Shown one piece after another: positions 1-64,000 of a stretch of DNA of 64,000 nt. Made by a program: the position numbers and the translations under genes. This DNA is from Arthrobacter sp. U41 (GTDB taxonomy: Bacteria; Actinomycetota; Actinomycetes; Actinomycetales; Micrococcaceae): contig NZ_CP015732.1 of assembly GCF_001750145.1 (NCBI RefSeq), positions 2,046,001-2,110,000 of the forward strand, given 5' to 3'. Below the pieces are notes generated by a model. The model ran no database searches and had not been told where the DNA came from. It saw only the letters and a list, made by a program, of their open reading frames with translations. The first letter of the stretch is position 1. Every line of letters starts with the position of its first letter.

Positions 1-118
1 CAGCGGCAAGCACACTCCACCGAGGGACTTTTTGGCTGCCTCTGTGCCTGGATGCTTGCTTACGGCGGACCGGGTCTTTGATCTCTCTGACCCGAATCCG
101 ACAGCTAACTTCGCAGGC
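1..118 (+). promoter_or_regulatory. c-di-AMP (ydaO/yuaA-type) riboswitch, 3' part only
   Basis: The conserved 3' core of the ydaO-type riboswitch, GACCCGAATCCGACAGCTAAC followed by TTCGCAGGC, ends at about position 118. The same core occurs at 1216-1251 in front of the next gene. The 5' half with the GGGGGAACCA element lies before the window. It sits directly upstream of the M23 peptidase start at 138. In actinobacteria this class senses c-di-AMP and controls wall hydrolases, so it likely governs that gene. Confidence 0.85.
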
Positions 119-137
119 TCTCCAGAGAGGAACGTTT

Positions 138-959
138 TTGACCACCCAGACCGCCAGGGGCCGCCGTCGTGCGACCGGCCCTGCTCCGGAGCCCCGTCCG
201 GCCGCCGCCGTCCTGGCAGACCGCCCACGCGACGTGCACCGCGACGAACGCCGAGGCCGCCGCAGCCCGTTCCGCCAGGTAACAGAATTTGCTGCCGCCA
301 GCGGCGTTGGGCAAAAGGCCGGCATTGCCCTGGCCGCCACGGGACTGGTCCTCACCGTCACCGTCCCCGCTACGGGCCCTGTTTTGGCTACCGATGCCGG
401 CTCCGCCTCGGGTTCCATCTCGGCCGCGGTCCAGCCGGACGTCACCGCCGCCGAAGCCAAGATCGACTTCAACCGCACCGCCGTCACCACCCAGGGTGAC
501 CCGGACGGAAAGCTCAAGCAGTTGCTGAGCGCCCAGTCCGTCGGCTCGATCACCCGGGCAGCCTCCGCGGGCAGCCTCGGAGCACCCCTTGCCCAGTTGA
601 AAACCGCGTCACCCTTCGGATACCGGGTCAGCCCCATCACCGGAGGCTCCGGGGAGTTCCACCGCGGTCAGGACTACGCCGCCCAGTGCGGCACAGGCAT
701 CCTGGCTGCCGCCAGCGGCACCGTTACCTTCACCGGATGGCATCCCTACGGCGGAGGGAACCGGGTCGTGATCGACCACGGCAACGGCCTGGAGACCACG
801 TACAACCACCTGTCCTCAGCCAGCGTCAAGGTGGGCCAGCAGGTCTCCCGGGGCGACGTTGTGGCGCTGAGCGGCACCACGGGCGCCTCCACGGGCTGCC
901 ACCTCCATTTTGAGGTCATGGTCAACGGCGAAGTCGTTGACCCGACCGGCTGGCTGTAA
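138..959 (+). CDS. M23-family peptidase (LytM-like peptidoglycan endopeptidase), exported
   Basis: The product is predicted to be a 273-residue zinc metallopeptidase that cuts peptide cross-links in the cell wall. I chose the TTG at 138 because AGAGAGG lies seven bases upstream and the riboswitch ends at 118; an ATG at 78 would sit inside the riboswitch. After a basic N-terminus of about 50 residues there is one hydrophobic segment (about 60-80), fitting a signal peptide or anchor. The M23 domain fills the C-terminal 120 residues and shows the zinc motifs HRGQD and HLHFE. Basic N-terminal extensions of this kind also occur on the NlpC/P60 protein next door. Expression is expected to respond to c-di-AMP through the leader. 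Confidence 0.9.
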   Translation: MTTQTARGRRRATGPAPEPRPAAAVLADRPRDVHRDERRGRRSPFRQVTEFAAASGVGQKAGIALAATGLVLTVTVPATGPVLATDAGSASGSISAAVQPDVTAAEAKIDFNRTAVTTQGDPDGKLKQLLSAQSVGSITRAASAGSLGAPLAQLKTASPFGYRVSPITGGSGEFHRGQDYAAQCGTGILAAASGTVTFTGWHPYGGGNRVVIDHGNGLETTYNHLSSASVKVGQQVSRGDVVALSGTTGASTGCHLHFEVMVNGEVVDPTGWL

Positions 960-1008
960 CAAAGCTGATGGGACGCTCTCGCATTCTCGTGACACTCCGT
1001 GATCTGAA

Positions 1009-1038
1009 TGTGACATTGACTCTTAACTGCTGTACCGT
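1009..1038 (+). promoter_or_regulatory. Predicted promoter of the second riboswitch transcript
   Basis: TGTGAC (1009-1014) and TACCGT (1033-1038) are separated by 18 bases and lie about 45 bases before the riboswitch. The assignment is by eye and a nearby TTGACT could be an alternative -35 box. Confidence 0.4.
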
Positions 1039-1046
1039 TTGACCTA

Positions 1047-1069
1047 CGCCAACTTTTCCGAAGTTGGCG
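1047..1069 (+). other. Hairpin at the start of the riboswitch leader
   Basis: CGCCAACTT and AAGTTGGCG form a perfect nine-pair stem with a five-base loop. It starts within a few bases of the predicted transcription start. It may protect the 5' end of the leader or, less likely because no T-run follows, terminate the M23 transcript. Confidence 0.45.
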
Positions 1070-1082
1070 CTCTTGAGTGGAT

Positions 1083-1252
1083 TGCCTAACTCTGCCACCG
1101 CTCAAGGTCCTTTCGCATTACATCGTCTGGCAGGGGCGGGGGAACCAATTTTGGTCTTCGCAAGAAGGCCTTGGGGTTAAGTCGCAAAGCTTCCCAGGAA
1201 GCAGCGCGGCCGGGTGACTCCCATCCGAATCCGACAGCTCACCTCGTAGGCA
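1083..1252 (+). promoter_or_regulatory. c-di-AMP (ydaO/yuaA-type) riboswitch, complete
   Basis: All hallmarks of the class are visible in order: a 5' closing strand GCCTA (1084-1088), GGGGGAACCA in the first half, GGGGTTAAG, then GGGTGACTCC, CCGAATCCGACAGCTCAC and the closing strand TAGGC (1247-1251). The element precedes the small frame at 1271 and the NlpC/P60 gene at 1576. It is the second such element within 1.2 kb. Confidence 0.93.
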
Positions 1253-1270
1253 TTGGGAGAGGCTACTTTC

Positions 1271-1474
1271 GTGTCTTCACGCCACAATGCTGCGCATCAC
1301 CGCGCTTGCGCGGCTCTTACGAGCCCGCTGAAATCCAACGTCCGTGTCGCCCTTCGTGGTGCCCGGAACGGATTTCGCGCGGCCGACTCAATCTCTGCCG
1401 AGTCCGGCCCGCAGGCCAAGCACCTGCACGCAGTTCCCGCTTTTGGCGCGTCTTCGCAGTACACCCTTCGCTAA
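1271..1474 (+). CDS. Possible 67-residue small protein between riboswitch and NlpC/P60 gene
   Basis: A GTG at 1271 follows GGAGAGG with a seven-base spacer. This is the same geometry as the TTG start of the M23 gene after its own riboswitch. The frame runs to a TAA at 1472 and encodes a basic, histidine- and arginine-rich polypeptide with no transmembrane segment or domain I recognise. It lies where the first gene of a riboswitch transcript is expected, so it may be a real small protein or a translated leader that couples to the downstream hydrolase. Homology data would decide; I cannot assign a function. Confidence 0.45.
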   Translation: MSSRHNAAHHRACAALTSPLKSNVRVALRGARNGFRAADSISAESGPQAKHLHAVPAFGASSQYTLR

Positions 1475-1575
1475 GTAACCCATTTCGGGGCGATCCGGCG
1501 TACCCCCAAGATGCCGGAGCGTCCTCAGCCTGCGCCCAAAAGGCGCGGACCCAGGATCACGAAAGAGAGAACTTA

Positions 1576-2319
1576 ATGACTACTCGTGCAAACGCACGGC
1601 ACCGCGCCGAGGTCACCAAGACCAACTCGCTGGCCGTCATTGCCAAGGCTGTCGGCGACAACGCCGGCGGCATGGGTCGCCAGGCCGCAGTTATCGCTGC
1701 CGCTTCCGGCCTCGTCCTGACCAGCGGTATCGCAGCCAACGCTGCCGAGGCCAACGTCCAGCGGGAATCCACCTCCGCTTCCACGCTCGAAGTCCAGTCG
1801 GCCGCCCCGGCGACCATCTCGGCTGCTTCCACCATCGCGATCTCCTACGAGAAGCCGGCTGTCACCACCACCCCGGCCCCCGTTGTCGAGGCCCCGAAGC
1901 CGGTCGTCAAGGTCCAGGAAGCCCCCGCGGCGAAGACCGTCACCACCAAGACCGCCAGCACCCAGGTAGGCGCCACCGCGCCCGCCAGCGCCCCGGCCGC
2001 GACCATCGCCGCGGCTGCCTACGCCCAGATCGGTGTCGGCCAGGACTGCACCGCACTCGCCACGAACGCCCTGGCTGCTGCGGGCATCAACTACCACGGC
2101 TGGCCGGCAGGTTACCTGTCCCTCGGCCGCACCGTGAGCGCCGGAGAGGCACGCTCCGGCGACCTCGCGTACTACCAGAACGGTGGCGCCGGCCTGGCCC
2201 ACATCGCTGTTTACGTCGGCAACGGCATGGCCGTTCACGGCGGCTGGAACGGCGGGACCACATCCCTGCAGAGCGTCAACGTCGGCTCCGGCCCGGTCTT
2301 CATCCGCGTCGGCGGCTAA
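1576..2319 (+). CDS. NlpC/P60-family cell-wall hydrolase, secreted
   Basis: The 247-residue product has a basic N-terminus, a hydrophobic export segment (about 35-57, ending near ANA-A), a long Ala/Pro/Val/Thr linker (about 60-140) and a C-terminal NlpC/P60 fold. The likely catalytic cysteine is C158 in the motif GQDCTAL and the histidine is about H209 in LAHIAVYVG. Enzymes of this family cleave peptide stems of peptidoglycan. The frame is open back to 1171, but that part overlaps the riboswitch, and ATG 1576 has the AGAGAG ribosome site and the expected N-terminus. A strong terminator follows. Confidence 0.9.
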   Translation: MTTRANARHRAEVTKTNSLAVIAKAVGDNAGGMGRQAAVIAAASGLVLTSGIAANAAEANVQRESTSASTLEVQSAAPATISAASTIAISYEKPAVTTTPAPVVEAPKPVVKVQEAPAAKTVTTKTASTQVGATAPASAPAATIAAAAYAQIGVGQDCTALATNALAAAGINYHGWPAGYLSLGRTVSAGEARSGDLAYYQNGGAGLAHIAVYVGNGMAVHGGWNGGTTSLQSVNVGSGPVFIRVGG

Positions 2320-2340
2320 GACAGCAGCTAAAAGCACCAC

Positions 2341-2372
2341 AAAGGACCCCCGCCACTCGGCGGGGGTCCTTT
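2341..2372 (+). terminator. Rho-independent terminator after the NlpC/P60 gene
   Basis: AAAGGACCCCCGCC and GGCGGGGGTCCTTT form a perfect 14-pair stem around the loop ACTC. Confidence 0.92.
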
Positions 2373-2541
2373 GCGTTGCCGCAAGATGAACTTCAGCCGG
2401 CACAGCCGGCGGCCGGCAAAAAAAGATTCGGTGAAACGGCACCTCCGTGTTTACTCTTGTTTTGTCGATCCATAGCCCGACCATGCAGAGGGCAGCCGGC
2501 CCTCGTGCCACTGGCGGGTGCGGCCGTGAAGAGGTATGCGG

Positions 2542-3042
2542 ATGCGCACTCTCGTTCTGAATGCTGGATATGAACCGCTGGCGGTTGTGACCTTCCGCCG
2601 GGCGCTCGTCCTTGTGCTGACCGGAAAGGCCAGCGTCGTGGCGGAAGGCGACGATCCTGTCGTCGGGCCGCAGGACGTCCTTGGCCGGCCCTCGGTGATT
2701 CTTTTGCACCGTTACATCAGGCCCCGGTACAACACCATAACGGCGGTCAGCCGCCGCGGTGTGCTGCGCCGGGACGGACACCGTTGCGCCTACTGCGGCA
2801 AAGCCGCCCACACCATCGATCACATCCAGCCCAAATCCAGGGGCGGTGCGGATTCCTGGGAAAACCTCGTCGCGGCCTGCCTGCGCTGCAACAACGCCAA
2901 AGGCGACCACACCCCGGGGGAAATGGGGTGGAAGCTCAGCTTCAGCCCTGCGCCCCCACGGGGAACAACCTGGCAGATCAAGGAGCTGGAGAAGCCGACC
3001 CCGGCCTGGGACCCTTTCCTGCTGCCGGAATCAGCTGCCTGA
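2542..3042 (+). CDS. HNH endonuclease-domain protein
   Basis: This 166-residue protein begins MRTLVLNAGYEPL, typical of a widespread actinobacterial HNH family. Residues about 70-125 hold the HNH core: a zinc pair CAYC, then DHIQPKSRGG, WENLVAAC and the second pair CLRC followed by NNAKGD. ATG 2542 is preferred over ATG 2536 because the GAAGAGG ribosome site is eight bases upstream of the former and only two from the latter. Its biological role is unknown; homologues are usually stand-alone chromosomal genes rather than parts of a restriction system, and no methylase is nearby. Confidence 0.88.
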   Translation: MRTLVLNAGYEPLAVVTFRRALVLVLTGKASVVAEGDDPVVGPQDVLGRPSVILLHRYIRPRYNTITAVSRRGVLRRDGHRCAYCGKAAHTIDHIQPKSRGGADSWENLVAACLRCNNAKGDHTPGEMGWKLSFSPAPPRGTTWQIKELEKPTPAWDPFLLPESAA

Positions 3043-3106
3043 AACGGCCCGCCGCGCCTGGCCATCGGTGCCTGGCCGCCGGCCCGGACCGCGCTAGGCT
3101 GGGCCG

Positions 3107-3763
3107 GTGGAATTTGATGCTGTCATTCTCGCCGGGGGGAGGTCCTCCCGCCTGGGGGGTGTGCCCAAGGGCGGTCTGCTGCACGACGGCGCCACCCTGC
3201 TGGAGCGTGCCCTCCGGGCCGCCCGCGGTGCGGCGGCAACCGCCGTCGTCGGGCCCGACCCGGGGAATCTGCCGGAAGGTGTGCTGAGCTGCCGGGAGGA
3301 CCCGCCGTTTGCCGGACCCGCTGCCGCCATCGCGGCAGGACTCGCCGCCCTCGAACGGCACCGGGGCCGGGATCCCCTTCACCGGACTGCCGCCCCCTAT
3401 ACCCTCGTCCTCGCCTGCGACATGCCACGGGCCGGCGCCGCCGTCCGGGCGCTGCTGGAGGCGGCCGCGGAAGGCGCGCCGGAGGACGGGCTGGCGGCGG
3501 TGTCCGCCGACGGACGCCGGCAACCCCTGGTGGGTTTATATAACACGGCCGCGCTACAACGCAGGACTGCGGAAGCGGCCCAACGGGGCGCGCTCGAAAA
3601 TGCCTCGGTATTCGCCCTTCTTGCTAGGCTGGAGGTGCGGGAAGTCAACGTCCCCGCAGGGTCCACGGACGATGTGGATACCTGGGACGATGCCTCCGCA
3701 TTAGGGGTGACCCGCCCTCCCGGCGGTCATGGCAGCGACAGCCACGACCGCGGCAGCCAGTGA
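3107..3763 (+). CDS. mobA: MobA-like molybdenum cofactor guanylyltransferase
   Basis: The 218-residue protein starts at GTG 3107 and carries the nucleotidyltransferase signature LAGGRSSRLGG followed by PKG at residues 8-22. LVLACDMPRA at about 100-110 is the metal-binding aspartate region of MobA-like enzymes. The reaction is addition of GMP from GTP to molybdopterin. It is the first gene of a molybdenum group with DUF6457, moeA and fdhD on the same strand. It could instead be a MocA-type cytidylyltransferase, but the context with fdhD fits MobA. Confidence 0.82.
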   Translation: MEFDAVILAGGRSSRLGGVPKGGLLHDGATLLERALRAARGAAATAVVGPDPGNLPEGVLSCREDPPFAGPAAAIAAGLAALERHRGRDPLHRTAAPYTLVLACDMPRAGAAVRALLEAAAEGAPEDGLAAVSADGRRQPLVGLYNTAALQRRTAEAAQRGALENASVFALLARLEVREVNVPAGSTDDVDTWDDASALGVTRPPGGHGSDSHDRGSQ

Positions 3764-3815
3764 TCTGGCGTCCGGCCCGGGACTCCCCAGCTGAACTCGA
3801 CCTTGGAGGCAAACG

Positions 3816-4103
3816 GTGAAAAGCCAGGATGAAACATTGGAAGACTGGTGCCGTGCCCTGCTTCAGGCCCTGGAACTGGAAGACGTCGAGGTTGACGTGA
3901 ACGAGATCCTGGCCCTGGCCGGTGTGGCGGCGCACTCCATTGTGCGCCCTGCCGCTCCCTTGACGACGTTCATCGCCGGCTTCGCGGCAGGCCTGGCCTC
4001 CGGCTCCGGACAGGCCACGGATGCCGTCTCGATGCAGGCAGCGATGGGCGTAGCCCGCAAACTCGCCACGGACTACGCAGCCAGCGAAGCCCCCGGGGCA
4101 TGA
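3816..4103 (+). CDS. DUF6457 protein, molybdopterin-associated
   Basis: This 95-residue, mostly helical protein starts at GTG 3816 behind GGAGG with a seven-base gap. It matches the DUF6457 pattern: an N-terminal LEDWCRAL helix, an acidic central part and an Ala/Gly-rich C-terminal half. Its stop overlaps the moeA start by four bases (ATGA), so the two are translationally coupled. The biochemical role is unknown; constant linkage to mobA and moeA suggests a part in cofactor maturation. Confidence 0.8.
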   Translation: MKSQDETLEDWCRALLQALELEDVEVDVNEILALAGVAAHSIVRPAAPLTTFIAGFAAGLASGSGQATDAVSMQAAMGVARKLATDYAASEAPGA

Positions 4104-5467
4104 CACCTGCGCCCCACCGGCACCTTGCACACACCTGGCAGGAAGCCTGGCAGCTGGCCTTCGACTGCGCATCTCCCATCCCCGCCGCCCCTGTCGCCCT
4201 CCGCGAGGCCCTGGGACGGACACTCGCCGCGGATGTCGAGGCGCTCGTTGACCTGCCGCACTACGCCTCCTCCGCCATGGACGGCTGGGCCGTCAACGGC
4301 AGCGGACCCTGGATCCTCGCGGAACCCGGCCAGCGGCTGGCTCCCCATCAGGCCAGTCCGATCGTCACGGGCGGACTGATTCCTCCCGGGGCGAAGGCCG
4401 TGCTCCGCAGCGAAAGCGGCACCATCGGCAGCGATGAGGACGGTCTGCCGGTCCTGCTGCTCGCCGGCGCCGCCAAGCCCGGCGAGCCGCGAAACGGCGA
4501 GCACATCCGGAAGGCCGGAGAGGAAGCCGCCGCCGGCGATGTTCTGATCAAAAGCGGTACCCTGCTCAACCCCGCCCACCTGGCCCTCGCGGCCGTCGCC
4601 GGCCACGACGCCCTCCCGGTGCTGGGCAAAGCCCTGGTCCGACTGGTGTTCACCGGCTCCGAGGTGGTCACCGCGGGGATTCCGCAGCCGGGGGAAGTGC
4701 GGGACACCTTCGGTCCCCAGCTCGCCGGCGTCGTGGAGATGCTCGGGGGAATCTGCGCCGGTGAAACGAAAATTGGCGACAGCTACGCTGAATGGCTCGC
4801 GGCGCTCGAGGACACCGACCCGGCGGAGGGCATCGGGGCAGCAGCCGCGGGGCAGTTCCTGGCGCGTTCCGCCGCTGAGCTGCTGCCGGCCGACGTGGTC
4901 ATCACCACGGGCGGCACCGGTCCGTCCGGCACGGACCACCTGCGGCGTTCGGTCGCCGAGCTCGGCGGACGCCTGCTCATCGACGGTATCGCCATGCGGC
5001 CCGGCCATCCGGCCGTCCTCGCTGAACTGCCGGACGGCAGGTTCATCATCGGGCTGCCGGGCAACCCGCTCGCGGCCATGATGGCGTTGTCAACCATCGG
5101 GGCCCCGCTCCTGGCGGCGCTGGGGCACCGGAGCCTGCCTCCCGTCACCGAGGTTCCCTGCGGCGCCATGATCGAACCGGACCCCGGCCGGACCCGGCTG
5201 ATGCCGTTCCGGCTCCTCTACGGTATGGCCTCCCCGGCCCGGCACACCGGCCCGGGCATGATGCGCGGGCTGGCCGCAGCCGACGGCGTCCTGGTGGTCC
5301 CGCCGCATGGAGTGCAGCTGGGGGAACTTGTCCCCGCCTTCGCCCTTCCCTGGGGTGCCGCCCTTCCGGACCTCGCCGCGGGGAAGGACAAGCCTGCCCC
5401 GAAACGGACCGCCCGGAAGCCCGCCGGTACCGGCGGCTCCGTGGACTGGAGTGAATTGCTGGGGTAG
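4100..5467 (+). CDS. moeA: Molybdopterin molybdenumtransferase MoeA
   Basis: The 455-residue product inserts molybdate into adenylylated molybdopterin. The N-terminal MoeA domains show ALGRTLAADVEA and the typical LPHYASSAMDGWAV; the central MoCF-binding domain has TTGGTGPSGTDHL and the loop GLPGNPLAAMM; the C-terminal beta domain follows. Length is somewhat above the usual 400-420 because of a basic C-terminal tail after residue 430. It begins inside the DUF6457 stop codon. Confidence 0.93.
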   Translation: MTPAPHRHLAHTWQEAWQLAFDCASPIPAAPVALREALGRTLAADVEALVDLPHYASSAMDGWAVNGSGPWILAEPGQRLAPHQASPIVTGGLIPPGAKAVLRSESGTIGSDEDGLPVLLLAGAAKPGEPRNGEHIRKAGEEAAAGDVLIKSGTLLNPAHLALAAVAGHDALPVLGKALVRLVFTGSEVVTAGIPQPGEVRDTFGPQLAGVVEMLGGICAGETKIGDSYAEWLAALEDTDPAEGIGAAAAGQFLARSAAELLPADVVITTGGTGPSGTDHLRRSVAELGGRLLIDGIAMRPGHPAVLAELPDGRFIIGLPGNPLAAMMALSTIGAPLLAALGHRSLPPVTEVPCGAMIEPDPGRTRLMPFRLLYGMASPARHTGPGMMRGLAAADGVLVVPPHGVQLGELVPAFALPWGAALPDLAAGKDKPAPKRTARKPAGTGGSVDWSELLG

Positions 5468-5543
5468 TGCCCGGTCTTGAACGCGCGCTGGCCACCCGGC
5501 CAAGTGCTTGCCATGATGGAATTATGTTGGTTAGGAGTACCTG

Positions 5544-6419
5544 ATGGGCCGCGTCACGCAGCGCCGCAAGGTGCACAAATATGTCCTGGACGGATCGCCC
5601 CAGGCTCTCGAGTTCCCGGTCCGGCACCGGGAGGACGTACTCGCCGTTGAGGAGCCGCTGGAGATCCGGCTCGACCGCCTTTCCTTCTCCGTCACCATGC
5701 GGACCCCGGGGAACGATTTTGACCTGGTGGCGGGCTTCCTCGTCTCCGAAGGCATCATCTGGAGCCCCGAACAGCTCGTTTCGCTGCGGTTTTGCGCGGG
5801 GGAGGACGAGGACGGCGTCCAGACCTTCAACGTGGTGGAGGCCCAGCTGAGGCCCGACGTCGTCCGGCCGGACACCGGGCGGAACGTGTTCACCTCCAGC
5901 TCCTGCGGCATCTGCGGCACGGATTCCATTGAAGCCGTGCACAAGTCCTCGCATTTCAGCCCGGCAGAGGACCCGCTGATGGTCCCAATCACCACCCTCG
6001 CGTCCCTCCCGGACCGGCTCCGGGAAGCCCAGGCCGTCTTCGACGTCACCGGCGGCGTGCATGCCGCCGGCCTGTTCCGGATCGCTGACGACGGTTCCGC
6101 CGAACTGCTGTGCGTGCGCGAGGACGTGGGCCGCCACAATGCCGTGGACAAGGTGGTCGGCTGGGCCCTCCGCGAAGGTATGCTGCCGCTGCGCGGAACC
6201 GTGCTCCAGGTCTCCGGGCGGGCGTCCTTTGAACTGGTGCAGAAGGCGGCCCTGGCCGGCATCCCCGTCCTGGCCGCGGTCAGCGCGCCGTCGAGCCTGG
6301 CTGTCGAACTGGCCGAGGCGAGCGGCATCACGCTGGCCGGGTTCAGCCGCGGCACGTCGCTGAATGTGTATGCGGGCCAGACCCGCGTGGGCGGGGTGCC
6401 CGCACCCGTAGGTGGGTAG
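5544..6419 (+). CDS. fdhD: Formate dehydrogenase accessory sulfurtransferase FdhD
   Basis: FdhD moves sulfur from IscS to the molybdenum cofactor of formate dehydrogenase. The 291-residue sequence shows the pair of cysteines in SSSCGICGTDSIE, the FDVTGGVHAAGLF strand and the CVREDVGRHNAVDKVVG motif of the family, with RASFELVQKAALAGIP near the C-terminus. ATG 5544 follows AGGAG with a good spacer. It lies 76 bases after moeA and completes the molybdenum group; the formate dehydrogenase itself is not in the window. Confidence 0.95.
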   Translation: MGRVTQRRKVHKYVLDGSPQALEFPVRHREDVLAVEEPLEIRLDRLSFSVTMRTPGNDFDLVAGFLVSEGIIWSPEQLVSLRFCAGEDEDGVQTFNVVEAQLRPDVVRPDTGRNVFTSSSCGICGTDSIEAVHKSSHFSPAEDPLMVPITTLASLPDRLREAQAVFDVTGGVHAAGLFRIADDGSAELLCVREDVGRHNAVDKVVGWALREGMLPLRGTVLQVSGRASFELVQKAALAGIPVLAAVSAPSSLAVELAEASGITLAGFSRGTSLNVYAGQTRVGGVPAPVGG

Positions 6420-6522
6420 CGTCCGCCGGATCCCCCTTGGTTTGGGGCCAGCGGCGCCGTAAGTTTTATCCATCGATTGGACGCCTTTCTGCGTCATTCA
6501 CGCCAGCGCTAAGAGGGACACA

Positions 6523-9500
6523 TTGCACGACGACCGCCGTCTCACGGAAGTCCGGCTTGACCGTTTTGTTCGCGAACGCATCGTCCCCGCGGTCTATCCG
6601 CGCAGCGTGCCGCTCACCCTGAGCAGCTGGGATGTCCCGGATGAACCGGTGCCGGCACTGGAGGCTCTCAAGCAGCAGTTCACGCCGCAGGAGCACGGTG
6701 CTGCCTGGGGGCGGCCGTGGAGCACCAAATGGTTGCGCCTGCAGGGGCAGGTCCCGGACGCCTGGGGCACGGCGGCGGACACCTCAGTGGAAATCATCGT
6801 GGATCTGGGTTTCAGCGGCGACCTTCCCGGCTTTCAATGCGAAGGAATCGCCTGGCGGCCGGACGGTACGATCGTGAAAGCCATCTCCCCGCGCAACCAG
6901 TACATCCCGCTGAAGCTCCTGGGCAGCGGGATGTCCGTCGATTTTTACGTGGAGGCGGCCGCCAACCCCGATCTGTCGCAGGGGTGGACCTTCGCAGCCA
7001 CGCCGTACGGCGACAAAGCGACCTCGGGCAACGAACCCAAATACCGGCTCGGCAGGATCCTCATCGCCGAACTCAACCAGACCGTCTGGGAACTGCAACA
7101 GGACATCTGGACCCTCAACGGACTCATGCACGAACTGCCGATGGAACTGCCCCGCCGGCACGAAATCCTGCGCGCGCTGGAACGGATGCTGGACGTCATG
7201 GATCCCGATGACGTACCGGGCACGGCAGGCGCGGGACGTGAGGCCCTCGCCGGGGTCCTGGCCCGGCCGGCCTACGCCTCGGCACACCACCTGCTGGCCA
7301 CCGGACACGCCCACATCGACTCCGCCTGGCTCTGGCCGGTCCGCGAAACCATCCGCAAATGCGCCCGCACCTTCTCCAACGTGGTGGCGCTGATGGACGA
7401 GGATCCCGGGTTCGTGTTTTCCTGCTCCTCGGCCCAGCAGCTCGACTGGATCAAGGAGCTGTATCCGGAGCTTTTCGGGCGGATCCGGGAGAAGGTCAAA
7501 ACCGGCCAGTTTGTCCTCGTGGGCGGCATGTGGGTCGAGTCGGACACCAACATGCCCGGCGGCGAGGCCATTGCCCGCCAGTTCCTGGAGGGAAAGAGCT
7601 TTTTCCTGGCCGAATTCGGCGTCGAATGTGAGGAAGCGTGGCTCCCGGACACCTTCGGCTATTCGGCTGCCATGCCGCAGATCGTCAAGTCCGCGGGCAG
7701 CAAGTGGTTCCTGACCCAGAAGATCTCCTGGAACCAGGTCAACCGGATGCCGCACCACAGCTTCAACTGGGAAGGCATTGACGGCACCCGGGTCTTCACG
7801 CATTTCCCGCCGGTGGACAGCTACAGCTCCGAACTCAGCGGACGGGAGCTCGCCCACGCCGAGCGGAATTACCGGGACCACGGCCGCGGCACCACCTCGC
7901 TGGTGCCGTTTGGCTACGGCGACGGCGGCGGCGGACCCACCCGGGAGATGCTGGCGGCGGCGCGCCGCACCGCGGACCTCGAGGGATCGCCGAAGGTGGA
8001 GCTCGGCTCGGCCGCGACCTTCTTCGCCCGGGCCGAGGCCGAGTACGAAGCGCTGCCCGTCTGGGTTGGTGAGATGTACCTTGAACTTCACCGCGGCACG
8101 TACACCAGCCAGGCGAGGACCAAACTGGGCAACCGGCGCAGCGAACACCTGCTGCGGGAGGCCGAACTCTGGTGCGCCACGGCCGCCGTGCGCACCGGGT
8201 TCAGCTACCCGGCGGCAGAGCTCAAGCGGCTCTGGCGTTTGGTGCTGCTGCAGCAGTTCCACGACATCCTCCCGGGCAGCTCCATCGCGTGGGTGCACCA
8301 GGACGCCGAGCGGAACTACGCCGCCGTCGGCAGCCAACTGGAGGCGATCATCGCCGACGCCGCCGGTGCGTTGCTGGGTGCCGGGGACACCGATTTCCTG
8401 CTCAACGCCGCCCCGCACCGGCGCGCCGGCGTCGCCCCGCTCGGCGCGGCCGAGCCGGTCATTGCCGGTCAGCCGGTGCTGGCCACCGAGGAGGGCGGCG
8501 GCTTCATACTGGACAACGGGATCATCCGCGCCGTCATCAACGCCGAGGGCCTGCTGGAATCCCTGGTCGACTATGCCAGCGGGCGAGACGCGATCGCTCC
8601 CGGGCAGTACGGGAACCTGCTGGAGCTTCACCGGGACACCCCCAACGAATGGGATGCCTGGGACATCGACGCCTTCTACCGCCGCAACGTCGTCCGGCTG
8701 ACCGCCGCGCGCTCGCTGGCGGTGGAACGCAGCGGCCGGGACGCCGCCGTCGTGGTGGAACGGCTGGCAGGCGCTTCAGCGGTGACACAGCGGATCTCGC
8801 TGGAGGCAGGTGCCGGTTCGCTGGCGATTTCGACCGCGGTGGACTGGCAGGAAAGCGAAAAGCTGCTCAAGCTCGGATTCGCGCTCGATGTCCGGGCGGA
8901 CCGCTCGGCGTCGGAGACCCAGTTCGGCCATGTGTTCCGCCCGACGCATCTCAACACCTCCTGGGAGGCGGCGAAGTTCGAGATCTGCGCCCACCGGTGG
9001 ATCCATGTCGCCGAGCCCGGCTACGGGGTGGCGGTGTCCAACTCATCAACGTACGGCCATGACGTCACCCGGAATATCCGGGAGGACGACGGCGGGACGA
9101 CCACCACCGTGCGGCTCTCGCTGCTGCGCGCGCCCAAGTTCCCGGACCCGGGGGCTGACCGGGGCCGGCACGAATTGAACGTGACTATCCGGCCAGGTGC
9201 CAGCATCGCTGACGCCGTCGAAGAGGGCTACCGCACGAACCTGGCGCCGCGGGTGCTCACGGGCGCCCACGGCGCGGAACCGCTCCTGACGGTTTCCAAC
9301 CCGGCCCTGGTCGTGGAAGCCGTGAAGCTGGCCGAAGATGGCTCGGGCGATGTGATCGTGCGGATCTATGAATCACTGGGGGAGCGGTCCGCCGGGATCG
9401 TGGGCGCCAACTTCGCTGTCCGCGGCGTCCATTCCGTGGATCTGCTGGAGCGTGCGGCGGCTGCACCGGGCGTGACTGCGGCGGGGGACTCGGCGGAACT

Positions 9501-9546
9501 GGCGCTGCGGCCTTTCCAGCTGGTGACGCTGAGGTTCCTGCGCTGA
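6523..9546 (+). CDS. GH38 alpha-mannosidase
   Basis: This 1007-residue cytoplasmic glycosidase starts at TTG 6523 behind AGAGGG. The GH38 catalytic domain contains the zinc motif HAHIDSAWLWP (about residues 261-271) and the nucleophile region LPDTFGYS with Asp at about 376. Further zinc-ligand and family motifs HRGTYTSQ and QQFHDILPGSS are present, followed by the beta-sandwich C-terminal domains. No signal peptide is seen, so the substrate is probably an imported manno-oligosaccharide, but no sugar transporter adjoins it. Length and domain order match full-size bacterial enzymes. Confidence 0.93.
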   Translation: MHDDRRLTEVRLDRFVRERIVPAVYPRSVPLTLSSWDVPDEPVPALEALKQQFTPQEHGAAWGRPWSTKWLRLQGQVPDAWGTAADTSVEIIVDLGFSGDLPGFQCEGIAWRPDGTIVKAISPRNQYIPLKLLGSGMSVDFYVEAAANPDLSQGWTFAATPYGDKATSGNEPKYRLGRILIAELNQTVWELQQDIWTLNGLMHELPMELPRRHEILRALERMLDVMDPDDVPGTAGAGREALAGVLARPAYASAHHLLATGHAHIDSAWLWPVRETIRKCARTFSNVVALMDEDPGFVFSCSSAQQLDWIKELYPELFGRIREKVKTGQFVLVGGMWVESDTNMPGGEAIARQFLEGKSFFLAEFGVECEEAWLPDTFGYSAAMPQIVKSAGSKWFLTQKISWNQVNRMPHHSFNWEGIDGTRVFTHFPPVDSYSSELSGRELAHAERNYRDHGRGTTSLVPFGYGDGGGGPTREMLAAARRTADLEGSPKVELGSAATFFARAEAEYEALPVWVGEMYLELHRGTYTSQARTKLGNRRSEHLLREAELWCATAAVRTGFSYPAAELKRLWRLVLLQQFHDILPGSSIAWVHQDAERNYAAVGSQLEAIIADAAGALLGAGDTDFLLNAAPHRRAGVAPLGAAEPVIAGQPVLATEEGGGFILDNGIIRAVINAEGLLESLVDYASGRDAIAPGQYGNLLELHRDTPNEWDAWDIDAFYRRNVVRLTAARSLAVERSGRDAAVVVERLAGASAVTQRISLEAGAGSLAISTAVDWQESEKLLKLGFALDVRADRSASETQFGHVFRPTHLNTSWEAAKFEICAHRWIHVAEPGYGVAVSNSSTYGHDVTRNIREDDGGTTTTVRLSLLRAPKFPDPGADRGRHELNVTIRPGASIADAVEEGYRTNLAPRVLTGAHGAEPLLTVSNPALVVEAVKLAEDGSGDVIVRIYESLGERSAGIVGANFAVRGVHSVDLLERAAAAPGVTAAGDSAELALRPFQLVTLRFLR

Positions 9547-9624
9547 GGCCGTGGTCCCGGCCTGGGCGCTGGGCGGCTTGGCCGGCCCGTCCGGCCGGCC
9601 GGCCCGGAAACGGGCCGTTAAACA

Positions 9625-9666
9625 GGCTGAGTGGGAGCGGTCCAGTTGGACCGCTACCACTCAGCC
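9625..9666. terminator. Long hairpin after alpha-mannosidase (likely terminator)
   Basis: GGCTGAGTGGGAGCGGTCC and GGACCGCTACCACTCAGCC pair over 19 positions with one mismatch and an AGTT loop. It is the main feature of the 300-base gap 9547-9846 and lies between two convergent genes. A C-run rather than a T-run follows, so termination may be Rho-assisted. The rest of the gap (9670-9846) shows A/T-rich DNA and no gene I can support. Confidence 0.65.
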
Positions 9667-9846
9667 CCCCAATGGCGCTCGGGCGGCTGCCTCGGCTCCG
9701 CACGGTTTGTCCCCGTCCACGAAGCAACTGCCGCTTTCACACATTCATGATTCTCTCATGATCTAATGATTTTGTGAATGTCAATCCGGGGTTCTTACGT
9801 AATGTTGCCTGAGCGTTACCTGATGTGTCCGCGGGTGACCTTCCGG

Positions 9847-10584
9847 TCACGATAGTTTGCGCTCTCTGCGTCCGGCCACGATCTTCGACAGCCAGATTAC
9901 CGCCAGCCCCACCACGAGGCACAGAATGGCGGTGTAGTTGAGGACGAACCGCAGGTATGCCAGCGACTCAGGAATCACCGGGGACAGGAGGCTTAAGGTA
10001 ATGGCAACGGAACCAAGTGCCAGCAACGCAGCGCCGAGCCGCACGAGGCCAGGCAGGCTGCTGCGGACCGTCCGCACCATGGCAGGAAAGAGGGCAAGTG
10101 TGATGTACGCGGGATAAAGGCGCCCGGCGGCTCCGTAGTACTCCACGAGCGCCGCATTGCGCGCATCCTTGTCATAGACCGCGATCAATCCGGCGGACGA
10201 ACCCGCCGTATCCATCATGAGGAAGACCACCACCACCGCCACCGATGCAACTCCCGCGAACGCGATTCCGGGCGGGCCGGTGATAAGCCGCAGTGCGTCG
10301 TCGGCGCTAAAAGCCCGCGCGATTCTGAGCCCGAGCGCGAAGATGGTGCCGAAGATAATGAAGCGCAGAATCAGGTTGGCAAGGTTCATGTCGCCCAGGA
10401 CGCCGTCGACGGCCAGGTACGGCGCCTCTATGCTCAAGATGATGGCCACCGTCATGAACGCGTAGACGAAGAACAGCGACCTGTTCTCACCCCGCAGGGC
10501 GCCGGGAATCCGCGCGATCGCGACGAGGCCGCAGACCGCCAATGTGGTCCACTGCAGGATCGCGATCATCCGAGGTTCTCCCAT
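9847..10584 (-). CDS. Polytopic membrane protein, second gene of an HTH-membrane pair
   Basis: The 245-residue product has about seven hydrophobic segments spread from residue 8 to 235 and a short basic cytoplasmic tail (GRRERK). I do not recognise a catalytic motif. The layout resembles actinobacterial MAB_1171c-like 'putative transporter' proteins, which also travel with HTH genes, but this is a weak similarity by eye. Its start lies inside the 3' end of the HTH gene (19-base overlap), so the two are co-translated. It could be a sensor or an effector regulated by the HTH protein. Confidence 0.75.
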   Translation of the reverse strand: MGEPRMIAILQWTTLAVCGLVAIARIPGALRGENRSLFFVYAFMTVAIILSIEAPYLAVDGVLGDMNLANLILRFIIFGTIFALGLRIARAFSADDALRLITGPPGIAFAGVASVAVVVVFLMMDTAGSSAGLIAVYDKDARNAALVEYYGAAGRLYPAYITLALFPAMVRTVRSSLPGLVRLGAALLALGSVAITLSLLSPVIPESLAYLRFVLNYTAILCLVVGLAVIWLSKIVAGRRERKLS

Positions 10585-11312
10585 ATCTTTTTAGTCTGTT
10601 CGTGTTCGTGTTCCTGGCGGCGCAGGGTTTTGCCGAGGGACTGCAACCGCTCGCCGGCCAGGGCTGTTAGTTCACCGTCGGTGAGGGCGTCCAGGGCGGC
10701 TTGCCTGGCCGCCGGAGGCCAGCCGGCCTCGAATTCTGTGATCAAGCCCGTGGCGACAAGTCCGCCAGTGAAGCCTACGCCAGCGGCGCGTGCGGTCGCG
10801 ACCGCCAGCTCGGGGGAGAGCCTGTTGGCGGTCAACTGGGCCGAGTAGTTCTGCGGGGCGACCCCGGTGGCGGCGGAGACCCGGTGCCGCAACTCGCCGT
10901 CGTCGATCGAGTCCACCCAGTTCCGGACCGAGGTGGCGTGCGGTGCGGGGCCCAGCGCCGGCGTAAACGAGCTGCCGTCATCTCCGAAGCCGCCGAAGGC
11001 CGGGGACGAACGGGAAATGACCGCGCGCAGCAAATCCATGGTGGCAATTTGGCTGACCAGCTCGGCAGCGGTCGGCGGCCGCGGCTGCCCCGCCAGCTCG
11101 GCGAAAGTGTCGAAAGAAGCCAGTTCCGCCAGCGGACTCAGGTGCAGGGCCCGGCTGATGCTGACGAGGGTGGTTTCCGCGACTTTTCCGCGAACCAGCT
11201 GCTGGGCGAGCGTGGTGCGCTTGATCCCGGAGATCCTGCAGATGTCGGCCGTGCTCGCGGTGGGGGCGACGACATGGAGCCAGTGTTGAAACGCCTTGGC
11301 GGGTAAGGGCAT
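10566..11312 (-). CDS. Predicted helix-turn-helix regulator coupled to the membrane protein
   Basis: This is a 248-residue protein. Residues about 14-55 (PTASTADICRISGIKRTTLAQQL, then SISRALHLSPLAEL) read as an XRE-like HTH, although the usual QxxLA pattern is weak. The C-terminal two thirds contain the segment DDGELRHRVSAATGV and an alanine-rich helical part ending in a charged coil (LRRQEHEHEQTKKIWENLG). No ImmA/IrrE-type HExxH motif is present in it or its partner. The gene overlaps the membrane protein gene by 19 bases, implying a functional pair. Its DNA target is unknown. Confidence 0.7.
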   Translation of the reverse strand: MPLPAKAFQHWLHVVAPTASTADICRISGIKRTTLAQQLVRGKVAETTLVSISRALHLSPLAELASFDTFAELAGQPRPPTAAELVSQIATMDLLRAVISRSSPAFGGFGDDGSSFTPALGPAPHATSVRNWVDSIDDGELRHRVSAATGVAPQNYSAQLTANRLSPELAVATARAAGVGFTGGLVATGLITEFEAGWPPAARQAALDALTDGELTALAGERLQSLGKTLRRQEHEHEQTKKIWENLG

Positions 11313-11380
11313 TTATGGCTTTCTGCGGAGTCGAATGGACGTGCGGTGTTTGACGTTCAGTGGAGCGCTGACTGGTTGAT

Positions 11381-11409
11381 TTTACGTCAGGTCCTGATTC
11401 AACTATGCT
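11381..11409 (+). promoter_or_regulatory. Predicted promoter of the ABC-F operon
   Basis: TTTACG (11381-11386) and TATGCT (11404-11409) are spaced by 17 bases. The predicted transcription start, near 11416, falls directly before a strong terminator hairpin that precedes the ABC-F gene. Confidence 0.5.
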
Positions 11410-11417
11410 AAATGTTC

Positions 11418-11462
11418 GAACCCGCTGGTCCGTACACCCCCCAAGTCCGGACCGGCGGGTTC
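11418..11462 (+). terminator. Terminator-like hairpin in the ABC-F leader (possible attenuator)
   Basis: GAACCCGCTGGTCCG and CGGACCGGCGGGTTC pair over 15 positions with a single G-T pair and are followed by TTCT. It points toward the ABC-F gene 79 bases downstream, with no coding gene upstream on that strand, so it may abort transcription in the leader. Regulation of some ABC-F resistance genes by leader attenuation is established; that it occurs here is inference. Confidence 0.6.
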
Positions 11463-11540
11463 TTCTATGCCCGGCGGCTGTGGGCCGCCCGAACCGCCCC
11501 TCCGACGGTCCGTTTTGGGCCGCGGTGAGAGAATGGACTA

Positions 11541-13211
11541 ATGACTGCAACCCTTGTTGCCAAGGACCTCGCCGGTGGCCATGACCACCGCACACTCTTC
11601 TCCAAACTCTCCCTTACCGTCGCGCCAGGCGACGTCGTCGGCGTCGTCGGGGCCAACGGTGCAGGAAAATCCACCCTGCTCCGGCTGCTGGCCGGCGTAG
11701 ACGAGCCGCAGGAGGGCGCCGTCAGCCTGTCCCCGGCCGACGCGTTCGTCGGCTGGCTCCCCCAGGAGCACGAACGGATCTCCGGCGAGACAGTGGGAGG
11801 CTACATCGCGCGGCGCACCGGCTGCGCCCGGGCCACCCTGGACATGGAGTCCGCAGCGGACGCCCTTGGCAGCGGCGCCCCCGGGTCCGACGACGACTAC
11901 TCCCTCGCGTTTGACCGCTGGATGGCCTCGGGCGTCGCGGACCTCGACGACCGCATCCCGGCTGTGCTGGCGGACCTCGGCCTCGAGGTCGGCCAGGACG
12001 CCGACATGACCGGGCTCTCCGGCGGACAGGCTGCCCGCGTGGCGCTCGCGGCGCTGCTGCTGAGCCGCTTCGACATCGTGCTTTTGGACGAACCCACCAA
12101 CGACCTGGACCTCAACGGACTGGCCAAACTCGAGGCGTTCGTGCAGGGGCTCCGCGGCGGCGTTGTGCTGGTCTCCCATGACCGGGAGTTCCTGGCCCGC
12201 TGCGTGACCACCATCGTGGAGCTGGACCTCGCGCAGAACTCCGTGGCCGTCTACGACGGCGGCTACGAGGCCTACCTTGAGGAACGGGCGGTCGCACGCC
12301 GGCACGCCCGCGAACGGTACGAAGAGTTCGCCAACACCAAGGCCGATCTTGTCTCCCGGGCCCGTACCCAGCGCGAGTGGAGCTCCCAGGGCGTCCGGAA
12401 CGCCATGAAGAAAAACCCGGACAATGACAAAATCCGGCGCGCGGCCAGCACCGAGTCCTCCGAGAAACAGGGCCAGAAGGTCCGCCAGATGGAATCCCGC
12501 ATCGCCCGGCTCGAAGAGGTCGACGAACCCCGCAAGGAATGGCAGCTGCAGTTCAGCATCGGCCAGGCACCGCGTTCCAGCGCCGTCGTGGCGACGCTCC
12601 GCGACGCAGTCGTGCACCAGGGCGACTTCACCCTGGGGCCGGTGAACCTGCAGCTCAACGCCGGGGAGCGGATTGGCATCACCGGCCCCAACGGCGCCGG
12701 CAAGTCCACCCTGCTCCGCCTGCTCCTGGGCGTCCAGCGGCCCGATTCCGGCGATGCCTCCATGGGCGCGTCCGTCGCCATCGGGGAGATCGACCAGGCG
12801 CGCGGGCTGCTGGCCGGCGGGCTGAAACTGGGAGACGCCGTCGAAGCCGTGCTGGCGGATCAGACCCCGGCCGAGGTCCGCACCCTGCTGGCCAAGTTCG
12901 GGCTCAAGGCAGACCACACGTCCCGCCCGGTGGATTCGCTCTCGCCGGGGGAGCGGACCCGGGCCGCCCTGGCACTGCTGCAGGCCCGCGGTGTGAACCT
13001 GCTGGTGCTCGACGAACCCACCAACCATCTGGATCTCCCGGCGATCGAACAGCTTGAGGAAGCCCTCGAAAGCTACGACGGCGCCCTGCTGCTGGTCACG
13101 CACGACCGCCGGCTGCTGGAAAACGTGCGCCTTGACGCGCGCTGGAACGTGGACAACGGCGTCGTCACCGAGCTGTTGGGCCATACCGCCCCGAAAGGCA
13201 ACAACACATGA
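11541..13211 (+). CDS. ABC-F family ATPase (ribosome-acting)
   Basis: The 556-residue protein contains two ATP-binding cassettes and no membrane segments. Cassette 1 has GANGAGKST (about 37-45), signature LSGGQ and LLDEPTNDLD; cassette 2 has GPNGAGKST (about 385), LSPGE in place of LSGGE and VLDEPTNHLD. They are joined by a long charged linker (about 235-330). ABC-F proteins act on the ribosome in translation quality control or antibiotic protection; the subgroup cannot be fixed by eye. The stop overlaps the next ABC gene by four bases. A hairpin in the leader may attenuate transcription. Confidence 0.92.
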   Translation: MTATLVAKDLAGGHDHRTLFSKLSLTVAPGDVVGVVGANGAGKSTLLRLLAGVDEPQEGAVSLSPADAFVGWLPQEHERISGETVGGYIARRTGCARATLDMESAADALGSGAPGSDDDYSLAFDRWMASGVADLDDRIPAVLADLGLEVGQDADMTGLSGGQAARVALAALLLSRFDIVLLDEPTNDLDLNGLAKLEAFVQGLRGGVVLVSHDREFLARCVTTIVELDLAQNSVAVYDGGYEAYLEERAVARRHARERYEEFANTKADLVSRARTQREWSSQGVRNAMKKNPDNDKIRRAASTESSEKQGQKVRQMESRIARLEEVDEPRKEWQLQFSIGQAPRSSAVVATLRDAVVHQGDFTLGPVNLQLNAGERIGITGPNGAGKSTLLRLLLGVQRPDSGDASMGASVAIGEIDQARGLLAGGLKLGDAVEAVLADQTPAEVRTLLAKFGLKADHTSRPVDSLSPGERTRAALALLQARGVNLLVLDEPTNHLDLPAIEQLEEALESYDGALLLVTHDRRLLENVRLDARWNVDNGVVTELLGHTAPKGNNT

Positions 13212-15121
13212 GCATGGACCGGGTAGCCTGGAGCTCCCTTTACAACATCACGCGCGCCTCGAGCGGCTCGAAGCCGTTCTCGAAGGAGACGCTCAAGCGT
13301 GTGTTCAGCTTCGCCCGCCCGCACAAGGGAAAGCTGATCGCCTTCGTGCTGCTCTCGATCGTGATGGCCGTTCTGGCCGTTGCCACCCCGGTCCTCGCCG
13401 GGCAGGTGGTTGATGCGATCATCGCCGGCGCGGGCACCGACGTCGTGGTCTGGCTGGCCGTGCTGATCGCCATCGTGGCGGTCGCCGAAGCCGGGCTGGG
13501 ACTGGTCACCCGCTGGCTGTCCTCCACGATCGGCGAAGGCGTGATCGTGGACCTGCGCACCAAGGTTTTCGACCACGTGCAAAAGATGCCGATCGCCTTC
13601 TTCACCCGCACCCGCACCGGGGCGCTTGTCAGTCGGCTGAACAACGACGTGATCGGCGCGCAGTCGGCCTTCGCCGGAACGCTGTCCGGCGTCGTCAGCA
13701 ACGTGGTGGCGCTCGCCCTGACCCTCGTGGTGATGCTGGGCAAGTCCTGGCTCATCACGGTGCTCGCGATGATCCTGCTGCCGATCTTCCTGATCCCGGC
13801 CCGCCGGATGGGCTCCAAGCTGGCCGACCTGCGCCGTGAAGCCGCCGGGCACAACGCCTCCATGGGCACCCAGATGACCGAGCGCTTTTCCGCCCCCGGC
13901 GCCACTCTGGTGAAGCTTTTCGGCCGCCCGGACGAGGAATCCCGGGAATTCGCTGTCCGCGCCGGCCGCGTCCGGGACATCGGCGTGCGGACGGCGATGC
14001 TGCAGTTCACCTTCGTGACCGCCCTGACGCTGGTCTCGGCGCTGGCCCTCGCGCTGGTCTACGGCCTGGGCGGCTTCCTGGCGCTGCAGGGGCAGCTGGC
14101 AGCCGGCGACGTCGTTGTGCTGGCCCTGCTGCTCACCCGCCTCTACGCGCCGCTCACGGCGCTCTCCAACGCCCGGGTCGAGATCATGAGCGCCCTGGTC
14201 AGCTTCGAGCGGGTCTTCGAGATCCTGGACCTCAAACCGCTCATCCAGCAGAAGCCCGACGCGGTGTCATCGCCGTCCGGGCCGCTGTCCGTGGAGTTCG
14301 ACGACGTCCGCTTCTCCTACCCTTCGGCGGACAAGGTCTCGCTCGCCTCGCTGGAGGACGTGTCCACGCTCGATACCCGCGGCGGCGAGGAGGTGCTGCA
14401 CGGCATCAGCTTCCGGGTCGAACCCGGCCAGACCGTCGCCCTTGTGGGCTCCTCGGGCGCCGGCAAGTCCACGATTGCGCAGCTGCTTTCGCGCCTGTAC
14501 GACGTCGATTCCGGTGCCGTCCGCTTCGGCGGAACCACGCCCGGGACCGGGGTGGACGTCCGTGACCTCACCTTCGACTCGATGCGGCACACCCTCGGGA
14601 TGGTGACGCAGGACGGGCATCTGTTCCACGAGAGCATTGCCTCCAACCTGCGCCTGGCCCGTCCGGACGCCAGCGACGAGCTCATGTGGGACGTCCTGCG
14701 GCAGGCCCGGCTGGAAGACATGACCCGCTCGCTCCCGGACGGCCTGGACACGGTGGTGGGGGAGCGCGGCTACCGGCTTTCGGGCGGCGAACGCCAGCGG
14801 CTCACCATCGCCCGCCTGCTCATTGCCCAGCCGCGCGTCGTGATCCTGGACGAGGCCACCGCGGCCCTGGATTCAACCAATGAAGCCGCGGTCCAGGAAG
14901 CGCTCGGCGCAGCGCTCGAGGGCCGCACCGCCGTCGTGATAGCGCACCGGCTTTCGACCATCCGGGCCGCCGACGCCATCCTGGTGGTGGAGGACGGCCG
15001 GATCGTGGAGCGCGGAACGCACAGCGAGCTGCTGGCTGCCGAGGGCCGGTATGCCGAGCTGTACCGGACCCAGTTCAGCGAGGCCAGCGCCGTGGCGGAA
15101 GACGCCGTTCCGGGGCTCTAG
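13208..15121 (+). CDS. ABC exporter, fused permease and ATPase
   Basis: The 637-residue half-transporter has a six-helix type-I exporter domain (about residues 35-330) and a C-terminal ATPase with GSSGAGKST (about 414-422), Q-loop VTQDGHLFHESI, signature RLSGGERQRL, Walker B VVILDEATAALD and H-loop AHRLST. It likely works as a homodimer exporting a drug or lipid-like compound. Overlap with the ABC-F gene (ATGA) suggests a two-gene defence or efflux operon; substrate is unknown. Confidence 0.93.
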   Translation: MSMDRVAWSSLYNITRASSGSKPFSKETLKRVFSFARPHKGKLIAFVLLSIVMAVLAVATPVLAGQVVDAIIAGAGTDVVVWLAVLIAIVAVAEAGLGLVTRWLSSTIGEGVIVDLRTKVFDHVQKMPIAFFTRTRTGALVSRLNNDVIGAQSAFAGTLSGVVSNVVALALTLVVMLGKSWLITVLAMILLPIFLIPARRMGSKLADLRREAAGHNASMGTQMTERFSAPGATLVKLFGRPDEESREFAVRAGRVRDIGVRTAMLQFTFVTALTLVSALALALVYGLGGFLALQGQLAAGDVVVLALLLTRLYAPLTALSNARVEIMSALVSFERVFEILDLKPLIQQKPDAVSSPSGPLSVEFDDVRFSYPSADKVSLASLEDVSTLDTRGGEEVLHGISFRVEPGQTVALVGSSGAGKSTIAQLLSRLYDVDSGAVRFGGTTPGTGVDVRDLTFDSMRHTLGMVTQDGHLFHESIASNLRLARPDASDELMWDVLRQARLEDMTRSLPDGLDTVVGERGYRLSGGERQRLTIARLLIAQPRVVILDEATAALDSTNEAAVQEALGAALEGRTAVVIAHRLSTIRAADAILVVEDGRIVERGTHSELLAAEGRYAELYRTQFSEASAVAEDAVPGL

Positions 15122-15537
15122 CCGGACTGGCCCGAGCCGGACTGGCCCTCCAGGGCCGGCAGGACGTGGTCGGTGAGCAGCGGGGCGAGATCGTCCGGCA
15201 GCTCCGCGGCCAGGTCCAGCCAGCGGATCTCGGCGATTTCCGCTGAGGGGCAGGCACTCCAGACCCCGGGGGCGGTGAAGACCGTCGCCTGGATCTGCGT
15301 GGCCGCCTCATTGGCGGCGTCCGCGAACCAGATTCCCAGCAGCACCAGCTCGTCCGCTGCGAGTACGATCCCGACTTCCTCCGCCAGTTCCCGGGCGGCC
15401 GTCTCGGCGGCCGTCTCGCCCGATTCGGGCTTGCCGCCGGGATGCATAAATTTGTCCGTGCCCCTTTTGCGGACGGTGAGGAGCCGACCGGCCTCGTCGA
15501 AGACACAGACCGCGGACACGATGATGAGCGGGTTCAT
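15118..15537 (-). CDS. Nudix hydrolase
   Basis: This 139-residue protein begins at ATG 15537 (MNPLIIVSAVCVFDEAGRLL) and has a full Nudix box, GGKPESGETAAETAARELAEE followed by VG, at about residues 33-55. Such enzymes hydrolyse nucleoside diphosphates linked to other groups; the substrate is not predictable here. The start overlaps the stop of the DUF6314 gene by four bases. Its stop overlaps that of the convergent ABC exporter by three bases, so no terminator separates them. Confidence 0.9.
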   Translation of the reverse strand: MNPLIIVSAVCVFDEAGRLLTVRKRGTDKFMHPGGKPESGETAAETAARELAEEVGIVLAADELVLLGIWFADAANEAATQIQATVFTAPGVWSACPSAEIAEIRWLDLAAELPDDLAPLLTDHVLPALEGQSGSGQSG

Positions 15538-16028
15538 GCCGCGGCGTCCGTGCTGCGGCGCAGGACCGAACTGAGCAGCTGGTCCTTGGCCGGCCCGGTG
15601 ACATCCCACTGGTAGCGGAATTCGTCCGGGCCGATTCTGCTGTAGCTCACGCGGTAGCTGTCCGGGTCGCACCAGTGCGCGTCCTGGCTGCTGTGCGGGC
15701 CGAAGCCCATGCGGTGGAACGGCCGGCCGTCAGGGAAGAACATGTCCAGCGTGTCCGGCGCGGCGGTGGGCCGGAGCAGGTACTCCCGGCTGGCCGGACC
15801 GGTGAACGGGGTGCCGACCGGGCCGCCCGGGACGGACGTCCAGGAAACGGTGCCCTCTTCACGGAGGCGGAGGCCGCCGTCGTGCGTTTCGGTGAAGCGG
15901 ACGACGCCGGTGAAGGCCCCCCGGGTTCCGGTGGACCTGTCCAGCAGGGTTCGTTCCACGGTCCAGTTGCCCAGCAGATAGGCGCGGAGATCGAAGTCCG
16001 GAGCGTCGTCCGGGGACTGGGGATTCAA
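15534..16028 (-). CDS. DUF6314 protein
   Basis: This 164-residue protein contains LRAYLLGNWTVERTLLDR near its N-terminus and a lipocalin-like series of beta strands (RFTETHDGGLRLREEGTV, FHRMGFGPHSSQDAHWCDPD), matching the DUF6314 family. Its function is unknown. The only start that keeps the conserved N-terminus is TTG at 16028, two bases after the tRNA-Arg gene on the same strand; the apparent GAGGG ribosome site lies inside the tRNA acceptor stem. It is coupled to the Nudix gene by an ATGA overlap. Confidence 0.82.
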   Translation of the reverse strand: MNPQSPDDAPDFDLRAYLLGNWTVERTLLDRSTGTRGAFTGVVRFTETHDGGLRLREEGTVSWTSVPGGPVGTPFTGPASREYLLRPTAAPDTLDMFFPDGRPFHRMGFGPHSSQDAHWCDPDSYRVSYSRIGPDEFRYQWDVTGPAKDQLLSSVLRRSTDAAA

Positions 16029-16029
16029 G

Positions 16030-16102
16030 TGCCCTCGATTGGAATCGAACCAACGACACCGGCTTTAGGAGAGCCGTGCTCTATCCACTGAGCTACGAGG
16101 GC
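16030..16102 (-). tRNA. tRNA-Arg (anticodon CCT)
   Basis: Read on the minus strand, the acceptor strands GCCCTCG and CGAGGGC pair, the D arm is AGCTCAGTGGATAGAGC, the anticodon stem CGGCT/AGCCG encloses the loop CTCCTAA (anticodon CCT) and the T arm contains GGTTCGATTCC. The discriminator base is A and CCA is not encoded. It decodes AGG and runs straight into the DUF6314 gene. Confidence 0.97.
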
Positions 16103-16187
16103 GGGCATCCGGGCTGGACGGCCGCGGCCGGCCCGTTCGGACACGGATATAAGCATACAAGGTGAGGGGCCGTACTACGCTCTTCGC

Positions 16188-17078
16188 ATGACTGCCCCCG
16201 CTGACTCGTCGTCCCAGGACATCATCTACATCCCGGATCTGCCGTCCACGAGGTTCTACGCGGGCGCGCTGGCCCTGCTGAGCGTGCTGCAGTATTTCGT
16301 CGCCGAGGCCGCCGTGATCGGGGCGTGGGCGGGCCAGCAGCCGTACAGCCGCCGGACCGGCTACATCAGCGACCTGGGCGCCGTGAACTGCGGGGTTTTC
16401 GACTTCCGGGATGTCTGCTCGCCGGCGCACCTGCTGATGAACGCCTCGTTCGTGGTCCAGGGCATTGGCATGATGGTCGGCGCGCTGCTGCTCAGTTCGG
16501 CGCTGTTGTGCACGGCGGCGCGTCCCGCCGCACGGCTCAGGCTGGCTCCAGCCAAGGTCCCGTGGGCGGCCGCGATCGCCGCCCGGACCCTGACCGCCGC
16601 TGCCGGCGCCGGCACCGTCCTGGTGGGGCTGGTGCCCGAGGACGCCGGCTCGGTGGGGCATGTCGTGGGCGCCATCATGTTCTTCGCCGCCGGGGGACTG
16701 GCGCTGGTGCTGCTGGGCTGGCTCTGGCTGCGGCAGACACCGCTGAGCTGGCTCATCCTCGCCTGCGGTGTGGTGTCCGTAGGTGCCCTCATCACTGGCG
16801 GCGTGACGGGCATGGAAGTGCCGGAGCCCGGGACCCTGGAGCGGCTGATGGGTTACCCCATCACGATCGGCATGGCAGCAGTCGGGCTGATGGTTGCGCA
16901 GCGGGTAGGCAGGGAACGGACGGTCCGGCGGCTGGCAGGAGCGCTACCTCCGGCGGCGGGCGGGGGTGCGGACGGGGGTGCCGGCGTGCGTGCCGGCGTG
17001 CGCGGCGGAGGCGGACTGACGGCGGGCTCCTGTCCGCCTGGGCACTGCAATTCCGGGGTGTCTTATGTCTCAAAGTAG
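16188..17078 (+). CDS. DUF998 membrane protein
   Basis: The 296-residue product has seven or eight transmembrane helices between residues 25 and 245 and the DUF998 pattern (YISDLGAVNCG, then a helix with MNASFVVQGIGM). The role of the family is unknown. The C-terminal 50 residues are a Gly/Ala/Arg-rich low-complexity tail that is unusual for the family and may reflect a slipped or extended reading frame at the 3' end. It diverges from the tRNA-Arg gene. Confidence 0.85.
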   Translation: MTAPADSSSQDIIYIPDLPSTRFYAGALALLSVLQYFVAEAAVIGAWAGQQPYSRRTGYISDLGAVNCGVFDFRDVCSPAHLLMNASFVVQGIGMMVGALLLSSALLCTAARPAARLRLAPAKVPWAAAIAARTLTAAAGAGTVLVGLVPEDAGSVGHVVGAIMFFAAGGLALVLLGWLWLRQTPLSWLILACGVVSVGALITGGVTGMEVPEPGTLERLMGYPITIGMAAVGLMVAQRVGRERTVRRLAGALPPAAGGGADGGAGVRAGVRGGGGLTAGSCPPGHCNSGVSYVSK

Positions 17079-17187
17079 CCCGACCTTCGATTATCATAAG
17101 GGCAGTCACCGGAACATTCCGGGGCAGCATGCGCGACGTGACTCCAGCGCATGACGAACGGCCAACTTCGGAGTCCATTGGGGACGA

Positions 17188-17325
17188 ATGTTTGATGAGC
17201 TAGTCTTGCGGCGCTTTGATGCAGCGATCGCCTCCGCGGGCTTGAGCGATGGCGTTGTCCACCACGACGTCGGCCGGGCCCGCCCACGGGCTGTGCCGGC
17301 CTGCCGCCGGGCTGAGCTCCGATGA
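17188..17325 (+). CDS. Possible 45-residue small protein before the STAS-like gene
   Basis: An ATG at 17188, preceded by GGGGACGA, opens a 45-codon frame. It ends in TGA overlapping the ATG of the next gene by four bases. The first 30 residues form a plausible amphipathic helix and the rest is Arg/Pro-rich. The coupling geometry is the main support; codon use is not decisive and I recognise no family. Confidence 0.3.
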   Translation: MFDELVLRRFDAAIASAGLSDGVVHHDVGRARPRAVPACRRAELR

Positions 17326-17783
17326 CGCTCGAGGCCACGGCCGAACCCGGCGAACTGATCCCCGCAGAGCCTGCCCGTGCGCCTGCCGGCGCGCATGATC
17401 CCGGGTTGGCGAGCCTCACACCTGGCCCGATCGGAGTCCGCATCCGTGACGGCGGCATCATCGAAGTGATGCTTCCCGCCAACGAGGAGATCCAGGGTCC
17501 CGAGGCCCGCGTTGCCGGAGCGGCGGTCCGGGCACTGGCCCACGGCCGGCGCATGCCCGTGCTGCTGGTCATCACCGGAGTGCTGGGCGTCAGCGTTGAG
17601 GCGCGGCACGTCTACAGCACCTCCATCGCGGCGTCCGCGTTTGCCCTCGTTGGTGAAAGCCCCGTCGACCGCGTGATCGCGCACTACCTGCTGCGGTCCA
17701 GGACCGAGACCATCCCGGCGCAGTTCTTCCTGTCCGAAGCGGAGGCCATCGACTGGTTAGGGCAGTACGCGAGTGAAAACTGA
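17322..17783 (+). CDS. STAS-like / DUF7793-type protein upstream of GGDEF-EAL
   Basis: The 153-residue protein has a disordered N-terminus (1-35), then alternating strands and helices: IRDGGIIEVMLPA, a helix with ARVAGAAVRAL and VLLVITGVLGVS. This is similar to SpoIIAA/STAS-like domains that Micrococcales genomes place beside diguanylate cyclase genes. No enzyme motif is seen. Its 3' end overlaps the GGDEF-EAL gene by 11 bases, so it probably works with that protein as a partner or regulator. Family assignment is by appearance and moderate. Confidence 0.7.
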   Translation: MTLEATAEPGELIPAEPARAPAGAHDPGLASLTPGPIGVRIRDGGIIEVMLPANEEIQGPEARVAGAAVRALAHGRRMPVLLVITGVLGVSVEARHVYSTSIAASAFALVGESPVDRVIAHYLLRSRTETIPAQFFLSEAEAIDWLGQYASEN

Positions 17784-19308
17784 TCCGCCGGACCCCAGGC
17801 TGCATGCCCTCGTCGAAGGCATCGTCCGGATCGCAGGCGGTGACCTGACGACCAGGATTCCCCATTCCGGTGCCAGGGACGACGTCGCTGCGGTTATCGC
17901 CGGAATCAACCTGATGGCCGACGACCTGCAGACCATTTACCAGGAACTTGAGGAACGCGTCGAAAGCCGGACGGCGATGCTGCGCGACGCCCAGGTCGAG
18001 CTTGAGCGGATGGCACTGACCGATCCGCTGACCCAGCTTGCCAACCGGACGGCGCTGAACTCGGCCCTGAGCCACGCCCTTGCTGAGACGTCCCGGGGCG
18101 AATTGCCGCCGGCGCTGCTGGTCCTCGACCTCGATTCCTTCAAGGGCATCAACGACACCCTGGGCCACAGCGCCGGCGACGATGTCCTCCGGGTGATTTC
18201 GCGGCGGCTGCAGCAAGCCGTTCGGGACACGGACACGGTCGCACGCCTTGGCGGGGACGAATTCGCCGTGATGCTGCCGAAGTCCAATCTGGTCCGGGCC
18301 CGGCGGGTCGCCAACCGGATCCTCAAGGCCCTCGGCGAGAGCCTGGAAATCGGGGACCTGCGTATTACCTGCGGCACCAGCATCGGGCTGCGAGTCGCTG
18401 AACCCGGACAGTCAGTCGACGACCTGGTCATGGAGGCGGATACGGCTATGTACGCGGCCAAGGCGCAGCCGCACAGCAGCATCAAGGTATTCGAACCGGC
18501 GCTGCTCTATGCCCGCCGGCTCCAGAGCGTCATGATCACTGAACTGCGTGAGGCGATCCGCCAGGACCAGCTCACGCTGCATTATCAGCCGGTGGTCGAG
18601 CTTTCCACCGGCAGGATTGAAGGCGTGGAAGCGCTCGTGCGCTGGAACCACCCGGAGCGTGGCCTCCTGATGCCCGATTCCTTCATCCCGCTGGCTGAAG
18701 AGACGGGGATGATCGTGGACCTGGGCCACTGGGTCCTGCGCAACGCCGTGCGCCAACTGCGGCAGTGGCAGCAGGAGCTGAACGTCGACGATAAGTTCAA
18801 CGTCCGCGTGAACATCTCAACGACCGAATTGCAGAACCTCGACCTGATCGAACATGTCCGCGACATCCTCAGCGAAACGGGGGTGAATGCCGCTAACCTG
18901 ATTGTCGAGCTCACGGAGTCCATGGCGATCAACGGCGGGGACGTGGACCAGTATTCACTGAGCGGGCTGCGGCGCTTGGGCGTGCAGCTTGAAATCGATG
19001 ACTTTGGCACCGGCTATTCATCCATCAGCTACCTGCGGAAATTGCCGGTCAACGTGGTCAAAATCGACAAGAGCCTGATCGCCGGGCTGGGCTCAGACGA
19101 GGAGCAGAGCAACTTCGTCGCGGCGGTCCTGCATCTCATCCACGCCTGCGGGCTCACGGCCGTTGCCGAGGGCATCGAGACGGCGGAGCAGGCGGCTGAA
19201 CTCGTCCGGCTGGGCTGCGCCAGCGGCCAGGGTTACTACTTCAGCCGGCCCGTGCCGGCGGCCCAGGTCGAGGCGCTGGTTGGGCCGGGGAACCTGCGGT
19301 TAGGTTAA
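17773..19308 (+). CDS. GGDEF-EAL c-di-GMP cyclase/phosphodiesterase
   Basis: This 511-residue soluble protein starts at GTG 17773. A HAMP-like segment (about 8-65, GGDLTTRIPHSGARDD) leads into a short coiled coil, the GGDEF domain with an intact RLGGDEFA site near residue 162, and the EAL domain with GVEALVRW near 287, plus ELTES and DDFGTGYSS. Both catalytic motifs look intact, so it may make or degrade c-di-GMP. No transmembrane helix precedes the HAMP-like part, which is unusual and suggests that the STAS-like partner supplies the signal. Confidence 0.93.
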   Translation: MKTDPPDPRLHALVEGIVRIAGGDLTTRIPHSGARDDVAAVIAGINLMADDLQTIYQELEERVESRTAMLRDAQVELERMALTDPLTQLANRTALNSALSHALAETSRGELPPALLVLDLDSFKGINDTLGHSAGDDVLRVISRRLQQAVRDTDTVARLGGDEFAVMLPKSNLVRARRVANRILKALGESLEIGDLRITCGTSIGLRVAEPGQSVDDLVMEADTAMYAAKAQPHSSIKVFEPALLYARRLQSVMITELREAIRQDQLTLHYQPVVELSTGRIEGVEALVRWNHPERGLLMPDSFIPLAEETGMIVDLGHWVLRNAVRQLRQWQQELNVDDKFNVRVNISTTELQNLDLIEHVRDILSETGVNAANLIVELTESMAINGGDVDQYSLSGLRRLGVQLEIDDFGTGYSSISYLRKLPVNVVKIDKSLIAGLGSDEEQSNFVAAVLHLIHACGLTAVAEGIETAEQAAELVRLGCASGQGYYFSRPVPAAQVEALVGPGNLRLG

Positions 19309-19356
19309 TCGCCCGCCGGGTGGTTGCCCGCATAATCTGCGAGGTGTTAAGCAAGG

Positions 19357-19394
19357 ACGGCGGGTACTGGAAGTCGCCCTCCGGTACCCGCCGT
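19357..19394. terminator. Bidirectional terminator between GGDEF-EAL and peptide genes
   Basis: ACGGCGGGTAC and GTACCCGCCGT form an 11-pair stem with a 16-base loop, followed by TTTCT on the plus strand. It separates two convergent genes. Confidence 0.8.
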
Positions 19395-19413
19395 TTCTCT
19401 GAATGTCCCAGCC

Positions 19414-19596
19414 TTAGACGCTCGTGGCGTCCGGCCACCAGTTGACAGTCGGCTTGACGGTGTCCGGCCACCAGTTAACGGCTTCCACGGAGCCCTGGGC
19501 AGAGTTTCCACCGGCCGCCGAGATTGCTGAGGTCGCGGAAAGGCCCGCCACGGCCAGCGCGCCAGCGACAAGGAGTGTTGCAAGGGTCTTTTTCAT
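19414..19596 (-). CDS. Small secreted peptide with two NWWPD repeats (candidate signal peptide)
   Basis: The 60-residue product starts at ATG 19596 behind GGAG with an eight-base spacer. MKKTLATLLVAGALAVAG begins a classic signal peptide with a likely cut after AISA (residue 27). The mature part of about 33 residues carries two near-identical units, AVNWWPDTVKP and TVNWWPDATSV, at the very C-terminus. Small exported precursors with C-terminal repeated units are typical of peptide pheromones. Divergent from it, 210 bases away, is a TPR protein. It has its own terminator. I know no described family with this motif; an antimicrobial or structural role is also possible. Confidence 0.8.
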   Translation of the reverse strand: MKKTLATLLVAGALAVAGLSATSAISAAGGNSAQGSVEAVNWWPDTVKPTVNWWPDATSV

Positions 19597-19628
19597 ATAG
19601 GACTCCAGATACGTAAGAGGCTGATGTG

Positions 19629-19645
19629 ACTCGTGTTATGCGAGT
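19629..19645. promoter_or_regulatory. Inverted ACTCG/CGAGT site near the peptide gene start
   Basis: ACTCG and CGAGT flank seven bases, 33 bases upstream of the peptide ATG. The same half-sites recur as a continuous palindrome at 19757-19766, so both may bind one regulator. This is an inference from symmetry only. Confidence 0.35.
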
Positions 19646-19756
19646 TCAGTATAGGGGCATTCGACACGCCACGGTCTAACAATTCTTCGAAGTAATGCAA
19701 ACCTTGTGTTAACGTGTGGTCCTGAGTCGCTGCTGCGCCAATACTTCGTCGACGTG

Positions 19757-19766
19757 ACTCGCGAGT
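19757..19766. promoter_or_regulatory. ACTCGCGAGT palindrome upstream of the TPR gene
   Basis: A perfect ten-base palindrome lies 41 bases before the TPR gene ATG and shares its half-sites with 19629-19645 in the same divergent spacer. Confidence 0.35.
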
Positions 19767-19806
19767 TTGGTTCTGTTTCCCTCTCGCAGCAACGGATAAT
19801 TGGATC

Positions 19807-20826
19807 ATGCAACAAAATTCTGTTTCCTCGTCGTATGTGGCGGCTGAGCTGCAGGCGCGGGAACACCGGGCTGGCCACGACTTTGGAGAGGCATCCCGAA
19901 GCGCCCGCAAAGCTGCGGTGATAGCACTGAGCGACGGCCAGGCCGGGGCGTGGTGGAACATGACCTTTCTCCAAGCTGAGTGTCTGCTGGCAGCTGGTGA
20001 ATTCGAAGCCAGCGCTGAAGTTGCCGGGACCCTTGTCACGTCAGTGGCCACCACACCGCAGCTTCAGGCACAGGTCCACATTCTGAGGGCCAAAGCCTGT
20101 CAGGGTGCCGGCTTATTGGACATCGCTGCGGCCGAAGCCCGAGCCGCGACGGAATTGATGCAGGACGAAGCTGACATTGAAGTGAACGTAACGGCGGGAC
20201 TGGCCCTCATCTCCGCGTTGGGGGACAGCGGGCAGCTCGACGAAGCGTGGGCTGAGAGCCTCAATCTCGCCAAAGTGATATCGGCGGAAGTCGATGAACA
20301 GGTGCTCGGCAAGGCCTACTGGGTGATCGGGAACGTGGCCTTCCTCTGTGGCAAAGTGCCGGAGGGCTTGTATTACCATGAGCTGGCAGCTGCAACGTTT
20401 TCTCCGACTAGGAACCTAGATGTCTGGGCCAAATTCAACAAGGCATCCGCGGCAATGCGGCTTGCCGCGGATGTGTCCGATGACGACACCCTCCGGTGCA
20501 TCGAGCGAGCGGAACTGGCCACGGACATCATCGGCGGCAGCGCGAACGATTATCTCTTATTGAAGCTCAACCGGGGCCACTGGAACTTCCTGGCCGGCGA
20601 CCACGCCGCAGCCGTCGCATTGCTGGAAGACATTTTTGTGGAAGCCGAAAAACCTTCGCCACAGATTCTGGGAGAGGCTGGCCTGTTACTGGGTCGGGCA
20701 AATGCAGCAATGGGACATCGGGAAGCGGCCCAGAAGCATCTACTCAAGGCCGTCGAGCATTTTGAGGCTTCGGGCGCACAACAACGTGCGGACCAGGCCC
20801 GGGAATATCTCACAAACGAGGCCTGA
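19807..20826 (+). CDS. TPR-repeat protein divergent from the NWWPD peptide
   Basis: The 339-residue protein is all helical and built from about seven TPR-like pairs across its length, for example AECLLAAGEFEASAEVAGTL, LISALGDSGQLDEAWAES and LGRANAAMGHREAAQKHLLK. No N-terminal HTH, signal peptide or enzyme domain is visible, which resembles Rap-type peptide receptors more than PlcR/Rgg regulators. ATG 19807 has only a weak GGATC upstream, so translation may be weak or leaderless. Three TTA codons occur (in GAGLLD, DYLLLK and GLLLGR), which is rare in this high-GC DNA and hints at acquired origin. The divergent peptide gene is its likely partner. Confidence 0.82.
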   Translation: MQQNSVSSSYVAAELQAREHRAGHDFGEASRSARKAAVIALSDGQAGAWWNMTFLQAECLLAAGEFEASAEVAGTLVTSVATTPQLQAQVHILRAKACQGAGLLDIAAAEARAATELMQDEADIEVNVTAGLALISALGDSGQLDEAWAESLNLAKVISAEVDEQVLGKAYWVIGNVAFLCGKVPEGLYYHELAAATFSPTRNLDVWAKFNKASAAMRLAADVSDDDTLRCIERAELATDIIGGSANDYLLLKLNRGHWNFLAGDHAAAVALLEDIFVEAEKPSPQILGEAGLLLGRANAAMGHREAAQKHLLKAVEHFEASGAQQRADQAREYLTNEA

Positions 20827-20864
20827 GCCCGCCTGTCTGATTCTGTGCCCTCCTACCCCAGCGA

Positions 20865-20944
20865 GGGGCATGCCCTCCGGGATCCGCGACGGATGGACTT
20901 AGGGCACTGTGTCCACGGGCCGTGACTAGGACTGGGCATGTCCC
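20865..20944. repeat. Intergenic repeat, copy A (about 80 bases)
   Basis: The unit begins GGGGCATGCCC and ends GGGCATGTCCC. It shares two exact blocks with copy B: a 22-base block starting CCGGGATCCGCGACGG (20877) and a 19-base block CTAGGACTGGGCATGTCCC (20926). Inverted termini suggest a folding REP-like element. Confidence 0.8.
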
Positions 20945-20958
20945 GCGGGAGGCATCGT

Positions 20959-21039
20959 GGGACATGCCCGCCGGGATCCGCGACGGATGGACATAGTGGG
21001 ACTACGCCCAGTGGCCGCAGCTAGGACTGGGCATGTCCC
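20959..21039. repeat. Intergenic repeat, copy B, running into a gene end
   Basis: This second unit begins GGGACATGCCC and ends GGGCATGTCCC, 94 bases after copy A. Its right end supplies the last codons and stop of the minus-strand membrane protein gene (GHAQS, stop). Between copies A and B the termini GGGCATGTCCC and GGGACATGCCC form a perfect 11-pair inverted repeat. Confidence 0.8.
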
Positions 21040-21674
21040 TCGGTGCGAGCACCGGCGGAGGCAGGCTTGCGGCCCAGGAACACTGCGGCGATTCCGACCA
21101 CGAGGCTCAGTACCAACAGCACCCAGCCCGCGACGGTGAGGCCCGATGCCAGGGCAACTTGGCCGGCGTCGACGCTGTCGGCGGACATCATTTGGTCTAT
21201 GGTCGCATTGCCCCACAGCCTTACCGCCGCGAAGAGCAGGGGTACGGCCCACAGTGCCCAGCGCAGTCCCTTCCGCGCGACGTTCGTGCCGATGAGCAGG
21301 AGCCACGTGAAGCCGAAGATCAGCGGGAAGAGCGTGCCCGCCGTCTTGTGAACGTAGTTGAGCTGCCCGCGGGCATCCTCGTCCATCGCGGCACGCAACC
21401 GCTCCACGAAGCCTTGGTCGAAACCCCCGAACAGGGAGTCCGGCATTGCCAGGCCGCCGCTGAGCTGGGTGAGCTGGTTCAGGGTGAGCAGGTGCAGGTA
21501 CCAGAACAGGAACAGGCTCGCCACAACACCGGCGATCAGGATCAGATTGCTGTTGTTCTGTGCCTTCTTCGGGGTCCGGCTGGTGCTGGGATTGATCACC
21601 GACGGCAGGTGGTGCTGGGGGATGGACGCGTTGGCGCCGTGCTTCTTGAACCGCTGCGCGGGTGTCTTGGCCAT
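21021..21674 (-). CDS. Four-helix membrane protein of unknown function
   Basis: The 217-residue product starts at ATG 21674 (MAKTPAQRFKKHGANASIPQ). A basic cytoplasmic N-terminus leads into a helix at about 46-65, an external segment of about 50 residues containing FDQGFVERLRAAMDEDARGQ, and three further helices (100-195). I recognise no family beyond actinobacterial membrane proteins of this size. The last residues, GHAQS, are encoded inside intergenic repeat copy B, so the C-terminus has been replaced or extended by the repeat. It diverges from the IMPase-family gene. Confidence 0.78.
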   Translation of the reverse strand: MAKTPAQRFKKHGANASIPQHHLPSVINPSTSRTPKKAQNNSNLILIAGVVASLFLFWYLHLLTLNQLTQLSGGLAMPDSLFGGFDQGFVERLRAAMDEDARGQLNYVHKTAGTLFPLIFGFTWLLLIGTNVARKGLRWALWAVPLLFAAVRLWGNATIDQMMSADSVDAGQVALASGLTVAGWVLLVLSLVVGIAAVFLGRKPASAGARTEGHAQS

Positions 21675-21784
21675 GGCTCCATTATCGCCCGCAGCCCGGG
21701 CTGCGCGGCACCGGCCGTCCGGCGGGCCTGCGCCGTCCCCCTGCCGTCTGTTCACTGCCAACGGGCGCCGATAGGCTGGAACGC

Positions 21785-22642
21785 GTGACTGAACTAGGAA
21801 AGCACCGGCTCGGCCGGCACAGCACCGCTGAACTTAACCCCGCCCTGGATGATTACCAGCTCGCCGAGGCCCTCGTGCGCGAGGCGGGAACACTGGCCCT
21901 CCTAATGCGGCAGGCAGGGCTGGAGGGCCGGCAAAAGACGTCGGTTTCCGATGTCGTCACTGCCGCGGACCATGCTGCCGAAGCATATGTGCTGGAACAG
22001 CTCCAGCGCTGCCGGCCTGACGACGGCATCCTCGGCGAAGAGGGCGCCTCGGTCGCAGGCACCAGCGGCAGGACCTGGGTTATTGACCCTGTCGACGGGA
22101 CCTATAACTTCCTGCACGGCTCCACCTACTGGTGCTCCGCCATCGCCCTCAAGGACCCGTCCGGGGTGGTGCTCGGCGCGATCTTCCAACCGGAGGAGGA
22201 CAAGCTCTGGCTCGGCGGAACGGGCCGGCCGTCAGCCCTCAACGGCGAACGGCTGACCACCTTCGGGACCGATGGAGTCCCCGGTGCCCGCCGCTCCGAC
22301 ACCCCCTTGTCCGAGCTCGGTGCCGCAACGTACATCCACCCCACCTGGCTTGCCGACCCGATGTGCGCGATGCCATGGCACGCCGCCGCGACCTCGGCCG
22401 CCGCGCTGCGGATGTTCGGCTCGGGCTCCTGCGACCTCAGCCGGGTGGCCGACGGCGGACTGGGCTGCTGGTTCCAGCACAGCTGCCCGGAGTGGGACTG
22501 GCTGCCGGGCAAAGCGATTGTGCTCGCTGCCGGCGGCGCCGTCGACGTCGTCCGGGTCAACGGACTGGACTGGTTCATGGCCGGAGGCACGACGGCGGTC
22601 CGCCAGCTCCGTGCCGCCCTCGAATCCGGCTCCGCGGGGTAG
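21785..22642 (+). CDS. Inositol-monophosphatase family phosphatase (HisN/SuhB-like)
   Basis: The 285-residue protein starts at GTG 21785. It contains the metal-binding motifs of the family: GEEG (about residue 83), WVIDPVDGTYNFLHG (about 99-113) and the later WDWLPGKAIVLAAGG. Members dephosphorylate inositol phosphate, histidinol phosphate or PAP; in actinobacteria related enzymes serve as histidinol phosphatase (HisN), which fits but is not proven. The inositol cluster lies 12 kb away and is not evidently linked. Repeat blocks lie on both sides of this gene and its divergent neighbour. Confidence 0.88.
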   Translation: MTELGKHRLGRHSTAELNPALDDYQLAEALVREAGTLALLMRQAGLEGRQKTSVSDVVTAADHAAEAYVLEQLQRCRPDDGILGEEGASVAGTSGRTWVIDPVDGTYNFLHGSTYWCSAIALKDPSGVVLGAIFQPEEDKLWLGGTGRPSALNGERLTTFGTDGVPGARRSDTPLSELGAATYIHPTWLADPMCAMPWHAAATSAAALRMFGSGSCDLSRVADGGLGCWFQHSCPEWDWLPGKAIVLAAGGAVDVVRVNGLDWFMAGGTTAVRQLRAALESGSAG

Positions 22643-22670
22643 GCCCGGGCGCCTGACACTCCCGCCGCAC

Positions 22671-22808
22671 GGGACATGTTCATTGCCCGGGCCCGGACCG
22701 GCTCAGGCTGGGCATCGCGCGCTCCAGTGGACATGTCCATTGTTGGCCGTGGCCCGTGGGCATATAGGCACCATGTCCGCTGGTCCCGAGCAGGGGAGGG
22801 CATGTCCC
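22671..22808. repeat. Intergenic repeat block C, related to copies A and B
   Basis: The block starts GGGACATGTT and ends GGGCATGTCCC. It contains an internal near-duplicate, GGACATGTTCATTG at 22672 and GGACATGTCCATTG at 22729, and another CATGTCC at 22772. The termini match those of copies A and B. It fills most of the gap before the helicase gene. Confidence 0.65.
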
Positions 22809-22857
22809 GAGGGGGCGGATCTGAGCGTCAGTGGCACCGCCTAGACTTGTTAACACC

Positions 22858-25380
22858 ATGGATATGTTGTTTGACCCCTACGCCGACGGACCCTTCCAAG
22901 CTGCCTCGAAGACGGCGGCGCGCACGAAAACGCCCGCTGGCAACGGGATGGCGGCGCTGGATTCCGCCCCGGACGCAGGGCGCTACGGCGGCCGCGGGGA
23001 CAACCCGGCCGGCGAACGGGACCACCCCCAGCTCCCGGGTGCGGCCGAGCTCCTCGAGGGACTGAACCCGCAGCAGGAAGAAGCCGTCAAGCACGCCGGC
23101 AGCGCCCTGCTGATCGTCGCCGGCGCCGGCTCGGGCAAGACCCGCGTGCTCAGCAACCGGATCGCCTACCTGATCGCCACCCGCCGCGCGCACCACGGCG
23201 AGATTCTGGCCATCACCTTCACCAACAAGGCTGCCGCCGAAATGCGGGAGCGGGTTGAAGCCCTGGTTGGCGGCCGCGCCAAGACCATGTGGGTCTCCAC
23301 CTTCCACTCCTCCTGCGTAAGGATCCTGCGCCGCGAAGCCAAAAATGTGGGCCTGAACTCCAACTTCTCCATCTACGACTCGGCTGACTCGCTGCGCCTC
23401 ATCACGCTCGTGGCCAAGAACCTGGACCTCGATCCGAAGCGTTTTGCCCCCAAAGCAATCCAGCACAAGATTTCCGCGCTCAAGAACGAACTGATCGACG
23501 CCGACAGCTACTCCTCCAGCGCCAACTACAACGACCCGTTCGAACAGGCCGTCGCCGAGGTCTTCAAGGGCTACACGCAGCGGCTGCGCCAGGCCAACGC
23601 CATGGACTTCGATGACCTGATCGGCGAGACGGTCTACATGTTCCGGGCCTTCCCTGCGCTCGCCGAGTCCTACCGGCGCCGCTTCCGGCACGTCCTTGTC
23701 GACGAATACCAGGACACCAACCACGCCCAGTACGCCCTGGTGCGCGAGATCGTCGGCGAAGGCCCCGGCGCCGCTGAACTCACCGTCGTCGGCGATTCGG
23801 ACCAGTCCATCTACGCCTTCCGCGGCGCCGACATCCGCAACATCGTGGAATTCGAGAAAGACTACCCGGACGCCCGCACCATCAAGCTCGAGCAGAACTA
23901 CCGCTCCACCCAGACAATCCTCAGCGCTGCCAACTCGGTGATCTCCCGCAACCCGAACCGGCCGGAGAAGCGGCTGTGGACAGCTGAAGGCGACGGCGAG
24001 AAGATTGTCGGCTACGTCGGGGAGAACGAACACGACGAAGCCCAGTTCATTGCCAAGGAAATCGATCGGCTGCAGGACGAGGGCGACCTGCGCCCCGGCG
24101 ATGTCGCCATCTTCTACCGCACCAACGCGCAGTCCCGCTCGATCGAGGATGTCCTGGTCCGCGTCGGGCTCCCGTACAAGGTGGTCGGCGGGACCCGCTT
24201 CTACGAACGCAAGGAAATCAAGGACGCGCTCGCCTACCTGCGGGTACTGGTCAACCCGGACGACGACGTCAACCTGCGACGCATCCTGAACGAGCCCAAA
24301 CGCGGCATCGGCGACCGGGCCGAGGGCACCGTGGCCTCCCTCGCGCAGCGCGACCGGATCTCGTTTATGGCCGCGGCCCGCCGCGCCGACGAGGCCCCCG
24401 GCATGGCCACCCGGTCCGTCAACGCGGTCCAGGGTTTCGTGAAGTTGCTCGATGACCTCGCCGTGGTGGCCTCCGGCTCCGGCGCCGCCGCTGCCCTGGA
24501 GGCGGTCCTTGAACAGACCGGCTACCTCGCAACCCTTCGTTCCAGCACCGATCCGCAGGACGAGTCCCGGGTGGAGAACCTCGCGGAACTCGTCGCCGTC
24601 GTGCGTGAATACGAGCGCGACAACCCCGAGGGTTCGCTCGGCGCCTTCCTGGAGGGAGTCTCCCTCGTGGCCGACGCCGACCAGATCCCGGACGCCCCGG
24701 CGGGGTCCCCGGACCAGCTGGCGGCCGCTGTCGCCGAAGCCAAGCGGCTCGGCGTCGTCACCCTGATGACCCTGCATACCGCCAAGGGACTCGAGTTTCC
24801 GGTGGTGTTCCTGACCGGCATGGAGCACGGCCTGTTCCCGCACCAGCGCTCCGCCACCGACCCCAAGGAACTGGCCGAGGAACGCCGCCTTGCCTACGTC
24901 GGCCTGACCCGGGCCCGGAAGCGCCTGTACCTGACCCGCTCCGAAGTCCGCAGCATGTGGGGCCAGAGCCAGTACAACCCCGCCAGCCAGTTCATCGAGG
25001 AAATCCCGGCCGAGCTGGTGGAGTGGAAGCGTGAAGGCTCCACCCGCCAGACCGGCGGCTGGGGGAACGGCGCCTCCATCGGTTCCAGCCGCTACGGCGG
25101 ATCCTTCTGGGGAGCCGGCACCGCACGCGGCACCGAGGCCAGCCCCTCGGCCGGCTTCAACGCCGATGTTCCGGCGGCCATCGCCAAGAACCGGGTGCAG
25201 CCGCAGAAGGAAGTTGTCGCCGTCAGTGTGGGCGACAAGGTCAACCACACGAGCTTTGGCAACGGCACCGTGCTGGCCGTTGAGGGCGCAGGGGACAAGA
25301 CGGTGGCGAAGGTGAAATTCAGCGTCGGCGAGAAACGGCTCCTGCTCCGCTACGCCCCGCTGACCAAGCTCGACGTCTGA
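22858..25380 (+). CDS. pcrA: UvrD/PcrA-type superfamily 1 DNA helicase
   Basis: The 840-residue protein has an N-terminal extension of about 65 residues and all SF1A helicase motifs: AGAGSGKTRVLSNR, TFTNKAAAEMRERV, DEYQDTNHAQ, GDSDQSIYAFRGAD, QNYRSTQTIL, TLHTAKGLEFPVVF and AYVGLTRARKRLY. A C-terminal Tudor-like segment (VGDKVNHTSFGNGTVLAVEG) matches PcrA proteins, where it contacts RNA polymerase. It unwinds DNA in repair and replication-transcription conflicts. TAGACT twelve bases before the ATG could be a -10 box giving a very short leader. Confidence 0.95.
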   Translation: MDMLFDPYADGPFQAASKTAARTKTPAGNGMAALDSAPDAGRYGGRGDNPAGERDHPQLPGAAELLEGLNPQQEEAVKHAGSALLIVAGAGSGKTRVLSNRIAYLIATRRAHHGEILAITFTNKAAAEMRERVEALVGGRAKTMWVSTFHSSCVRILRREAKNVGLNSNFSIYDSADSLRLITLVAKNLDLDPKRFAPKAIQHKISALKNELIDADSYSSSANYNDPFEQAVAEVFKGYTQRLRQANAMDFDDLIGETVYMFRAFPALAESYRRRFRHVLVDEYQDTNHAQYALVREIVGEGPGAAELTVVGDSDQSIYAFRGADIRNIVEFEKDYPDARTIKLEQNYRSTQTILSAANSVISRNPNRPEKRLWTAEGDGEKIVGYVGENEHDEAQFIAKEIDRLQDEGDLRPGDVAIFYRTNAQSRSIEDVLVRVGLPYKVVGGTRFYERKEIKDALAYLRVLVNPDDDVNLRRILNEPKRGIGDRAEGTVASLAQRDRISFMAAARRADEAPGMATRSVNAVQGFVKLLDDLAVVASGSGAAAALEAVLEQTGYLATLRSSTDPQDESRVENLAELVAVVREYERDNPEGSLGAFLEGVSLVADADQIPDAPAGSPDQLAAAVAEAKRLGVVTLMTLHTAKGLEFPVVFLTGMEHGLFPHQRSATDPKELAEERRLAYVGLTRARKRLYLTRSEVRSMWGQSQYNPASQFIEEIPAELVEWKREGSTRQTGGWGNGASIGSSRYGGSFWGAGTARGTEASPSAGFNADVPAAIAKNRVQPQKEVVAVSVGDKVNHTSFGNGTVLAVEGAGDKTVAKVKFSVGEKRLLLRYAPLTKLDV

Positions 25381-25499
25381 GCTCCGCCGCTCCGAAACGT
25401 TGTGCCGCGGGCTCAACCGGCTTAAGGTCTGAACATGGGGCGCCCCGCGGCGGAGGTCCGCTCCCGGACGCCGGGTCAGAACAGCGTTGGAGCGTGAGC

Positions 25500-26772
25500 A
25501 TGAAAATTCTGCTGGCCAGCCAGGCCATCGCCGGCCACTTCAACCCCATGACGGGCATCGGCGTCCGACTCAGGGACGAGGGCCACGACGTCGGCTGGTA
25601 TACCGGCCGCACCCTCGCCGGAAAACTGGAGGAACTGGGCATCCCGTTGTACCCGTTCGAGCGCGCGATCGAGCACACCGGGGACAACCTCAACGAGCTC
25701 TACCCGCAGCGCGCCACGCTGAAGGGGCCGCTGGCCATCCGGTTCGACGGCGAACGGATCTTCGCGAGCAACGTCACGAATTTCTTCGAAGACATCCGGG
25801 AACTGCACCAGCGCTTCCCGTTCGACGCCGTCGTGATGGACAGCTCCATGTTCATCCAGCGGCTGGTCGCCGTGGTGCTGGGCAAGCCAGTGGTCAGCTT
25901 CGTCGCCATCGGGAACATGGAAAGCGATCCGCTGGTGCCCCCGATGTTCTTCGGCTTCGTCCCGGCGCGGACCACTGCCCAGAAGATCCTCCACGCCGGC
26001 GCGGAACAGCTACGTCCGGCAACTGCGCGGCTACGGCCTGCAGACCGGCCGGGGAACCCGGATCACCGACGAAACCTACCGCTGGTCGCATGCGGTGATC
26101 CAGACAGGCACCGCGTCCCTGGACTTCCCGCGGCGGAACGTCAACCCGAAAGTCCACTACGTCGGCGCGCTGCTGCCGCACCGTGCGGGAACCGCGGACA
26201 CGGCGACCGCGGCTGTCCACACGCCGGAGGCCAAGCAGCCTTCGGCGGACAGGGACTACCGCCGGACCGTCGTCGTCACCCAGGGAACGGTTGACAACAG
26301 GGACCCGGCCAAGCTGATGGTCCCCACCATCGAGGCGCTGAAGGATACGGATTCCCTCATCGTCGTGGCCACTGGCGGTGCGGGCACAGAGGATTTGCGA
26401 CGCCGGTATCCGCAGCCCAACGTCATCGTCGAGGACTACGTCGACTTTGCCCGCGTGTTCCCTTTCACGGACGTTTTCGTCACCAACGGCGGATTCGGCG
26501 GGGTGCTGCTGAGCCTGTCCCACGGAGTCCCGCTCGTGACGGCGGGCCTCAACGAGGGGAAGAACGATGTCAATGCCCGGGTGGAGTACGCCGGTGTCGG
26601 CGTTAACCTGAGGACCGAGAGGCCCGGTGCCGCCGCGATCCGCTCCGCTGTCGACACCGTGCTGGGGGATCCGTCCTGGCGCGCACGGGCGCAGGCCGTG
26701 CGCGAACAGTTCGAGGCCGAAGACAGCATCGGCGCCGCCGTCGAGGTCATAAAAGCGGTCGTTGCGGGCTGA
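25500..26772 (+). pseudogene. MGT-type glycosyltransferase, frameshifted
   Basis: The N-terminal half starts at ATG 25500 (MKILLASQAIAGHFNPM) and reads well to about 25990 (FGFVPARTTAQKILHAGAEQ). The C-terminal half continues in the +1 frame from about 26005 (NSYVRQLRGYGLQTG) through the nucleotide-sugar site (VVTQGTVDNRDP; FVTNGGFGGVLLSLSHGVP) to the stop at 26770. Both halves belong to one macrolide-type UDP-glycosyltransferase of about 420 residues. The junction seems short for the family, which suggests a small deletion with loss of frame rather than a single-base error. Neither half alone should be active. Confidence 0.8.
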
Positions 26773-26847
26773 CGCAGGCACACGGAAGCACCTGCCGGCG
26801 GAGGCTGACGGCGGCAGCCGCCACCGGGGAGCATCCCTGCAGGCATA

Positions 26848-27555
26848 ATGGAGCCCATGCGACGGACACTTCTGGGGATCCTGGCCGCCATGCTCCTGCT
26901 GGCGTCCACGGCGTGCACCATCACACAGAAGGACCCGGGCTACGTCCCTCCCGCGCCGCTGCCTGCCCTGGAGCAGCTCACCCAGGCGCCCCTCGCGGAC
27001 CCGGCCAGGTATGCGGCTGGCCAGGACATCCTGAGCTTCATCACCGCGGACCGGAACGTGGTCTGCTCCCTGACCTCGGCCAAGGGCGATCACGTGAACC
27101 TGCCCTACGAGCCGAACGCCTATTCGGACTCCGCCAACAACAAGCTGGCGACCGTCCCGGTGGCGCACTGCGAACTCGCGGCCTACCCCGCACCGGAGGC
27201 CGAGGACATCACGGACGATTGCGGCGGGACCGGTCTGGGCTACCTCGGCGGTGCCGCGCTGCTCACCCCGGAGCGAGCCGGCTACGGCGAATGCCGCTCC
27301 GGCGTCACACAGCAGGAAGCGGAATTCGGGCCCAAGGGGAGCCGCGCGGGCCCGATGTCGCAACTGCCCGTCCTCGACGAGGGCCAGAACCTGGAGCGCA
27401 ACGGGCTGCGCTGCTCGGCGTACAACGGCGGGGTCGCCTGCGGAAATGTCTCCGCCGGGGTCGCTTTCTTTGTCTCGCGGGACCATTACGAACTGATCTC
27501 CGACGCCGGGACACAGGCCTCCCAGCCCCCTTCGGAAGCCCCAAAAACCCCGTAA
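26848..27555 (+). CDS. Lipoprotein of unknown function
   Basis: The 235-residue protein has a lipoprotein signal with lipobox LASTAC (cysteine at about residue 23) and is predicted to be anchored on the outer face of the membrane. Six or more further cysteines (in VVCSL, AHCEL, DDCGG, GECRS, LRCSA, VACGN) suggest an extracellular disulfide-bonded domain. I recognise no named family. ATG 26848 is used; ATG 26857 is also possible. It stands alone, upstream of sucC. Confidence 0.85.
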   Translation: MEPMRRTLLGILAAMLLLASTACTITQKDPGYVPPAPLPALEQLTQAPLADPARYAAGQDILSFITADRNVVCSLTSAKGDHVNLPYEPNAYSDSANNKLATVPVAHCELAAYPAPEAEDITDDCGGTGLGYLGGAALLTPERAGYGECRSGVTQQEAEFGPKGSRAGPMSQLPVLDEGQNLERNGLRCSAYNGGVACGNVSAGVAFFVSRDHYELISDAGTQASQPPSEAPKTP

Positions 27556-27780
27556 TCTAGCGGTTTTTCTACGCTCCATAGAATAGTGTCCTTACTCACA
27601 TAACGGGTACTCTGGGACGGGCCGGTCCCCAGAAAGGACTAGAGTTCCGAAAGGAGCATTGCGCCGTGTGGCTCGTTTTCCAAGCCAGCCGCGGGGTGCG
27701 TTTATTCCGCAGCCCGGTAACTGCGATAACGCGGGGTCCGGCTGTACAGAAACTACTTCGACGTAGAAGGACACTAAACC

Positions 27781-28950
27781 GTGGACCTGTTTGAATACCA
27801 GGCGCGCGATATGTTCGAGGCGCACGGTGTACCCGTGCTTGCTGGCATCGTGGCGCACACCCCTGAAGAAGCAAAGGCAGCTGCCGAGAAGATCGGCGGC
27901 GTAACTGTCGTCAAGGCACAGGTCAAGGCCGGAGGCCGCGGCAAGGCCGGCGGCGTCAAGGTCGCCAAGACCGCTGACGAGGCGTTTGAACACTCCACCA
28001 ACATCCTCGGCATGGACATCAAGGGCCACACCGTCCACCGCGTGATGATTGCCCAGGGTGCGGACATCGCCGAGGAATACTACTTCTCCGTCCTCCTGGA
28101 CCGGGCCAACCGCAACTACCTGGCCATGTGCTCGGTTGAAGGCGGCATGGAAATCGAGCAGCTCGCCGTTGAGCGCCCCGATGCCCTGGCCAAGATCGCG
28201 ATCGACCCGGCCGTCGGCATCGACCAGGCCAAGGCCGACGAAATCGTCGCCGCCGCGGGCTTCGCCGAGGAACTGCGCGGCAAGGTCGCCGGCGTCATCC
28301 TGAAGCTCTGGGACGTTTTCAAGAAGGAAGACGCCACCCTGGTGGAGGTCAACCCGCTGGTCCTGACCGGCGCCGGTGACATCGTTGCCCTCGACGGCAA
28401 GGTCTCCCTCGACGAGAACGCCGGCTTCCGCCACCCCAAGCACGCGACCCTTGAAGACAAGGACGCTGCGGACCCGCTCGAGGCCAAGGCCAAGGCGCAG
28501 GACCTCAACTACGTGAAGCTGGACGGCTCCGTGGGCATCATCGGCAACGGTGCCGGCCTGGTCATGTCCACCCTCGACGTCGTTGCGTACGCCGGCGAGA
28601 ACCACGGCAACGTCAAGCCCGCCAACTTCCTGGATATCGGCGGTGGAGCGTCCGCCGAGGTCATGGCAGCAGGCCTCGACGTCATCCTGGGTGACCCGCA
28701 GGTCAAGTCCGTCTTCGTCAACGTCTTCGGCGGCATCACCGCCTGCGACGCCGTCGCCAAGGGCATCGTCGGTGCACTGGCCGAGCTGGGCCACTCCGCG
28801 AACAAGCCGCTGGTAGTCCGCCTCGACGGCAACAACGTTGAGGAAGGCCGCCGCATCCTGGCCGAGGCCAACCACCCGCTGGTTACCCTGGCCGCCACCA
28901 TGGACGAGGGCGCCGACAAGGCTGCCGAGCTCGCCAACGCAGCGAAGTAA
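27781..28950 (+). CDS. sucC: Succinyl-CoA synthetase beta subunit (ADP-forming)
   Basis: The 389-residue subunit starts at GTG 27781 behind GAAGGA. The ATP-grasp domain begins [35 protein letters not shown] is the phosphate-binding loop, EVNPLV the metal-binding part and GGGA in [11 protein letters not shown] the C-terminal CoA-ligase fold. It forms the TCA-cycle enzyme with SucD, which follows after 12 bases. The 225-base gap upstream (27556-27780) must hold the promoter but no clear boxes or RNA element stand out. Confidence 0.97.
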
Positions 28951-28962
28951 AGGGACTCGACT

Positions 28963-29865
28963 ATGTCTATTTATCTGAACAAGGACTCCAAGGTCATCGT
29001 CCAGGGCATCACCGGCGGCGAAGGCACCAAGCACACCGCCCTGATGCTGAAGGCCGGCACCAACGTTGTTGGCGGTGTCAACGCCCGCAAGGCCGGCAGC
29101 ACCGTCCTGCACGGCGACAAGGAGATCACCGTCTTCGGCACCGTCAAGGAAGCCATGGCCGAGACCGGCGCTGACGTCTCCATCGTCTTCGTGCCGCCGG
29201 CATTCACCAAGGACGCCGTCGTTGAAGCCATCGAGGCCGGCATCGGCCTGGTCGTCGTCATCACCGAAGGTGTGCCGGTCCAGGACTCTGCCGAGTTCTG
29301 GGCGCTGGCCCAGTCCAAGGTCGACGCCAACGGCAAGCAGGTCACGCGCATCATCGGACCGAACTGCCCCGGCATCATCACCCCGGGTGAGGCCCTCGTT
29401 GGCATCACCCCGGCGAACATCACCGGTAAGGGCCCGATCGGCCTCGTCTCCAAGTCAGGCACCCTGACCTACCAGATGATGTACGAGCTGCGCGACCTGG
29501 GCTTCTCCACCGCCATCGGCATCGGCGGCGACCCGGTCATCGGCACCACCCACATCGATGCCCTCGAAGCATTCGAGGCTGACCCGGAGACCAAGGCGAT
29601 CGTGATGATCGGCGAAATCGGTGGCGACGCCGAAGAGCGTGCCGCTGACTACATCAAGGCACACGTCACGAAGCCGGTTGTTGGCTACGTGGCCGGCTTC
29701 ACCGCTCCGGAGGGCAAGACCATGGGCCACGCAGGCGCCATCGTCTCGGGCTCCGCGGGCACCGCCCAGGCCAAGAAGGAAGCCCTCGAGGCTGCCGGCG
29801 TCAAGGTCGGCAAGACGCCGTCCGAGACCGCCAAACTGCTGCGCGAAGTCTTCGCAACGCTCTAG
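28963..29865 (+). CDS. sucD: Succinyl-CoA synthetase alpha subunit
   Basis: The 300-residue subunit has the CoA-binding Rossmann domain ([17 protein letters not shown]), the active-site histidine in GHAGAIVSG near residue 248 and [12 protein letters not shown] in between. It is phosphorylated during succinyl-CoA/succinate interconversion. It is co-transcribed with sucC and followed by a palindromic repeat and a strong terminator. Confidence 0.97.
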
Positions 29866-29883
29866 GCTCCAAGCACCACCAGC

Positions 29884-29944
29884 AACGCGGGGTCACCTAC
29901 GGCCCATCCCACACCCCGGGATGGGCCGGAAGTGGCCCCGCGTT
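29884..29944. repeat. 61-base palindromic repeat, copy 1
   Basis: AACGCGGGGTCACC at the left end and GTGGCCCCGCGTT at the right end enclose GGCCCATCCC and GGGATGGGCC, giving one long interrupted hairpin. A closely matching copy of identical length lies at 34101-34161. Both are in intergenic spaces, which marks a dispersed REP-like family. Confidence 0.88.
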
Positions 29945-29964
29945 CTGCGTTTAAGTGCGGCGAA

Positions 29965-30017
29965 GCACGACGGCGGCAGGTCACCATCCCCGGGGAGGTG
30001 GCCTGCCGCCGTCGTGC
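29965..30017. terminator. Bidirectional terminator after sucD
   Basis: GCACGACGGCGGCAGG and CCTGCCGCCGTCGTGC form a perfect 16-pair stem, extended by CACC/GGTG, between sucD and the convergent SRPBCC gene. Confidence 0.88.
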
Positions 30018-30073
30018 ATCTGCGTTCAGGTTCGCGCCCGGACACGTGCCCGGCCGGTCACCCGCGCTGTTCC

Positions 30074-30556
30074 TCAGACTTTCGCGCCGGTGAGGACTTC
30101 CTCGAGCCGCTCGTAGCCTTCGGCCACTCCGTCCTCCATGCCGGACTGGGCCATGCCGTCGCGGGCTTCCATGCTGGGATACACCGCGTGGGCCTTCAGT
30201 CTGGTGCGGCCGCCGCCCAGATCCTCAAAGGTCAGGAATTCGATGCTGACCACGTCCGGGTAGCCGTCGAATTCGAAGGTCTGGATGGCGAAGTCGTTCT
30301 CCCGGACGGTGTGGAAGACGCCGTTGAAGCCATAGGGGACGCCGTCCGGCCCGGTGTGGGTGTAGCGGTAACTGCCGCCGGTGCGGAAATCGTAGTGGTC
30401 GATGTCCATCTTCAGCCGCCGCGGCCCGAGCCACTGGACGACGAGTTCGGGTTCCTTGTGGGCCCGGAAGACTTCAGCCACGGGAAAGTCGAACTCCCGC
30501 TCGAAGTCGATAAAAGGCAGACCCTCCGGAACAGTGATTTTCAGGGCGTTGGTCAT
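30074..30556 (-). CDS. SRPBCC (AHSA1-type) protein
   Basis: The 160-residue protein is a single START/Bet v1-like domain: DFEREFDFPVAEVFRAHKEPELVVQWLGP at the N-terminus and the C-terminal helix GMEDGVAEGYERLEEVL. Members bind hydrophobic ligands or act as chaperones. It follows an ArsR-family gene with an ATGA overlap, the common ArsR-SRPBCC toxin-like or stress pair. The ligand is unknown. Confidence 0.9.
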   Translation of the reverse strand: MTNALKITVPEGLPFIDFEREFDFPVAEVFRAHKEPELVVQWLGPRRLKMDIDHYDFRTGGSYRYTHTGPDGVPYGFNGVFHTVRENDFAIQTFEFDGYPDVVSIEFLTFEDLGGGRTRLKAHAVYPSMEARDGMAQSGMEDGVAEGYERLEEVLTGAKV

Positions 30557-30915
30557 GATGAGTCCTTTGCCTGCGTGCCGCGTGCCGCGGCGTTGAATTG
30601 GAGCACAGCATCAAGGCTGCGGAACTGCCCCTCGCGGACCAGCCGGTACTGGTCTATCCATGCGGTGAGCGCCTCCAGCCGTGCGGGGTTCAGGTGCACG
30701 GGCCGGCGCTGGGCGTCACGGGTGCGCGTGACCAGCTGCGCCTGCTCGAGGACCTGGATGTGTTTCGAGACCGCCTGCTTGGTGATCGCGAAAGGTTCCG
30801 CCAGGTCGTTCACGGTGGCCGGGCCCCGGCTGAGCCGGGAGATGATGCGGCGGCGGACGGGGTCGGCGAGGGCCAGAAACGCCGCGTCGAGCATGCCGTC
30901 GTCGCGTTCGTCCAC
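30553..30915 (-). CDS. ArsR-family transcriptional regulator
   Basis: The 120-residue winged-helix protein contains LADPVRRRIISRLSRGPATVNDLAEPFAITKQAVSKHI at about 12-50. No metal-binding cysteines are present, so it is of the non-metal type linked to SRPBCC genes. GTG 30915 is preferred because AGGAGG lies 11 bases upstream; GTG 30927 would overlap that site. It probably represses its own operon through the palindrome at 30956-30967. Confidence 0.88.
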   Translation of the reverse strand: MDERDDGMLDAAFLALADPVRRRIISRLSRGPATVNDLAEPFAITKQAVSKHIQVLEQAQLVTRTRDAQRRPVHLNPARLEALTAWIDQYRLVREGQFRSLDAVLQFNAAARGTQAKDSS

Positions 30916-30955
30916 TAGGTACCCCACCTCCTCGCCGTCCCGTAATCAATGTATT

Positions 30956-30967
30956 GGTTGATCAACC
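30956..30967. promoter_or_regulatory. Likely ArsR operator
   Basis: GGTTGATCAACC is a perfect 12-base palindrome 41 bases upstream of the arsR-type start, flanked by ATCAAT and ATGATTG that extend the dyad imperfectly. Confidence 0.55.
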
Positions 30968-31128
30968 CTATGATTGTTTAAGGATAGGACGAGGCCCGCG
31001 GCGAGGCAAGGGTGTATCGCTCCGACGGCGGAAGCGGGCTCGGCGCCACGGAGAACACTGGGCGAAGGTGCGGTTAACTGCGGGGAAAACCGCCGGATGG
31101 TGGCGGAATCATCCGGATACTGGAAGGC

Positions 31129-32772
31129 ATGACTACCTTTACTCGTCGTCAAGTACTGCGTTCAGCAGGAGTCGCCGCCGTGGCCGGAGCCATGGCCACC
31201 GGCACTCCCGCGGGCGCGTTTTCAGCCTCCCAGACCGGCCTCTTTGGCCACGGGATCGCCTCAGGAGATCCCATGCCGGGGAGCGTGCTGCTGTGGACCC
31301 GCGTCACGCCCACCCCGGAATCACTGCCCGGCAGCGGTGCCGGCCCGGACGTTTCCGTCCAGTGGGAAGTATCCGCCGATGCGGCGTTTACGAAAGTGGC
31401 GGCCCGCGGCACTGTCCCCACCGGACCGGCCCGCGACCACACCGTCAAGGTGGTTGCCGGCCGGCTGCTGCCCGCCACGAGCTACTGGTACCGGTTCACT
31501 TTCGGGGGCGAGGCCTCACCCGTGGGCCGCACCCGGACCGCGCCGGCCGCGGGGGCGGCGGTGAACCGGCTGAAATTCGGCGTAGTGTCCTGCGCGAACT
31601 GGCAGGCAGGCTATTTCTCCTCCTACCGCCATCTGGCCGCACGGGGCGATCTCGACGCCGTCCTGCACCTGGGCGACTACCTCTACGAGTACGCCCCCGG
31701 CGACTACCAGGCCCGCGACGTCGTGGTCCGTCCGCACGACCCTGCCTTCGAGATGACCCAGCTGGCCCACTACCGGACCCGCCACGCCCAGTACAAAACC
31801 GACCCCGACCTCCAGGCGCTGCACGCTGCGGCCCCGTTCATCGTGACCTGGGACGACCACGAATCGGCCAACGATGCCTGGAAGGGCGGGGCCGAAAACC
31901 ACACCCCGGGCGTCGAGGGCGTCTGGAGTGAGCGCTTCGCCGCCGCGCACCAGGCCTATGCCGAGTGGATGCCCGTCCGCTACGAAGCCGGCGGCCAGCT
32001 CTACCGCCGCCTGGACTTCGGCTCACTGGCCAGCCTGTCCATGCTGGACCTGCGCACCTACCGTGACCAACAGGCCGGCAACGGAACCGATCCCGCGGTC
32101 AGCAGCCCCGAGCGCACGATCACAGGCGCCGCCCAGATGAACTGGCTGCTGGGCAACCTCGAGTCCACGGGCCCGCAGTGGAAACTCGTGGGCAACCCCG
32201 TCATGATTGCCCCCGTCCGGGTTCCCTCGACCCTGAGCACCGCAGAGCTTGCCGGAGTGCAAAAACTGATGGGCGGGACAAGCATCGGCGGCGTGCCGTA
32301 CAACGTGGACCAGTGGGACGGCTACGAGGCGGACCGCAGCCGCGTGGTACGCCACCTGCGGGATAACGCCGTCAAGGACACCGTGTTCCTCACGGGAGAC
32401 ATCCACTCCGGCTGGGCCTGCGACATTCCCGCCGATCCGGCCAGCTACCCTGCCACCGGCGATTCCGTCGCCGCGGAACTGGTCTGCACCTCCGTCACGA
32501 GCGACAACCTCGATGACATCCTGAACGTTCCGCCCCGGACCGGATCCGTCGGCGTCGAGAACGCCATCAAGGCGGCCAACCCGCATGTGAAGTATCTGGA
32601 CTTCGACTCGCACGGCTACTCCGTCCTGGACATCACAGCCGCCGGGGTCCGGATGGATTGGTACGTCCTCGCCGAACGCACCTCCGCGGGCTCAGGAACC
32701 GCACTGTCCACCTCGTTCAACGTTCAAGCCAACACCGGCAAAGTCACGCCGGCGCAGGGAGGACTCCAGTGA
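31129..32772 (+). CDS. phoD: PhoD-family alkaline phosphatase/phosphodiesterase, Tat-exported
   Basis: The 547-residue protein begins with a twin-arginine signal (FTRRQVLRSAG, cut near AGA-F). A PhoD N-terminal beta domain (about 35-130, QWEVSADAAFTKV) precedes the metallophosphatase core with HLGDYLYEY, TWDDHESANDAW and LTGDIHSGWACD. It should hydrolyse phosphate esters outside the cell under phosphate limitation. Its stop overlaps the GTG start of the next phosphoesterase by four bases, so the two form an operon. Confidence 0.93.
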   Translation: MTTFTRRQVLRSAGVAAVAGAMATGTPAGAFSASQTGLFGHGIASGDPMPGSVLLWTRVTPTPESLPGSGAGPDVSVQWEVSADAAFTKVAARGTVPTGPARDHTVKVVAGRLLPATSYWYRFTFGGEASPVGRTRTAPAAGAAVNRLKFGVVSCANWQAGYFSSYRHLAARGDLDAVLHLGDYLYEYAPGDYQARDVVVRPHDPAFEMTQLAHYRTRHAQYKTDPDLQALHAAAPFIVTWDDHESANDAWKGGAENHTPGVEGVWSERFAAAHQAYAEWMPVRYEAGGQLYRRLDFGSLASLSMLDLRTYRDQQAGNGTDPAVSSPERTITGAAQMNWLLGNLESTGPQWKLVGNPVMIAPVRVPSTLSTAELAGVQKLMGGTSIGGVPYNVDQWDGYEADRSRVVRHLRDNAVKDTVFLTGDIHSGWACDIPADPASYPATGDSVAAELVCTSVTSDNLDDILNVPPRTGSVGVENAIKAANPHVKYLDFDSHGYSVLDITAAGVRMDWYVLAERTSAGSGTALSTSFNVQANTGKVTPAQGGLQ

Positions 32773-34070
32773 GTGGTTCACCGCGGCAGGTCACGCCCGC
32801 CAGCAGCAGACTGTCGACGCCGGGTCGCCGGCAGTTCCTGCAGATCGCCGCTGCCGGCGGGGCCGCCGTCGTGCTTTCAGCGGCACAGGGCACCGCCTGG
32901 GCAGCCCCGGCCGCGGGACGGACCCGTAGCTACGTGCTGGTGGTGGACGGCTGCCGGCCGGATGAGATCACGCCCGCCCTGACGCCGAGGCTGTCCGCAC
33001 TGCGCGATGCAGGCACCAATTTCCCCGCAGCGCGCTCCCTGCCGGTGATGGAGACCATTCCCAACCACGTCATGATGATGACGGGGGTGCGCCCGGACCG
33101 TTCGGGCGTGCCGGCGAACGCCATCTTCGACCGGGCCGAAGGTGTGGTCCGCGACCTCGACCGGTCCACGGACCTGCACTTTCCCACCCTTCTGGAACGG
33201 CTGCAGGAGCGCGGGTTCACCACCGGGTCGGTGCTCAGCAAGAGGTATCTGTACGGCATCTTTGGTGCCCGGGCAAGCTACCGGTGGGAACCCCAGCCCC
33301 TGCTTCCGGTAACCGGCCACGCGCCCGACGCCGCCACCATGGACGCCCTGCTGGCGATGGTGAGCGGCCCGGACCCGGACTTTGTCTTCACCAACCTGGG
33401 CGACATCGACCGCGTGGGCCACTCGGATCTTTCCGGAACCACGCTGCGGGCGGCGCGGGAGGCCGCCCTGGCGGACACGGACCTGCAGGTGGGCCGTTTC
33501 ATCGACCACCTCAGGAACGCCGGCAAATGGGACTCCAGTGTGGTGATGGTGCTCGCCGACCATTCCATGGACTGGTCCATCCCCAGCAACGTCATCTCAA
33601 TCAGCCTCATCCTCCAGTCCCGTCCGGAGCTGCACTCGAACGTCACGATTGCCCAGAACGGCGGCGCGGACCTGCTCTACTGGACCGGCCCCGAACCGGA
33701 CCGCGCGGCCGGACTGGCCGCCGTTGCCCAGTTGGTCAGCGCGCACGAGGGCGTGCTGTCGGTCAACACTCCGGCGGACCTCCGGCTGGGCGACGAGGCC
33801 GGAGACCTGGTTGCCTACTGCCGCGCGGGCTGGCGCTTCTCCGATCCGTACGTGGCATCCAACCCCATCCCGGGCAACCACGGGCACCCCGCCACGGAGC
33901 CAATTCCCTTCTTCGTCACCGGCGGCAGCCCGTTGGTGGTGAAAGGATCGGTGTCCTCCGAAGCCGCCCGGACCGCCGACGTCGCGCCGACCATCGGCGG
34001 GATTTACGGGCTGAAGGCCCCTGCCGGCGGCTATGACGGCACGGCCCGGAGGTCCGCCTTCACCGCGTAG
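32769..34070 (+). CDS. Nucleotide pyrophosphatase/phosphodiesterase-like (alkaline phosphatase superfamily), Tat-exported
   Basis: GTG 32769 opens a 433-residue protein with a twin-arginine signal (GRRQFLQIAAAGGAAVVL). The catalytic fold shows LVVDGCRPDEITPALTPRLS near the N-terminus, METIPNHVMMMTGVRPDRSG with the nucleophile threonine/serine region, NLGDIDRVGHSD, VVMVLADHSMDW and NPIPGNHGHP. It probably releases phosphate from nucleotides or phosphodiesters and complements PhoD, with which it overlaps by GTGA. Confidence 0.88.
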   Translation: MSGSPRQVTPASSRLSTPGRRQFLQIAAAGGAAVVLSAAQGTAWAAPAAGRTRSYVLVVDGCRPDEITPALTPRLSALRDAGTNFPAARSLPVMETIPNHVMMMTGVRPDRSGVPANAIFDRAEGVVRDLDRSTDLHFPTLLERLQERGFTTGSVLSKRYLYGIFGARASYRWEPQPLLPVTGHAPDAATMDALLAMVSGPDPDFVFTNLGDIDRVGHSDLSGTTLRAAREAALADTDLQVGRFIDHLRNAGKWDSSVVMVLADHSMDWSIPSNVISISLILQSRPELHSNVTIAQNGGADLLYWTGPEPDRAAGLAAVAQLVSAHEGVLSVNTPADLRLGDEAGDLVAYCRAGWRFSDPYVASNPIPGNHGHPATEPIPFFVTGGSPLVVKGSVSSEAARTADVAPTIGGIYGLKAPAGGYDGTARRSAFTA

Positions 34071-34100
34071 CCCGCCCTCCGCACCGGCTCCCGTCAAGGC

Positions 34101-34161
34101 AACGCGGGGTCACCTTGCGCCCATCCCATGCCCCGGGATGGGCGCGAGGTGACCCCGCGTT
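34101..34161. repeat. 61-base palindromic repeat, copy 2
   Basis: Left arm AACGCGGGGTCACCTTGCGC and right arm GCGCGAGGTGACCCCGCGTT pair around CCATCCC/GGGATGG. Length and arms match the copy at 29884-29944. It may also serve as terminator of the phosphatase operon. Confidence 0.9.
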
Positions 34162-34177
34162 GTTTTGTGCCGGATGC

Positions 34178-34220
34178 TTGTGCTCCCCCCGACATACTTG
34201 TTAGTATGTCAGGACAAACT
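34178..34220 (+). promoter_or_regulatory. Promoter and operator of the tautomerase gene
   Basis: TTGTGC (34178-34183) and TAGTAT (34202-34207) are 18 bases apart. A perfect inverted repeat, GACATACTTGTTAGTATGTC (34191-34210), covers the -10 box and is followed by AGGACAAACT. The block ATGTCAGGACAAACTATTGA recurs exactly upstream of the ABC importer (46971). Similar half-sites precede iolC and gntR, so this is a likely GntR operator. Confidence 0.6.
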
Positions 34221-34236
34221 ATTGAAGGAGCGGCCA

Positions 34237-34641
34237 GTGCCTCTTGTGCGAATCGACGTCAACCGGGGCCGGAGCCCCGAGCGGCTCCGGGCGCTCAGCC
34301 AAACCATCCACGACGCCATCCTGGCCGAATACGGCATTCCGGTGCGGGACTATTTCCACGTTCTGACCGAGCATCCCCAGGGCCAGATTGTCGCCCAGGA
34401 TGCCGGGCTCGGGTTTGAGCGGACGCCGGATGTGGTGATGATCCAGATCTTTACGCAGGCCGGGCGCAGCCAGGCGGCGAAGCAGTCCCTGTTTGCCGCG
34501 ATCGCCGCCAACCTGGCAGCTGCCGGCGTGGCCGGCGAGGACGTGTTCATCGGCTACGTCGAGAACACCGCGGGGGACTGGTCCTTCGGTTTCGGCCGGT
34601 CGCAGTACGTCACCGGCGAACTCGAAGTCCCCAGCAAGTAG
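34237..34641 (+). CDS. Tautomerase-family (4-oxalocrotonate tautomerase-like) protein
   Basis: The 134-residue product starts at GTG 34237, preceded by GAAGGAG with a six-base spacer. This start exposes Pro2 as the catalytic N-terminal proline (MPLVRIDVNRGRSPERL). The protein has two tautomerase-like repeats and a C-terminal tail with DWSFGFGRSQYV. Family members move protons in keto-enol substrates. The shared operator suggests it acts in inositol catabolism, for example on a keto-intermediate; this is inference. Confidence 0.85.
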   Translation: MPLVRIDVNRGRSPERLRALSQTIHDAILAEYGIPVRDYFHVLTEHPQGQIVAQDAGLGFERTPDVVMIQIFTQAGRSQAAKQSLFAAIAANLAAAGVAGEDVFIGYVENTAGDWSFGFGRSQYVTGELEVPSK

Positions 34642-34716
34642 CGGCAGCGGGCTTGCTGGCTGCCGCCGGCGGTGCCGTGCGGCGGGACTGCAGTCCTCCC
34701 CGTGTCATGTTGTAAA

Positions 34717-34739
34717 TATGTCAGTACAAACCTTTGACA
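34717..34739 (+). promoter_or_regulatory. Operator-like motif upstream of iolC
   Basis: TATGTCAGTACAAACC at 34717 matches the TATGTCAGGACAAACT site of the tautomerase in 14 of 16 positions. TTGACA at 34734-34739 is a candidate -35 box, although no good -10 box follows at the usual distance. Confidence 0.5.
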
Positions 34740-34856
34740 GTACATGGATTCTAAGGCAAAGTAGGGGGTGTGGTCCGGCTCACGCCGGCCCGCCGGGCAC
34801 CGAAGCTCAGGCTGTGTAAAGGTACAGAGTTCACACCAGAAAGGTCCACGATCACC

Positions 34857-35858
34857 GTGACCCACGAACTGCTTACGATCGGGCGCATCAGCGTTGATAT
34901 CTACCCGAACGACATCGGGGTGGATCTGGAGGACGTTACGTCTTTCGGAAAATATCTGGGTGGCTCCCCGTCCAACGTCGCCGTGGCCGCTGCCCGCCAT
35001 GGCCGCCGCGCCGCCGTCATCACCCGTACCGGCGATGATGCCTTCGGCAAGTACCTGCACCGCGAACTGCGCAAGTTCGACGTGGACGATTCCTTCGTCA
35101 CTGCCGTCAAGGAATGGCCCACCGCGGTCACGTTCTGCGCGATCAAGCCCCCGGAAGACTTCCCGCTCTACTTCTACGGACGCTTCCCCACGGCACCTGA
35201 CCTGCAGATCAAGGCAGCGGAACTGGACCTGGACGCCATCCGTGACGCCGGGATCTTCTGGTCCACCCTGACCGGCCTCTGCCAGGAACCCAGCCGTTCC
35301 GCGCACCTCGCAGCCCACGAGGCCCGGCCGCGCACCGGACTGAAGCCGGGCCAGTACACGATTTTGGACCTCGACTACCGGCCGATGTTCTGGGCCTCCG
35401 AAGCGGAGGCCCGGGAACAGGTCGCCAGGATCCTCCCGCACGTCACCGTGGCGATCGGCAACGACAAGGAATGCGCCGTCGCCGTCGGTGAAGGCACCCC
35501 GGACGAGCAGGCAGACCGGCTGCTCGCCGCCGGCGTCGAAATCGCCGTCGTCAAGCTCGGCCCCGAAGGTGTGATGGCAAAGACCCGCACCGAACGTGTT
35601 GTGTCCGCTCCGGTCCCGGTGGAAACCGTCAACGGACTCGGAGCCGGAGACTCCTTCGGCGGGGCCTTTTGCCACGGGCTGCTTTCCGGCTGGCCGCTCG
35701 CCCAGGTCCTGGACTTCGCCAACGCCGCCGGCGCGCTGGTCGCCTCCCGGCTCTCCTGCGCCGATGCGATGCCGACGCCGGAGGAAGTCACCGGCCTGCT
35801 CGCCGAACGCGGCCGCCTGGTACCGGGCACCTACGCCCCCGAAGGAGCAACCCTGTGA
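34857..35858 (+). CDS. iolC: 5-dehydro-2-deoxygluconokinase
   Basis: The 333-residue PfkB-family sugar kinase starts at GTG 34857 (MTHELLTIGRISVDIYPNDIG); an ATG-like longer frame begins at 34770 but lacks a ribosome site. The family signatures GKYLGGSPSNVAVAAARHG and ETVNGLGAGDSFGGAFCHG are intact, with the catalytic Asp in GAGDS. It phosphorylates 2-deoxy-5-keto-gluconate in inositol breakdown. The stop overlaps the next gene (GTGA). It is the first gene of the main iol operon and has a regulatory site upstream. Confidence 0.93.
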   Translation: MTHELLTIGRISVDIYPNDIGVDLEDVTSFGKYLGGSPSNVAVAAARHGRRAAVITRTGDDAFGKYLHRELRKFDVDDSFVTAVKEWPTAVTFCAIKPPEDFPLYFYGRFPTAPDLQIKAAELDLDAIRDAGIFWSTLTGLCQEPSRSAHLAAHEARPRTGLKPGQYTILDLDYRPMFWASEAEAREQVARILPHVTVAIGNDKECAVAVGEGTPDEQADRLLAAGVEIAVVKLGPEGVMAKTRTERVVSAPVPVETVNGLGAGDSFGGAFCHGLLSGWPLAQVLDFANAAGALVASRLSCADAMPTPEEVTGLLAERGRLVPGTYAPEGATL

Positions 35859-36820
35859 GCCTCAATCCCTCCTCCGCCACTGCCACGGTTGACGATGATC
35901 CCCGCCGCTACGAGCACCTGAGCATCATCCGGCTCGAGGACCCGGACGCGATCGCCCGCGCCGCGCAGGCCCGCCGCCGCCACCCCGGCGTCAAAGCCGG
36001 CAAACAGAACTTCATCGTCGCCGCCGACCACCCGGCCCGCGGCGCCCTCGCGGTCGGCAACGACCCCGTGGCCATGGCCGACCGCCGCCAACTCCTGGAC
36101 CGGCTCCGGATCGCGCTCGCCAACCCGGACGTGGACGGCGTGCTGGCCTCCCCGGACATCATGGACGATTTGCTCCTGCTCGGCGCGCTGGAGGGCAAGC
36201 TGATCTTCGGCTCGATGAACCGCGGCGGGCTCTCCGGCCTGGTCAACGAACTCGATGACCGCTTCACCGGCCACACTGCCGCCGCGCTGGCGGCGCTGGG
36301 AGCCGACGGCGGCAAGATGCTCACGCGGATCTGCCTCGGTGACCCAGACACCGTCGCCACCCTGGAAGCGACCGCCAAGGCGATCGATTCGCTCGCCCAG
36401 CACAAGCTCATCGCCATGGTGGAGCCCTTCCTCTCCGTCTGGCAGAACGGCAAGGTCCGCAACGACCTCTCCACCAACGCCGTGATCAAATCCGTCGCGA
36501 TCGCCGAGGGCCTGGGCTCCACCAGCGCCTACACCTGGATGAAACTCCCGGTGGTGGCCGAGATGGAACGCGTCATGGCGGCCACCACGATGCCCACCGT
36601 GCTCCTGGGCGGGGACCCGGACAGCAGCCAGGACGATGTCTTTGCGAGCTGGGAGGCAGCCCTCGCACTGCCCGGCGTCCAGGGGCTCACCGTCGGCCGG
36701 ACACTGCTCTACCCGCACGACGGCGACGTCGCCGGCGCGGTGGCGACCGCCGCCTCGCTGCTGCACCATACGCAATCCGCCCGCACCGAATCCGCCCGCA
36801 CCGCAGAAGTATCGGAGTAA
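35855..36820 (+). CDS. Cgl0159-family TIM-barrel protein (likely IolJ-type aldolase)
   Basis: The 321-residue protein starts at GTG 35855 and resembles the Corynebacterium Cgl0159 family of (beta/alpha)8 proteins related to class I aldolases; VAADHPARGALAVG and the strand TWMKLPVV with a lysine are visible. In actinobacterial iol clusters it sits next to iolC where other bacteria have iolJ, so it probably cleaves 6-phospho-5-dehydro-2-deoxygluconate to DHAP and malonate semialdehyde. No other aldolase gene is present in the cluster. The lysine's role as Schiff base former is inferred. Confidence 0.82.
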   Translation: MSLNPSSATATVDDDPRRYEHLSIIRLEDPDAIARAAQARRRHPGVKAGKQNFIVAADHPARGALAVGNDPVAMADRRQLLDRLRIALANPDVDGVLASPDIMDDLLLLGALEGKLIFGSMNRGGLSGLVNELDDRFTGHTAAALAALGADGGKMLTRICLGDPDTVATLEATAKAIDSLAQHKLIAMVEPFLSVWQNGKVRNDLSTNAVIKSVAIAEGLGSTSAYTWMKLPVVAEMERVMAATTMPTVLLGGDPDSSQDDVFASWEAALALPGVQGLTVGRTLLYPHDGDVAGAVATAASLLHHTQSARTESARTAEVSE

Positions 36821-36826
36821 CTTCCC

Positions 36827-38788
36827 ATGGGAATGAGCACTGCACCAGGAACCCGCAGAATGACGGTCGCCCAGGCCGTCGTCGAATACCTGTCCCGGCA
36901 GTACACCGTTGATTCGGTCGGCGGCCAGGACTACCGGGAACGGCTGATCCCGGGCACCTTCGGGATCTTCGGCCACGGCAATGTTGCCGGGGTCGGACAG
37001 GCCCTCAAGCAGTACCAGCAGCTCGATCCGACGATTATGCCGTACTACCAGGGCCGCAACGAACAGGCCCAGGCGCACCAGGCCGTCGGCTACGCCCGCC
37101 ACACCCGCCGGCGCCAGACGTTCGCGATCAGCACCTCGATCGGGCCCGGTTCCTCGAACCTGCTCACCGGTGCCGCGCTGGCCACCACCAACCGGCTGCC
37201 GGTGCTCCTGCTGCCGAGCGACACCTTCGCCACCCGCGCCGCGGACCCCGTGCTGCAGCAGCTCGAGCAGCCCCACGGCTACGACATCACGGTCAACGAC
37301 GCGTTCCGTCCGCTGTCGAAGTTCTTTGACCGGGTGACGCGGCCCGAGCAGCTGTTCTCCGCGTTCCACCACGGGCTCCGCGTGCTGACGGACCCGGCCG
37401 AGACCGGCGCGGTGACCATCTCGCTGCCCCAGGACGTCCAGGCCGAGGCCTTCGACGTGCCGGAGGAGTTCCTGTCCGAACGCGAATGGCGGATCCGCCG
37501 CCCGGACGCCGACGACGAGGACATCCGCCGCGCCGCCGCGGCCATCCGCGCCGCCAAGCGCCCGCTGATTATCGCCGGCGGCGGTGTGCTCTACGCCTAC
37601 GCCAACGAGGAACTCGCGAAGTTCGTCGAGCTGACCGGCATCCCGGTGGGCAACACCCAGGCCGGCGTCGGCGTCCTGCCCTGGGACCACCAGTTCTCCC
37701 TCGGGGCGATCGGCTCCACCGGCACGACGGCGGCGAACGCCATCGCCGCCGAAGCGGACCTGATCATCGGCATCGGCACCCGCTACGAGGACTTCACCAC
37801 CGCGTCCCGCACCGCGTTCCAGAACCCGGACGTAAAGTTCATCAACATCAACGTCGCCGCGATCGACGCCTACAAGCACGGCACCTCGCTGCCGATCGTC
37901 GCGGACGCCCGCAAAGCCCTGGTCAAGCTGAACCAGGCCCTGGGCGGCTACCGGATCGGCGAGGACCTGGAGCAGCGGATCGCGGACGAGAAGTCCCGCT
38001 GGGACGCCACCGTGGACGAGGCCTTCGACACCCGCTTCACCCCGCTGCCGGCCCAGAACGAGATCATCGGCGCCACGCACCGGGCCATGGACGCCCAGGA
38101 CGTCGTCATCTGCGCCGCCGGGTCCCTCCCGGGCGACCTGCACAAGATGTGGCGCGTCCGGGACCCGTTCGGCTACCACGTCGAGTACGCATACTCCTGC
38201 ATGGGCTACGAAATTCCCGGCGGCCTCGGCGTCAAGCGCGCGGCCCTGGCCGAAGCCGCGAAAGGCGGTGCGCAGCGCGACGTTGTGGTGATGGTGGGGG
38301 ACGGTTCCTACCTCATGATGCACACCGAGCTGGTCACCGCCGTGGCCGAACGGATCAAGCTGATCGTGGTCCTGATCCAGAACCACGGCTACGCGTCGAT
38401 CGGCTCGCTCTCCGAATCCCTGGGCTCCCAGCGCTTCGGCACCCAGTACCGCGCCCTCGACGAGGAACACCACAGCTTCGACGACGGCGACCGGCTCCCC
38501 GTGGACCTGGCCCTGAACGCCGAAAGCCTCGGCGTGACGGTGATCCGGATCGAACCGGGGGAGAAGGTCATCGCCCAGCTCGAACATGCCGTCCGGGACG
38601 CCAAGGCGGCCCCCGAACGCGGCGGCCCGATCCTCATCCACGTCGAATCCGACCCGCTGCTGGACGCCCCCAGCTCCGAGTCCTGGTGGGACGTTCCGGT
38701 CTCCCAGGTCTCCGAGCTCGACTCCACCAAACAGGCCTTCCAGACCTACCTCGATCACAAGAGCCAGCAGCGCAAGCTGCTCGGCTGA
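36827..38788 (+). CDS. iolD: 3D-(3,5/4)-trihydroxycyclohexane-1,2-dione hydrolase
   Basis: This 653-residue thiamine-diphosphate enzyme opens the inositol ring. It begins at ATG 36827, nine bases after GGAG. The N-terminal domain has GIFGHGNVAGVGQAL and the cofactor-activating glutamate in YYQGRNEQAQAH; the C-terminal domain has the metal-binding motif GDGSYLMMHTEL followed by NHGYASIGSLS. Length and motif order match IolD. It lies six bases after the aldolase-like gene. Confidence 0.95.
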   Translation: MGMSTAPGTRRMTVAQAVVEYLSRQYTVDSVGGQDYRERLIPGTFGIFGHGNVAGVGQALKQYQQLDPTIMPYYQGRNEQAQAHQAVGYARHTRRRQTFAISTSIGPGSSNLLTGAALATTNRLPVLLLPSDTFATRAADPVLQQLEQPHGYDITVNDAFRPLSKFFDRVTRPEQLFSAFHHGLRVLTDPAETGAVTISLPQDVQAEAFDVPEEFLSEREWRIRRPDADDEDIRRAAAAIRAAKRPLIIAGGGVLYAYANEELAKFVELTGIPVGNTQAGVGVLPWDHQFSLGAIGSTGTTAANAIAAEADLIIGIGTRYEDFTTASRTAFQNPDVKFININVAAIDAYKHGTSLPIVADARKALVKLNQALGGYRIGEDLEQRIADEKSRWDATVDEAFDTRFTPLPAQNEIIGATHRAMDAQDVVICAAGSLPGDLHKMWRVRDPFGYHVEYAYSCMGYEIPGGLGVKRAALAEAAKGGAQRDVVVMVGDGSYLMMHTELVTAVAERIKLIVVLIQNHGYASIGSLSESLGSQRFGTQYRALDEEHHSFDDGDRLPVDLALNAESLGVTVIRIEPGEKVIAQLEHAVRDAKAAPERGGPILIHVESDPLLDAPSSESWWDVPVSQVSELDSTKQAFQTYLDHKSQQRKLLG

Positions 38789-38834
38789 CCCCGGCTCCCG
38801 CGCCACCCCGGCATCCAACCCCAAGGACATTCTG

Positions 38835-40352
38835 ATGAGCACCCCCACCCTCACCACCACCAAAACCATCCACCACTTCATCAACGGCGCCGAAACCGCC
38901 GGCGTTGGCGACCGCACCCAGCCCGTCTACAACCCCGCCACCGGCGCCGTCACTGCAGAGCTGCGGCTGGCCAACCGGGCGGACCTGGACGCCACCGTGG
39001 CCGCCGCCCGCGCCGCGGCCGACAGCTGGGGCGACTTCTCCCTCGCCAAGCGCACCGCCGTGCTGTTCAAATTCCGTGAGCTCGTCGCGGCCCACGTGGA
39101 CGACCTCGCCGAGCTGATCACCGCCGAACACGGCAAGGTCCTCTCCGACGCCAAAGGCGAAATCGGCCGCGGCCTGGAGGTCATCGAGTTCGCCTGCGGC
39201 ATCCCGACCCTGCTCAAGGGCGACTACTCGGACCAGGTCTCCACCGGGATCGACGTGTTCTCCTTCCGCGAACCGCTCGGCGTCGTCGCCGGCATCACCC
39301 CGTTCAACTTCCCCGTGATGGTGCCGCTGTGGATGGCGCCGATGGCGATCGCCACCGGGAACGCCTTTATCCTCAAGCCCTCCGAACGCGACCCCTCCGC
39401 TTCGATGCTGCTCGCCAAACTGTGGAAGGACGCGGGCCTGCCCGACGGTGTCTTCCAGGTCCTGCACGGGGACAAGGAAACCGTCGAAGGACTCCTCACC
39501 CACCCGGACGTGGACGGCATCTCCTTCGTCGGCTCCACCCCGATCGCCCAGTACGTCCACGAGACCGCCACCAAGCACGGCAAGCGCGTCCAGGCCCTGG
39601 GCGGCGCGAAGAACCACGCCATCGTCATGCCCGACGCCGACCTCGACAACGCCGCGGACCACCTCGCCGCCGCCGCCTTCGGCTCCGCCGGTGAGCGCTG
39701 CATGGCCATCTCGGTCGCCGTCGCAGTGGGCGACGCCGCGGACGTGCTGGTCGACAGGGTCCGGGAACGCGCCCTCGCCGTCAAGGTCAACAACGGCACC
39801 GCGCCCGACGCCGAAATGGGCCCGGTCATCACCCCGGCCTCCAAGGAACGCATCGTGAAGATCGTCACCGAAGCCGAAACCGCCGGAGCGGCGATGGTGG
39901 TGGACGGCCGCGACCTCGTCGTCCCCGGCCACGAGGACGGCTTCTGGGTCGGCCCCACGGTCCTGGACCACGTCAAGACCGAAATGACCGCCTACAGCGA
40001 GGAAATCTTCGGACCCGTCCTCGTGGTGGTCCGGGTCGAGGACCTGGACGCCGGCATCGCCCTGATCAATTCCAACCCCTTCGGCAACGGCACCGCCATC
40101 TTCACCTCCTCCGGCGCCAATGCCCGCAAGTTCCAGCGCTCCGTCACCGTGGGCATGATCGGCATCAACGTGCCGCTGCCCGTGCCGGTGGCACACCACT
40201 CCTTCGGCGGCTGGAAGGCCTCGCTCTTCGGCGACAAGCACATCTACGGCCCGGAGGGCGTGTCCTTCTACACCCGCGGCAAGGTGGTCACCTCACGCTG
40301 GCCCGAACCGACCCACGCCTCGGGCGCCTCCTACAACTTCCCGTCCAACTAG
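38835..40352 (+). CDS. iolA: Methylmalonate/malonate-semialdehyde dehydrogenase (CoA-acylating)
   Basis: The 505-residue aldehyde dehydrogenase starts at ATG 38835. The NAD-binding FNFPVMVPLWMAPMAIATGN, GSTPIAQYVHETA and the catalytic cysteine in GSAGERCMAISVAV (about residue 287) fit the MmsA/IolA subgroup that converts malonate semialdehyde to acetyl-CoA and CO2. It ends the first part of the operon; a strongly structured 200-base gap follows. Confidence 0.94.
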   Translation: MSTPTLTTTKTIHHFINGAETAGVGDRTQPVYNPATGAVTAELRLANRADLDATVAAARAAADSWGDFSLAKRTAVLFKFRELVAAHVDDLAELITAEHGKVLSDAKGEIGRGLEVIEFACGIPTLLKGDYSDQVSTGIDVFSFREPLGVVAGITPFNFPVMVPLWMAPMAIATGNAFILKPSERDPSASMLLAKLWKDAGLPDGVFQVLHGDKETVEGLLTHPDVDGISFVGSTPIAQYVHETATKHGKRVQALGGAKNHAIVMPDADLDNAADHLAAAAFGSAGERCMAISVAVAVGDAADVLVDRVRERALAVKVNNGTAPDAEMGPVITPASKERIVKIVTEAETAGAAMVVDGRDLVVPGHEDGFWVGPTVLDHVKTEMTAYSEEIFGPVLVVVRVEDLDAGIALINSNPFGNGTAIFTSSGANARKFQRSVTVGMIGINVPLPVPVAHHSFGGWKASLFGDKHIYGPEGVSFYTRGKVVTSRWPEPTHASGASYNFPSN

Positions 40353-40380
40353 TCCCCACCGCCTCCCTGCCCTCGCAAGT

Positions 40381-40467
40381 CCCCACCGGCTCCCAGCCTT
40401 CGCAAGCTCAGGCAGGGGCCCTCGCCGGTGGGGCCCCACGGCCAGGGAACCCTGGCGGCGTGGGCCC
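40381..40467 (+). other. Tandem hairpins after iolA
   Basis: CCCCACCGGC (40381) pairs with GCCGGTGGGG (40424). GGCCCCACG (40432) pairs with CGTGGGCC around an inner perfect hairpin GCCAGGGAACCCTGGC (40441-40456). These may act as a partial terminator or as mRNA stabilisers that separate iolA from iolE expression. Confidence 0.6.
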
Positions 40468-40487
40468 AACCAACAACCCCGATCGAT

Positions 40488-40535
40488 TGCTCCGTACCCG
40501 CCGTTTTGAGCGTCCAAAACGGCACCTGCGGAGCA
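40488..40535 (+). promoter_or_regulatory. Two-level dyad just upstream of the iolE-like gene
   Basis: The outer arms TGCTCCG and CGGAGCA and the inner arms GCCGTTTT and AAAACGGC (perfect eight pairs, loop GAGCGTCC) are nested and end 20 bases before the start codon. The element can fold as RNA or serve as a protein-binding dyad; the ribosome site AAGGA lies just outside it. Confidence 0.55.
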
Positions 40536-40555
40536 GCCGATGAGAAGGAATGGCA

Positions 40556-41467
40556 ATGACTGAGAACAAGCTGATCATCGGCACCGCGCCGGACTCCTGG
40601 GGCGTCTGGTTTGCGGATGACCCCAAGCAGACCCCTTGGGAACGGTTCCTCGACGAAGTCGCGGAATCCGGCTACAAGTGGATCGAACTCGGCCCCTACG
40701 GCTACCTCCCCACTGACCCGGCCCGGCTGGCAGAGGAGCTGAAGGCACGCGACCTGCAGATCTCGGCCGGCACCGTCTTCACCGCGTTCCACCGCGGCCT
40801 GGACCAATGGGAAACTGCGTGGGAACCGGCCCGCAGGGTCGCCGAACTCACCGCCGCGATGGGCGGGGAACACATTGTAGTCATCCCCGCGATGTGGCGC
40901 GACGACGTCACCGGCGAGGCTGTGGAAAGCGGCGAGCTCACCGAGAAGGCCTGGGCCGACCTCTTCGCAGGGCACAACCGCCTCGGCAGGACCCTGCTGG
41001 AGGACTTCGGCCTGAAGCAGCAGTTCCACTCGCACGCGGACTCCCACGTGGGCGCGCAGGCGGACATCGAGACCCTCCTCGCCGCCACGGACAGCCAGTA
41101 CCTCAACCTGTGCCTGGACACCGGGCACGCCGAGTACTGCGGCGCGTCCAGCCTGGAGCTGATCAAGAACTACCCGGACCGGATCGGCTACCTGCACCTC
41201 AAGCAGATCAACCCGGACATCCTCAGGAAGGTCAACCAGGAGAACATGACCTGGGCCGCCGCCAACCTGGCCGGTGTGATGACCGAACCGCCGAGCGGAC
41301 TGCCGGACCTGCGCGCCGTCATCGAGGCCGTCGAGGCGCTGAACCGGCCGATCTTTGGCATCGTGGAGCAGGACATGTACCCCGTGGCCTTCGACGTCCC
41401 GATGCCGATCGCCAAGCGCACCCGGAACTACTTGCTTTCCTGCGGCTCCCGCACCGCCGTCAACTAG
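40556..41467 (+). CDS. iolE: Inosose dehydratase-like TIM-barrel protein
   Basis: The 303-residue sugar-phosphate isomerase/epimerase-family barrel starts at ATG 40556 with GGA six bases upstream; ATG 40550 abuts the ribosome site. IGTAPDSWGVWFADDPKQ opens the barrel, and metal-binding residues occur in FHSHADSHVG, CLDTGHAEYCG and YLHLKQINPD. It most likely removes water from 2-keto-myo-inositol (IolE). It could alternatively be an IolI/IolH-type isomerase, as two other barrels of the family are in this cluster. Confidence 0.82.
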   Translation: MTENKLIIGTAPDSWGVWFADDPKQTPWERFLDEVAESGYKWIELGPYGYLPTDPARLAEELKARDLQISAGTVFTAFHRGLDQWETAWEPARRVAELTAAMGGEHIVVIPAMWRDDVTGEAVESGELTEKAWADLFAGHNRLGRTLLEDFGLKQQFHSHADSHVGAQADIETLLAATDSQYLNLCLDTGHAEYCGASSLELIKNYPDRIGYLHLKQINPDILRKVNQENMTWAAANLAGVMTEPPSGLPDLRAVIEAVEALNRPIFGIVEQDMYPVAFDVPMPIAKRTRNYLLSCGSRTAVN

Positions 41468-41494
41468 ACGTCAACCAGAACTGAGGACAAAACC

Positions 41495-42508
41495 ATGACC
41501 AAGACCCTCCGCGTAGCCGTCATCGGCGCCGGCCGAATGGGCGCAGACCACATTCAGCGGCTCAACACCCGTATCCGCGGCGCCGAAGTTGCCGCAGTCG
41601 TCGACGTCGACCTGGCCCGTGCCCAGGCCGCCATCGAAGGCATCCCGGGCGCCGTCGCCCTTGCGGACGCCGACGAGGCCCTCAGCAACGGCGACGTCAA
41701 CGCCGTGCTGATCGCCACCCCGGGTTTCCTGCACGAGGACATCCTGTTCAAGGCGCTCGCCAAGGACATTCCGATCCTCTGCGAGAAGCCGCTCACCCCG
41801 GACGCCGAGTCCGCCTGGAGGATCGTCCAGGCCGAGGAAAAGCTCGGCCACCAGCGCATCCAGGTCGGTTTTATGCGACGCTTCGACGCCGAATACGCCG
41901 CCCTGGGCAACATCATCCGGAGCTCCGAACTCGGTGAACTGCTGATGCTGCACCACCAGCACCGCAACCCGACCACCCCCGCCGGGTTCACCAACGAAAT
42001 GCTGATCAACGACTCCGTGGTGCACGAATTCGACGCCATCCGGTACTTCACCGGCGAGGAAATCACCTCCGTCCAGGTCCGCCTCGGCAAGGCCACCCGG
42101 AACGCCCCGGCCGGCCAGCACGACCCGCAGCACGTGCTGATCGAAACGGAATCCGGTGTCCTGGCCGACGTGGAGATCTTCGTCAACGCGAAGTTCGGCT
42201 ACCAGGTGGCCACCCAGGCCTCCTTCGAGGACGGCATCGTCAGCATCGGCGGGGACACGGGCCCGTCCACCCTCAGCAACGGCCGCTGGGGCGGCAGCGT
42301 CACCCCGGGCTTCGAGGAGCGCTTCGGGGCCGCCTACGACGTCGAAATCCAGTCCTGGGTGGACGCCGCCCTGCGCGGTGAAATCGGCGGCCCGACGGCC
42401 TGGGACGGCTACGCCACCGCCGCCTGCTGCGAGGCCGGCGTCGAGGCGCAGAAGAACGGTGAAAAGGTCGCCGTGAAGCTGAACGCAAAGCCCGCGCTCT
42501 ACCGCTAG
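41495..42508 (+). CDS. iolG: myo-inositol 2-dehydrogenase
   Basis: The 337-residue Gfo/Idh/MocA oxidoreductase has the NAD-binding GAGRMGADHIQRL (about 11-23), CEKPLTPD with the conserved lysine-proline (about 95) and the catalytic region DSVVHEFDAIRYFTGEE with His near residue 175. It oxidises myo-inositol to 2-keto-myo-inositol, the first cytoplasmic step. It lies 28 bases after the iolE-like gene. Two related dehydrogenases occur at 50.2 and 52.2 kb. Confidence 0.9.
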   Translation: MTKTLRVAVIGAGRMGADHIQRLNTRIRGAEVAAVVDVDLARAQAAIEGIPGAVALADADEALSNGDVNAVLIATPGFLHEDILFKALAKDIPILCEKPLTPDAESAWRIVQAEEKLGHQRIQVGFMRRFDAEYAALGNIIRSSELGELLMLHHQHRNPTTPAGFTNEMLINDSVVHEFDAIRYFTGEEITSVQVRLGKATRNAPAGQHDPQHVLIETESGVLADVEIFVNAKFGYQVATQASFEDGIVSIGGDTGPSTLSNGRWGGSVTPGFEERFGAAYDVEIQSWVDAALRGEIGGPTAWDGYATAACCEAGVEAQKNGEKVAVKLNAKPALYR

Positions 42509-42594
42509 GGCGAACGCCGAAGGGGGCCAGGCCTCCTTCGGCGTTCCTTCCGGTCCCCCGCACAACCTGCCCGATCCACCATGGAGTGTTCCAC

Positions 42595-43470
42595 GTGAAA
42601 ATCGCACTTGATCCAACGCCCTTCCACCACTCGCACAGCCTGCTCGAATTTCCCCGGGTGGTGGCGGACCTCGGCTACAAGTACATGCAGATGACCCCGC
42701 ACGCCGACCTCATCCCGTTCTACAACCACCCGAAGGCCGACGACGAACTGGTGGGCCAGCTGGCCAAGGCCTGCAGGGACGCCGGGATCGAAATCGCCTC
42801 GATCCTGCCGGTGCTGCGCTGGTCCGGCCCGGATGAGGATGCCCGCGAAGCGGCCGTCCGGTACTGGAAGCGTGCCATCCAGATCGCCGTGGACCTGGGT
42901 GTCAGCACCATGAACACCGAATTCAGCGGACGCCCGGAGAAGGCCGAGGAATCCGAGCGCGCGTTCTACCGCTCCATGGAGGAACTGCTGCCGATCATCG
43001 AACGCGAAGGCATCGACCTGCTGATCGACCCGCACCCGGACGACTTCGTCGAGGAGGGCCTGGCCGCGATCCGGGTGATCCGCGGCCTGAACTCCAAGCA
43101 CGTCGGCCTGGTCTACGTCGCTTCGCATAGTTTCCATATGCAGAACGCGCCGCTGGACATCATGCGCGCCGCGGGGGACAAGCTCCGCCTGGTCCACGTC
43201 GCCGACACCATGGACCACCACGCCTCGCACGGGCTGCGCTACATCACCAACCCGCCCGGCAACCCGGTCCGGGTGCACCAGCACCTGAAAATCGGCGACG
43301 GCGACGTCAACTGGGACGAGTTCTTCGGCGGGCTGAAGGAAATCGGCTTCCTCGACCGCGAGGACACCGTGATGGTCTCCAGCGTCTTCGCGGAGGACGA
43401 CAACGCCGCCGAGGTCTCCCGCTACCAGCTGGAGACCATGAAGCAGCAGATCCAGAAGGTGAGCGTATGA
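42595..43470 (+). CDS. iolH: IolH-like TIM-barrel protein
   Basis: The 291-residue isomerase-family barrel starts at GTG 42595, nine bases after GGAG. MKIALDPTPFHHSHSLLEFP and the histidine-rich HVADTMDHHASHGLRY near residue 200 match actinobacterial IolH proteins of unknown exact reaction. A role in isomerising keto-inositols is likely. Its stop overlaps the transporter start by four bases, which ties it to inositol uptake. Confidence 0.82.
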   Translation: MKIALDPTPFHHSHSLLEFPRVVADLGYKYMQMTPHADLIPFYNHPKADDELVGQLAKACRDAGIEIASILPVLRWSGPDEDAREAAVRYWKRAIQIAVDLGVSTMNTEFSGRPEKAEESERAFYRSMEELLPIIEREGIDLLIDPHPDDFVEEGLAAIRVIRGLNSKHVGLVYVASHSFHMQNAPLDIMRAAGDKLRLVHVADTMDHHASHGLRYITNPPGNPVRVHQHLKIGDGDVNWDEFFGGLKEIGFLDREDTVMVSSVFAEDDNAAEVSRYQLETMKQQIQKVSV

Positions 43471-44888
43471 CGTCGGTGGCAACCGCCCAACAGCGGAAGG
43501 CGCCCGGAAACCACAAACGGGCACTGCGCACCGCGACCATCATCTCCACCTTCGGTGGGTTGCTCTTCGGCTACGACACCGGTGTCATCAACGGCGCCCT
43601 GCCGTACATGCAGGAGGACCTGGGCCTCACGCCGCTCACCGAAGGGCTCGTGACCTCCTCGCTGCTCTTCGGCGCAGCCTTCGGCGCCCTGTTCGGCGGG
43701 CGGCTCGCGGACCGTAACGGACGACGCAAAATGATCATGGTGCTCGCCGTCATCTTCCTGATCGGCACCCTCGCCTGCACCTTCGCCCCGAACACCGAAG
43801 TGATGATCCTGGCCCGCTTCGTCCTCGGCCTTGCCGTCGGCGGCGCGTCCGTCACCGTCCCGGTGTACCTCGCCGAAGTCTCGCCGAGCGCACGGCGCGG
43901 CCGGATCGTGACCCAGAACGAGCTGATGATCGTCACCGGCCAGCTACTGGCCTTCATCTTCAACGCCTACCTCGGCAACACCTTCGGTGAATCCGGCGGG
44001 ATCTGGCGCTGGATGCTCGTGATCGCCACTCTTCCGGCGATCGCGCTCTGGATCGGCATGAACTTTATGCCCGAAAGCCCCCGCTGGCTGGCCTCGATGG
44101 GCAGCTTCGGCGAAACCCTCAGCGTGCTGCAGCGGATCCGCTCCCAGTCCGAGGCCCGGGCCGAGTTCGAGGAAGTCAAGGCCATGGCCGTGGAGGACTA
44201 CAAGTCCAAGATGGGTTCCTGGAAGGACCTCGGCGTCCCCTGGCTGCGCCGCATCTTCGTGATGGGCGTCGGCCTCGCCGTCATCCAACAGATCACCGGC
44301 GTGAACTCGATCATGTACTACGGTACCCAGATCCTCGCTGAGTCCGGCTTCGGCAGGGAGGCTGCGTTGACGGCGAACATCGCCAACGGCGTCATCTCCG
44401 TCGTCGCGACCTTCGTGGGGATCTGGCTGCTGGGCAAGGTGGGCCGGCGCAGGATGCTCATCACCGGCCAGCTCGGCACGACGGCGGCGTTGCTGTCGAT
44501 CGGCTTCTTCTCGCTCATCCTGCCCGAAGGTACCGCCCGCGGCTTCGTGATCCTCGCCCTGACCGTAACGTTCCTGGCATTCCAGCAGGGCGCGATCTCC
44601 CCGGTCACCTGGCTGATGCTCTCCGAGATCTTCCCGCTGAAGATCCGCGGCCTGGGCATGGGCGCCTCAGCCTTCGTACTGTGGACAGTGAACTTCCTGG
44701 TGGGGTTCGGCTTCCCGCAGCTCCTTGCCGCGATCGGGCTCTCCAACACCTTCTTCGTCTTTGCCGTGCTGGGCGTCGGTGCCATCGCGTTCGCCGCGAA
44801 GTACATTCCGGAAACCAAGGACAAGAGCCTGGAAGACCTGGAGCACTACTTCAAGAACGTGGCCGGCAAGCAGCCCGCCACCGCGTAG
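43467..44888 (+). CDS. iolT: MFS sugar/inositol:proton symporter (IolT-like)
   Basis: The 473-residue protein has twelve transmembrane helices and the sugar-porter signatures GLLFGYDTGVINGALPYM near the N-terminus, GGRLADRNGRRK between helices 2 and 3, RFVLGLAVGGASVTVPVYLAE, and PESPRWL before the central loop. FGRE and QQITGVNSIMYYG mark helix 7. It should import inositol with protons. It is followed by a strong terminator at 44899. Confidence 0.92.
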   Translation: MTSVATAQQRKAPGNHKRALRTATIISTFGGLLFGYDTGVINGALPYMQEDLGLTPLTEGLVTSSLLFGAAFGALFGGRLADRNGRRKMIMVLAVIFLIGTLACTFAPNTEVMILARFVLGLAVGGASVTVPVYLAEVSPSARRGRIVTQNELMIVTGQLLAFIFNAYLGNTFGESGGIWRWMLVIATLPAIALWIGMNFMPESPRWLASMGSFGETLSVLQRIRSQSEARAEFEEVKAMAVEDYKSKMGSWKDLGVPWLRRIFVMGVGLAVIQQITGVNSIMYYGTQILAESGFGREAALTANIANGVISVVATFVGIWLLGKVGRRRMLITGQLGTTAALLSIGFFSLILPEGTARGFVILALTVTFLAFQQGAISPVTWLMLSEIFPLKIRGLGMGASAFVLWTVNFLVGFGFPQLLAAIGLSNTFFVFAVLGVGAIAFAAKYIPETKDKSLEDLEHYFKNVAGKQPATA

Positions 44889-44898
44889 CCGTGCCTGC

Positions 44899-44936
44899 AA
44901 AGCCCTGCCCCGTCATTCCGTGCGGGGCAGGGCTTT
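44899..44936. terminator. Terminator after iolT
   Basis: AAAGCCCTGCCCC and GGGGCAGGGCTTT form a perfect 13-pair stem; it can work in both directions for the convergent MarR gene. Confidence 0.93.
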
Positions 44937-44964
44937 GTGCGTGTCCGGAAGCCGGGCAGCGTCG

Positions 44965-45414
44965 CTAAACGTGCGCGTGCAGCGTCGGAAGCGCAGCGAC
45001 GAGCGGCGCCAGCTCCGGCACCTCCTGCGCCTCGGCCAGCGCCCGCTCCAGTGTGGCGTCATGGCTGGGCCGGGCCTCCTCGAGCAGCTTGATGCCGTCC
45101 GGCGTGAGCTCGGTGTAGATTCCGCGGCGGTCATCGGCGCACAGGATCCGGGTCAGCAGGCCCCGGTCCTCGAGGCGGTTGACCAGGCGGGTGGTGGCGC
45201 TGGCGCTCAGCGCGGTGGCGCGGGCCAGCTGCTGCATCCGCATGTGCCAGCCGTCCTGGCGGCTCAGCGCATCCAGCACGGTGTACTCCACAACGGACAG
45301 CTGCGCCACAGCCTGCAGCGAGCGTTCCAGTTCCGCCTCGATCAGTCCATGCAGGGCCGCCAGGGTCCGCCAGCCTTGCGCCCGGACCTCGACGGCGTCG
45401 TCCTTGATGCCCAT
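44965..45414 (-). CDS. MarR-family regulator
   Basis: The 149-residue protein has the MarR winged helix (SVVEYTVLDALSRQDGWHMRMQQLARATALSASATTRLVNRLEDRG) and the wing DDRRGIYTELTPDG, both complete. It is divergent from an MFS efflux gene across a spacer with TTGC/GCAA dyads, so it likely represses that pump and itself. It has no evident part in inositol use and looks like an inserted module within the iol region. Confidence 0.92.
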   Translation of the reverse strand: MGIKDDAVEVRAQGWRTLAALHGLIEAELERSLQAVAQLSVVEYTVLDALSRQDGWHMRMQQLARATALSASATTRLVNRLEDRGLLTRILCADDRRGIYTELTPDGIKLLEEARPSHDATLERALAEAQEVPELAPLVAALPTLHAHV

Positions 45415-45480
45415 CAGTTCTTCCCTTCAGATCAGCCTGCTCCGCTCCGGAGGACCCCAGGGCGGAGCAGGCCCGCAAAT

Positions 45481-45536
45481 TAGTTGCTTGCGCGGTATAG
45501 TTGCTTGTGCAACAATACATAACGCGTCTGCAACTA
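45481..45536. promoter_or_regulatory. Likely MarR operators between the divergent genes
   Basis: TAGTTGC at 45481, TATAGTTGCTTGTGCAAC at 45496 (core dyad TTGCTTGTGCAA, 45501-45512) and GCAACTA at 45530 share TTGC/GCAA half-sites. The arrangement fits one to two MarR dimers covering both start regions. Confidence 0.6.
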
Positions 45537-45586
45537 ATAGCTTACGCTTCGCATTTCTTTCCGTACAGTTTTGAAGGAGCTCCACC

Positions 45587-46822
45587 ATGCCAATCGGCCT
45601 GATAGCACTCGCCCTCGGCGGGTTCGGGATCGGACTCACTGAGTTCGTCATCATGGGCCTGCTGCCCGAAGTGGCCGCGGACTTCCAGGTCAGCGAGGCC
45701 ACCGCGGGCTGGCTCATCTCCGGCTACGCGCTCGCCGTCGTCGTCGGGGCCCTGCTCCTGACCGCCGCCGTGACGCGCTTCGAGCGCAAACCCGTCCTGG
45801 CCGTGCTGATGGTGCTGTTCATCGCCGGCAACCTGGTCTCCGCCATCGCGCCCGACTACTCGCTGATGATGATCGGCCGCATCATCGCCGCGCTCGCGCA
45901 CGGCGCCTTCTTCGGCATCGGCGCGGTGGTCGCCGCCAGCATGGTCGCCCCCACCAAAAAGGCCGGCGCGATCGCCATCATGTTCACCGGGCTCACGGCG
46001 GCCAACGTCCTGGGCGTTCCCTTCGGCACCATGCTGGGACAGGCCGCCGGCTGGCGCTCCACCTTTTGGGCGATCACCGGCATCGGCATCATTTCCCTCG
46101 TCGGCATTTTGACCCTGGTCCCCAGGACAGGCTCAGGGGAGGTTGCCCCCGGCGGCCTGCGCGGGGAGCTCCGCGCCTTCCGCTCCGGCCAGGTATGGCT
46201 CTCCATCCTGGTCACCATCCTGGGCTACGGCGGCATGTTCGGCGCCTTCACCTACATCGCCTTCACCCTCACCGAGGTGACCGGGTTCTCCGCTTCCACC
46301 GTGCCGTGGCTGCTCATCCTCTTCGGCGTGGGCCTCTTTATCGGCAACACTGTCGGCGGCAAGGCGGCGGACCGGAACGTGGACCGCACCCTGCTGGTGT
46401 CGCTCTCCGCGCTGGTGGTCGTCCTCGTGGTCTTCGCGCTCACCGCGGGCAACCAGCCGATGACCATCGCCTCCATGGTGCTGCTGGGCGGCTTCGGCTT
46501 CGCCACGGTCCCCGGGCTGCAGATGCGCGTCATGAAATACGCCACGACCGCCCCCACCCTGGCCTCCGGCGCCAACATCGGAGCCTTCAACGTGGGCAAC
46601 GCACTCGGCGCGTGGATGGGCGGCGTGACCATCACCGCCGGCCTCGGCTACACCTCGCCCATCTGGGCCGGTGCCGGGATCACCCTGCTAGGCCTAGGTG
46701 TCATGGTGTTCGCGGCGGCCGCTGCGAAACGGCACGACGCCGGACGTGCCGGCGGCACGCCCGGAACCGGCGTCGCCGGTGCAGACAGCGAGCGGGAAAG
46801 CGTGGAACTCCAGCGGGCCTAG
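45587..46822 (+). CDS. MFS transporter, AraJ/YdhP-type efflux protein
   Basis: The 411-residue protein has twelve helices and begins PIGLIALALGGFGIGLTEFVIMGLLP, typical of the DHA1 sugar-efflux/drug group (AraJ, YdhP). VAADFQVSEATAGWLISGYALAV and the motif between helices 2 and 3 (TRFERKPVL) are visible. Regulation by the adjacent MarR protein is expected; the substrate is unknown. GAAGGAG lies at the proper distance from ATG 45587. Confidence 0.9.
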   Translation: MPIGLIALALGGFGIGLTEFVIMGLLPEVAADFQVSEATAGWLISGYALAVVVGALLLTAAVTRFERKPVLAVLMVLFIAGNLVSAIAPDYSLMMIGRIIAALAHGAFFGIGAVVAASMVAPTKKAGAIAIMFTGLTAANVLGVPFGTMLGQAAGWRSTFWAITGIGIISLVGILTLVPRTGSGEVAPGGLRGELRAFRSGQVWLSILVTILGYGGMFGAFTYIAFTLTEVTGFSASTVPWLLILFGVGLFIGNTVGGKAADRNVDRTLLVSLSALVVVLVVFALTAGNQPMTIASMVLLGGFGFATVPGLQMRVMKYATTAPTLASGANIGAFNVGNALGAWMGGVTITAGLGYTSPIWAGAGITLLGLGVMVFAAAAAKRHDAGRAGGTPGTGVAGADSERESVELQRA

Positions 46823-46845
46823 CGGCAAAGATTGCATGGCAGATT

Positions 46846-46884
46846 TGACGACGACGGCGGCCCTCCCGGCTGCCGTCGTCGTCA
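46846..46884 (+). terminator. Terminator after the MFS efflux gene
   Basis: TGACGACGACGGC and GCCGTCGTCGTCA form a perfect 13-pair stem with a 13-base loop, followed by TTCC. Confidence 0.85.
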
Positions 46885-46968
46885 TTCCTGGGCCGCGGCC
46901 GCCCTGGAGGCGCCCGGGAACCGGTAGTTCTTTACGCGCATAACGGCCATAGTTACGTGATTACATTC

Positions 46969-47015
46969 TAATGTCAGGACAAACTATTGACATGAGTGAG
47001 CTAAGTCACCATGAT
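46969..47015 (+). promoter_or_regulatory. Promoter and operator of the ABC importer operon
   Basis: TTGACA (46987-46992) and CATGAT (47010-47015) are 17 bases apart. Directly upstream is TAATGTCAGGACAAACT, sharing the exact 20-mer ATGTCAGGACAAACTATTGA with the tautomerase operator. The remaining upstream gap (46885-46968) shows nothing else I can name. Confidence 0.68.
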
Positions 47016-47081
47016 CGGAGTAGGCATTATTCCGGCGGCTGCAAGGTAGCAGCCCGGAGCTGAAATCAAAGGAGATTCACG

Positions 47082-48077
47082 GTGGCTAAATTTTCCTGGC
47101 GCAAGGCGACCCTGGTGGCGGCGGTTGTGCCGATGCTGGCAATGAGCGCATGTTCAAGCACCGGCGGCAAGCCCGCAGATTCCGGCAACGCGGCCGGCGG
47201 CGGCCAAGTCGCCACGACGGAACGGATGAAGATTGCCCTGATCACCCACGCCGCAGCGGGTGACACCTTCTGGGACATCGTTCGCAAGGGTGCCGAGGAG
47301 GCGGCGGCGAAGGACAACGTTGAACTCCTCTACACGTCCGATCCCGAAGCCGGGCGCCAGGCCCAGCTCATCCAGCAGGCTATCGACCAGAAGGTGGACG
47401 GCATCGCGGTCACGCTCGCCAAGCCCGAAGCCCTCAGTGACTCCCTGAAGAAGGCCGCCGACGCAGGCATCCCGATTGTGAGCCTTAACGCCGGCGAATC
47501 GGTTGCCACCCAGCTGGGGGCTTTCACCCACTTCGGTTCGAACGAAAAGCTCGCCGGTGAGGCCGTCGGCACGCGGCTCGCGGCGGAGAACTTCAAGCAC
47601 CCGGTCTGCGTGATTCAGGAACAGGGCCACGTCGGCCTGGAAGCACGTTGTGCCGGCGTCAAGGCGAAGGTGCCCGGAACTGAGATCCTTTACGTCGAGG
47701 GCAAGGACATGACCTCCGTCCAGTCCACCGCGACGGCCAAGCTGCAGGCTACCAATGACGCCGACGTCATTATCGGCCTCGGCGCCCCCATCACCCTGAC
47801 TCTCCTCAAATCGGTCACGGATGCCGGCAGTTCTGCCAAGGTGGCAAGTTTCGACCTGAACGCTGATCTCGCCCAGAAGATCGTGGATGGTGCAGTTCTG
47901 TTCACCGTGGACCAGCAGCCATGGCTGCAGGGCTACGGCGCCATCGATGCGCTCTGGCAGAACAAGCGCGGCGGATTTAGCATCGGCGGCGGCCAGTCGG
48001 TCCTCACCGGCCCGAGCCTCGTCGACAAATCGAATGCGGCCGATGTCCTGACCTTCGCCCAGCAGGGTATCCGCTAA
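47082..48077 (+). CDS. Sugar (inositol-type) ABC transporter substrate-binding lipoprotein
   Basis: The 331-residue protein starts at GTG 47082 behind GGAGATT and has a lipobox MSACSS (cysteine at about 24). The periplasmic-binding-protein type I fold (KIALITHAAAGDTFWDIVRKGAEEAA, QAIDQKVDGIAVTLAKPEAL) resembles ribose/inositol binders. It delivers sugar to the permease encoded 51 bases downstream. The shared operator and the flanking iol genes point to inositol as ligand. Confidence 0.9.
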   Translation: MAKFSWRKATLVAAVVPMLAMSACSSTGGKPADSGNAAGGGQVATTERMKIALITHAAAGDTFWDIVRKGAEEAAAKDNVELLYTSDPEAGRQAQLIQQAIDQKVDGIAVTLAKPEALSDSLKKAADAGIPIVSLNAGESVATQLGAFTHFGSNEKLAGEAVGTRLAAENFKHPVCVIQEQGHVGLEARCAGVKAKVPGTEILYVEGKDMTSVQSTATAKLQATNDADVIIGLGAPITLTLLKSVTDAGSSAKVASFDLNADLAQKIVDGAVLFTVDQQPWLQGYGAIDALWQNKRGGFSIGGGQSVLTGPSLVDKSNAADVLTFAQQGIR

Positions 48078-48128
48078 CAGCCCGTTGGCCGGGCGGGCTC
48101 AGGCCGGCCCGGCAGCAAGGAGATCTCC

Positions 48129-49178
48129 ATGACCATGACCCAGACCAAGACAAAGTCACCGGCGCCCGATGAGCGCGTCGCCAAGCGCAGTCCGTTCCAG
48201 AAGCTTCTCGGACGTCCCGAGGTCGGCGCCCTGGTGGGCGCGATCGTCCTCTTCATCTTCTTCGCGGCCGTTTCCCCGACGTTCACCCAGCCCAATGCGC
48301 TGGCGACCATCCTGTACGGCAGCTCCACGATCGGGATCATGGCCGTGGGGGTGTCCTTGCTGATGATCGGCGGGGAATTCGACCTGTCCACCGGTGTTGC
48401 CGTGATCTCCTCGGCGCTGACGGCGTCGATGTTCAGCTGGTACTTCAGCACGAACGTCTGGGTCGGCGTCCTCCTGGCCCTGGTGGTCTCCCTGGGCATC
48501 GGCTACATCAACGGCTGGATCCTGATGAAGACCAAGCTGCCCAGCTTCATCGTCACCCTGGCCACCTTCCTGATGCTGACCGGCTTGAACCTGGGCCTGA
48601 CCCGCCTGATCGGCGGCTCGGTCTCCTCCCCGTCCATCTCCAACATGGACGGCTTCGCCTCGGCCCGGGCGGTGTTCGCCTCCTCGGTCACCATCGGCGG
48701 CGTCGACGTCAAAATCACGGTGTTCATCTGGATCGCGCTCGTTGCGGTCGCCACCTGGGTGCTGATGCGGACCCGGGTGGGGAACTGGATCTTCGCCGTC
48801 GGTGGGGACGCGAACGCCGCCCGCGCCGTGGGTGTGCCGGTCAAGGCCACCAAGATCGGACTGTTCATGGCCGTCGGGTTCTGCGGCTGGATCCTGGGCA
48901 TGCACAACCTCTTTGCCTTCGACACGGTGCAGTCCGGTGAAGGCGTGGGCAACGAATTCCTCTACATCATCGCCGCGGTCATCGGCGGGTGCCTCCTGAC
49001 CGGCGGCTACGGCTCGGCGATCGGCGGCGCGATCGGCGCGTTCATCTTCGGCATGGCCAACAAGGGCATTGTCTACGCCCAGTGGAACCCGGACTGGTTC
49101 AAGTTCTTCCTGGGCCTGATGCTGCTGCTGGCCACCATCGTCAACCTCATCGTCAAGCGCCGCGCGGAACTCAAGTAA
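48129..49178 (+). CDS. Sugar ABC transporter permease (RbsC-like)
   Basis: The 349-residue protein has nine or ten transmembrane helices and the BPD_transp_2 pattern: [24 protein letters not shown], then [26 protein letters not shown] and [22 protein letters not shown]. It belongs to the carbohydrate-uptake-2 family and pairs with the neighbouring binding protein and ATPase. Confidence 0.92.
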
Positions 49179-49192
49179 AGGGGCCCGGAGAA

Positions 49193-50107
49193 ATGAACGC
49201 CAACGAAATCGACCAGCAAACGCTGCTCCAGAACGAAAAAGACCCCCTCACCCACACCCCCGTCCACCTGCTCTCCCTCGAAGGCGTCGGCAAGCACTAC
49301 GGCAACATCATCGCCCTGTCCGACGTCACGATGGCCGTGGACAACGGCCGCGTCACCTGCGTCCTGGGCGACAACGGCGCCGGCAAGTCCACGCTGATCA
49401 AGATCATCGCGGGCCTGCACCAGCACGACGCCGGGGTCCTGAACATCATGGGCGAGGAACGCGAATTCGCATCGCCCCGGGACGCACTGGACGTCGGCAT
49501 CGCCACCGTCTACCAGGACCTCGCGGTGGTGCCCCTGATGCCGATCTGGCGCAACTTCTTCCTCGGCTCGGAACTGACCTCCGGCTTCGGCCCGTTCAAG
49601 AGCATGGACGTCGAGAAGATGAAGGACATCACGCTCAAGGAACTCGCCGCGATGGGCATCGACCTCCGCGACGTCGAACAGCCCATCGGCCAGCTCTCCG
49701 GCGGTGAACGCCAGTGCGTCGCGATCGCCCGCGCCGTGTACTTCGGCGCGAAAGTCCTGATCCTGGACGAACCCACCGCCGCCCTGGGCGTGAAGCAGTC
49801 CGGCGTGGTCCTGCGCTACATCCTGCAGGCCCGCGACCGCGGCCTCGGCGTCATCTTCATCACCCACAACCCGCACCACGCCTTCCCCGTCGGCGACCGG
49901 TTCCTGCTGCTCAAACGCGGCAAGTCAATCGGCTACTACGACAAAAAAGACATCACCCTCGACGAACTCACCGCCCAAATGGCCGGCGGCGCCGAACTCG
50001 CCGAACTCGCCCACGAACTCGAACAACTCGGCGGCCACGGCGACATCGTCAAGGAAGTCCAGGGCGAAGCGGCCGAGGTGGCCCAGACCACCGGTAAGTC
50101 CTACTAA
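49193..50107 (+). CDS. Sugar ABC transporter ATP-binding protein, single cassette
   Basis: The 304-residue protein starts at ATG 49193 behind GGAG. It contains [13 protein letters not shown], the signature [15 protein letters not shown] and [11 protein letters not shown] (Walker B) with the H-loop ITHNPHH. Most RbsA-type ATPases of this transporter family carry two fused cassettes in about 500 residues; this one has a single cassette and must dimerise. It ends the importer operon, followed by a terminator at 50119. Confidence 0.92.
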
Positions 50108-50118
50108 CACCAAGGGAG

Positions 50119-50155
50119 AGCAGGGCCCGCCCGCGTGGGCCTGGCCCTGCTTCTT
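50119..50155 (+). terminator. Terminator after the ABC importer operon
   Basis: AGCAGGGCC and GGCCCTGCT form a nine-pair stem with a 15-base loop, followed by TCTTC. Confidence 0.72.
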
Positions 50156-50248
50156 CGTACGCCGGTCGAGTCCAGGCCGGGAAACCGCCTTTCGCACAGC
50201 ACAGGCCCCACGCCCAGCTGTTGTGAATATGTCTGAAAGGACGAGCCA

Positions 50249-51352
50249 GTGGCTTACCTGAATCGAGAGTCAACGAATGTTCCCCTGCCCGTGCGCATCG
50301 GACTTATCGGCTCCGGCTGGATGGGAGCTTTCCACGCCGAGAGCATCGCCCGCCGGGTTCCGGGCGCCGAGCTCGCGGCTATCGCTGATCCCAATGTGGA
50401 GTCCGCCGCAGCCCTGGCAACCGTCCTGGGCGCCGGCAAGGTGACGGCCGACGCCGCCGACATCCTCGCTGACCCCGAGATCGACGCCGTGATCATTGCG
50501 AGCCCGGCTCGTTTCCACTCGTCCCTCATCGCCCAGGCGGCCGCCGCCGGGAAGCACGTGTTCTGCGAGAAACCGGCCGGACTGGGGCTCGACGAACTCG
50601 ACGCCGCCCTGGCCGCCGTGGAGGCGGCCGGGGTGCACTTCCAGATCGGGTTCAACCGCCGGTATGCGGCGGATTTCCAGGCCGCCAAAAAGGACCTCGC
50701 CGCCGGTACCGTCGGGACGCCGCAACTGCTGCGCTCCCTGACCCGGGACCCGGGCACGGGAAGCATTCCGCACGCGGCCAGGGTCCCGGCCTGGACCGTC
50801 TTCCTGGAAACCCTGATCCACGACTTCGACACCCTGAACTGGTTCAACGAAGGCGCCGAACCGGTGGAGGTCTACGCCATTGCCGATGCGCTGGTGGAAC
50901 CCGGGCTGCGTGACCAGGGCTTCCTGGACACCGCGGTTGTGACCATCCGCTACAGCAACGGCGCCATCGCGGTGGCCGAGGCGAACTTCAGCGCCCTCTA
51001 CGGCTACGACATCCGCGGGGAGGTCTTCGGCTCCAAGGGCATGGTGCAGGCCGGACGGGCCACGGAAACCGCCGCCCGCCGGTTCACCGCCGAAGGGATA
51101 TCGGCCGACACTCCCCGGCTGAACGTCGAGCTCTTCCGCCAGGCCTACACGGACGAACTCGTCGACTTTGCCGACGCCGTGCGCGCCCGGCGTGACGGCA
51201 CGACGCCGCCGTCGGTCGCCTACTCGCTCACTCCCGGGGCCGCGGACGCCCGGCGCGCGCTGGCCATGGCGCTTGCGTGCATCGAGTCGGTCAAGCGCGG
51301 GACTGGGGTTGCCGTCAACACAGCGGCCGTCAGCGAGAGGGCAGTCCTCTGA
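50249..51352 (+). CDS. Gfo/Idh/MocA oxidoreductase, second inositol dehydrogenase-like gene
   Basis: The 367-residue protein begins at GTG 50249. It has the nucleotide site GLIGSGWMGAFHAESIARR (about 18-36), FCEKPAGLG with the conserved lysine (about 107) and the active-site region ETLIHDFDTLNWFNEGA (His near 190). It likely oxidises another inositol isomer or a derivative, such as scyllo- or chiro-inositol. ATATGTC at 50227 in its leader recalls the iol half-site. Its stop overlaps the next start (TGATG). Confidence 0.87.
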   Translation: MAYLNRESTNVPLPVRIGLIGSGWMGAFHAESIARRVPGAELAAIADPNVESAAALATVLGAGKVTADAADILADPEIDAVIIASPARFHSSLIAQAAAAGKHVFCEKPAGLGLDELDAALAAVEAAGVHFQIGFNRRYAADFQAAKKDLAAGTVGTPQLLRSLTRDPGTGSIPHAARVPAWTVFLETLIHDFDTLNWFNEGAEPVEVYAIADALVEPGLRDQGFLDTAVVTIRYSNGAIAVAEANFSALYGYDIRGEVFGSKGMVQAGRATETAARRFTAEGISADTPRLNVELFRQAYTDELVDFADAVRARRDGTTPPSVAYSLTPGAADARRALAMALACIESVKRGTGVAVNTAAVSERAVL

Positions 51353-52173
51353 TGCGGCTGGCTGTCTGCGCGGAGATGGTCTTCACCGACCTTCCGTTCA
51401 CCGAGCGGGTGCGCCGGATCCACGAGGCGGGTTTCGACGTCGAACTCTGGGATTCGCGGACCAAGGACATTGGTGCCCTGAAGGCCACCGGTGCAGTGTT
51501 CTCGTCCATGACGGGATACACGGCAGGAAGCCTGGTGGACCCCGGCTCGGCCGATGAGGTGGTGCGGACGGCGGAGTCGCTGATCCCCACCGCCCTGGAG
51601 CTCGGCGTGAGCCGGATGGTGGTGCACCCGGCCGAACTCATCGACGGCCACGCGGCCCGTCCGGTCTACCGGTCCAGCGGGCGCATGTGGATTACCGGGG
51701 CGCGTACCCTCGAGCGGCTCGGCAAGCTTGGCGAGAAGTACGGCGTGACCTTCTGCCTCGAGAACCTCAACACCATCCTGGACCACCCCGGGATCCCGCT
51801 GGCCCGCGCGAAGGACACCCTGGCGCTCGTTCAGGCCGCCGGGCATCCGAACGCCAGGCTCATGCTGGACCTCTACCACGCCCAAATGGGGGAGGGGAAC
51901 CTGATCGAGCTCGTCCGGAGAGCCCTGCCGTACCTCGGCGAAATCCAGGTGGCGGATGTTCCGGGCCGCTGCGAACCCGGGACCGGGGAAATCAACTACG
52001 CGGCTGTCGCCAGGGCACTGGCCCAGGCCGGCTATGACGGCACGGTGGGCATGGAGGCCTGGGCCCTCGGCGACAGCGATGCCGCGCTGGACGCTTTCCG
52101 GGCGGCCTTCACCGTGCCCGCACCAACCGAGGCATCCACCCTGCCCGCACCACCAACAGGAGTAGAAGTATGA
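51352..52173 (+). CDS. Hydroxypyruvate isomerase-like TIM-barrel protein
   Basis: The 273-residue isomerase-family barrel starts at ATG 51352. It shows the Hyi-like pattern MRLAVCAEMVFTDLPFTERVRRIHEAGFDVELWD with later metal-site segments FCLENLN, MLDLYHAQMGEGNL and IQVADVPGRCEPGTGEINY. It is translationally coupled to dehydrogenase genes on both sides, so it probably isomerises the keto-product of one of them (an IolI-like task). The exact reaction is unknown. Confidence 0.84.
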   Translation: MRLAVCAEMVFTDLPFTERVRRIHEAGFDVELWDSRTKDIGALKATGAVFSSMTGYTAGSLVDPGSADEVVRTAESLIPTALELGVSRMVVHPAELIDGHAARPVYRSSGRMWITGARTLERLGKLGEKYGVTFCLENLNTILDHPGIPLARAKDTLALVQAAGHPNARLMLDLYHAQMGEGNLIELVRRALPYLGEIQVADVPGRCEPGTGEINYAAVARALAQAGYDGTVGMEAWALGDSDAALDAFRAAFTVPAPTEASTLPAPPTGVEV

Positions 52174-53204
52174 AAGATGTAATCCTCGGACTGGTGGGGG
52201 TGGGGCGGATCGGCGTTATGCACGCCAACAACATCGCCGCGCTCAACGGCGTCCTCAATCCGCAGGGCATCAACGTCCGGCTCCGGCTCACCGACGTCGC
52301 GGAAGACCACGCACGGACCATCGCCGCCGGGCTCGGCGCCGAATTCCTGCCCTCGACGGAGGCGCTCCTCGCGTCCGGGCTGGACGGCCTCGTTATCGCC
52401 ACCGGAACCGGGACCCACCCGGACCTGATCAGGGCCGGGGTGGACGCCGGAATCCCGGTCTTTTGTGAGAAGCCCGTCGCCCTGAACGTGGCCGACGCCC
52501 TCCCCGTGCTCGACTACATCCGGGAAAGGAACGGGGTGGTCCAGATTGGCCACCAGCGCCGCTTCGACGCCGGCTACCAGGAGGCCCGGCGCGCCTACCA
52601 AACAGGGGAACTGGGCTGGATCCACTCGCTGCGCGCCGTCACCTGCGATATGGCCCCGCCGCCGGTCGAGTTCCTGGCCAGTTCCGGCGGGCTGTTCCGG
52701 GACTGCTCGGTCCACGACTTCGACATCCTGCGCTGGCTCACCGGCCGGGAAATCGTCGAGGTGTACGCCCGGGGCTCCAACAACGGGGACCCCGCGATCG
52801 GGGAAGCCGGCGATGTGGACACCGCCCTCGCGCTGGTGACCTTCGACGACGGCACCGTGGGAACGGTCTCGGCCACGCGGTACAACGGGGCGGGCCACGA
52901 CGTGCGGCTGGAAATCCAGGGCTCCCGGCGTTCGCTCATGGTCGGCCTGGACGCCAAGACGGCGCTGGCCTCCGCCGAAGCCGGGGTCTCGTTCCCGGCA
53001 GGGGAGCCGCACCGGACCTTCGCCGAGCGGTTCGAGACGGCCTACCGTTCCGAGATGGCTGCCTTCGTCGAGTTAATCCTGGGCCGCCGGGAAAACCCCT
53101 GCACGCCGGAGGATGCCGTGGCCGCTTCCCGGGTCGCGGATGCCGCCCAGGAATCCCTCGCGACCGGTGTGCCGGTGCGGGTGGTCCAGACCGTCGCCGG
53201 CTGA
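52170..53204 (+). CDS. Gfo/Idh/MocA oxidoreductase, third inositol dehydrogenase-like gene
   Basis: The 344-residue protein starts at ATG 52170, overlapping the barrel gene by four bases. It has GLVGVGRIGVMHANNIAALNG, FCEKPVALNVADA and DCSVHDFDILRWLTGRE with the catalytic histidine near 187, much like IolG. It forms a three-gene unit with the genes upstream. A terminator at 53246 follows. Substrate is probably an inositol stereoisomer or its keto form. Confidence 0.88.
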   Translation: MKDVILGLVGVGRIGVMHANNIAALNGVLNPQGINVRLRLTDVAEDHARTIAAGLGAEFLPSTEALLASGLDGLVIATGTGTHPDLIRAGVDAGIPVFCEKPVALNVADALPVLDYIRERNGVVQIGHQRRFDAGYQEARRAYQTGELGWIHSLRAVTCDMAPPPVEFLASSGGLFRDCSVHDFDILRWLTGREIVEVYARGSNNGDPAIGEAGDVDTALALVTFDDGTVGTVSATRYNGAGHDVRLEIQGSRRSLMVGLDAKTALASAEAGVSFPAGEPHRTFAERFETAYRSEMAAFVELILGRRENPCTPEDAVAASRVADAAQESLATGVPVRVVQTVAG

Positions 53205-53245
53205 ACGGACACTGCGCCCCGGTTCCGTCACCGGGGTGGAGAGGC

Positions 53246-53282
53246 AAAAGAACCCGGGGCCCAAGGGCTCCGGGTTCTTTTT
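53246..53282. terminator. Terminator between convergent iol genes
   Basis: AAAAGAACCCGG and CCGGGTTCTTTT form a perfect 12-pair stem, with T-runs usable in both directions. Confidence 0.92.
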
Positions 53283-53319
53283 GTCCGGACTGCGATCTCG
53301 TCTGGACTGCGTGGTGCCG

Positions 53320-54216
53320 TCAGGCGCCGAAGGGCAGCCGCGGATCGAGGTCCTGGCCTTCCCAGGCCTGACGGATCCAGCCGTGGTGCGGGTCGTCGCT
53401 GATGAGCCAGTCGCGGACCGCGCCGGGGCCCGCCATGACGTTGAGGTAGTACAGGTCGTAGCCGGGGGCCGCCATGGCCGGGCCGTGCCAGCCGTACGGC
53501 ACCAGGACGACGTCGCCGGTCCGGACCTCCGCGGCGACATCGATGGGACGCTCGTCCGAGGCGTACACGCGCTGGTAGCCGATCGCGTCGTCCGATCCGG
53601 GACGGGCCGGGGCTCCGGGCGTTACCCGGGTTTCGAAGTAGTAGATCTCCTCGAGGCTCGTTTCGCCGTCCTTCTCCTCGTCGTGCTTGTGCGGGGGATA
53701 GGAGGACCAGTTGCCGGCCGGCGTGAGGACCTCGCAGACGATAAAACGGTCCGCCTCCAGGGCGGCGGGGGTCCCGAAGTTGTGGACCTGGCGGGAGCAG
53801 TTGCCGGCCCCGCGTAGTTCGACCGGAGTCTCCGCGGCCGTGATGAGGCGCGTCGGGTAGGACGCTTTGGCCGGGGCGGTGGCCACGGCGACGCGTCCGC
53901 CGTCGGCCGAACTGATCGTCACCGCCTTGCCGGTTCCCGTGTAGAGGACATCGCTGGGGCCGCTGAAGACGCTCGCCCGGCCGGCCAGACGGTACTCCTC
54001 GCCGTCGACTGACACCGTAAAGGACCCGTTGAGCGGGACCACGATGCGTTCCTCATCCGCGGCGGGAAGTTCGACGGCGGCCCCGGCTCCCAGCGTGGCG
54101 ACCTTCAGCCCGGTGTGGGCCCAGCCCTCCACCTGCACGGCGGAGTCGGAGGTGCCCAGCGAGATGTCCCAGGCGCCTTGGGCGGCGGTGCCGAGCGGAT
54201 AGACCCAGTTGGCCAT
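53320..54216 (-). CDS. iolB: 5-deoxy-glucuronate isomerase
   Basis: The 298-residue bicupin enzyme converts 5-deoxy-glucuronate to 2-deoxy-5-keto-gluconate, feeding IolC. Typical motifs are WSSYPPHKHDEEKDGETSLEEIYYF (metal-binding histidines and glutamate near residues 170-195) and VLVPYGWHGPAMAAPGYDLYYLNVMAGP near the C-terminus. GAAAGGG precedes its ATG at 54216. It is transcribed toward the main cluster, downstream of gntR. Confidence 0.95.
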   Translation of the reverse strand: MANWVYPLGTAAQGAWDISLGTSDSAVQVEGWAHTGLKVATLGAGAAVELPAADEERIVVPLNGSFTVSVDGEEYRLAGRASVFSGPSDVLYTGTGKAVTISSADGGRVAVATAPAKASYPTRLITAAETPVELRGAGNCSRQVHNFGTPAALEADRFIVCEVLTPAGNWSSYPPHKHDEEKDGETSLEEIYYFETRVTPGAPARPGSDDAIGYQRVYASDERPIDVAAEVRTGDVVLVPYGWHGPAMAAPGYDLYYLNVMAGPGAVRDWLISDDPHHGWIRQAWEGQDLDPRLPFGA

Positions 54217-54316
54217 GAGTTCTGCCCTTTCGTTGTCGCGCCGGAGGAAGGCACGGGTGTGGAGGGGATGGGGTGCTGGCGACGGGCGTGCAGCACCCGC
54301 CGGCCGGCGCTGACGC

Positions 54317-55072
54317 CTATCTTTGGACGAGCGTCATTTCGAAGCTGTAGGAATCCGCGCGGTAGACGTGGTGCCCGGTCTCCACCTGGCGGCCGGTGTC
54401 GTCCACGGCGGTGCGCTCCATGGTGACCAGGGCAGAGCCGGGGGTGGTTTCCAGCAGGGTCGCCTGGTAATCGTTGGCGATCATGGCGCCGATCCGCTGC
54501 GAGGCGAGCCGGAAGTTCACGCCGCCGTTGCGGAGGATCGCGTACAGGCCTTGTGAGCCCAGGAGCGCCTCGTCGATGGGGGTAATGTCATCGCGCACCC
54601 AGTTCTCCATCAGCGCCAGCGGTTTGCCGCCGACCTTCCGGAGCCGGGTGAAGTGGTAGACCTTGGCGCCGGCGGGAAGCTGGAGTGCCGTGCGGGTGGC
54701 GGCGTCGGCCTCGTCGTGGGAGAAGCTCAACACCTCGGTGGTGGGCTTGCTGCCGTTGTTGCTGAGGTCGTCGTAAAGGCTGGAGAGCTCGAGGGGACGC
54801 CGGACCTGGCTGGAGACCACCTGGGTGCCGACGCCGCGCTTGCGCACCAGCAGGCCGGAGCGGACAAGTTCGTCCATGGCCTTGCGCATGGTGGGGCGAG
54901 AGAGGTTCAGCTGCGCGGCAAGGTCGATCTCGTTGTCGAGGCGGCTGCCGGGGGGAAGGACTCCGCCATGGATCGCGGCTTCGATGCCCTGGACCACCTG
55001 GTGGTAGAGCGGCACCGGCGAGGACCGGTCGATGTTGAGACTAAGGTGATTAGCCACTTTTTGAATAGCCAC
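54317..55072 (-). CDS. GntR-family (HutC/UTRA) regulator, probable inositol repressor
   Basis: The 251-residue protein starts at GTG 55072, nine bases after GGGAG. The N-terminal winged helix (VPLYHQVVQGIEAAIHGGVLPPGSRL, NLSRPTMRKAMDELVRSGLLVRKRGVG) is followed by a UTRA ligand domain (LEL SSLYDDLSN to EMTLVQR). It lies at the end of the iol region, beside iolB, and its own leader holds a GACATACT half-site also seen at the tautomerase. It is the best candidate to bind the shared iol operators, with an inositol metabolite as inducer. Confidence 0.9.
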   Translation of the reverse strand: MAIQKVANHLSLNIDRSSPVPLYHQVVQGIEAAIHGGVLPPGSRLDNEIDLAAQLNLSRPTMRKAMDELVRSGLLVRKRGVGTQVVSSQVRRPLELSSLYDDLSNNGSKPTTEVLSFSHDEADAATRTALQLPAGAKVYHFTRLRKVGGKPLALMENWVRDDITPIDEALLGSQGLYAILRNGGVNFRLASQRIGAMIANDYQATLLETTPGSALVTMERTAVDDTGRQVETGHHVYRADSYSFEMTLVQR

Positions 55073-55150
55073 TGTTGAAGCGCTCCCTTGTGCCCCGGAC
55101 CGGAACCCCGGGTGGGGCCGCCAGTTATGTTTCCCGGCCTATGTTCGCTT

Positions 55151-55170
55151 GATAGGACATACTGTTTAAG
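55151..55170. promoter_or_regulatory. Operator-like site upstream of gntR
   Basis: GATAGGACATACTGTTTAAG contains GACATACT (55156-55163), identical to the left arm of the tautomerase dyad, with a TATAGTAG A/T-rich stretch next to it. This suggests autoregulation. The rest of the gap 55171-55353 shows no other element. Confidence 0.5.
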
Positions 55171-55353
55171 TTTATAGTAGCAGGGCTGTCCGGGCGGGTG
55201 GAAGTGTGCGCCGGGTTGCCGTGGCGGTCCCTGACGGGCGCCAGAGCGGTGGGTGTCTCCTGTTGACGGCCGGGCAAGATGGTTGATTCTGAGTCACCGC
55301 CAGTTCATTACCCGGACGCTGACGAACCATGCGCTGAGCCTAGCCTCGGTTGT

Positions 55354-57276
55354 GTGATCTCATTAACCCGTCGTCTTTCCCTGCCCCTGGCCGTGTCGTT
55401 GCTGGCCGCCGTCGCCGTCCTCCCGCTCTCTGCCACCCCGGCCCACGCCGCCGCCGTTTCCACCGTAGATCCGGCCGGAAGTCCTGAGGAGGTGCAGCCT
55501 CCGGTGACAGAGCCGCGACTCGCCTACAGTCAAGACTTCTCCGGCTCCGGCCTGCCCGAGGGGTTTACCGCCGTCGAAGGCGACTGGAAAGTGCAGGATG
55601 GACGGCTGGTCGGGACCAGTACCAGTACGGGCCAGATCTCCCGCGCGACGTTCGGCCCACACCTCGCCAACTACCGTTTTGAGGCGACCGTGCGTTTTGA
55701 CAACGTCCTCAATGCGGCCCGCTGGTCCGCACTCGCCCTGGACATCCAGCCCAGCGGAGCCGTTCCGTTCTGGCTCGCCACGATGCGCTCCGGTAGCAAA
55801 GCCACGAACGGTCTGGAATTCGCCGAGCGGACGGCTGCCAGCGGCTGGAACGTCACCGACACGGCGTCGGCGCCAACCGATGCCGGCACGGGAACGGACG
55901 TGCGTGTTGCAGTCGAGGTCCACGGCAAAAAGGCCGCCTGGTACTTCAACGGCCAGAAGATGATGGAAACGAACCGGTTGGTCCGCTCCGACACGGGCGT
56001 CCTGGGGTTGGTGGCCAACGGCTCCACGGTGTCCTATGACAACATCAAGGTCACCGAACTCCCGGACACGGAGTCCCTGCTGGTCGGCCCCGGCAAACAG
56101 CCCGCTGTGATCGCCCACCGCGGACTGTCTTCTGTGATCCCGGAGAACACCTTGCAGGCCCTGCTGTCCGGGGGCCGCAGCGGAGCCGACTGGATCGAAA
56201 TGGATGTTAACACTTCCAAAGACGGCGTGCCCGTAGTCATCCACGACAACACCGTGGATCGGGTGACCGCGGGAACCGGCGACGTCTCCGTCCTGACCGC
56301 CGAGTACATTGCCGGACTGGAAGCCGGTTCCTGGTTTGCCCCGGCCTATAGCGGCGCCAAGATTCCCACCCTGGCCGAGTTCCTGGACCAGACGGACACG
56401 GAGGGCTCCGGGCTTCTCCTCGAAGTCAAGGGACCCGAGACAAGGGAGGAAGTGCAGCGGACCATCGATATGGTGAAGGACCGCGGCATGTTCAACCAGA
56501 CCATCCTGCAAAGCTTCGATACCAATGTCCTGCAGTACGCCCGCGAATACGCTCCCACTCTGCGCCTGGGCCTGCTCCGAGGGGCACTCGACGCCGACGT
56601 TGTCGCCGCGGCGAAGCGGTACGGCGCCGTAACGTACAACCCGAGCTGGAATGCCCTCGCAGCCCGGCCCGCGGCCATCAAGGAACTGCACGACGCCGGC
56701 ATCGCCGTTATGCCGTACACGGTGGACAACCCCCAGCAGTGGAAGTCCATGACCGACGCCGGGGTAGACGGCATCATCACCAACCGGGCAGGTGCACTCG
56801 TCGGTTTCCAAAGTGCCTTGCCGTCCGCACCGCCGGCTCCGGCGCCTTTGCTGGCGTTCCTTGGAAAGCTCGACGGCGCCACGCTCACCCGAGGCGACAC
56901 CGCCGTCCCGGCAACCGGCGTCACAAACGCCGACGCCATCGCGATCACCCTGGACAGCAAGTCCGTAGCCGAGGGCGAGGCGGTCGACGTCAACACCCTC
57001 ACCCTGGGAGAGCACGCATTCGCGGCCAAGGCCACCGGCCCCGGCGGCGAGGCCACCGCAACCGCAACGTTCACTGTCCGGGCCAGCAAAGCCGGACTGC
57101 TCGCCCTCGTGATGACTGAAGATGTGGATTCCAAGGTTCGGGACAAGGTGCTGAAATACATCGACGCCGAACGCTGGGAGGACGCCGCTGTCGAAGCGGA
57201 AGCCGCGGCCGGCAAGGGTATCCCGGCCGGGCGGGCCACTCTCATTGCCTCAGACGCACGGGCGCTCGCCGGCTAG
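55354..57276 (+). CDS. Secreted glycerophosphodiester phosphodiesterase
   Basis: The 640-residue protein starts at GTG 55354 with a signal peptide ending at AHA-A (about residue 28). A LamG/concanavalin-like domain (about 45-235) precedes the GDPD barrel, which opens with VIAHRGLSSVIPENTL (about 252-267) and shows EMDVNTSKDGVPVVIHDNTVDR and LLLEVKGPE. An Ig-like segment and a short helical C-terminus with FIVAR-like character follow. It should release glycerol-3-phosphate from extracellular phosphodiesters. No ribosome site is seen; TAGCCT twelve bases upstream suggests a very short leader. Confidence 0.9.
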   Translation: MISLTRRLSLPLAVSLLAAVAVLPLSATPAHAAAVSTVDPAGSPEEVQPPVTEPRLAYSQDFSGSGLPEGFTAVEGDWKVQDGRLVGTSTSTGQISRATFGPHLANYRFEATVRFDNVLNAARWSALALDIQPSGAVPFWLATMRSGSKATNGLEFAERTAASGWNVTDTASAPTDAGTGTDVRVAVEVHGKKAAWYFNGQKMMETNRLVRSDTGVLGLVANGSTVSYDNIKVTELPDTESLLVGPGKQPAVIAHRGLSSVIPENTLQALLSGGRSGADWIEMDVNTSKDGVPVVIHDNTVDRVTAGTGDVSVLTAEYIAGLEAGSWFAPAYSGAKIPTLAEFLDQTDTEGSGLLLEVKGPETREEVQRTIDMVKDRGMFNQTILQSFDTNVLQYAREYAPTLRLGLLRGALDADVVAAAKRYGAVTYNPSWNALAARPAAIKELHDAGIAVMPYTVDNPQQWKSMTDAGVDGIITNRAGALVGFQSALPSAPPAPAPLLAFLGKLDGATLTRGDTAVPATGVTNADAIAITLDSKSVAEGEAVDVNTLTLGEHAFAAKATGPGGEATATATFTVRASKAGLLALVMTEDVDSKVRDKVLKYIDAERWEDAAVEAEAAAGKGIPAGRATLIASDARALAG

Positions 57277-57301
57277 CCGTACGGATTCCGCCGGAGACAG
57301 G

Positions 57302-58075
57302 TCAGCGGCGGGTCCGGCAGACCTCGACGAAGGCGCGGAACGGGGCCAGCCGCTCCTCGGCCGGCAGTTCCAGGGCCTCGGGGTGCCACTGCACGGACGC
57401 CACCCAGCGTTCCGGGTCCTCCAGCGCCTCGACGGTTCCGTCCCCGGCGACGGCAGTCACCACGAGCCCGTCGGCCACGCGGGCCACGGCCTGGTGGTGG
57501 CCGGAGGCGATCTTCACGCTCACGCCGGCGCCGTGTTCCCCGGCCCCGCTTGTGCCGCCGCTGTACAGTTCGGCAACCTTGCTTCCGCCCTGCACCTCGA
57601 CCTCGTGCCAGGCCCACGGCCCGGCTCCGTGCGCCGGCTCGGTTTCCCGGTGCGCCACGGTGCCCGGATCCATGTCCTGGATCAGCGTCCCGCCGTAGAG
57701 CACATTGAGCAGCTGGTGTCCCCGGCAGACGCCGAACACGGGCAGCCCGGCATCGATCGACCGCCGAGCAACGCCCAGGTCCAGTTCGTCCTGGGCGTGG
57801 CTGACGTCGTAGCAGGCCTGTCCTGGAGTTTCGCCGTAGCGCCGGGGGTCCAGGTCGCCGCCGCCGGGAAGGACGACGCCGTCCAGCTCCTCGAGCGGAT
57901 CCTCCGGTGCGGCCAGCAGCACCGGGTCGCCGCCCCCGTCGCGTACCAGCTCCACGATGTAGTCAAAAAGCTCGTTGGCCTCCGCCACCCGCGGATCCGG
58001 GTCCGTGGAGCTGCTGAGCCGGAGGGGAATGCCGATGCGGGGCCGGCTGCTGCGGAGGACGGGGAGGGTCTGCAT
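57302..58075 (-). CDS. Gamma-glutamyl-gamma-aminobutyrate hydrolase family (class I amidotransferase-like) protein
   Basis: The 257-residue hydrolase shows VVLPGGGDLDPRRYG, the nucleophile elbow GVCRGHQLLNV (Cys near 117), SGHHQAV and the catalytic pair QWHPE near the C-terminus. It resembles PuuD, which cuts gamma-glutamyl-GABA in putrescine breakdown, but no polyamine genes are nearby, so the substrate is open. It converges on the GDPD gene with 25 bases between. Confidence 0.9.
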   Translation of the reverse strand: MQTLPVLRSSRPRIGIPLRLSSSTDPDPRVAEANELFDYIVELVRDGGGDPVLLAAPEDPLEELDGVVLPGGGDLDPRRYGETPGQACYDVSHAQDELDLGVARRSIDAGLPVFGVCRGHQLLNVLYGGTLIQDMDPGTVAHRETEPAHGAGPWAWHEVEVQGGSKVAELYSGGTSGAGEHGAGVSVKIASGHHQAVARVADGLVVTAVAGDGTVEALEDPERWVASVQWHPEALELPAEERLAPFRAFVEVCRTRR

Positions 58076-58128
58076 GATTTATTCTGCAACAGAACTTCCG
58101 TCTTCCAGCGCGGGTCTAGGATGGCCGG

Positions 58129-58617
58129 ATGACCAACAGATATCTCGTGTCCCGCAGCCGCTTCATCGCGGCCGCTCCGGAAACCATCTTCGAAGTGCTC
58201 GCCGCACCTGCGCTGCACAGCGTGATCGACGGTTCGGACACAGTGAAGGGCGCCCAGCCGCGCGGCCCCGAACGGCTTGCCCTGGGCGCGAAGTTCGGCA
58301 TGGAAATGAACATCAAGCTGGACTACAAGATCCTCAACACGGTCTGCGAGTTTGAGGAGGGCCGGCGGATCGCCTGGCGGCACTTCGGCGGCCACGTCTG
58401 GCGGTACCTGCTGGAGCCCGCCACCGACTCCGCCGGCAAACCCGGCACCCTCGTCACGGAACAGTGGGACGCACGGGAAGTGCGCGCCAGGATCCTCCTG
58501 CGCCTGGCCGGCTACCCCCGCCGCCACCCGGCCAACATCGAGCAGACCCTCGCCAAGCTTGACGCCTACGTGACGTCCGAAACCGCGTCCGGCACCGCCC
58601 CGGCTCCACTTCCCTAG
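58129..58617 (+). CDS. SRPBCC-family protein
   Basis: The 162-residue protein has a START-like fold: RSRFIAAAPETIFEVLAAPALHSVIDGS at the N-terminus and VWRYLLEPATD with a C-terminal helix. The ligand is unknown. It diverges from the amidotransferase-like gene and is nine bases ahead of the LOG gene, probably in one transcript. Confidence 0.86.
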   Translation: MTNRYLVSRSRFIAAAPETIFEVLAAPALHSVIDGSDTVKGAQPRGPERLALGAKFGMEMNIKLDYKILNTVCEFEEGRRIAWRHFGGHVWRYLLEPATDSAGKPGTLVTEQWDAREVRARILLRLAGYPRRHPANIEQTLAKLDAYVTSETASGTAPAPLP

Positions 58618-58626
58618 GGGCCCCGG

Positions 58627-59760
58627 ATGAGTGCTGCCAGCAGCCTGCACCCGAGTCCGCGCACGCTGGAGGTCGACAGCCTCGACAGCTTCGACCGGCT
58701 GGTCGCGGCCGGCGCCAGGACCATGCAGGGCTGGCATGCGCAGTCGCTGGACCTGCGCGGACGGGCGGCGCAGCTTGCGGCCATGAACCCGCAGGGCGGG
58801 ATATTCCTCGGCTGCACCTTCGACGACGGCGTGGAGGATTTGCTGCGCAGCGGCGGCGCCCTTATTTTCCCGAAGCTCGAGGCCGTGCCGTTCAACCCGT
58901 ACCGCGCGCGGCTCTACACCCCGCAGGAGCTGTACGAGGGGATCTCCGATTCACGTTATGAGGACACCCCGGATGCCAGGGTTTACCAGTGGAGCATCCG
59001 GCCGGGGCAGCGGCACCGCCTGGACGCGACCCTGGCTGCGGCCCTGCATGACCACTCGATCGGCGATGCCCTTGATGAGCTGACCCGTTCGGAACTCTGC
59101 GCCGGCCGGACCATGGTGGGCGTCATGGGCGGGCATGCCGCCAAGCGCGGTTCCGGCGTTTTCGAGGAGGCCGCACTGCTGGGGCGGCTGCTGGCCAGGG
59201 ACGGGCGGGTGGTTGCCACGGGCGGCGGGCCCGGCACCATGGAGGCCGCCAACCTCGGCGCCTACCTGAGCGATGCCCCGGAGCGGGATTTCCGGAAGGC
59301 ACTGGAGGACCTCGCCGCGGTTCCCGGTTTCCGCCCGTCCGTTTCGGCGTGGGCGCGCGCCGCCGCCGCCGTCGTCGAACGCCACCCGGAGGGAACGCCG
59401 TCGCTGGGAGTCCCCACCTGGTTCTACGGGCACGAGCCGCCGAACTTCTTCGCCACCCACATTGCCAAGTACTTCGCGAACGCCATCCGCGAGGCCATCC
59501 TGCTGGAACTGTGCAACGGCGGGATTGTTTTCCTGCCGGGCTCCGGGGGCACCGTGCAGGAGATCTTCCAGGATGCCTGCGAGAACTACTACGGCACCCC
59601 GGAAACCATCATGCCGATGGTGCTGGTGGGGCAGGAACACTGGCTGCGGCGCTACCCGGCCTGGCCACTGCTGCAAAGCCTCGCCTCGGGACGGCGGATG
59701 GAGAGCAGCATCTTCCTGGTGGACACCGTGGAGGAAGCGCTCGCCGTCCTGGACGGCTAG
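58627..59760 (+). CDS. LOG-family (cytokinin riboside phosphoribohydrolase-like) protein
   Basis: The 377-residue protein is longer than the usual 190-250 of LOG enzymes. It has an N-terminal domain of about 150 residues without recognised motif, then a Rossmann-like LOG core with VGVMGGHAAKRG, ATGGGPGTMEAANLG and LPGSGGTVQEIFQ. The last motif has a serine where the family usually has glycine (PGGxGT). It may hydrolyse nucleotide 5'-monophosphates; the true substrate is unknown. Confidence 0.85.
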   Translation: MSAASSLHPSPRTLEVDSLDSFDRLVAAGARTMQGWHAQSLDLRGRAAQLAAMNPQGGIFLGCTFDDGVEDLLRSGGALIFPKLEAVPFNPYRARLYTPQELYEGISDSRYEDTPDARVYQWSIRPGQRHRLDATLAAALHDHSIGDALDELTRSELCAGRTMVGVMGGHAAKRGSGVFEEAALLGRLLARDGRVVATGGGPGTMEAANLGAYLSDAPERDFRKALEDLAAVPGFRPSVSAWARAAAAVVERHPEGTPSLGVPTWFYGHEPPNFFATHIAKYFANAIREAILLELCNGGIVFLPGSGGTVQEIFQDACENYYGTPETIMPMVLVGQEHWLRRYPAWPLLQSLASGRRMESSIFLVDTVEEALAVLDG

Positions 59761-59785
59761 CTGCAGGTCCTCGGCGGCCGGCTGC

Positions 59786-60694
59786 TCAGAGGTCTTTGCG
59801 GCACTGGGCCTGGCCCAGCTCGTACAGGCCGTTCAGGTCACCGGCGGCCAGGCCGTCCGGGGCGCCGATCTCGGGGTACATCAGTTGCACCGGATCGTCC
59901 ACATGCTCCAGCCCCATGACGTGGCCGAGTTCGTGCAGGATCACGGCGGTGGCATACGCGGCCCCGTCCCGCCGGCTGAGGTCCTCGGCGATCTGCGGGG
60001 CGTCGAGCTCCAGGCTGCCGGTGACAAAACTCTTGGGTCCGGTGCCGAAGCTGAAGTGCGTGCTGCCCCCGGTGCCGATTACCGGGCCTTTGAGCTGCGG
60101 GGCCTGGTCCGGGGTCGTCCACGCGATCAGCAGCGGCGCCCAGCGATCCCCGTAGGCGTCCTGCTGGTACGGCACGCGGGACTGGGACGGCACCTCCGTG
60201 GTCGGGCCGTCGTCGACAAATTGGATGCCGGTTGCGCGGGAAATCGACCTGATCGCGTCGTCAACGAGGCGTTCGGCTCCCTGCGGGGCGAGGGCCGCGT
60301 TCACTACATAATGCAGGGGCCGGCACGGGGAATAACCCACCGGGGTGCCGTCGTCATTCACGGCAAGAAACCTGTATGAGCTGCTCGCAACGGCTGGCTT
60401 CTGCGCACGACCGAGCGGATCGTCCTGCTCCTCAAAGCCGGCCGGGGGAGTGTCGGTCCGCACCACCTCGGCGCCCGGCGGCTGCCCGGAATGGCCTGCC
60501 GCCGCCCTGCCTGGGCCGGGTCCGCGGCCGACTTCGAAGAGCCCGGCGAAACGCGGATCCCCGTCGATGAGCCCGGCGGCCAGGAACGCGCCGCCGGCAA
60601 TCAGCCCGGCGGTGGCGAGACCGCGGACGATCTGCCAGGTGGCGCGGGAGCGGCTGTGACGCGGTGTCCGGTCCCGGAATTCAGGACCGTCCAC
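59786..60694 (-). CDS. Matrixin-like metalloprotease, membrane-anchored
   Basis: The 302-residue protein has one hydrophobic segment at about 22-45 and a C-terminal zinc protease domain with HELGHVMGLEH (about 254-264) and the Met-turn LMYPEIG. CRPLHYVVNAALAP at about 127 opens the domain. It is predicted to act outside the cell. The GTG start shares one base with the TAG stop of the iron-transporter-like gene, so the two are co-translated; no functional link is known. Confidence 0.88.
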   Translation of the reverse strand: MDGPEFRDRTPRHSRSRATWQIVRGLATAGLIAGGAFLAAGLIDGDPRFAGLFEVGRGPGPGRAAAGHSGQPPGAEVVRTDTPPAGFEEQDDPLGRAQKPAVASSSYRFLAVNDDGTPVGYSPCRPLHYVVNAALAPQGAERLVDDAIRSISRATGIQFVDDGPTTEVPSQSRVPYQQDAYGDRWAPLLIAWTTPDQAPQLKGPVIGTGGSTHFSFGTGPKSFVTGSLELDAPQIAEDLSRRDGAAYATAVILHELGHVMGLEHVDDPVQLMYPEIGAPDGLAAGDLNGLYELGQAQCRKDL

Positions 60695-61914
60695 TACGCG
60701 ACCACGGCGCCGAAGGCCATGCCCAGCAGGTACGTTACGCCCGCGGCGCCCATACCGATCGCCAGCTGGCGGAGGCCGCGGGAGGCGGGAGACGTTCCGG
60801 AGAGAAGCCCGACGACGCCGCCGGTGAACAGGAGCGCCAGGCCCACCAGGACGGCGGACAGCACGAGCGCGGCGACGCCGGTCATGCCCAGGACAAAGGG
60901 CAGGATCGGCACGATGGCGCCGGAAGCGAAGAAGCAGAAGCTCGACGCCGCCGCGCTCCAGGCGGTGCCGACGGCTTCGTGCTGGTCGTGGGTGGCCGGC
61001 AGCTCCGGCTGCAGGGAGAGGCTGGGATCGCAGTCGCAGTCGCGCAGGCCCATCCGCTCCGCGACGCGGTGTTCGGCAGCCTCCCGCGACATGCCGCGGG
61101 CCAGGTAGACCAGCAGGAGTTCGTTGTGTTCAATGTCCAGCGAAGGTGCGGCGGCCAGGGTGATCTGCGTTGGCCGGGTCGCGGCCAGGAGTTCGCGCTG
61201 GGAGCGGACGGAAATGAACTCGCCGGCTCCCATGGACAGCGCCCCGGCCAGCAGCCCGGCGACACCGCTGAGCAGGACCACGGAACTTCCCACGCCGGAG
61301 GCGGCCATGCCCATAACGAGGGAAAGGTTGCTGACCAGCCCGTCGTTGGCGCCGAAGACGGCCGCCCGGAAGGTGCCGGCCAGCCGGTTGCGGCCCCGGG
61401 TCGCGAGCCCACGGACGACTTCCTCGTGGATCTGTTCGTCGGCGACCATGGCCGGGGTGGCGGAGGGGTCGGTGGCGTACGGCGAACGGCTTTCGGCCCG
61501 CTGGGCGAGGGCCAGGACAAAGACGGAGCCGAAGTGGCGGGCCAGGAAGCCCAGGAACTGGCTGCGGAGTGAGGCGGGGCGGAGGCGGCCGGCGTGGTCG
61601 CCGAGAAGCTGGATCCAGTGCGCCTCATGGCGGCCTTCGGCTTCGGCCAGGGCCAGCAGGATCGCGCGCTCCTCGCCGCGGCGGTTCTGGGCCAGGTCCC
61701 GGTAGACGGAAGCTTCGGCCCGTTCGTCGGCGAGGTACTGCCGCCACCGCTTGATGTCCGCGGGGCTGGGGGTCGCGGCGCCCGGGGTTGCGGCTGGCGT
61801 CTCCTGGCCGGATGCGTGGCCGGATTCCGCGTGGGATTCCTGGCGGGGTTCTGGGTTGAACGGGTCAGATGTGGCGTGCTGGGACACGGAAGCTCCTGGG
61901 CTTGAAAAGGGCAT
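60694..61914 (-). CDS. Ferritin-like/VIT1 fusion metal transporter (Er-VIT1, MbfA-like)
   Basis: The 406-residue protein starts at ATG 61914; the longer frame lacks a ribosome site. After a disordered N-terminus, residues about 50-115 form a ferritin-like domain with LADERAEASVYRDLA and LALAEAEGRHEAHWIQLLG. The C-terminal CCC1/VIT1 part has AVFGANDGLVSNLSLVMGMA, MGAGEFISVRSQREL and about five helices. It likely exports iron or manganese and relates to MbfA. It is co-translated with the matrixin gene. Confidence 0.9.
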   Translation of the reverse strand: MPFSSPGASVSQHATSDPFNPEPRQESHAESGHASGQETPAATPGAATPSPADIKRWRQYLADERAEASVYRDLAQNRRGEERAILLALAEAEGRHEAHWIQLLGDHAGRLRPASLRSQFLGFLARHFGSVFVLALAQRAESRSPYATDPSATPAMVADEQIHEEVVRGLATRGRNRLAGTFRAAVFGANDGLVSNLSLVMGMAASGVGSSVVLLSGVAGLLAGALSMGAGEFISVRSQRELLAATRPTQITLAAAPSLDIEHNELLLVYLARGMSREAAEHRVAERMGLRDCDCDPSLSLQPELPATHDQHEAVGTAWSAAASSFCFFASGAIVPILPFVLGMTGVAALVLSAVLVGLALLFTGGVVGLLSGTSPASRGLRQLAIGMGAAGVTYLLGMAFGAVVA

Positions 61915-62151
61915 GGTTAAGCCCCATTGCGTTTCCAGCGTACCCCGTATTTCCGCGGATTTTCGGCTGGCGATCCTCAGCGGAGAGTTTAGGCTAACCG
62001 TAAAAAAGCCCTGCACTGCGGGGCAGTCCGCAGCAGTCGGGGTCCGGCCCGGGGCGAGCTCTTGACCGTCCGGGTTCCCGGTGTTCGAATGAAACCCAGG
62101 GCGGGCTCTCCGGGGCCCTCGCCGCCACCCCAGTCACACGGAGGTTGCATC

Positions 62152-62388
62152 ATGGACAACATCGGCTCACGCCCCATCCAGCCGGCCCGGGATTCCCTCG
62201 AGTCCGACCCCGCCTACGACTACGCCGAGGACGCGCCCGTGAGTGATGCTGCGGAGACCGAGGAGGAAGAACTCTTCGAGGAGGCCGATCGCATCGTTCC
62301 CCTCGACGAGGAGGACTTCCTGGGCGACGAGACGCCGGTGGTGCCTTTGGAGGGGGAAGAGTTCCTTGAGCCGGAGGAGAAGGAATAA
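62152..62388 (+). CDS. Small highly acidic protein
   Basis: ATG 62152 follows GGAGG with a seven-base spacer. The 78-residue product is very rich in Glu and Asp and has a repeat-like pair VPLDEEDFLGDE and VPLEGEEFLEPEE. No domain is known to me and it is probably disordered in the cytoplasm. It stands alone between two minus-strand genes and ends at a terminator. Confidence 0.75.
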   Translation: MDNIGSRPIQPARDSLESDPAYDYAEDAPVSDAAETEEEELFEEADRIVPLDEEDFLGDETPVVPLEGEEFLEPEEKE

Positions 62389-62409
62389 TTCTCCGGGCGG
62401 CTTGAATAT

Positions 62410-62448
62410 CCGACGGCGGCGCCCCCGGAAGGGGAGCGCCGCCGTCGG
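62410..62448. terminator. Terminator after the acidic protein gene
   Basis: CCGACGGCGGCGC and GCGCCGCCGTCGG form a 13-pair stem followed by CCTTTAA. Confidence 0.85.
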
Positions 62449-62470
62449 CCTTTAACCCGCGGTCAGGAAC

Positions 62471-62735
62471 TCACGGCGTCAGTGCGTCGGGACCGGGGCG
62501 GCGAGGAACCCGGCCGACGAGGATGTCGTAGACGATGGTGAGCGCCGCGGCGACGTCCTTGGTGATGATGGCGATAACGATCGCCACCACGCCCAGTCCC
62601 AGGACCCACGTGCGGTTGGCCTTGACGTCGTGTTCCGGGGTAGTCCGTGTCGTCGGTGTTGGTGTTCTTGCCGAACCGGCTGGCAACAAACGGCAGGGAG
62701 TCGGCGCAGGGTGTGATCCGGGTAACAATCGAGGC
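62471..62735 (-). pseudogene. Small membrane protein, possibly frameshifted
   Basis: The 3' part encodes EHDVKANRTWVLGLGVVAIV and a hydrophobic helix up to TIVYDILVG, with a basic tail. Its frame continues upstream only to a TTG and is proline/threonine-rich. In the other frame, just before a CCCC run (about 62637), reads FGKNTNTDDTDY, which would join smoothly to PEHDVKANRT if one C were absent. A one-base insertion or sequencing error is therefore likely. The true start is unclear. Confidence 0.35.
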
Positions 62736-62834
62736 GTGTGACGCGTCGCGGGTTGATCGGGCGTCCGGGGGATGCCGTCCCGCTAGTATTGCTCCAACGA
62801 TGGGGCCGAGCGGCCGGCCGTGAAAGGTTCCAAA

Positions 62835-63410
62835 ATGAAGGCTCTACCAGTTGAACCGAGCAATGTTCCCGTTGCCATCGGTTCCCGGATCCGTGCCGCC
62901 CGGCAGTCGCAGCGGCTCACCATCGAGCAGGTGGCCGACGCCACCGGGCTGACCAAGGGGTTCCTCAGCCGGGTCGAGCGGGACCTCACCTCACCCTCTG
63001 TCGCGTCCCTCGTTACCCTGTGCCAGGTGCTGTCCATCTCGATCGGGGACCTCTTCGCCGCACCGGAAACGCATCTGACCAAAAAGAACGAAGGCCCGCG
63101 GATTTCCCTCGGCGGTGAAGGGATCGTGGAACGGCTGCTGACCGCGCGCTCCGAGCGCCGCGTGCAGATCATCCAGGCCGTGATCGAGCCCCGCGGCCGG
63201 GGCGAAGCTGAACTGTATGCGGTGGACTGCGACGTCGACGTGCTGCACGTTGTCAACGGCAGCATCCGGCTGATCCTCACCAACGAGGAATTCGAGCTGC
63301 ACACCGGCGACACCGTGACCTTCCCCGGCCGCGAGCCGCACACCTGGGTGAACCCGACGGATGAAGCCGTCGAGGTCCTCTGGGTGCTGGTCCCCGCCGC
63401 GAGCCGCTAG
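62835..63410 (+). CDS. XRE-cupin transcriptional regulator
   Basis: The 191-residue protein starts at ATG 62835, six bases after GAAAGG. An XRE-type HTH (GSRIRAARQSQRLTIEQVADATGLTKGFLSRVERDLTSPS, about 15-55) is joined to a C-terminal cupin barrel (DVDVLHVVNGSIRLILTNEEFELHTGDTVTFPGREPHTW). Such regulators often control amine, amino-acid or polyamine catabolic genes; the target is not adjacent. Confidence 0.92.
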   Translation: MKALPVEPSNVPVAIGSRIRAARQSQRLTIEQVADATGLTKGFLSRVERDLTSPSVASLVTLCQVLSISIGDLFAAPETHLTKKNEGPRISLGGEGIVERLLTARSERRVQIIQAVIEPRGRGEAELYAVDCDVDVLHVVNGSIRLILTNEEFELHTGDTVTFPGREPHTWVNPTDEAVEVLWVLVPAASR

Positions 63411-63471
63411 GTTCCCTCACCGGTTTTGGGGTGGCTGCCTTCCCTGGCCCGGGCTGAGGACCGTTCGTGCG

Positions 63472-63575
63472 CGCTCCTGCCCAGTTACCGGAGCCCGCGC
63501 CGCCTGCCGGATTGGGTGAGCCCCGGAATTCCGCGGGCGCCGGGGGGCGGGCCCCGAAGTAACTGGGCAGGAACG
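63472..63575. repeat. Intergenic element with 17-base inverted ends
   Basis: CGCTCCTGCCCAGTTAC (63472-63488) and GTAACTGGGCAGGAACG (63559-63575) are inverted copies with one mismatch, enclosing a G/C-rich core containing GGAATTCC. It fills the gap between the regulator and the DUF559 gene and may be a terminator or another REP-like repeat. Confidence 0.7.
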
Positions 63576-64000
63576 TCAGGGCGCGGGCCGCGGCCGGCCC
63601 AGTACGGCCCGGATCTCGGCCACGACGCGCTCCGGCTCGAACCAGATGTGCTCCGGCATGTACCTGAGCACGGCAAAGCCGCTCAGGGTCGAGGCGTTGT
63701 TCCGTCCCAGGTCCCGGCGCAGGGCCTCGCGGCTGGAGTGGTACGCGAAACCGTCCACCTCAACGATCAGGTACCCCTCGATCAGGAAGTCGACCCGGCC
63801 AATCCCGGGCAGATAGACCTGGGCATCGTAGCCGATTCCATTGGTTGTGAAGAGGTGCTGCGCGTCGACCTCCACGATGGACTCGGCCCGGAGGTCCAGC
63901 TGATCCAGCGCCTTGCGGACCTGGCCGGACCGGTCGGCGGTGAGCTGGGCCTTCAACAGCTCCAGCGGGACACCATGCAGACGCATCGCCGAAGTCGCGA
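63576..64000 (-). CDS. DUF559 (Vsr-like nuclease fold) protein, N-terminus outside window
   Basis: The frame is open to the window end, so at least 141 residues of the C-terminal part are present. YLPGIGRVDFLIEGYLIVEVDGFAYHSSREALRRDLGRNN matches the DUF559 restriction-endonuclease-like core with the acidic residues in RVDFL and VEVDG. An ATG at 63986 is not the likely start because family members are about twice this length. Function is unknown; the gene is widespread in actinobacteria. Confidence 0.85.
   Translation of the reverse strand, partial: ATSAMRLHGVPLELLKAQLTADRSGQVRKALDQLDLRAESIVEVDAQHLFTTNGIGYDAQVYLPGIGRVDFLIEGYLIVEVDGFAYHSSREALRRDLGRNNASTLSGFAVLRYMPEHIWFEPERVVAEIRAVLGRPRPAP

Follow-up and report, generated by a model that had tools for sequence, protein, structure and literature searches.

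The question raised by this locus is whether a small exported protein of Arthrobacter sp. U41 and the TPR protein encoded divergently from it form a peptide signal and receptor of the RRNPP kind, as the initial annotation had proposed. In the consulted sections of PMC10075063, quorum sensing by linear peptides that are re-imported is regarded as characteristic of Bacillota, and small molecules as the typical signals of Actinobacteria; the RRNPPA receptors are treated as a Bacillota family there and in the consulted sections of PMC9765709 and PMC12700828. The locus lies in the window, by which we mean the whole stretch of 64,000 nucleotides analysed (2.046-2.110 Mb of contig 1 in a 4.79 Mb genome). 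We consider it likely that the pair is an RRNPP-type peptide signal and that its receptor, which has no HTH, acts on a linked GGDEF-EAL enzyme.

The window precursor (MKKTLATLLVAGALAVAGLSATSAISAAGGNSAQGSVEAVNWWPDTVKPTVNWWPDATSV) begins with a lysine-rich start, followed by an alanine- and leucine-rich leader and the two VNWWPD copies. DNA encoding NWWPD occurs at two sites in the whole 4.79 Mb genome, both inside this gene. The exported precursor with its two units and the divergent TPR gene are present as the initial annotation had described them (Table 1). Convergent with the peptide gene stand plus-strand DUF7793 and HAMP-GGDEF-EAL genes, which overlap one another by 11 bp; these two genes, absent from the initial annotation, belong to the unit.

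Promoter features were read by eye from the intergenic regions of the window and of 38 Arthrobacter/Pseudarthrobacter relatives. An inverted repeat, ACTCG-N7-CGAGT (window 19600-19700), adjoins the -10-like TATACT and the GACACGCC box, which grows to GACACGCCGTGTC in the intergenic regions of some relatives. The stretch that separates the TPR gene from the next one contains short direct repeats, CGGGATCCGCGACGGATGGAC and AGGACTGGGCATGTCCC (20868-21030), possibly an intergenic repeat family to judge from their sequence. No Rfam family scored above threshold in window 17000-21600. In-frame TTA codons numbered three in the TPR gene (codons 103, 251 and 294), one in the GGDEF-EAL gene and none in the peptide gene. 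The three in the TPR gene, which had been pointed out before, are thus real, but 24 of 39 TPR orthologues have no TTA codon at all; they are therefore not a conserved feature and were dropped as a regulatory mark.

Table 1. Features of the peptide/receptor locus and of the second pair in the same genome; positions are those of the window unless a locus or contig is named
Feature	Position	Strand	Description	Basis
Putative peptide pheromone precursor gene	19414-19596	-	60 aa: Sec-type leader, linker, two VNWWPD units	ORF list
Repeat unit 1, VNWWPD (predicted mature hexapeptide)	19462-19479	-		Hexamer boundary from within-precursor identity profile
Repeat unit 2, VNWWPD	19429-19446	-		Sequence
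HTH-less TPR receptor gene (putative)	19807-20826	+	339 aa	ORF list; alignment with XRE-TPR homologues
HAMP-GGDEF-EAL c-di-GMP cyclase/phosphodiesterase gene	17773-19308	+	Probable output	Pfam
DUF7793 gene	17322-17783	+	Heads the putative operon of the enzyme	Pfam
Divergent promoter region	19597-19806	.	210 bp; -10-like TATACT for peptide gene and GACACGCC box	By eye
Second peptide/receptor pair (putative)	L007:1456-3072 = G000:C1:579195-580811		XRE-TPR gene and precursor with 3x VGNWPDPM	

The window TPR protein scored below the Pfam TPR cut-offs (TPR_6, 16.2 vs 26.3 bits), and its assignment as a cytosolic TPR-repeat receptor was made through the one paralogue in the genome (C1:579750-580748, 39 % identical). 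At the N-terminus of this paralogue is an XRE HTH (HTH_31, 44.6 bits; HTH_3, 42.3 bits), and behind it come TPR repeats above the TPR_12 and TPR_14 cut-offs; the window protein, aligned with the paralogue along its length, is 37-39 % identical to it. The HTH is absent from the window protein both by Pfam and in this alignment, which bears out the earlier claim that it has no DNA-binding domain. In 65 aligned receptor sequences W172, N176, W207 and R218 were invariant and N211 was nearly so. Matches to PlcR (E 6e-8) and ComR (E 2.5e-5) were confined to the HTH, and that to RapF was weak (E 0.02 over 94 positions). We therefore describe the pair as one that works like an RRNPP system and claim no RRNPP membership for it, because the HTH is missing from the window receptor, as it is from Rap, and homology to the solved RRNPPA receptors is not convincing.

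The paralogue has a divergent precursor of its own, ending in three VGNWPDPM units. DNA encoding GNWPD was found at three sites in that precursor and at one other site, so that the two precursors share no core, NWWPD and GNWPD sites being separate. The fourth site (G000:C1:4169280) was considered as a possible third precursor and rejected; it lies in a 289-aa frame that does not resemble an exported precursor and was taken as chance. The short intergenic region of the second pair is strongly alike in genomes of the same genus and has opposed TTGACA boxes (by eye).

Searching with the window precursor returned 108 homologues at E≤10, mostly of 49-50 aa, of which 46 were examined. Genome contigs scanned with the TPR protein yielded 40 loci, all from Arthrobacter or Pseudarthrobacter; the closest relative returned was that of Pseudarthrobacter oxydans (91 % identical), the window's own genome possibly having been omitted from the scan. 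A divergent exported precursor, its start 169-264 bp from the TPR start, was found in 38 of the 40 loci, export leaders being called by a simple home-made hydropathy rule. No precursor was present within 1 kb of the HTH-less receptor in L038, nor in L039, where the 1.1 kb up to the contig end are occupied by a transposase-like frame (by eye). The 38 precursors and that of the window were chosen by their MK(K/R) start, independently of W-P, and all 39 contain W-P. A recount over a further set of genomes, from the family and from beyond it, used profile-based strand choice and scored 145 of 148 loci (L207-L209 had no TPR-profile match and were dropped). In the family, called Micrococcaceae after its named members, it placed a W-P precursor at 35 of 38 HTH-less receptor loci from 10 genera, the 35 including the window (L075) and L074, a contig shared with the 40-locus set. 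The loci without one were two broken-gene pieces (L078 and L176) and an HTH-less copy in g10 (L149).

Exported W-P small ORFs elsewhere in the 678,493 bp flanking 40 receptor loci numbered 35, one of them (in L216) being the precursor in a second, tandem pair; the chance expectation is 0.016 per 620-bp one-strand window. With the same finder, a close divergent upstream precursor was detected at 20/20 HTH-less and 14/20 XRE-TPR loci. Pairing of the 60-aa precursor with a divergent HTH-less TPR gene is conserved, and beyond chance. The idea was to have been given up if homologues of the peptide gene never stood beside a TPR gene, and the opposite was found in both counts. L216 (G375:C1:1940500-1958500) contains two tandem HTH-less pairs with different cores (VGNWPG repeats and IDDWPH).

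In precursors with several units, a hexamer made up of three residues, W-P and one further residue is repeated almost exactly while the linkers diverge. Identity of the six-residue core was 0.99 within and 0.62 between precursors (n=58 with two or more units; reached by 0 of 2000 shuffles of the units). Around the W of W-P, within-precursor identity was 0.94-1.00 at positions -3 to +2, W and P being identical by construction, and it fell to 0.18-0.63 at -9 to -4 and 0.30-0.59 at +3 to +12. Exact repeats can also stem from recent duplication, but so sharp a drop outside the core is predicted by selection on a mature hexapeptide and not by plain duplication alone. Among species the cores vary (VGNWPD, IGNWPD, TGWWPN, IGWWPN, VNWWPD, NNNWPL, GGLWPY and others), and the combination of near-exact cores, diverging linkers and species differences suggests a processed pheromone. 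In 14 single-unit precursors dN/dS was about 0.55 in the C-terminal part, 0.24 in the linker and 0.12 in the leader; stronger purifying selection on the core was not found in these 14, and the faster C-terminal evolution is compatible with changing specificity and is no proof of constraint.

The peptide might, on the other hand, stay unprocessed in the membrane or wall and act only on the producing cell, as a self-sensing device. No protease was among the linked genes typed, and internal units would have to be cut at both sides, which fits such a device. Against it, the cores are sharply delimited, and 32 of 111 distinct precursors stop exactly one residue after their last W-P, so that the core is the C-terminus there, as for peptides freed by one cut. 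Pheromone precursors with several copies are, moreover, known in RRNPPA systems, according to parts of PMC9765709 and PMC11343458, and we regard an unprocessed peptide as very improbable.

Core distance tracked receptor distance with GGDEF-EAL distance controlled for (partial r 0.25, reached in 0 of 999 permutations; reverse 0.05) in a test that took in 56 of 58 loci, and the same correlation was 0.49 over 472 receptor pairs of >55 % identity; tests of the Mantel type are lenient.

Every one of 37 same-genus genomes had a receptor match, and 18 had two (E≤1e-40, kinds not told apart). A W-P precursor was found at 29 of 62 XRE-TPR family loci with the strict finder, and a looser pass added L058. 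Most XRE-TPR loci of g2, g5, g101, g106 and g11 had no precursor; receptors lacking a neighbouring precursor are therefore common, and they are also reported for RRNPPA in part of PMC9765709. In a tree of 134 TPR domains, 29 of 37 HTH-less family receptors stood in one run of tips, with seven others (g110, g115 and g7) apart and L149 alone; the tree was read as tip order only, with first-pass HTH labels that misread about ten loci (the opposite strand being also open). XRE-TPR transcription factors with W-P precursors of their own are the probable ancestors of the HTH-less receptors, since the relatives in outgroup families all carry the HTH, and this derivation would parallel the relation of Rap to NprR in Bacillota. 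Conserved pairing, an XRE-TPR paralogue with its own precursor, near-exact cores and co-divergence together support the RRNPP-like pair put forward in the initial annotation.

What the receptor acts on is suggested by the adjoining genes. The enzyme matched EAL (255.7 bits), GGDEF (147.3 bits) and HAMP (29.6 bits) in Pfam and carries both catalytic motifs (GGDEFA and EALVRW), as a bifunctional GGDEF-EAL protein does; it also contains an RxxD pattern, which we take to be the inhibitory site. DUF7793 scored 55.7 bits against a cut-off of 26. A co-oriented GGDEF-EAL gene was linked to the HTH-less receptor in 59 of 60 loci (39/40 in Arthrobacter/Pseudarthrobacter and 20/20 in others, from nine genera), the exception, L043, being a 4.4-kb contig; the matches in L035 and L047 were incomplete (199 and 392 aligned residues). 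As the 4.79 Mb genome has seven GGDEF domains, a linkage within 6.6 kb would arise by chance with a probability of about 2 % per locus. At XRE-TPR loci with comparable flanks (L244 shorter), from 13 genera, the linkage was found in 0 of 20. The enzyme gene occurs in three arrangements, upstream beyond the precursor or 1-3 kb or 5-6 kb downstream of the receptor start, and a DUF7793 match directly precedes it in 52 of the 60 loci. In L212 and L222 there is a candidate ATGA overlap that would set the enzyme start on the receptor stop. This link between an HTH-less receptor and a GGDEF-EAL enzyme is new, and the c-di-GMP enzyme is probably the output of the receptor.

The TPR protein might instead bind the peptide and then titrate or modify the XRE-TPR paralogue or some other regulator, with the c-di-GMP genes merely co-regulated. 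The genomes with two receptor matches and the related cores of the two precursors (NWWPD and GNWPD) would suit this, as does the action of Rap proteins on regulators described in part of PMC9765709. The GGDEF-EAL gene has, however, been kept through three gene orders at HTH-less loci and is missing from the XRE-TPR loci, and HTH-less pairs are also present in g7, g99 and g110, whose searched genomes gave no XRE-TPR match (E≤1e-15). We accordingly hold this course of events to be unlikely, and prefer the linked enzyme as the target.

Polysaccharide genes are also part of the cluster in some lineages. At least 16 of the 60 HTH-less loci, a lower bound because the Arthrobacter/Pseudarthrobacter flanks end at 6 kb, and 0 of 20 XRE-TPR loci contained a long GT2 match together with a GH18-like, CBM5/12-bearing protein. 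The position of these genes varies, being upstream of DUF7793, between the receptor gene and the enzyme gene, or beyond the latter. In the window's genome the linked GT2 had no match. In L009, L014 and L019 only short GT2 matches (48-82 residues) lay just before DUF7793, perhaps the remains of a lost synthase gene. The GT2 protein presumably makes an exopolysaccharide, and the ancestral unit would have comprised precursor, receptor, GH18, GT2, DUF7793 and GGDEF-EAL, the polysaccharide genes having been lost in some lineages. Such clustering could also mean that the W-P protein is itself a secreted product (matrix component, adhesin or antimicrobial) made together with the exopolysaccharide, its repeated W-P motifs perhaps binding glycans, and that the TPR protein only regulates its production. 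Yet many precursors have 49-50 aa and a single short core, XRE-TPR receptors have the same kind of precursor (14/20) without the cassette, and the cores co-diverge with the receptor; a secreted product is, in our view, rather improbable, even more so than a regulator as target, and a peptide signal is preferred.

Similar pairs are scattered patchily over the class. Beyond the family, a class-level search of 296 genomes returned full-length XRE-TPR relatives in ten other families; the class-wide figure of 62/296 genomes was rejected as a prevalence because many of the matches cover the HTH only. Divergent precursors were found in 17 of 18 loci of f38 (six with W-P, such as DWPGMCC, and 11 with CC, such as SPGEFCC), 2/3 of f27 (PPTCC), 2/4 of f17 (GGSWPT repeats; DTWPA), 1/1 of f46 (CC), 1/2 of f54 (LNWPKCC), 1/1 of f58 (LDWPWI) and 1/6 of f37, while f35 (n=5) had two CC precursors and two with a late W; the chance baseline given above was computed for W-P ORFs. 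By the strict count there was no divergent precursor in f45 (0/3) or f53 (0/2), and two f45 loci had an exported ORF ending in WCC, convergent behind the receptor. The f38 loci L122-L126, L130, L133, L135, L136, L191, L193 and L195-L200 have divergent exported precursors of 40-54 aa ending in CC, which from their sequence and their position beside XRE-TPR genes are a possible second peptide class.

Plasmids gave no DNA match to the window pair. XRE-TPR relatives were found on 40 plasmid records, 36 of them from Streptomyces; in two of six Streptomyces plasmid loci examined (L260 and L262) an exported precursor lay 3' of the receptor and convergent with it, and four had none. Those two precursors (NZ_CP108000.1 and NZ_CP134614.1; L262:3009-3269 and L260:2988-3131) are annotated as 'hypothetical proteins', and L262 has IGWPVAP repeats. 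An arbitrium-like phage carrier was also sought and none was found, since 50,697 phage records gave a single match, of 60 residues and to the HTH, and a viral-contig scan with a single pattern gave no relative among 11 pattern matches.

Under the reading that we prefer, the precursor, with its leader-like start, would be exported by Sec, and proteases would free the hexapeptide VNWWPD, two per precursor, as the repeat pattern suggests. The hexapeptide would re-enter through an oligopeptide permease, for which the genome has six candidate binding proteins (SBP_bac_5), and would bind the divergently encoded cytosolic TPR protein, with which it is paired and co-diverges. The receptor would then contact the linked HAMP-GGDEF-EAL enzyme, perhaps through DUF7793; action by protein contact is proposed because the receptor has no DNA-binding domain. 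Cell density would in this way set c-di-GMP, and hence exopolysaccharide or attachment. With less assurance, we also lean towards the wider view that Actinomycetota have a widespread RRNPP-like language of their own, with W-P cores in Micrococcaceae and some Streptomyces and CC-ended precursors in other families, and that one Micrococcaceae receptor lost its HTH to become a dedicated pheromone input to GGDEF-EAL and exopolysaccharide, setting c-di-GMP directly.

A conserved peptide-receptor pair in Actinomycetota would change this view of a Bacillota trait, and would provide a defined hexapeptide per species that is open to synthesis and testing. It would also tie c-di-GMP and matrix directly to cell density in bacteria that are common in soil, and would add an independent loss of the HTH by a transcription factor that senses peptides, such as has been proposed for Rap (PMC9765709, in part). 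No such peptide/receptor system was found in a library of published open-licence papers, where the core strings occurred in one unrelated paper only, and the available part of a 2026 study of Micrococcus luteus reports having no evidence for a competence-inducing peptide in that species.

Several known systems resemble the one proposed here. RpfR-type DSF receptors (PAS-GGDEF-EAL) likewise couple a quorum signal to c-di-GMP turnover with no transcription factor in between; there the fatty acid binds the enzyme itself, whereas here a separate TPR protein would bind the signal. Rap-Phr of Bacillus, whose receptor starts with an N-terminal three-helix bundle and whose signal is a penta- or hexapeptide, also combines an HTH-less TPR receptor with an exported pro-peptide. 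Known RRNPPA precursors are mostly downstream of the receptor and not divergent, and the window system differs further from RRNPP/RRNPPA in its occurrence in Actinomycetota, its W-P core and the linkage of its receptor to a GGDEF-EAL enzyme; for the window receptor, no convincing full-length homology was found. In Vibrio vulnificus, RcbAB are also TPR-domain proteins that modulate c-di-GMP, but the part of PMC12282931 consulted names no peptide signal, unlike the window pair. The targets of Rap are two-component regulators (PMC9765709, in part), whereas the gene linked to the window receptor encodes a c-di-GMP enzyme. With RRNPP/RRNPPA as a whole (Rap, NprR, PlcR, Rgg, ComR, PrgX and AimR), as described in the same part of PMC9765709, the window system shares a cytosolic TPR receptor adjoining a small exported precursor, a short peptide (for the window, as predicted from the repeat pattern) that is sometimes present in several copies per precursor, and an HTH-less branch (Rap) beside HTH-bearing relatives (NprR).
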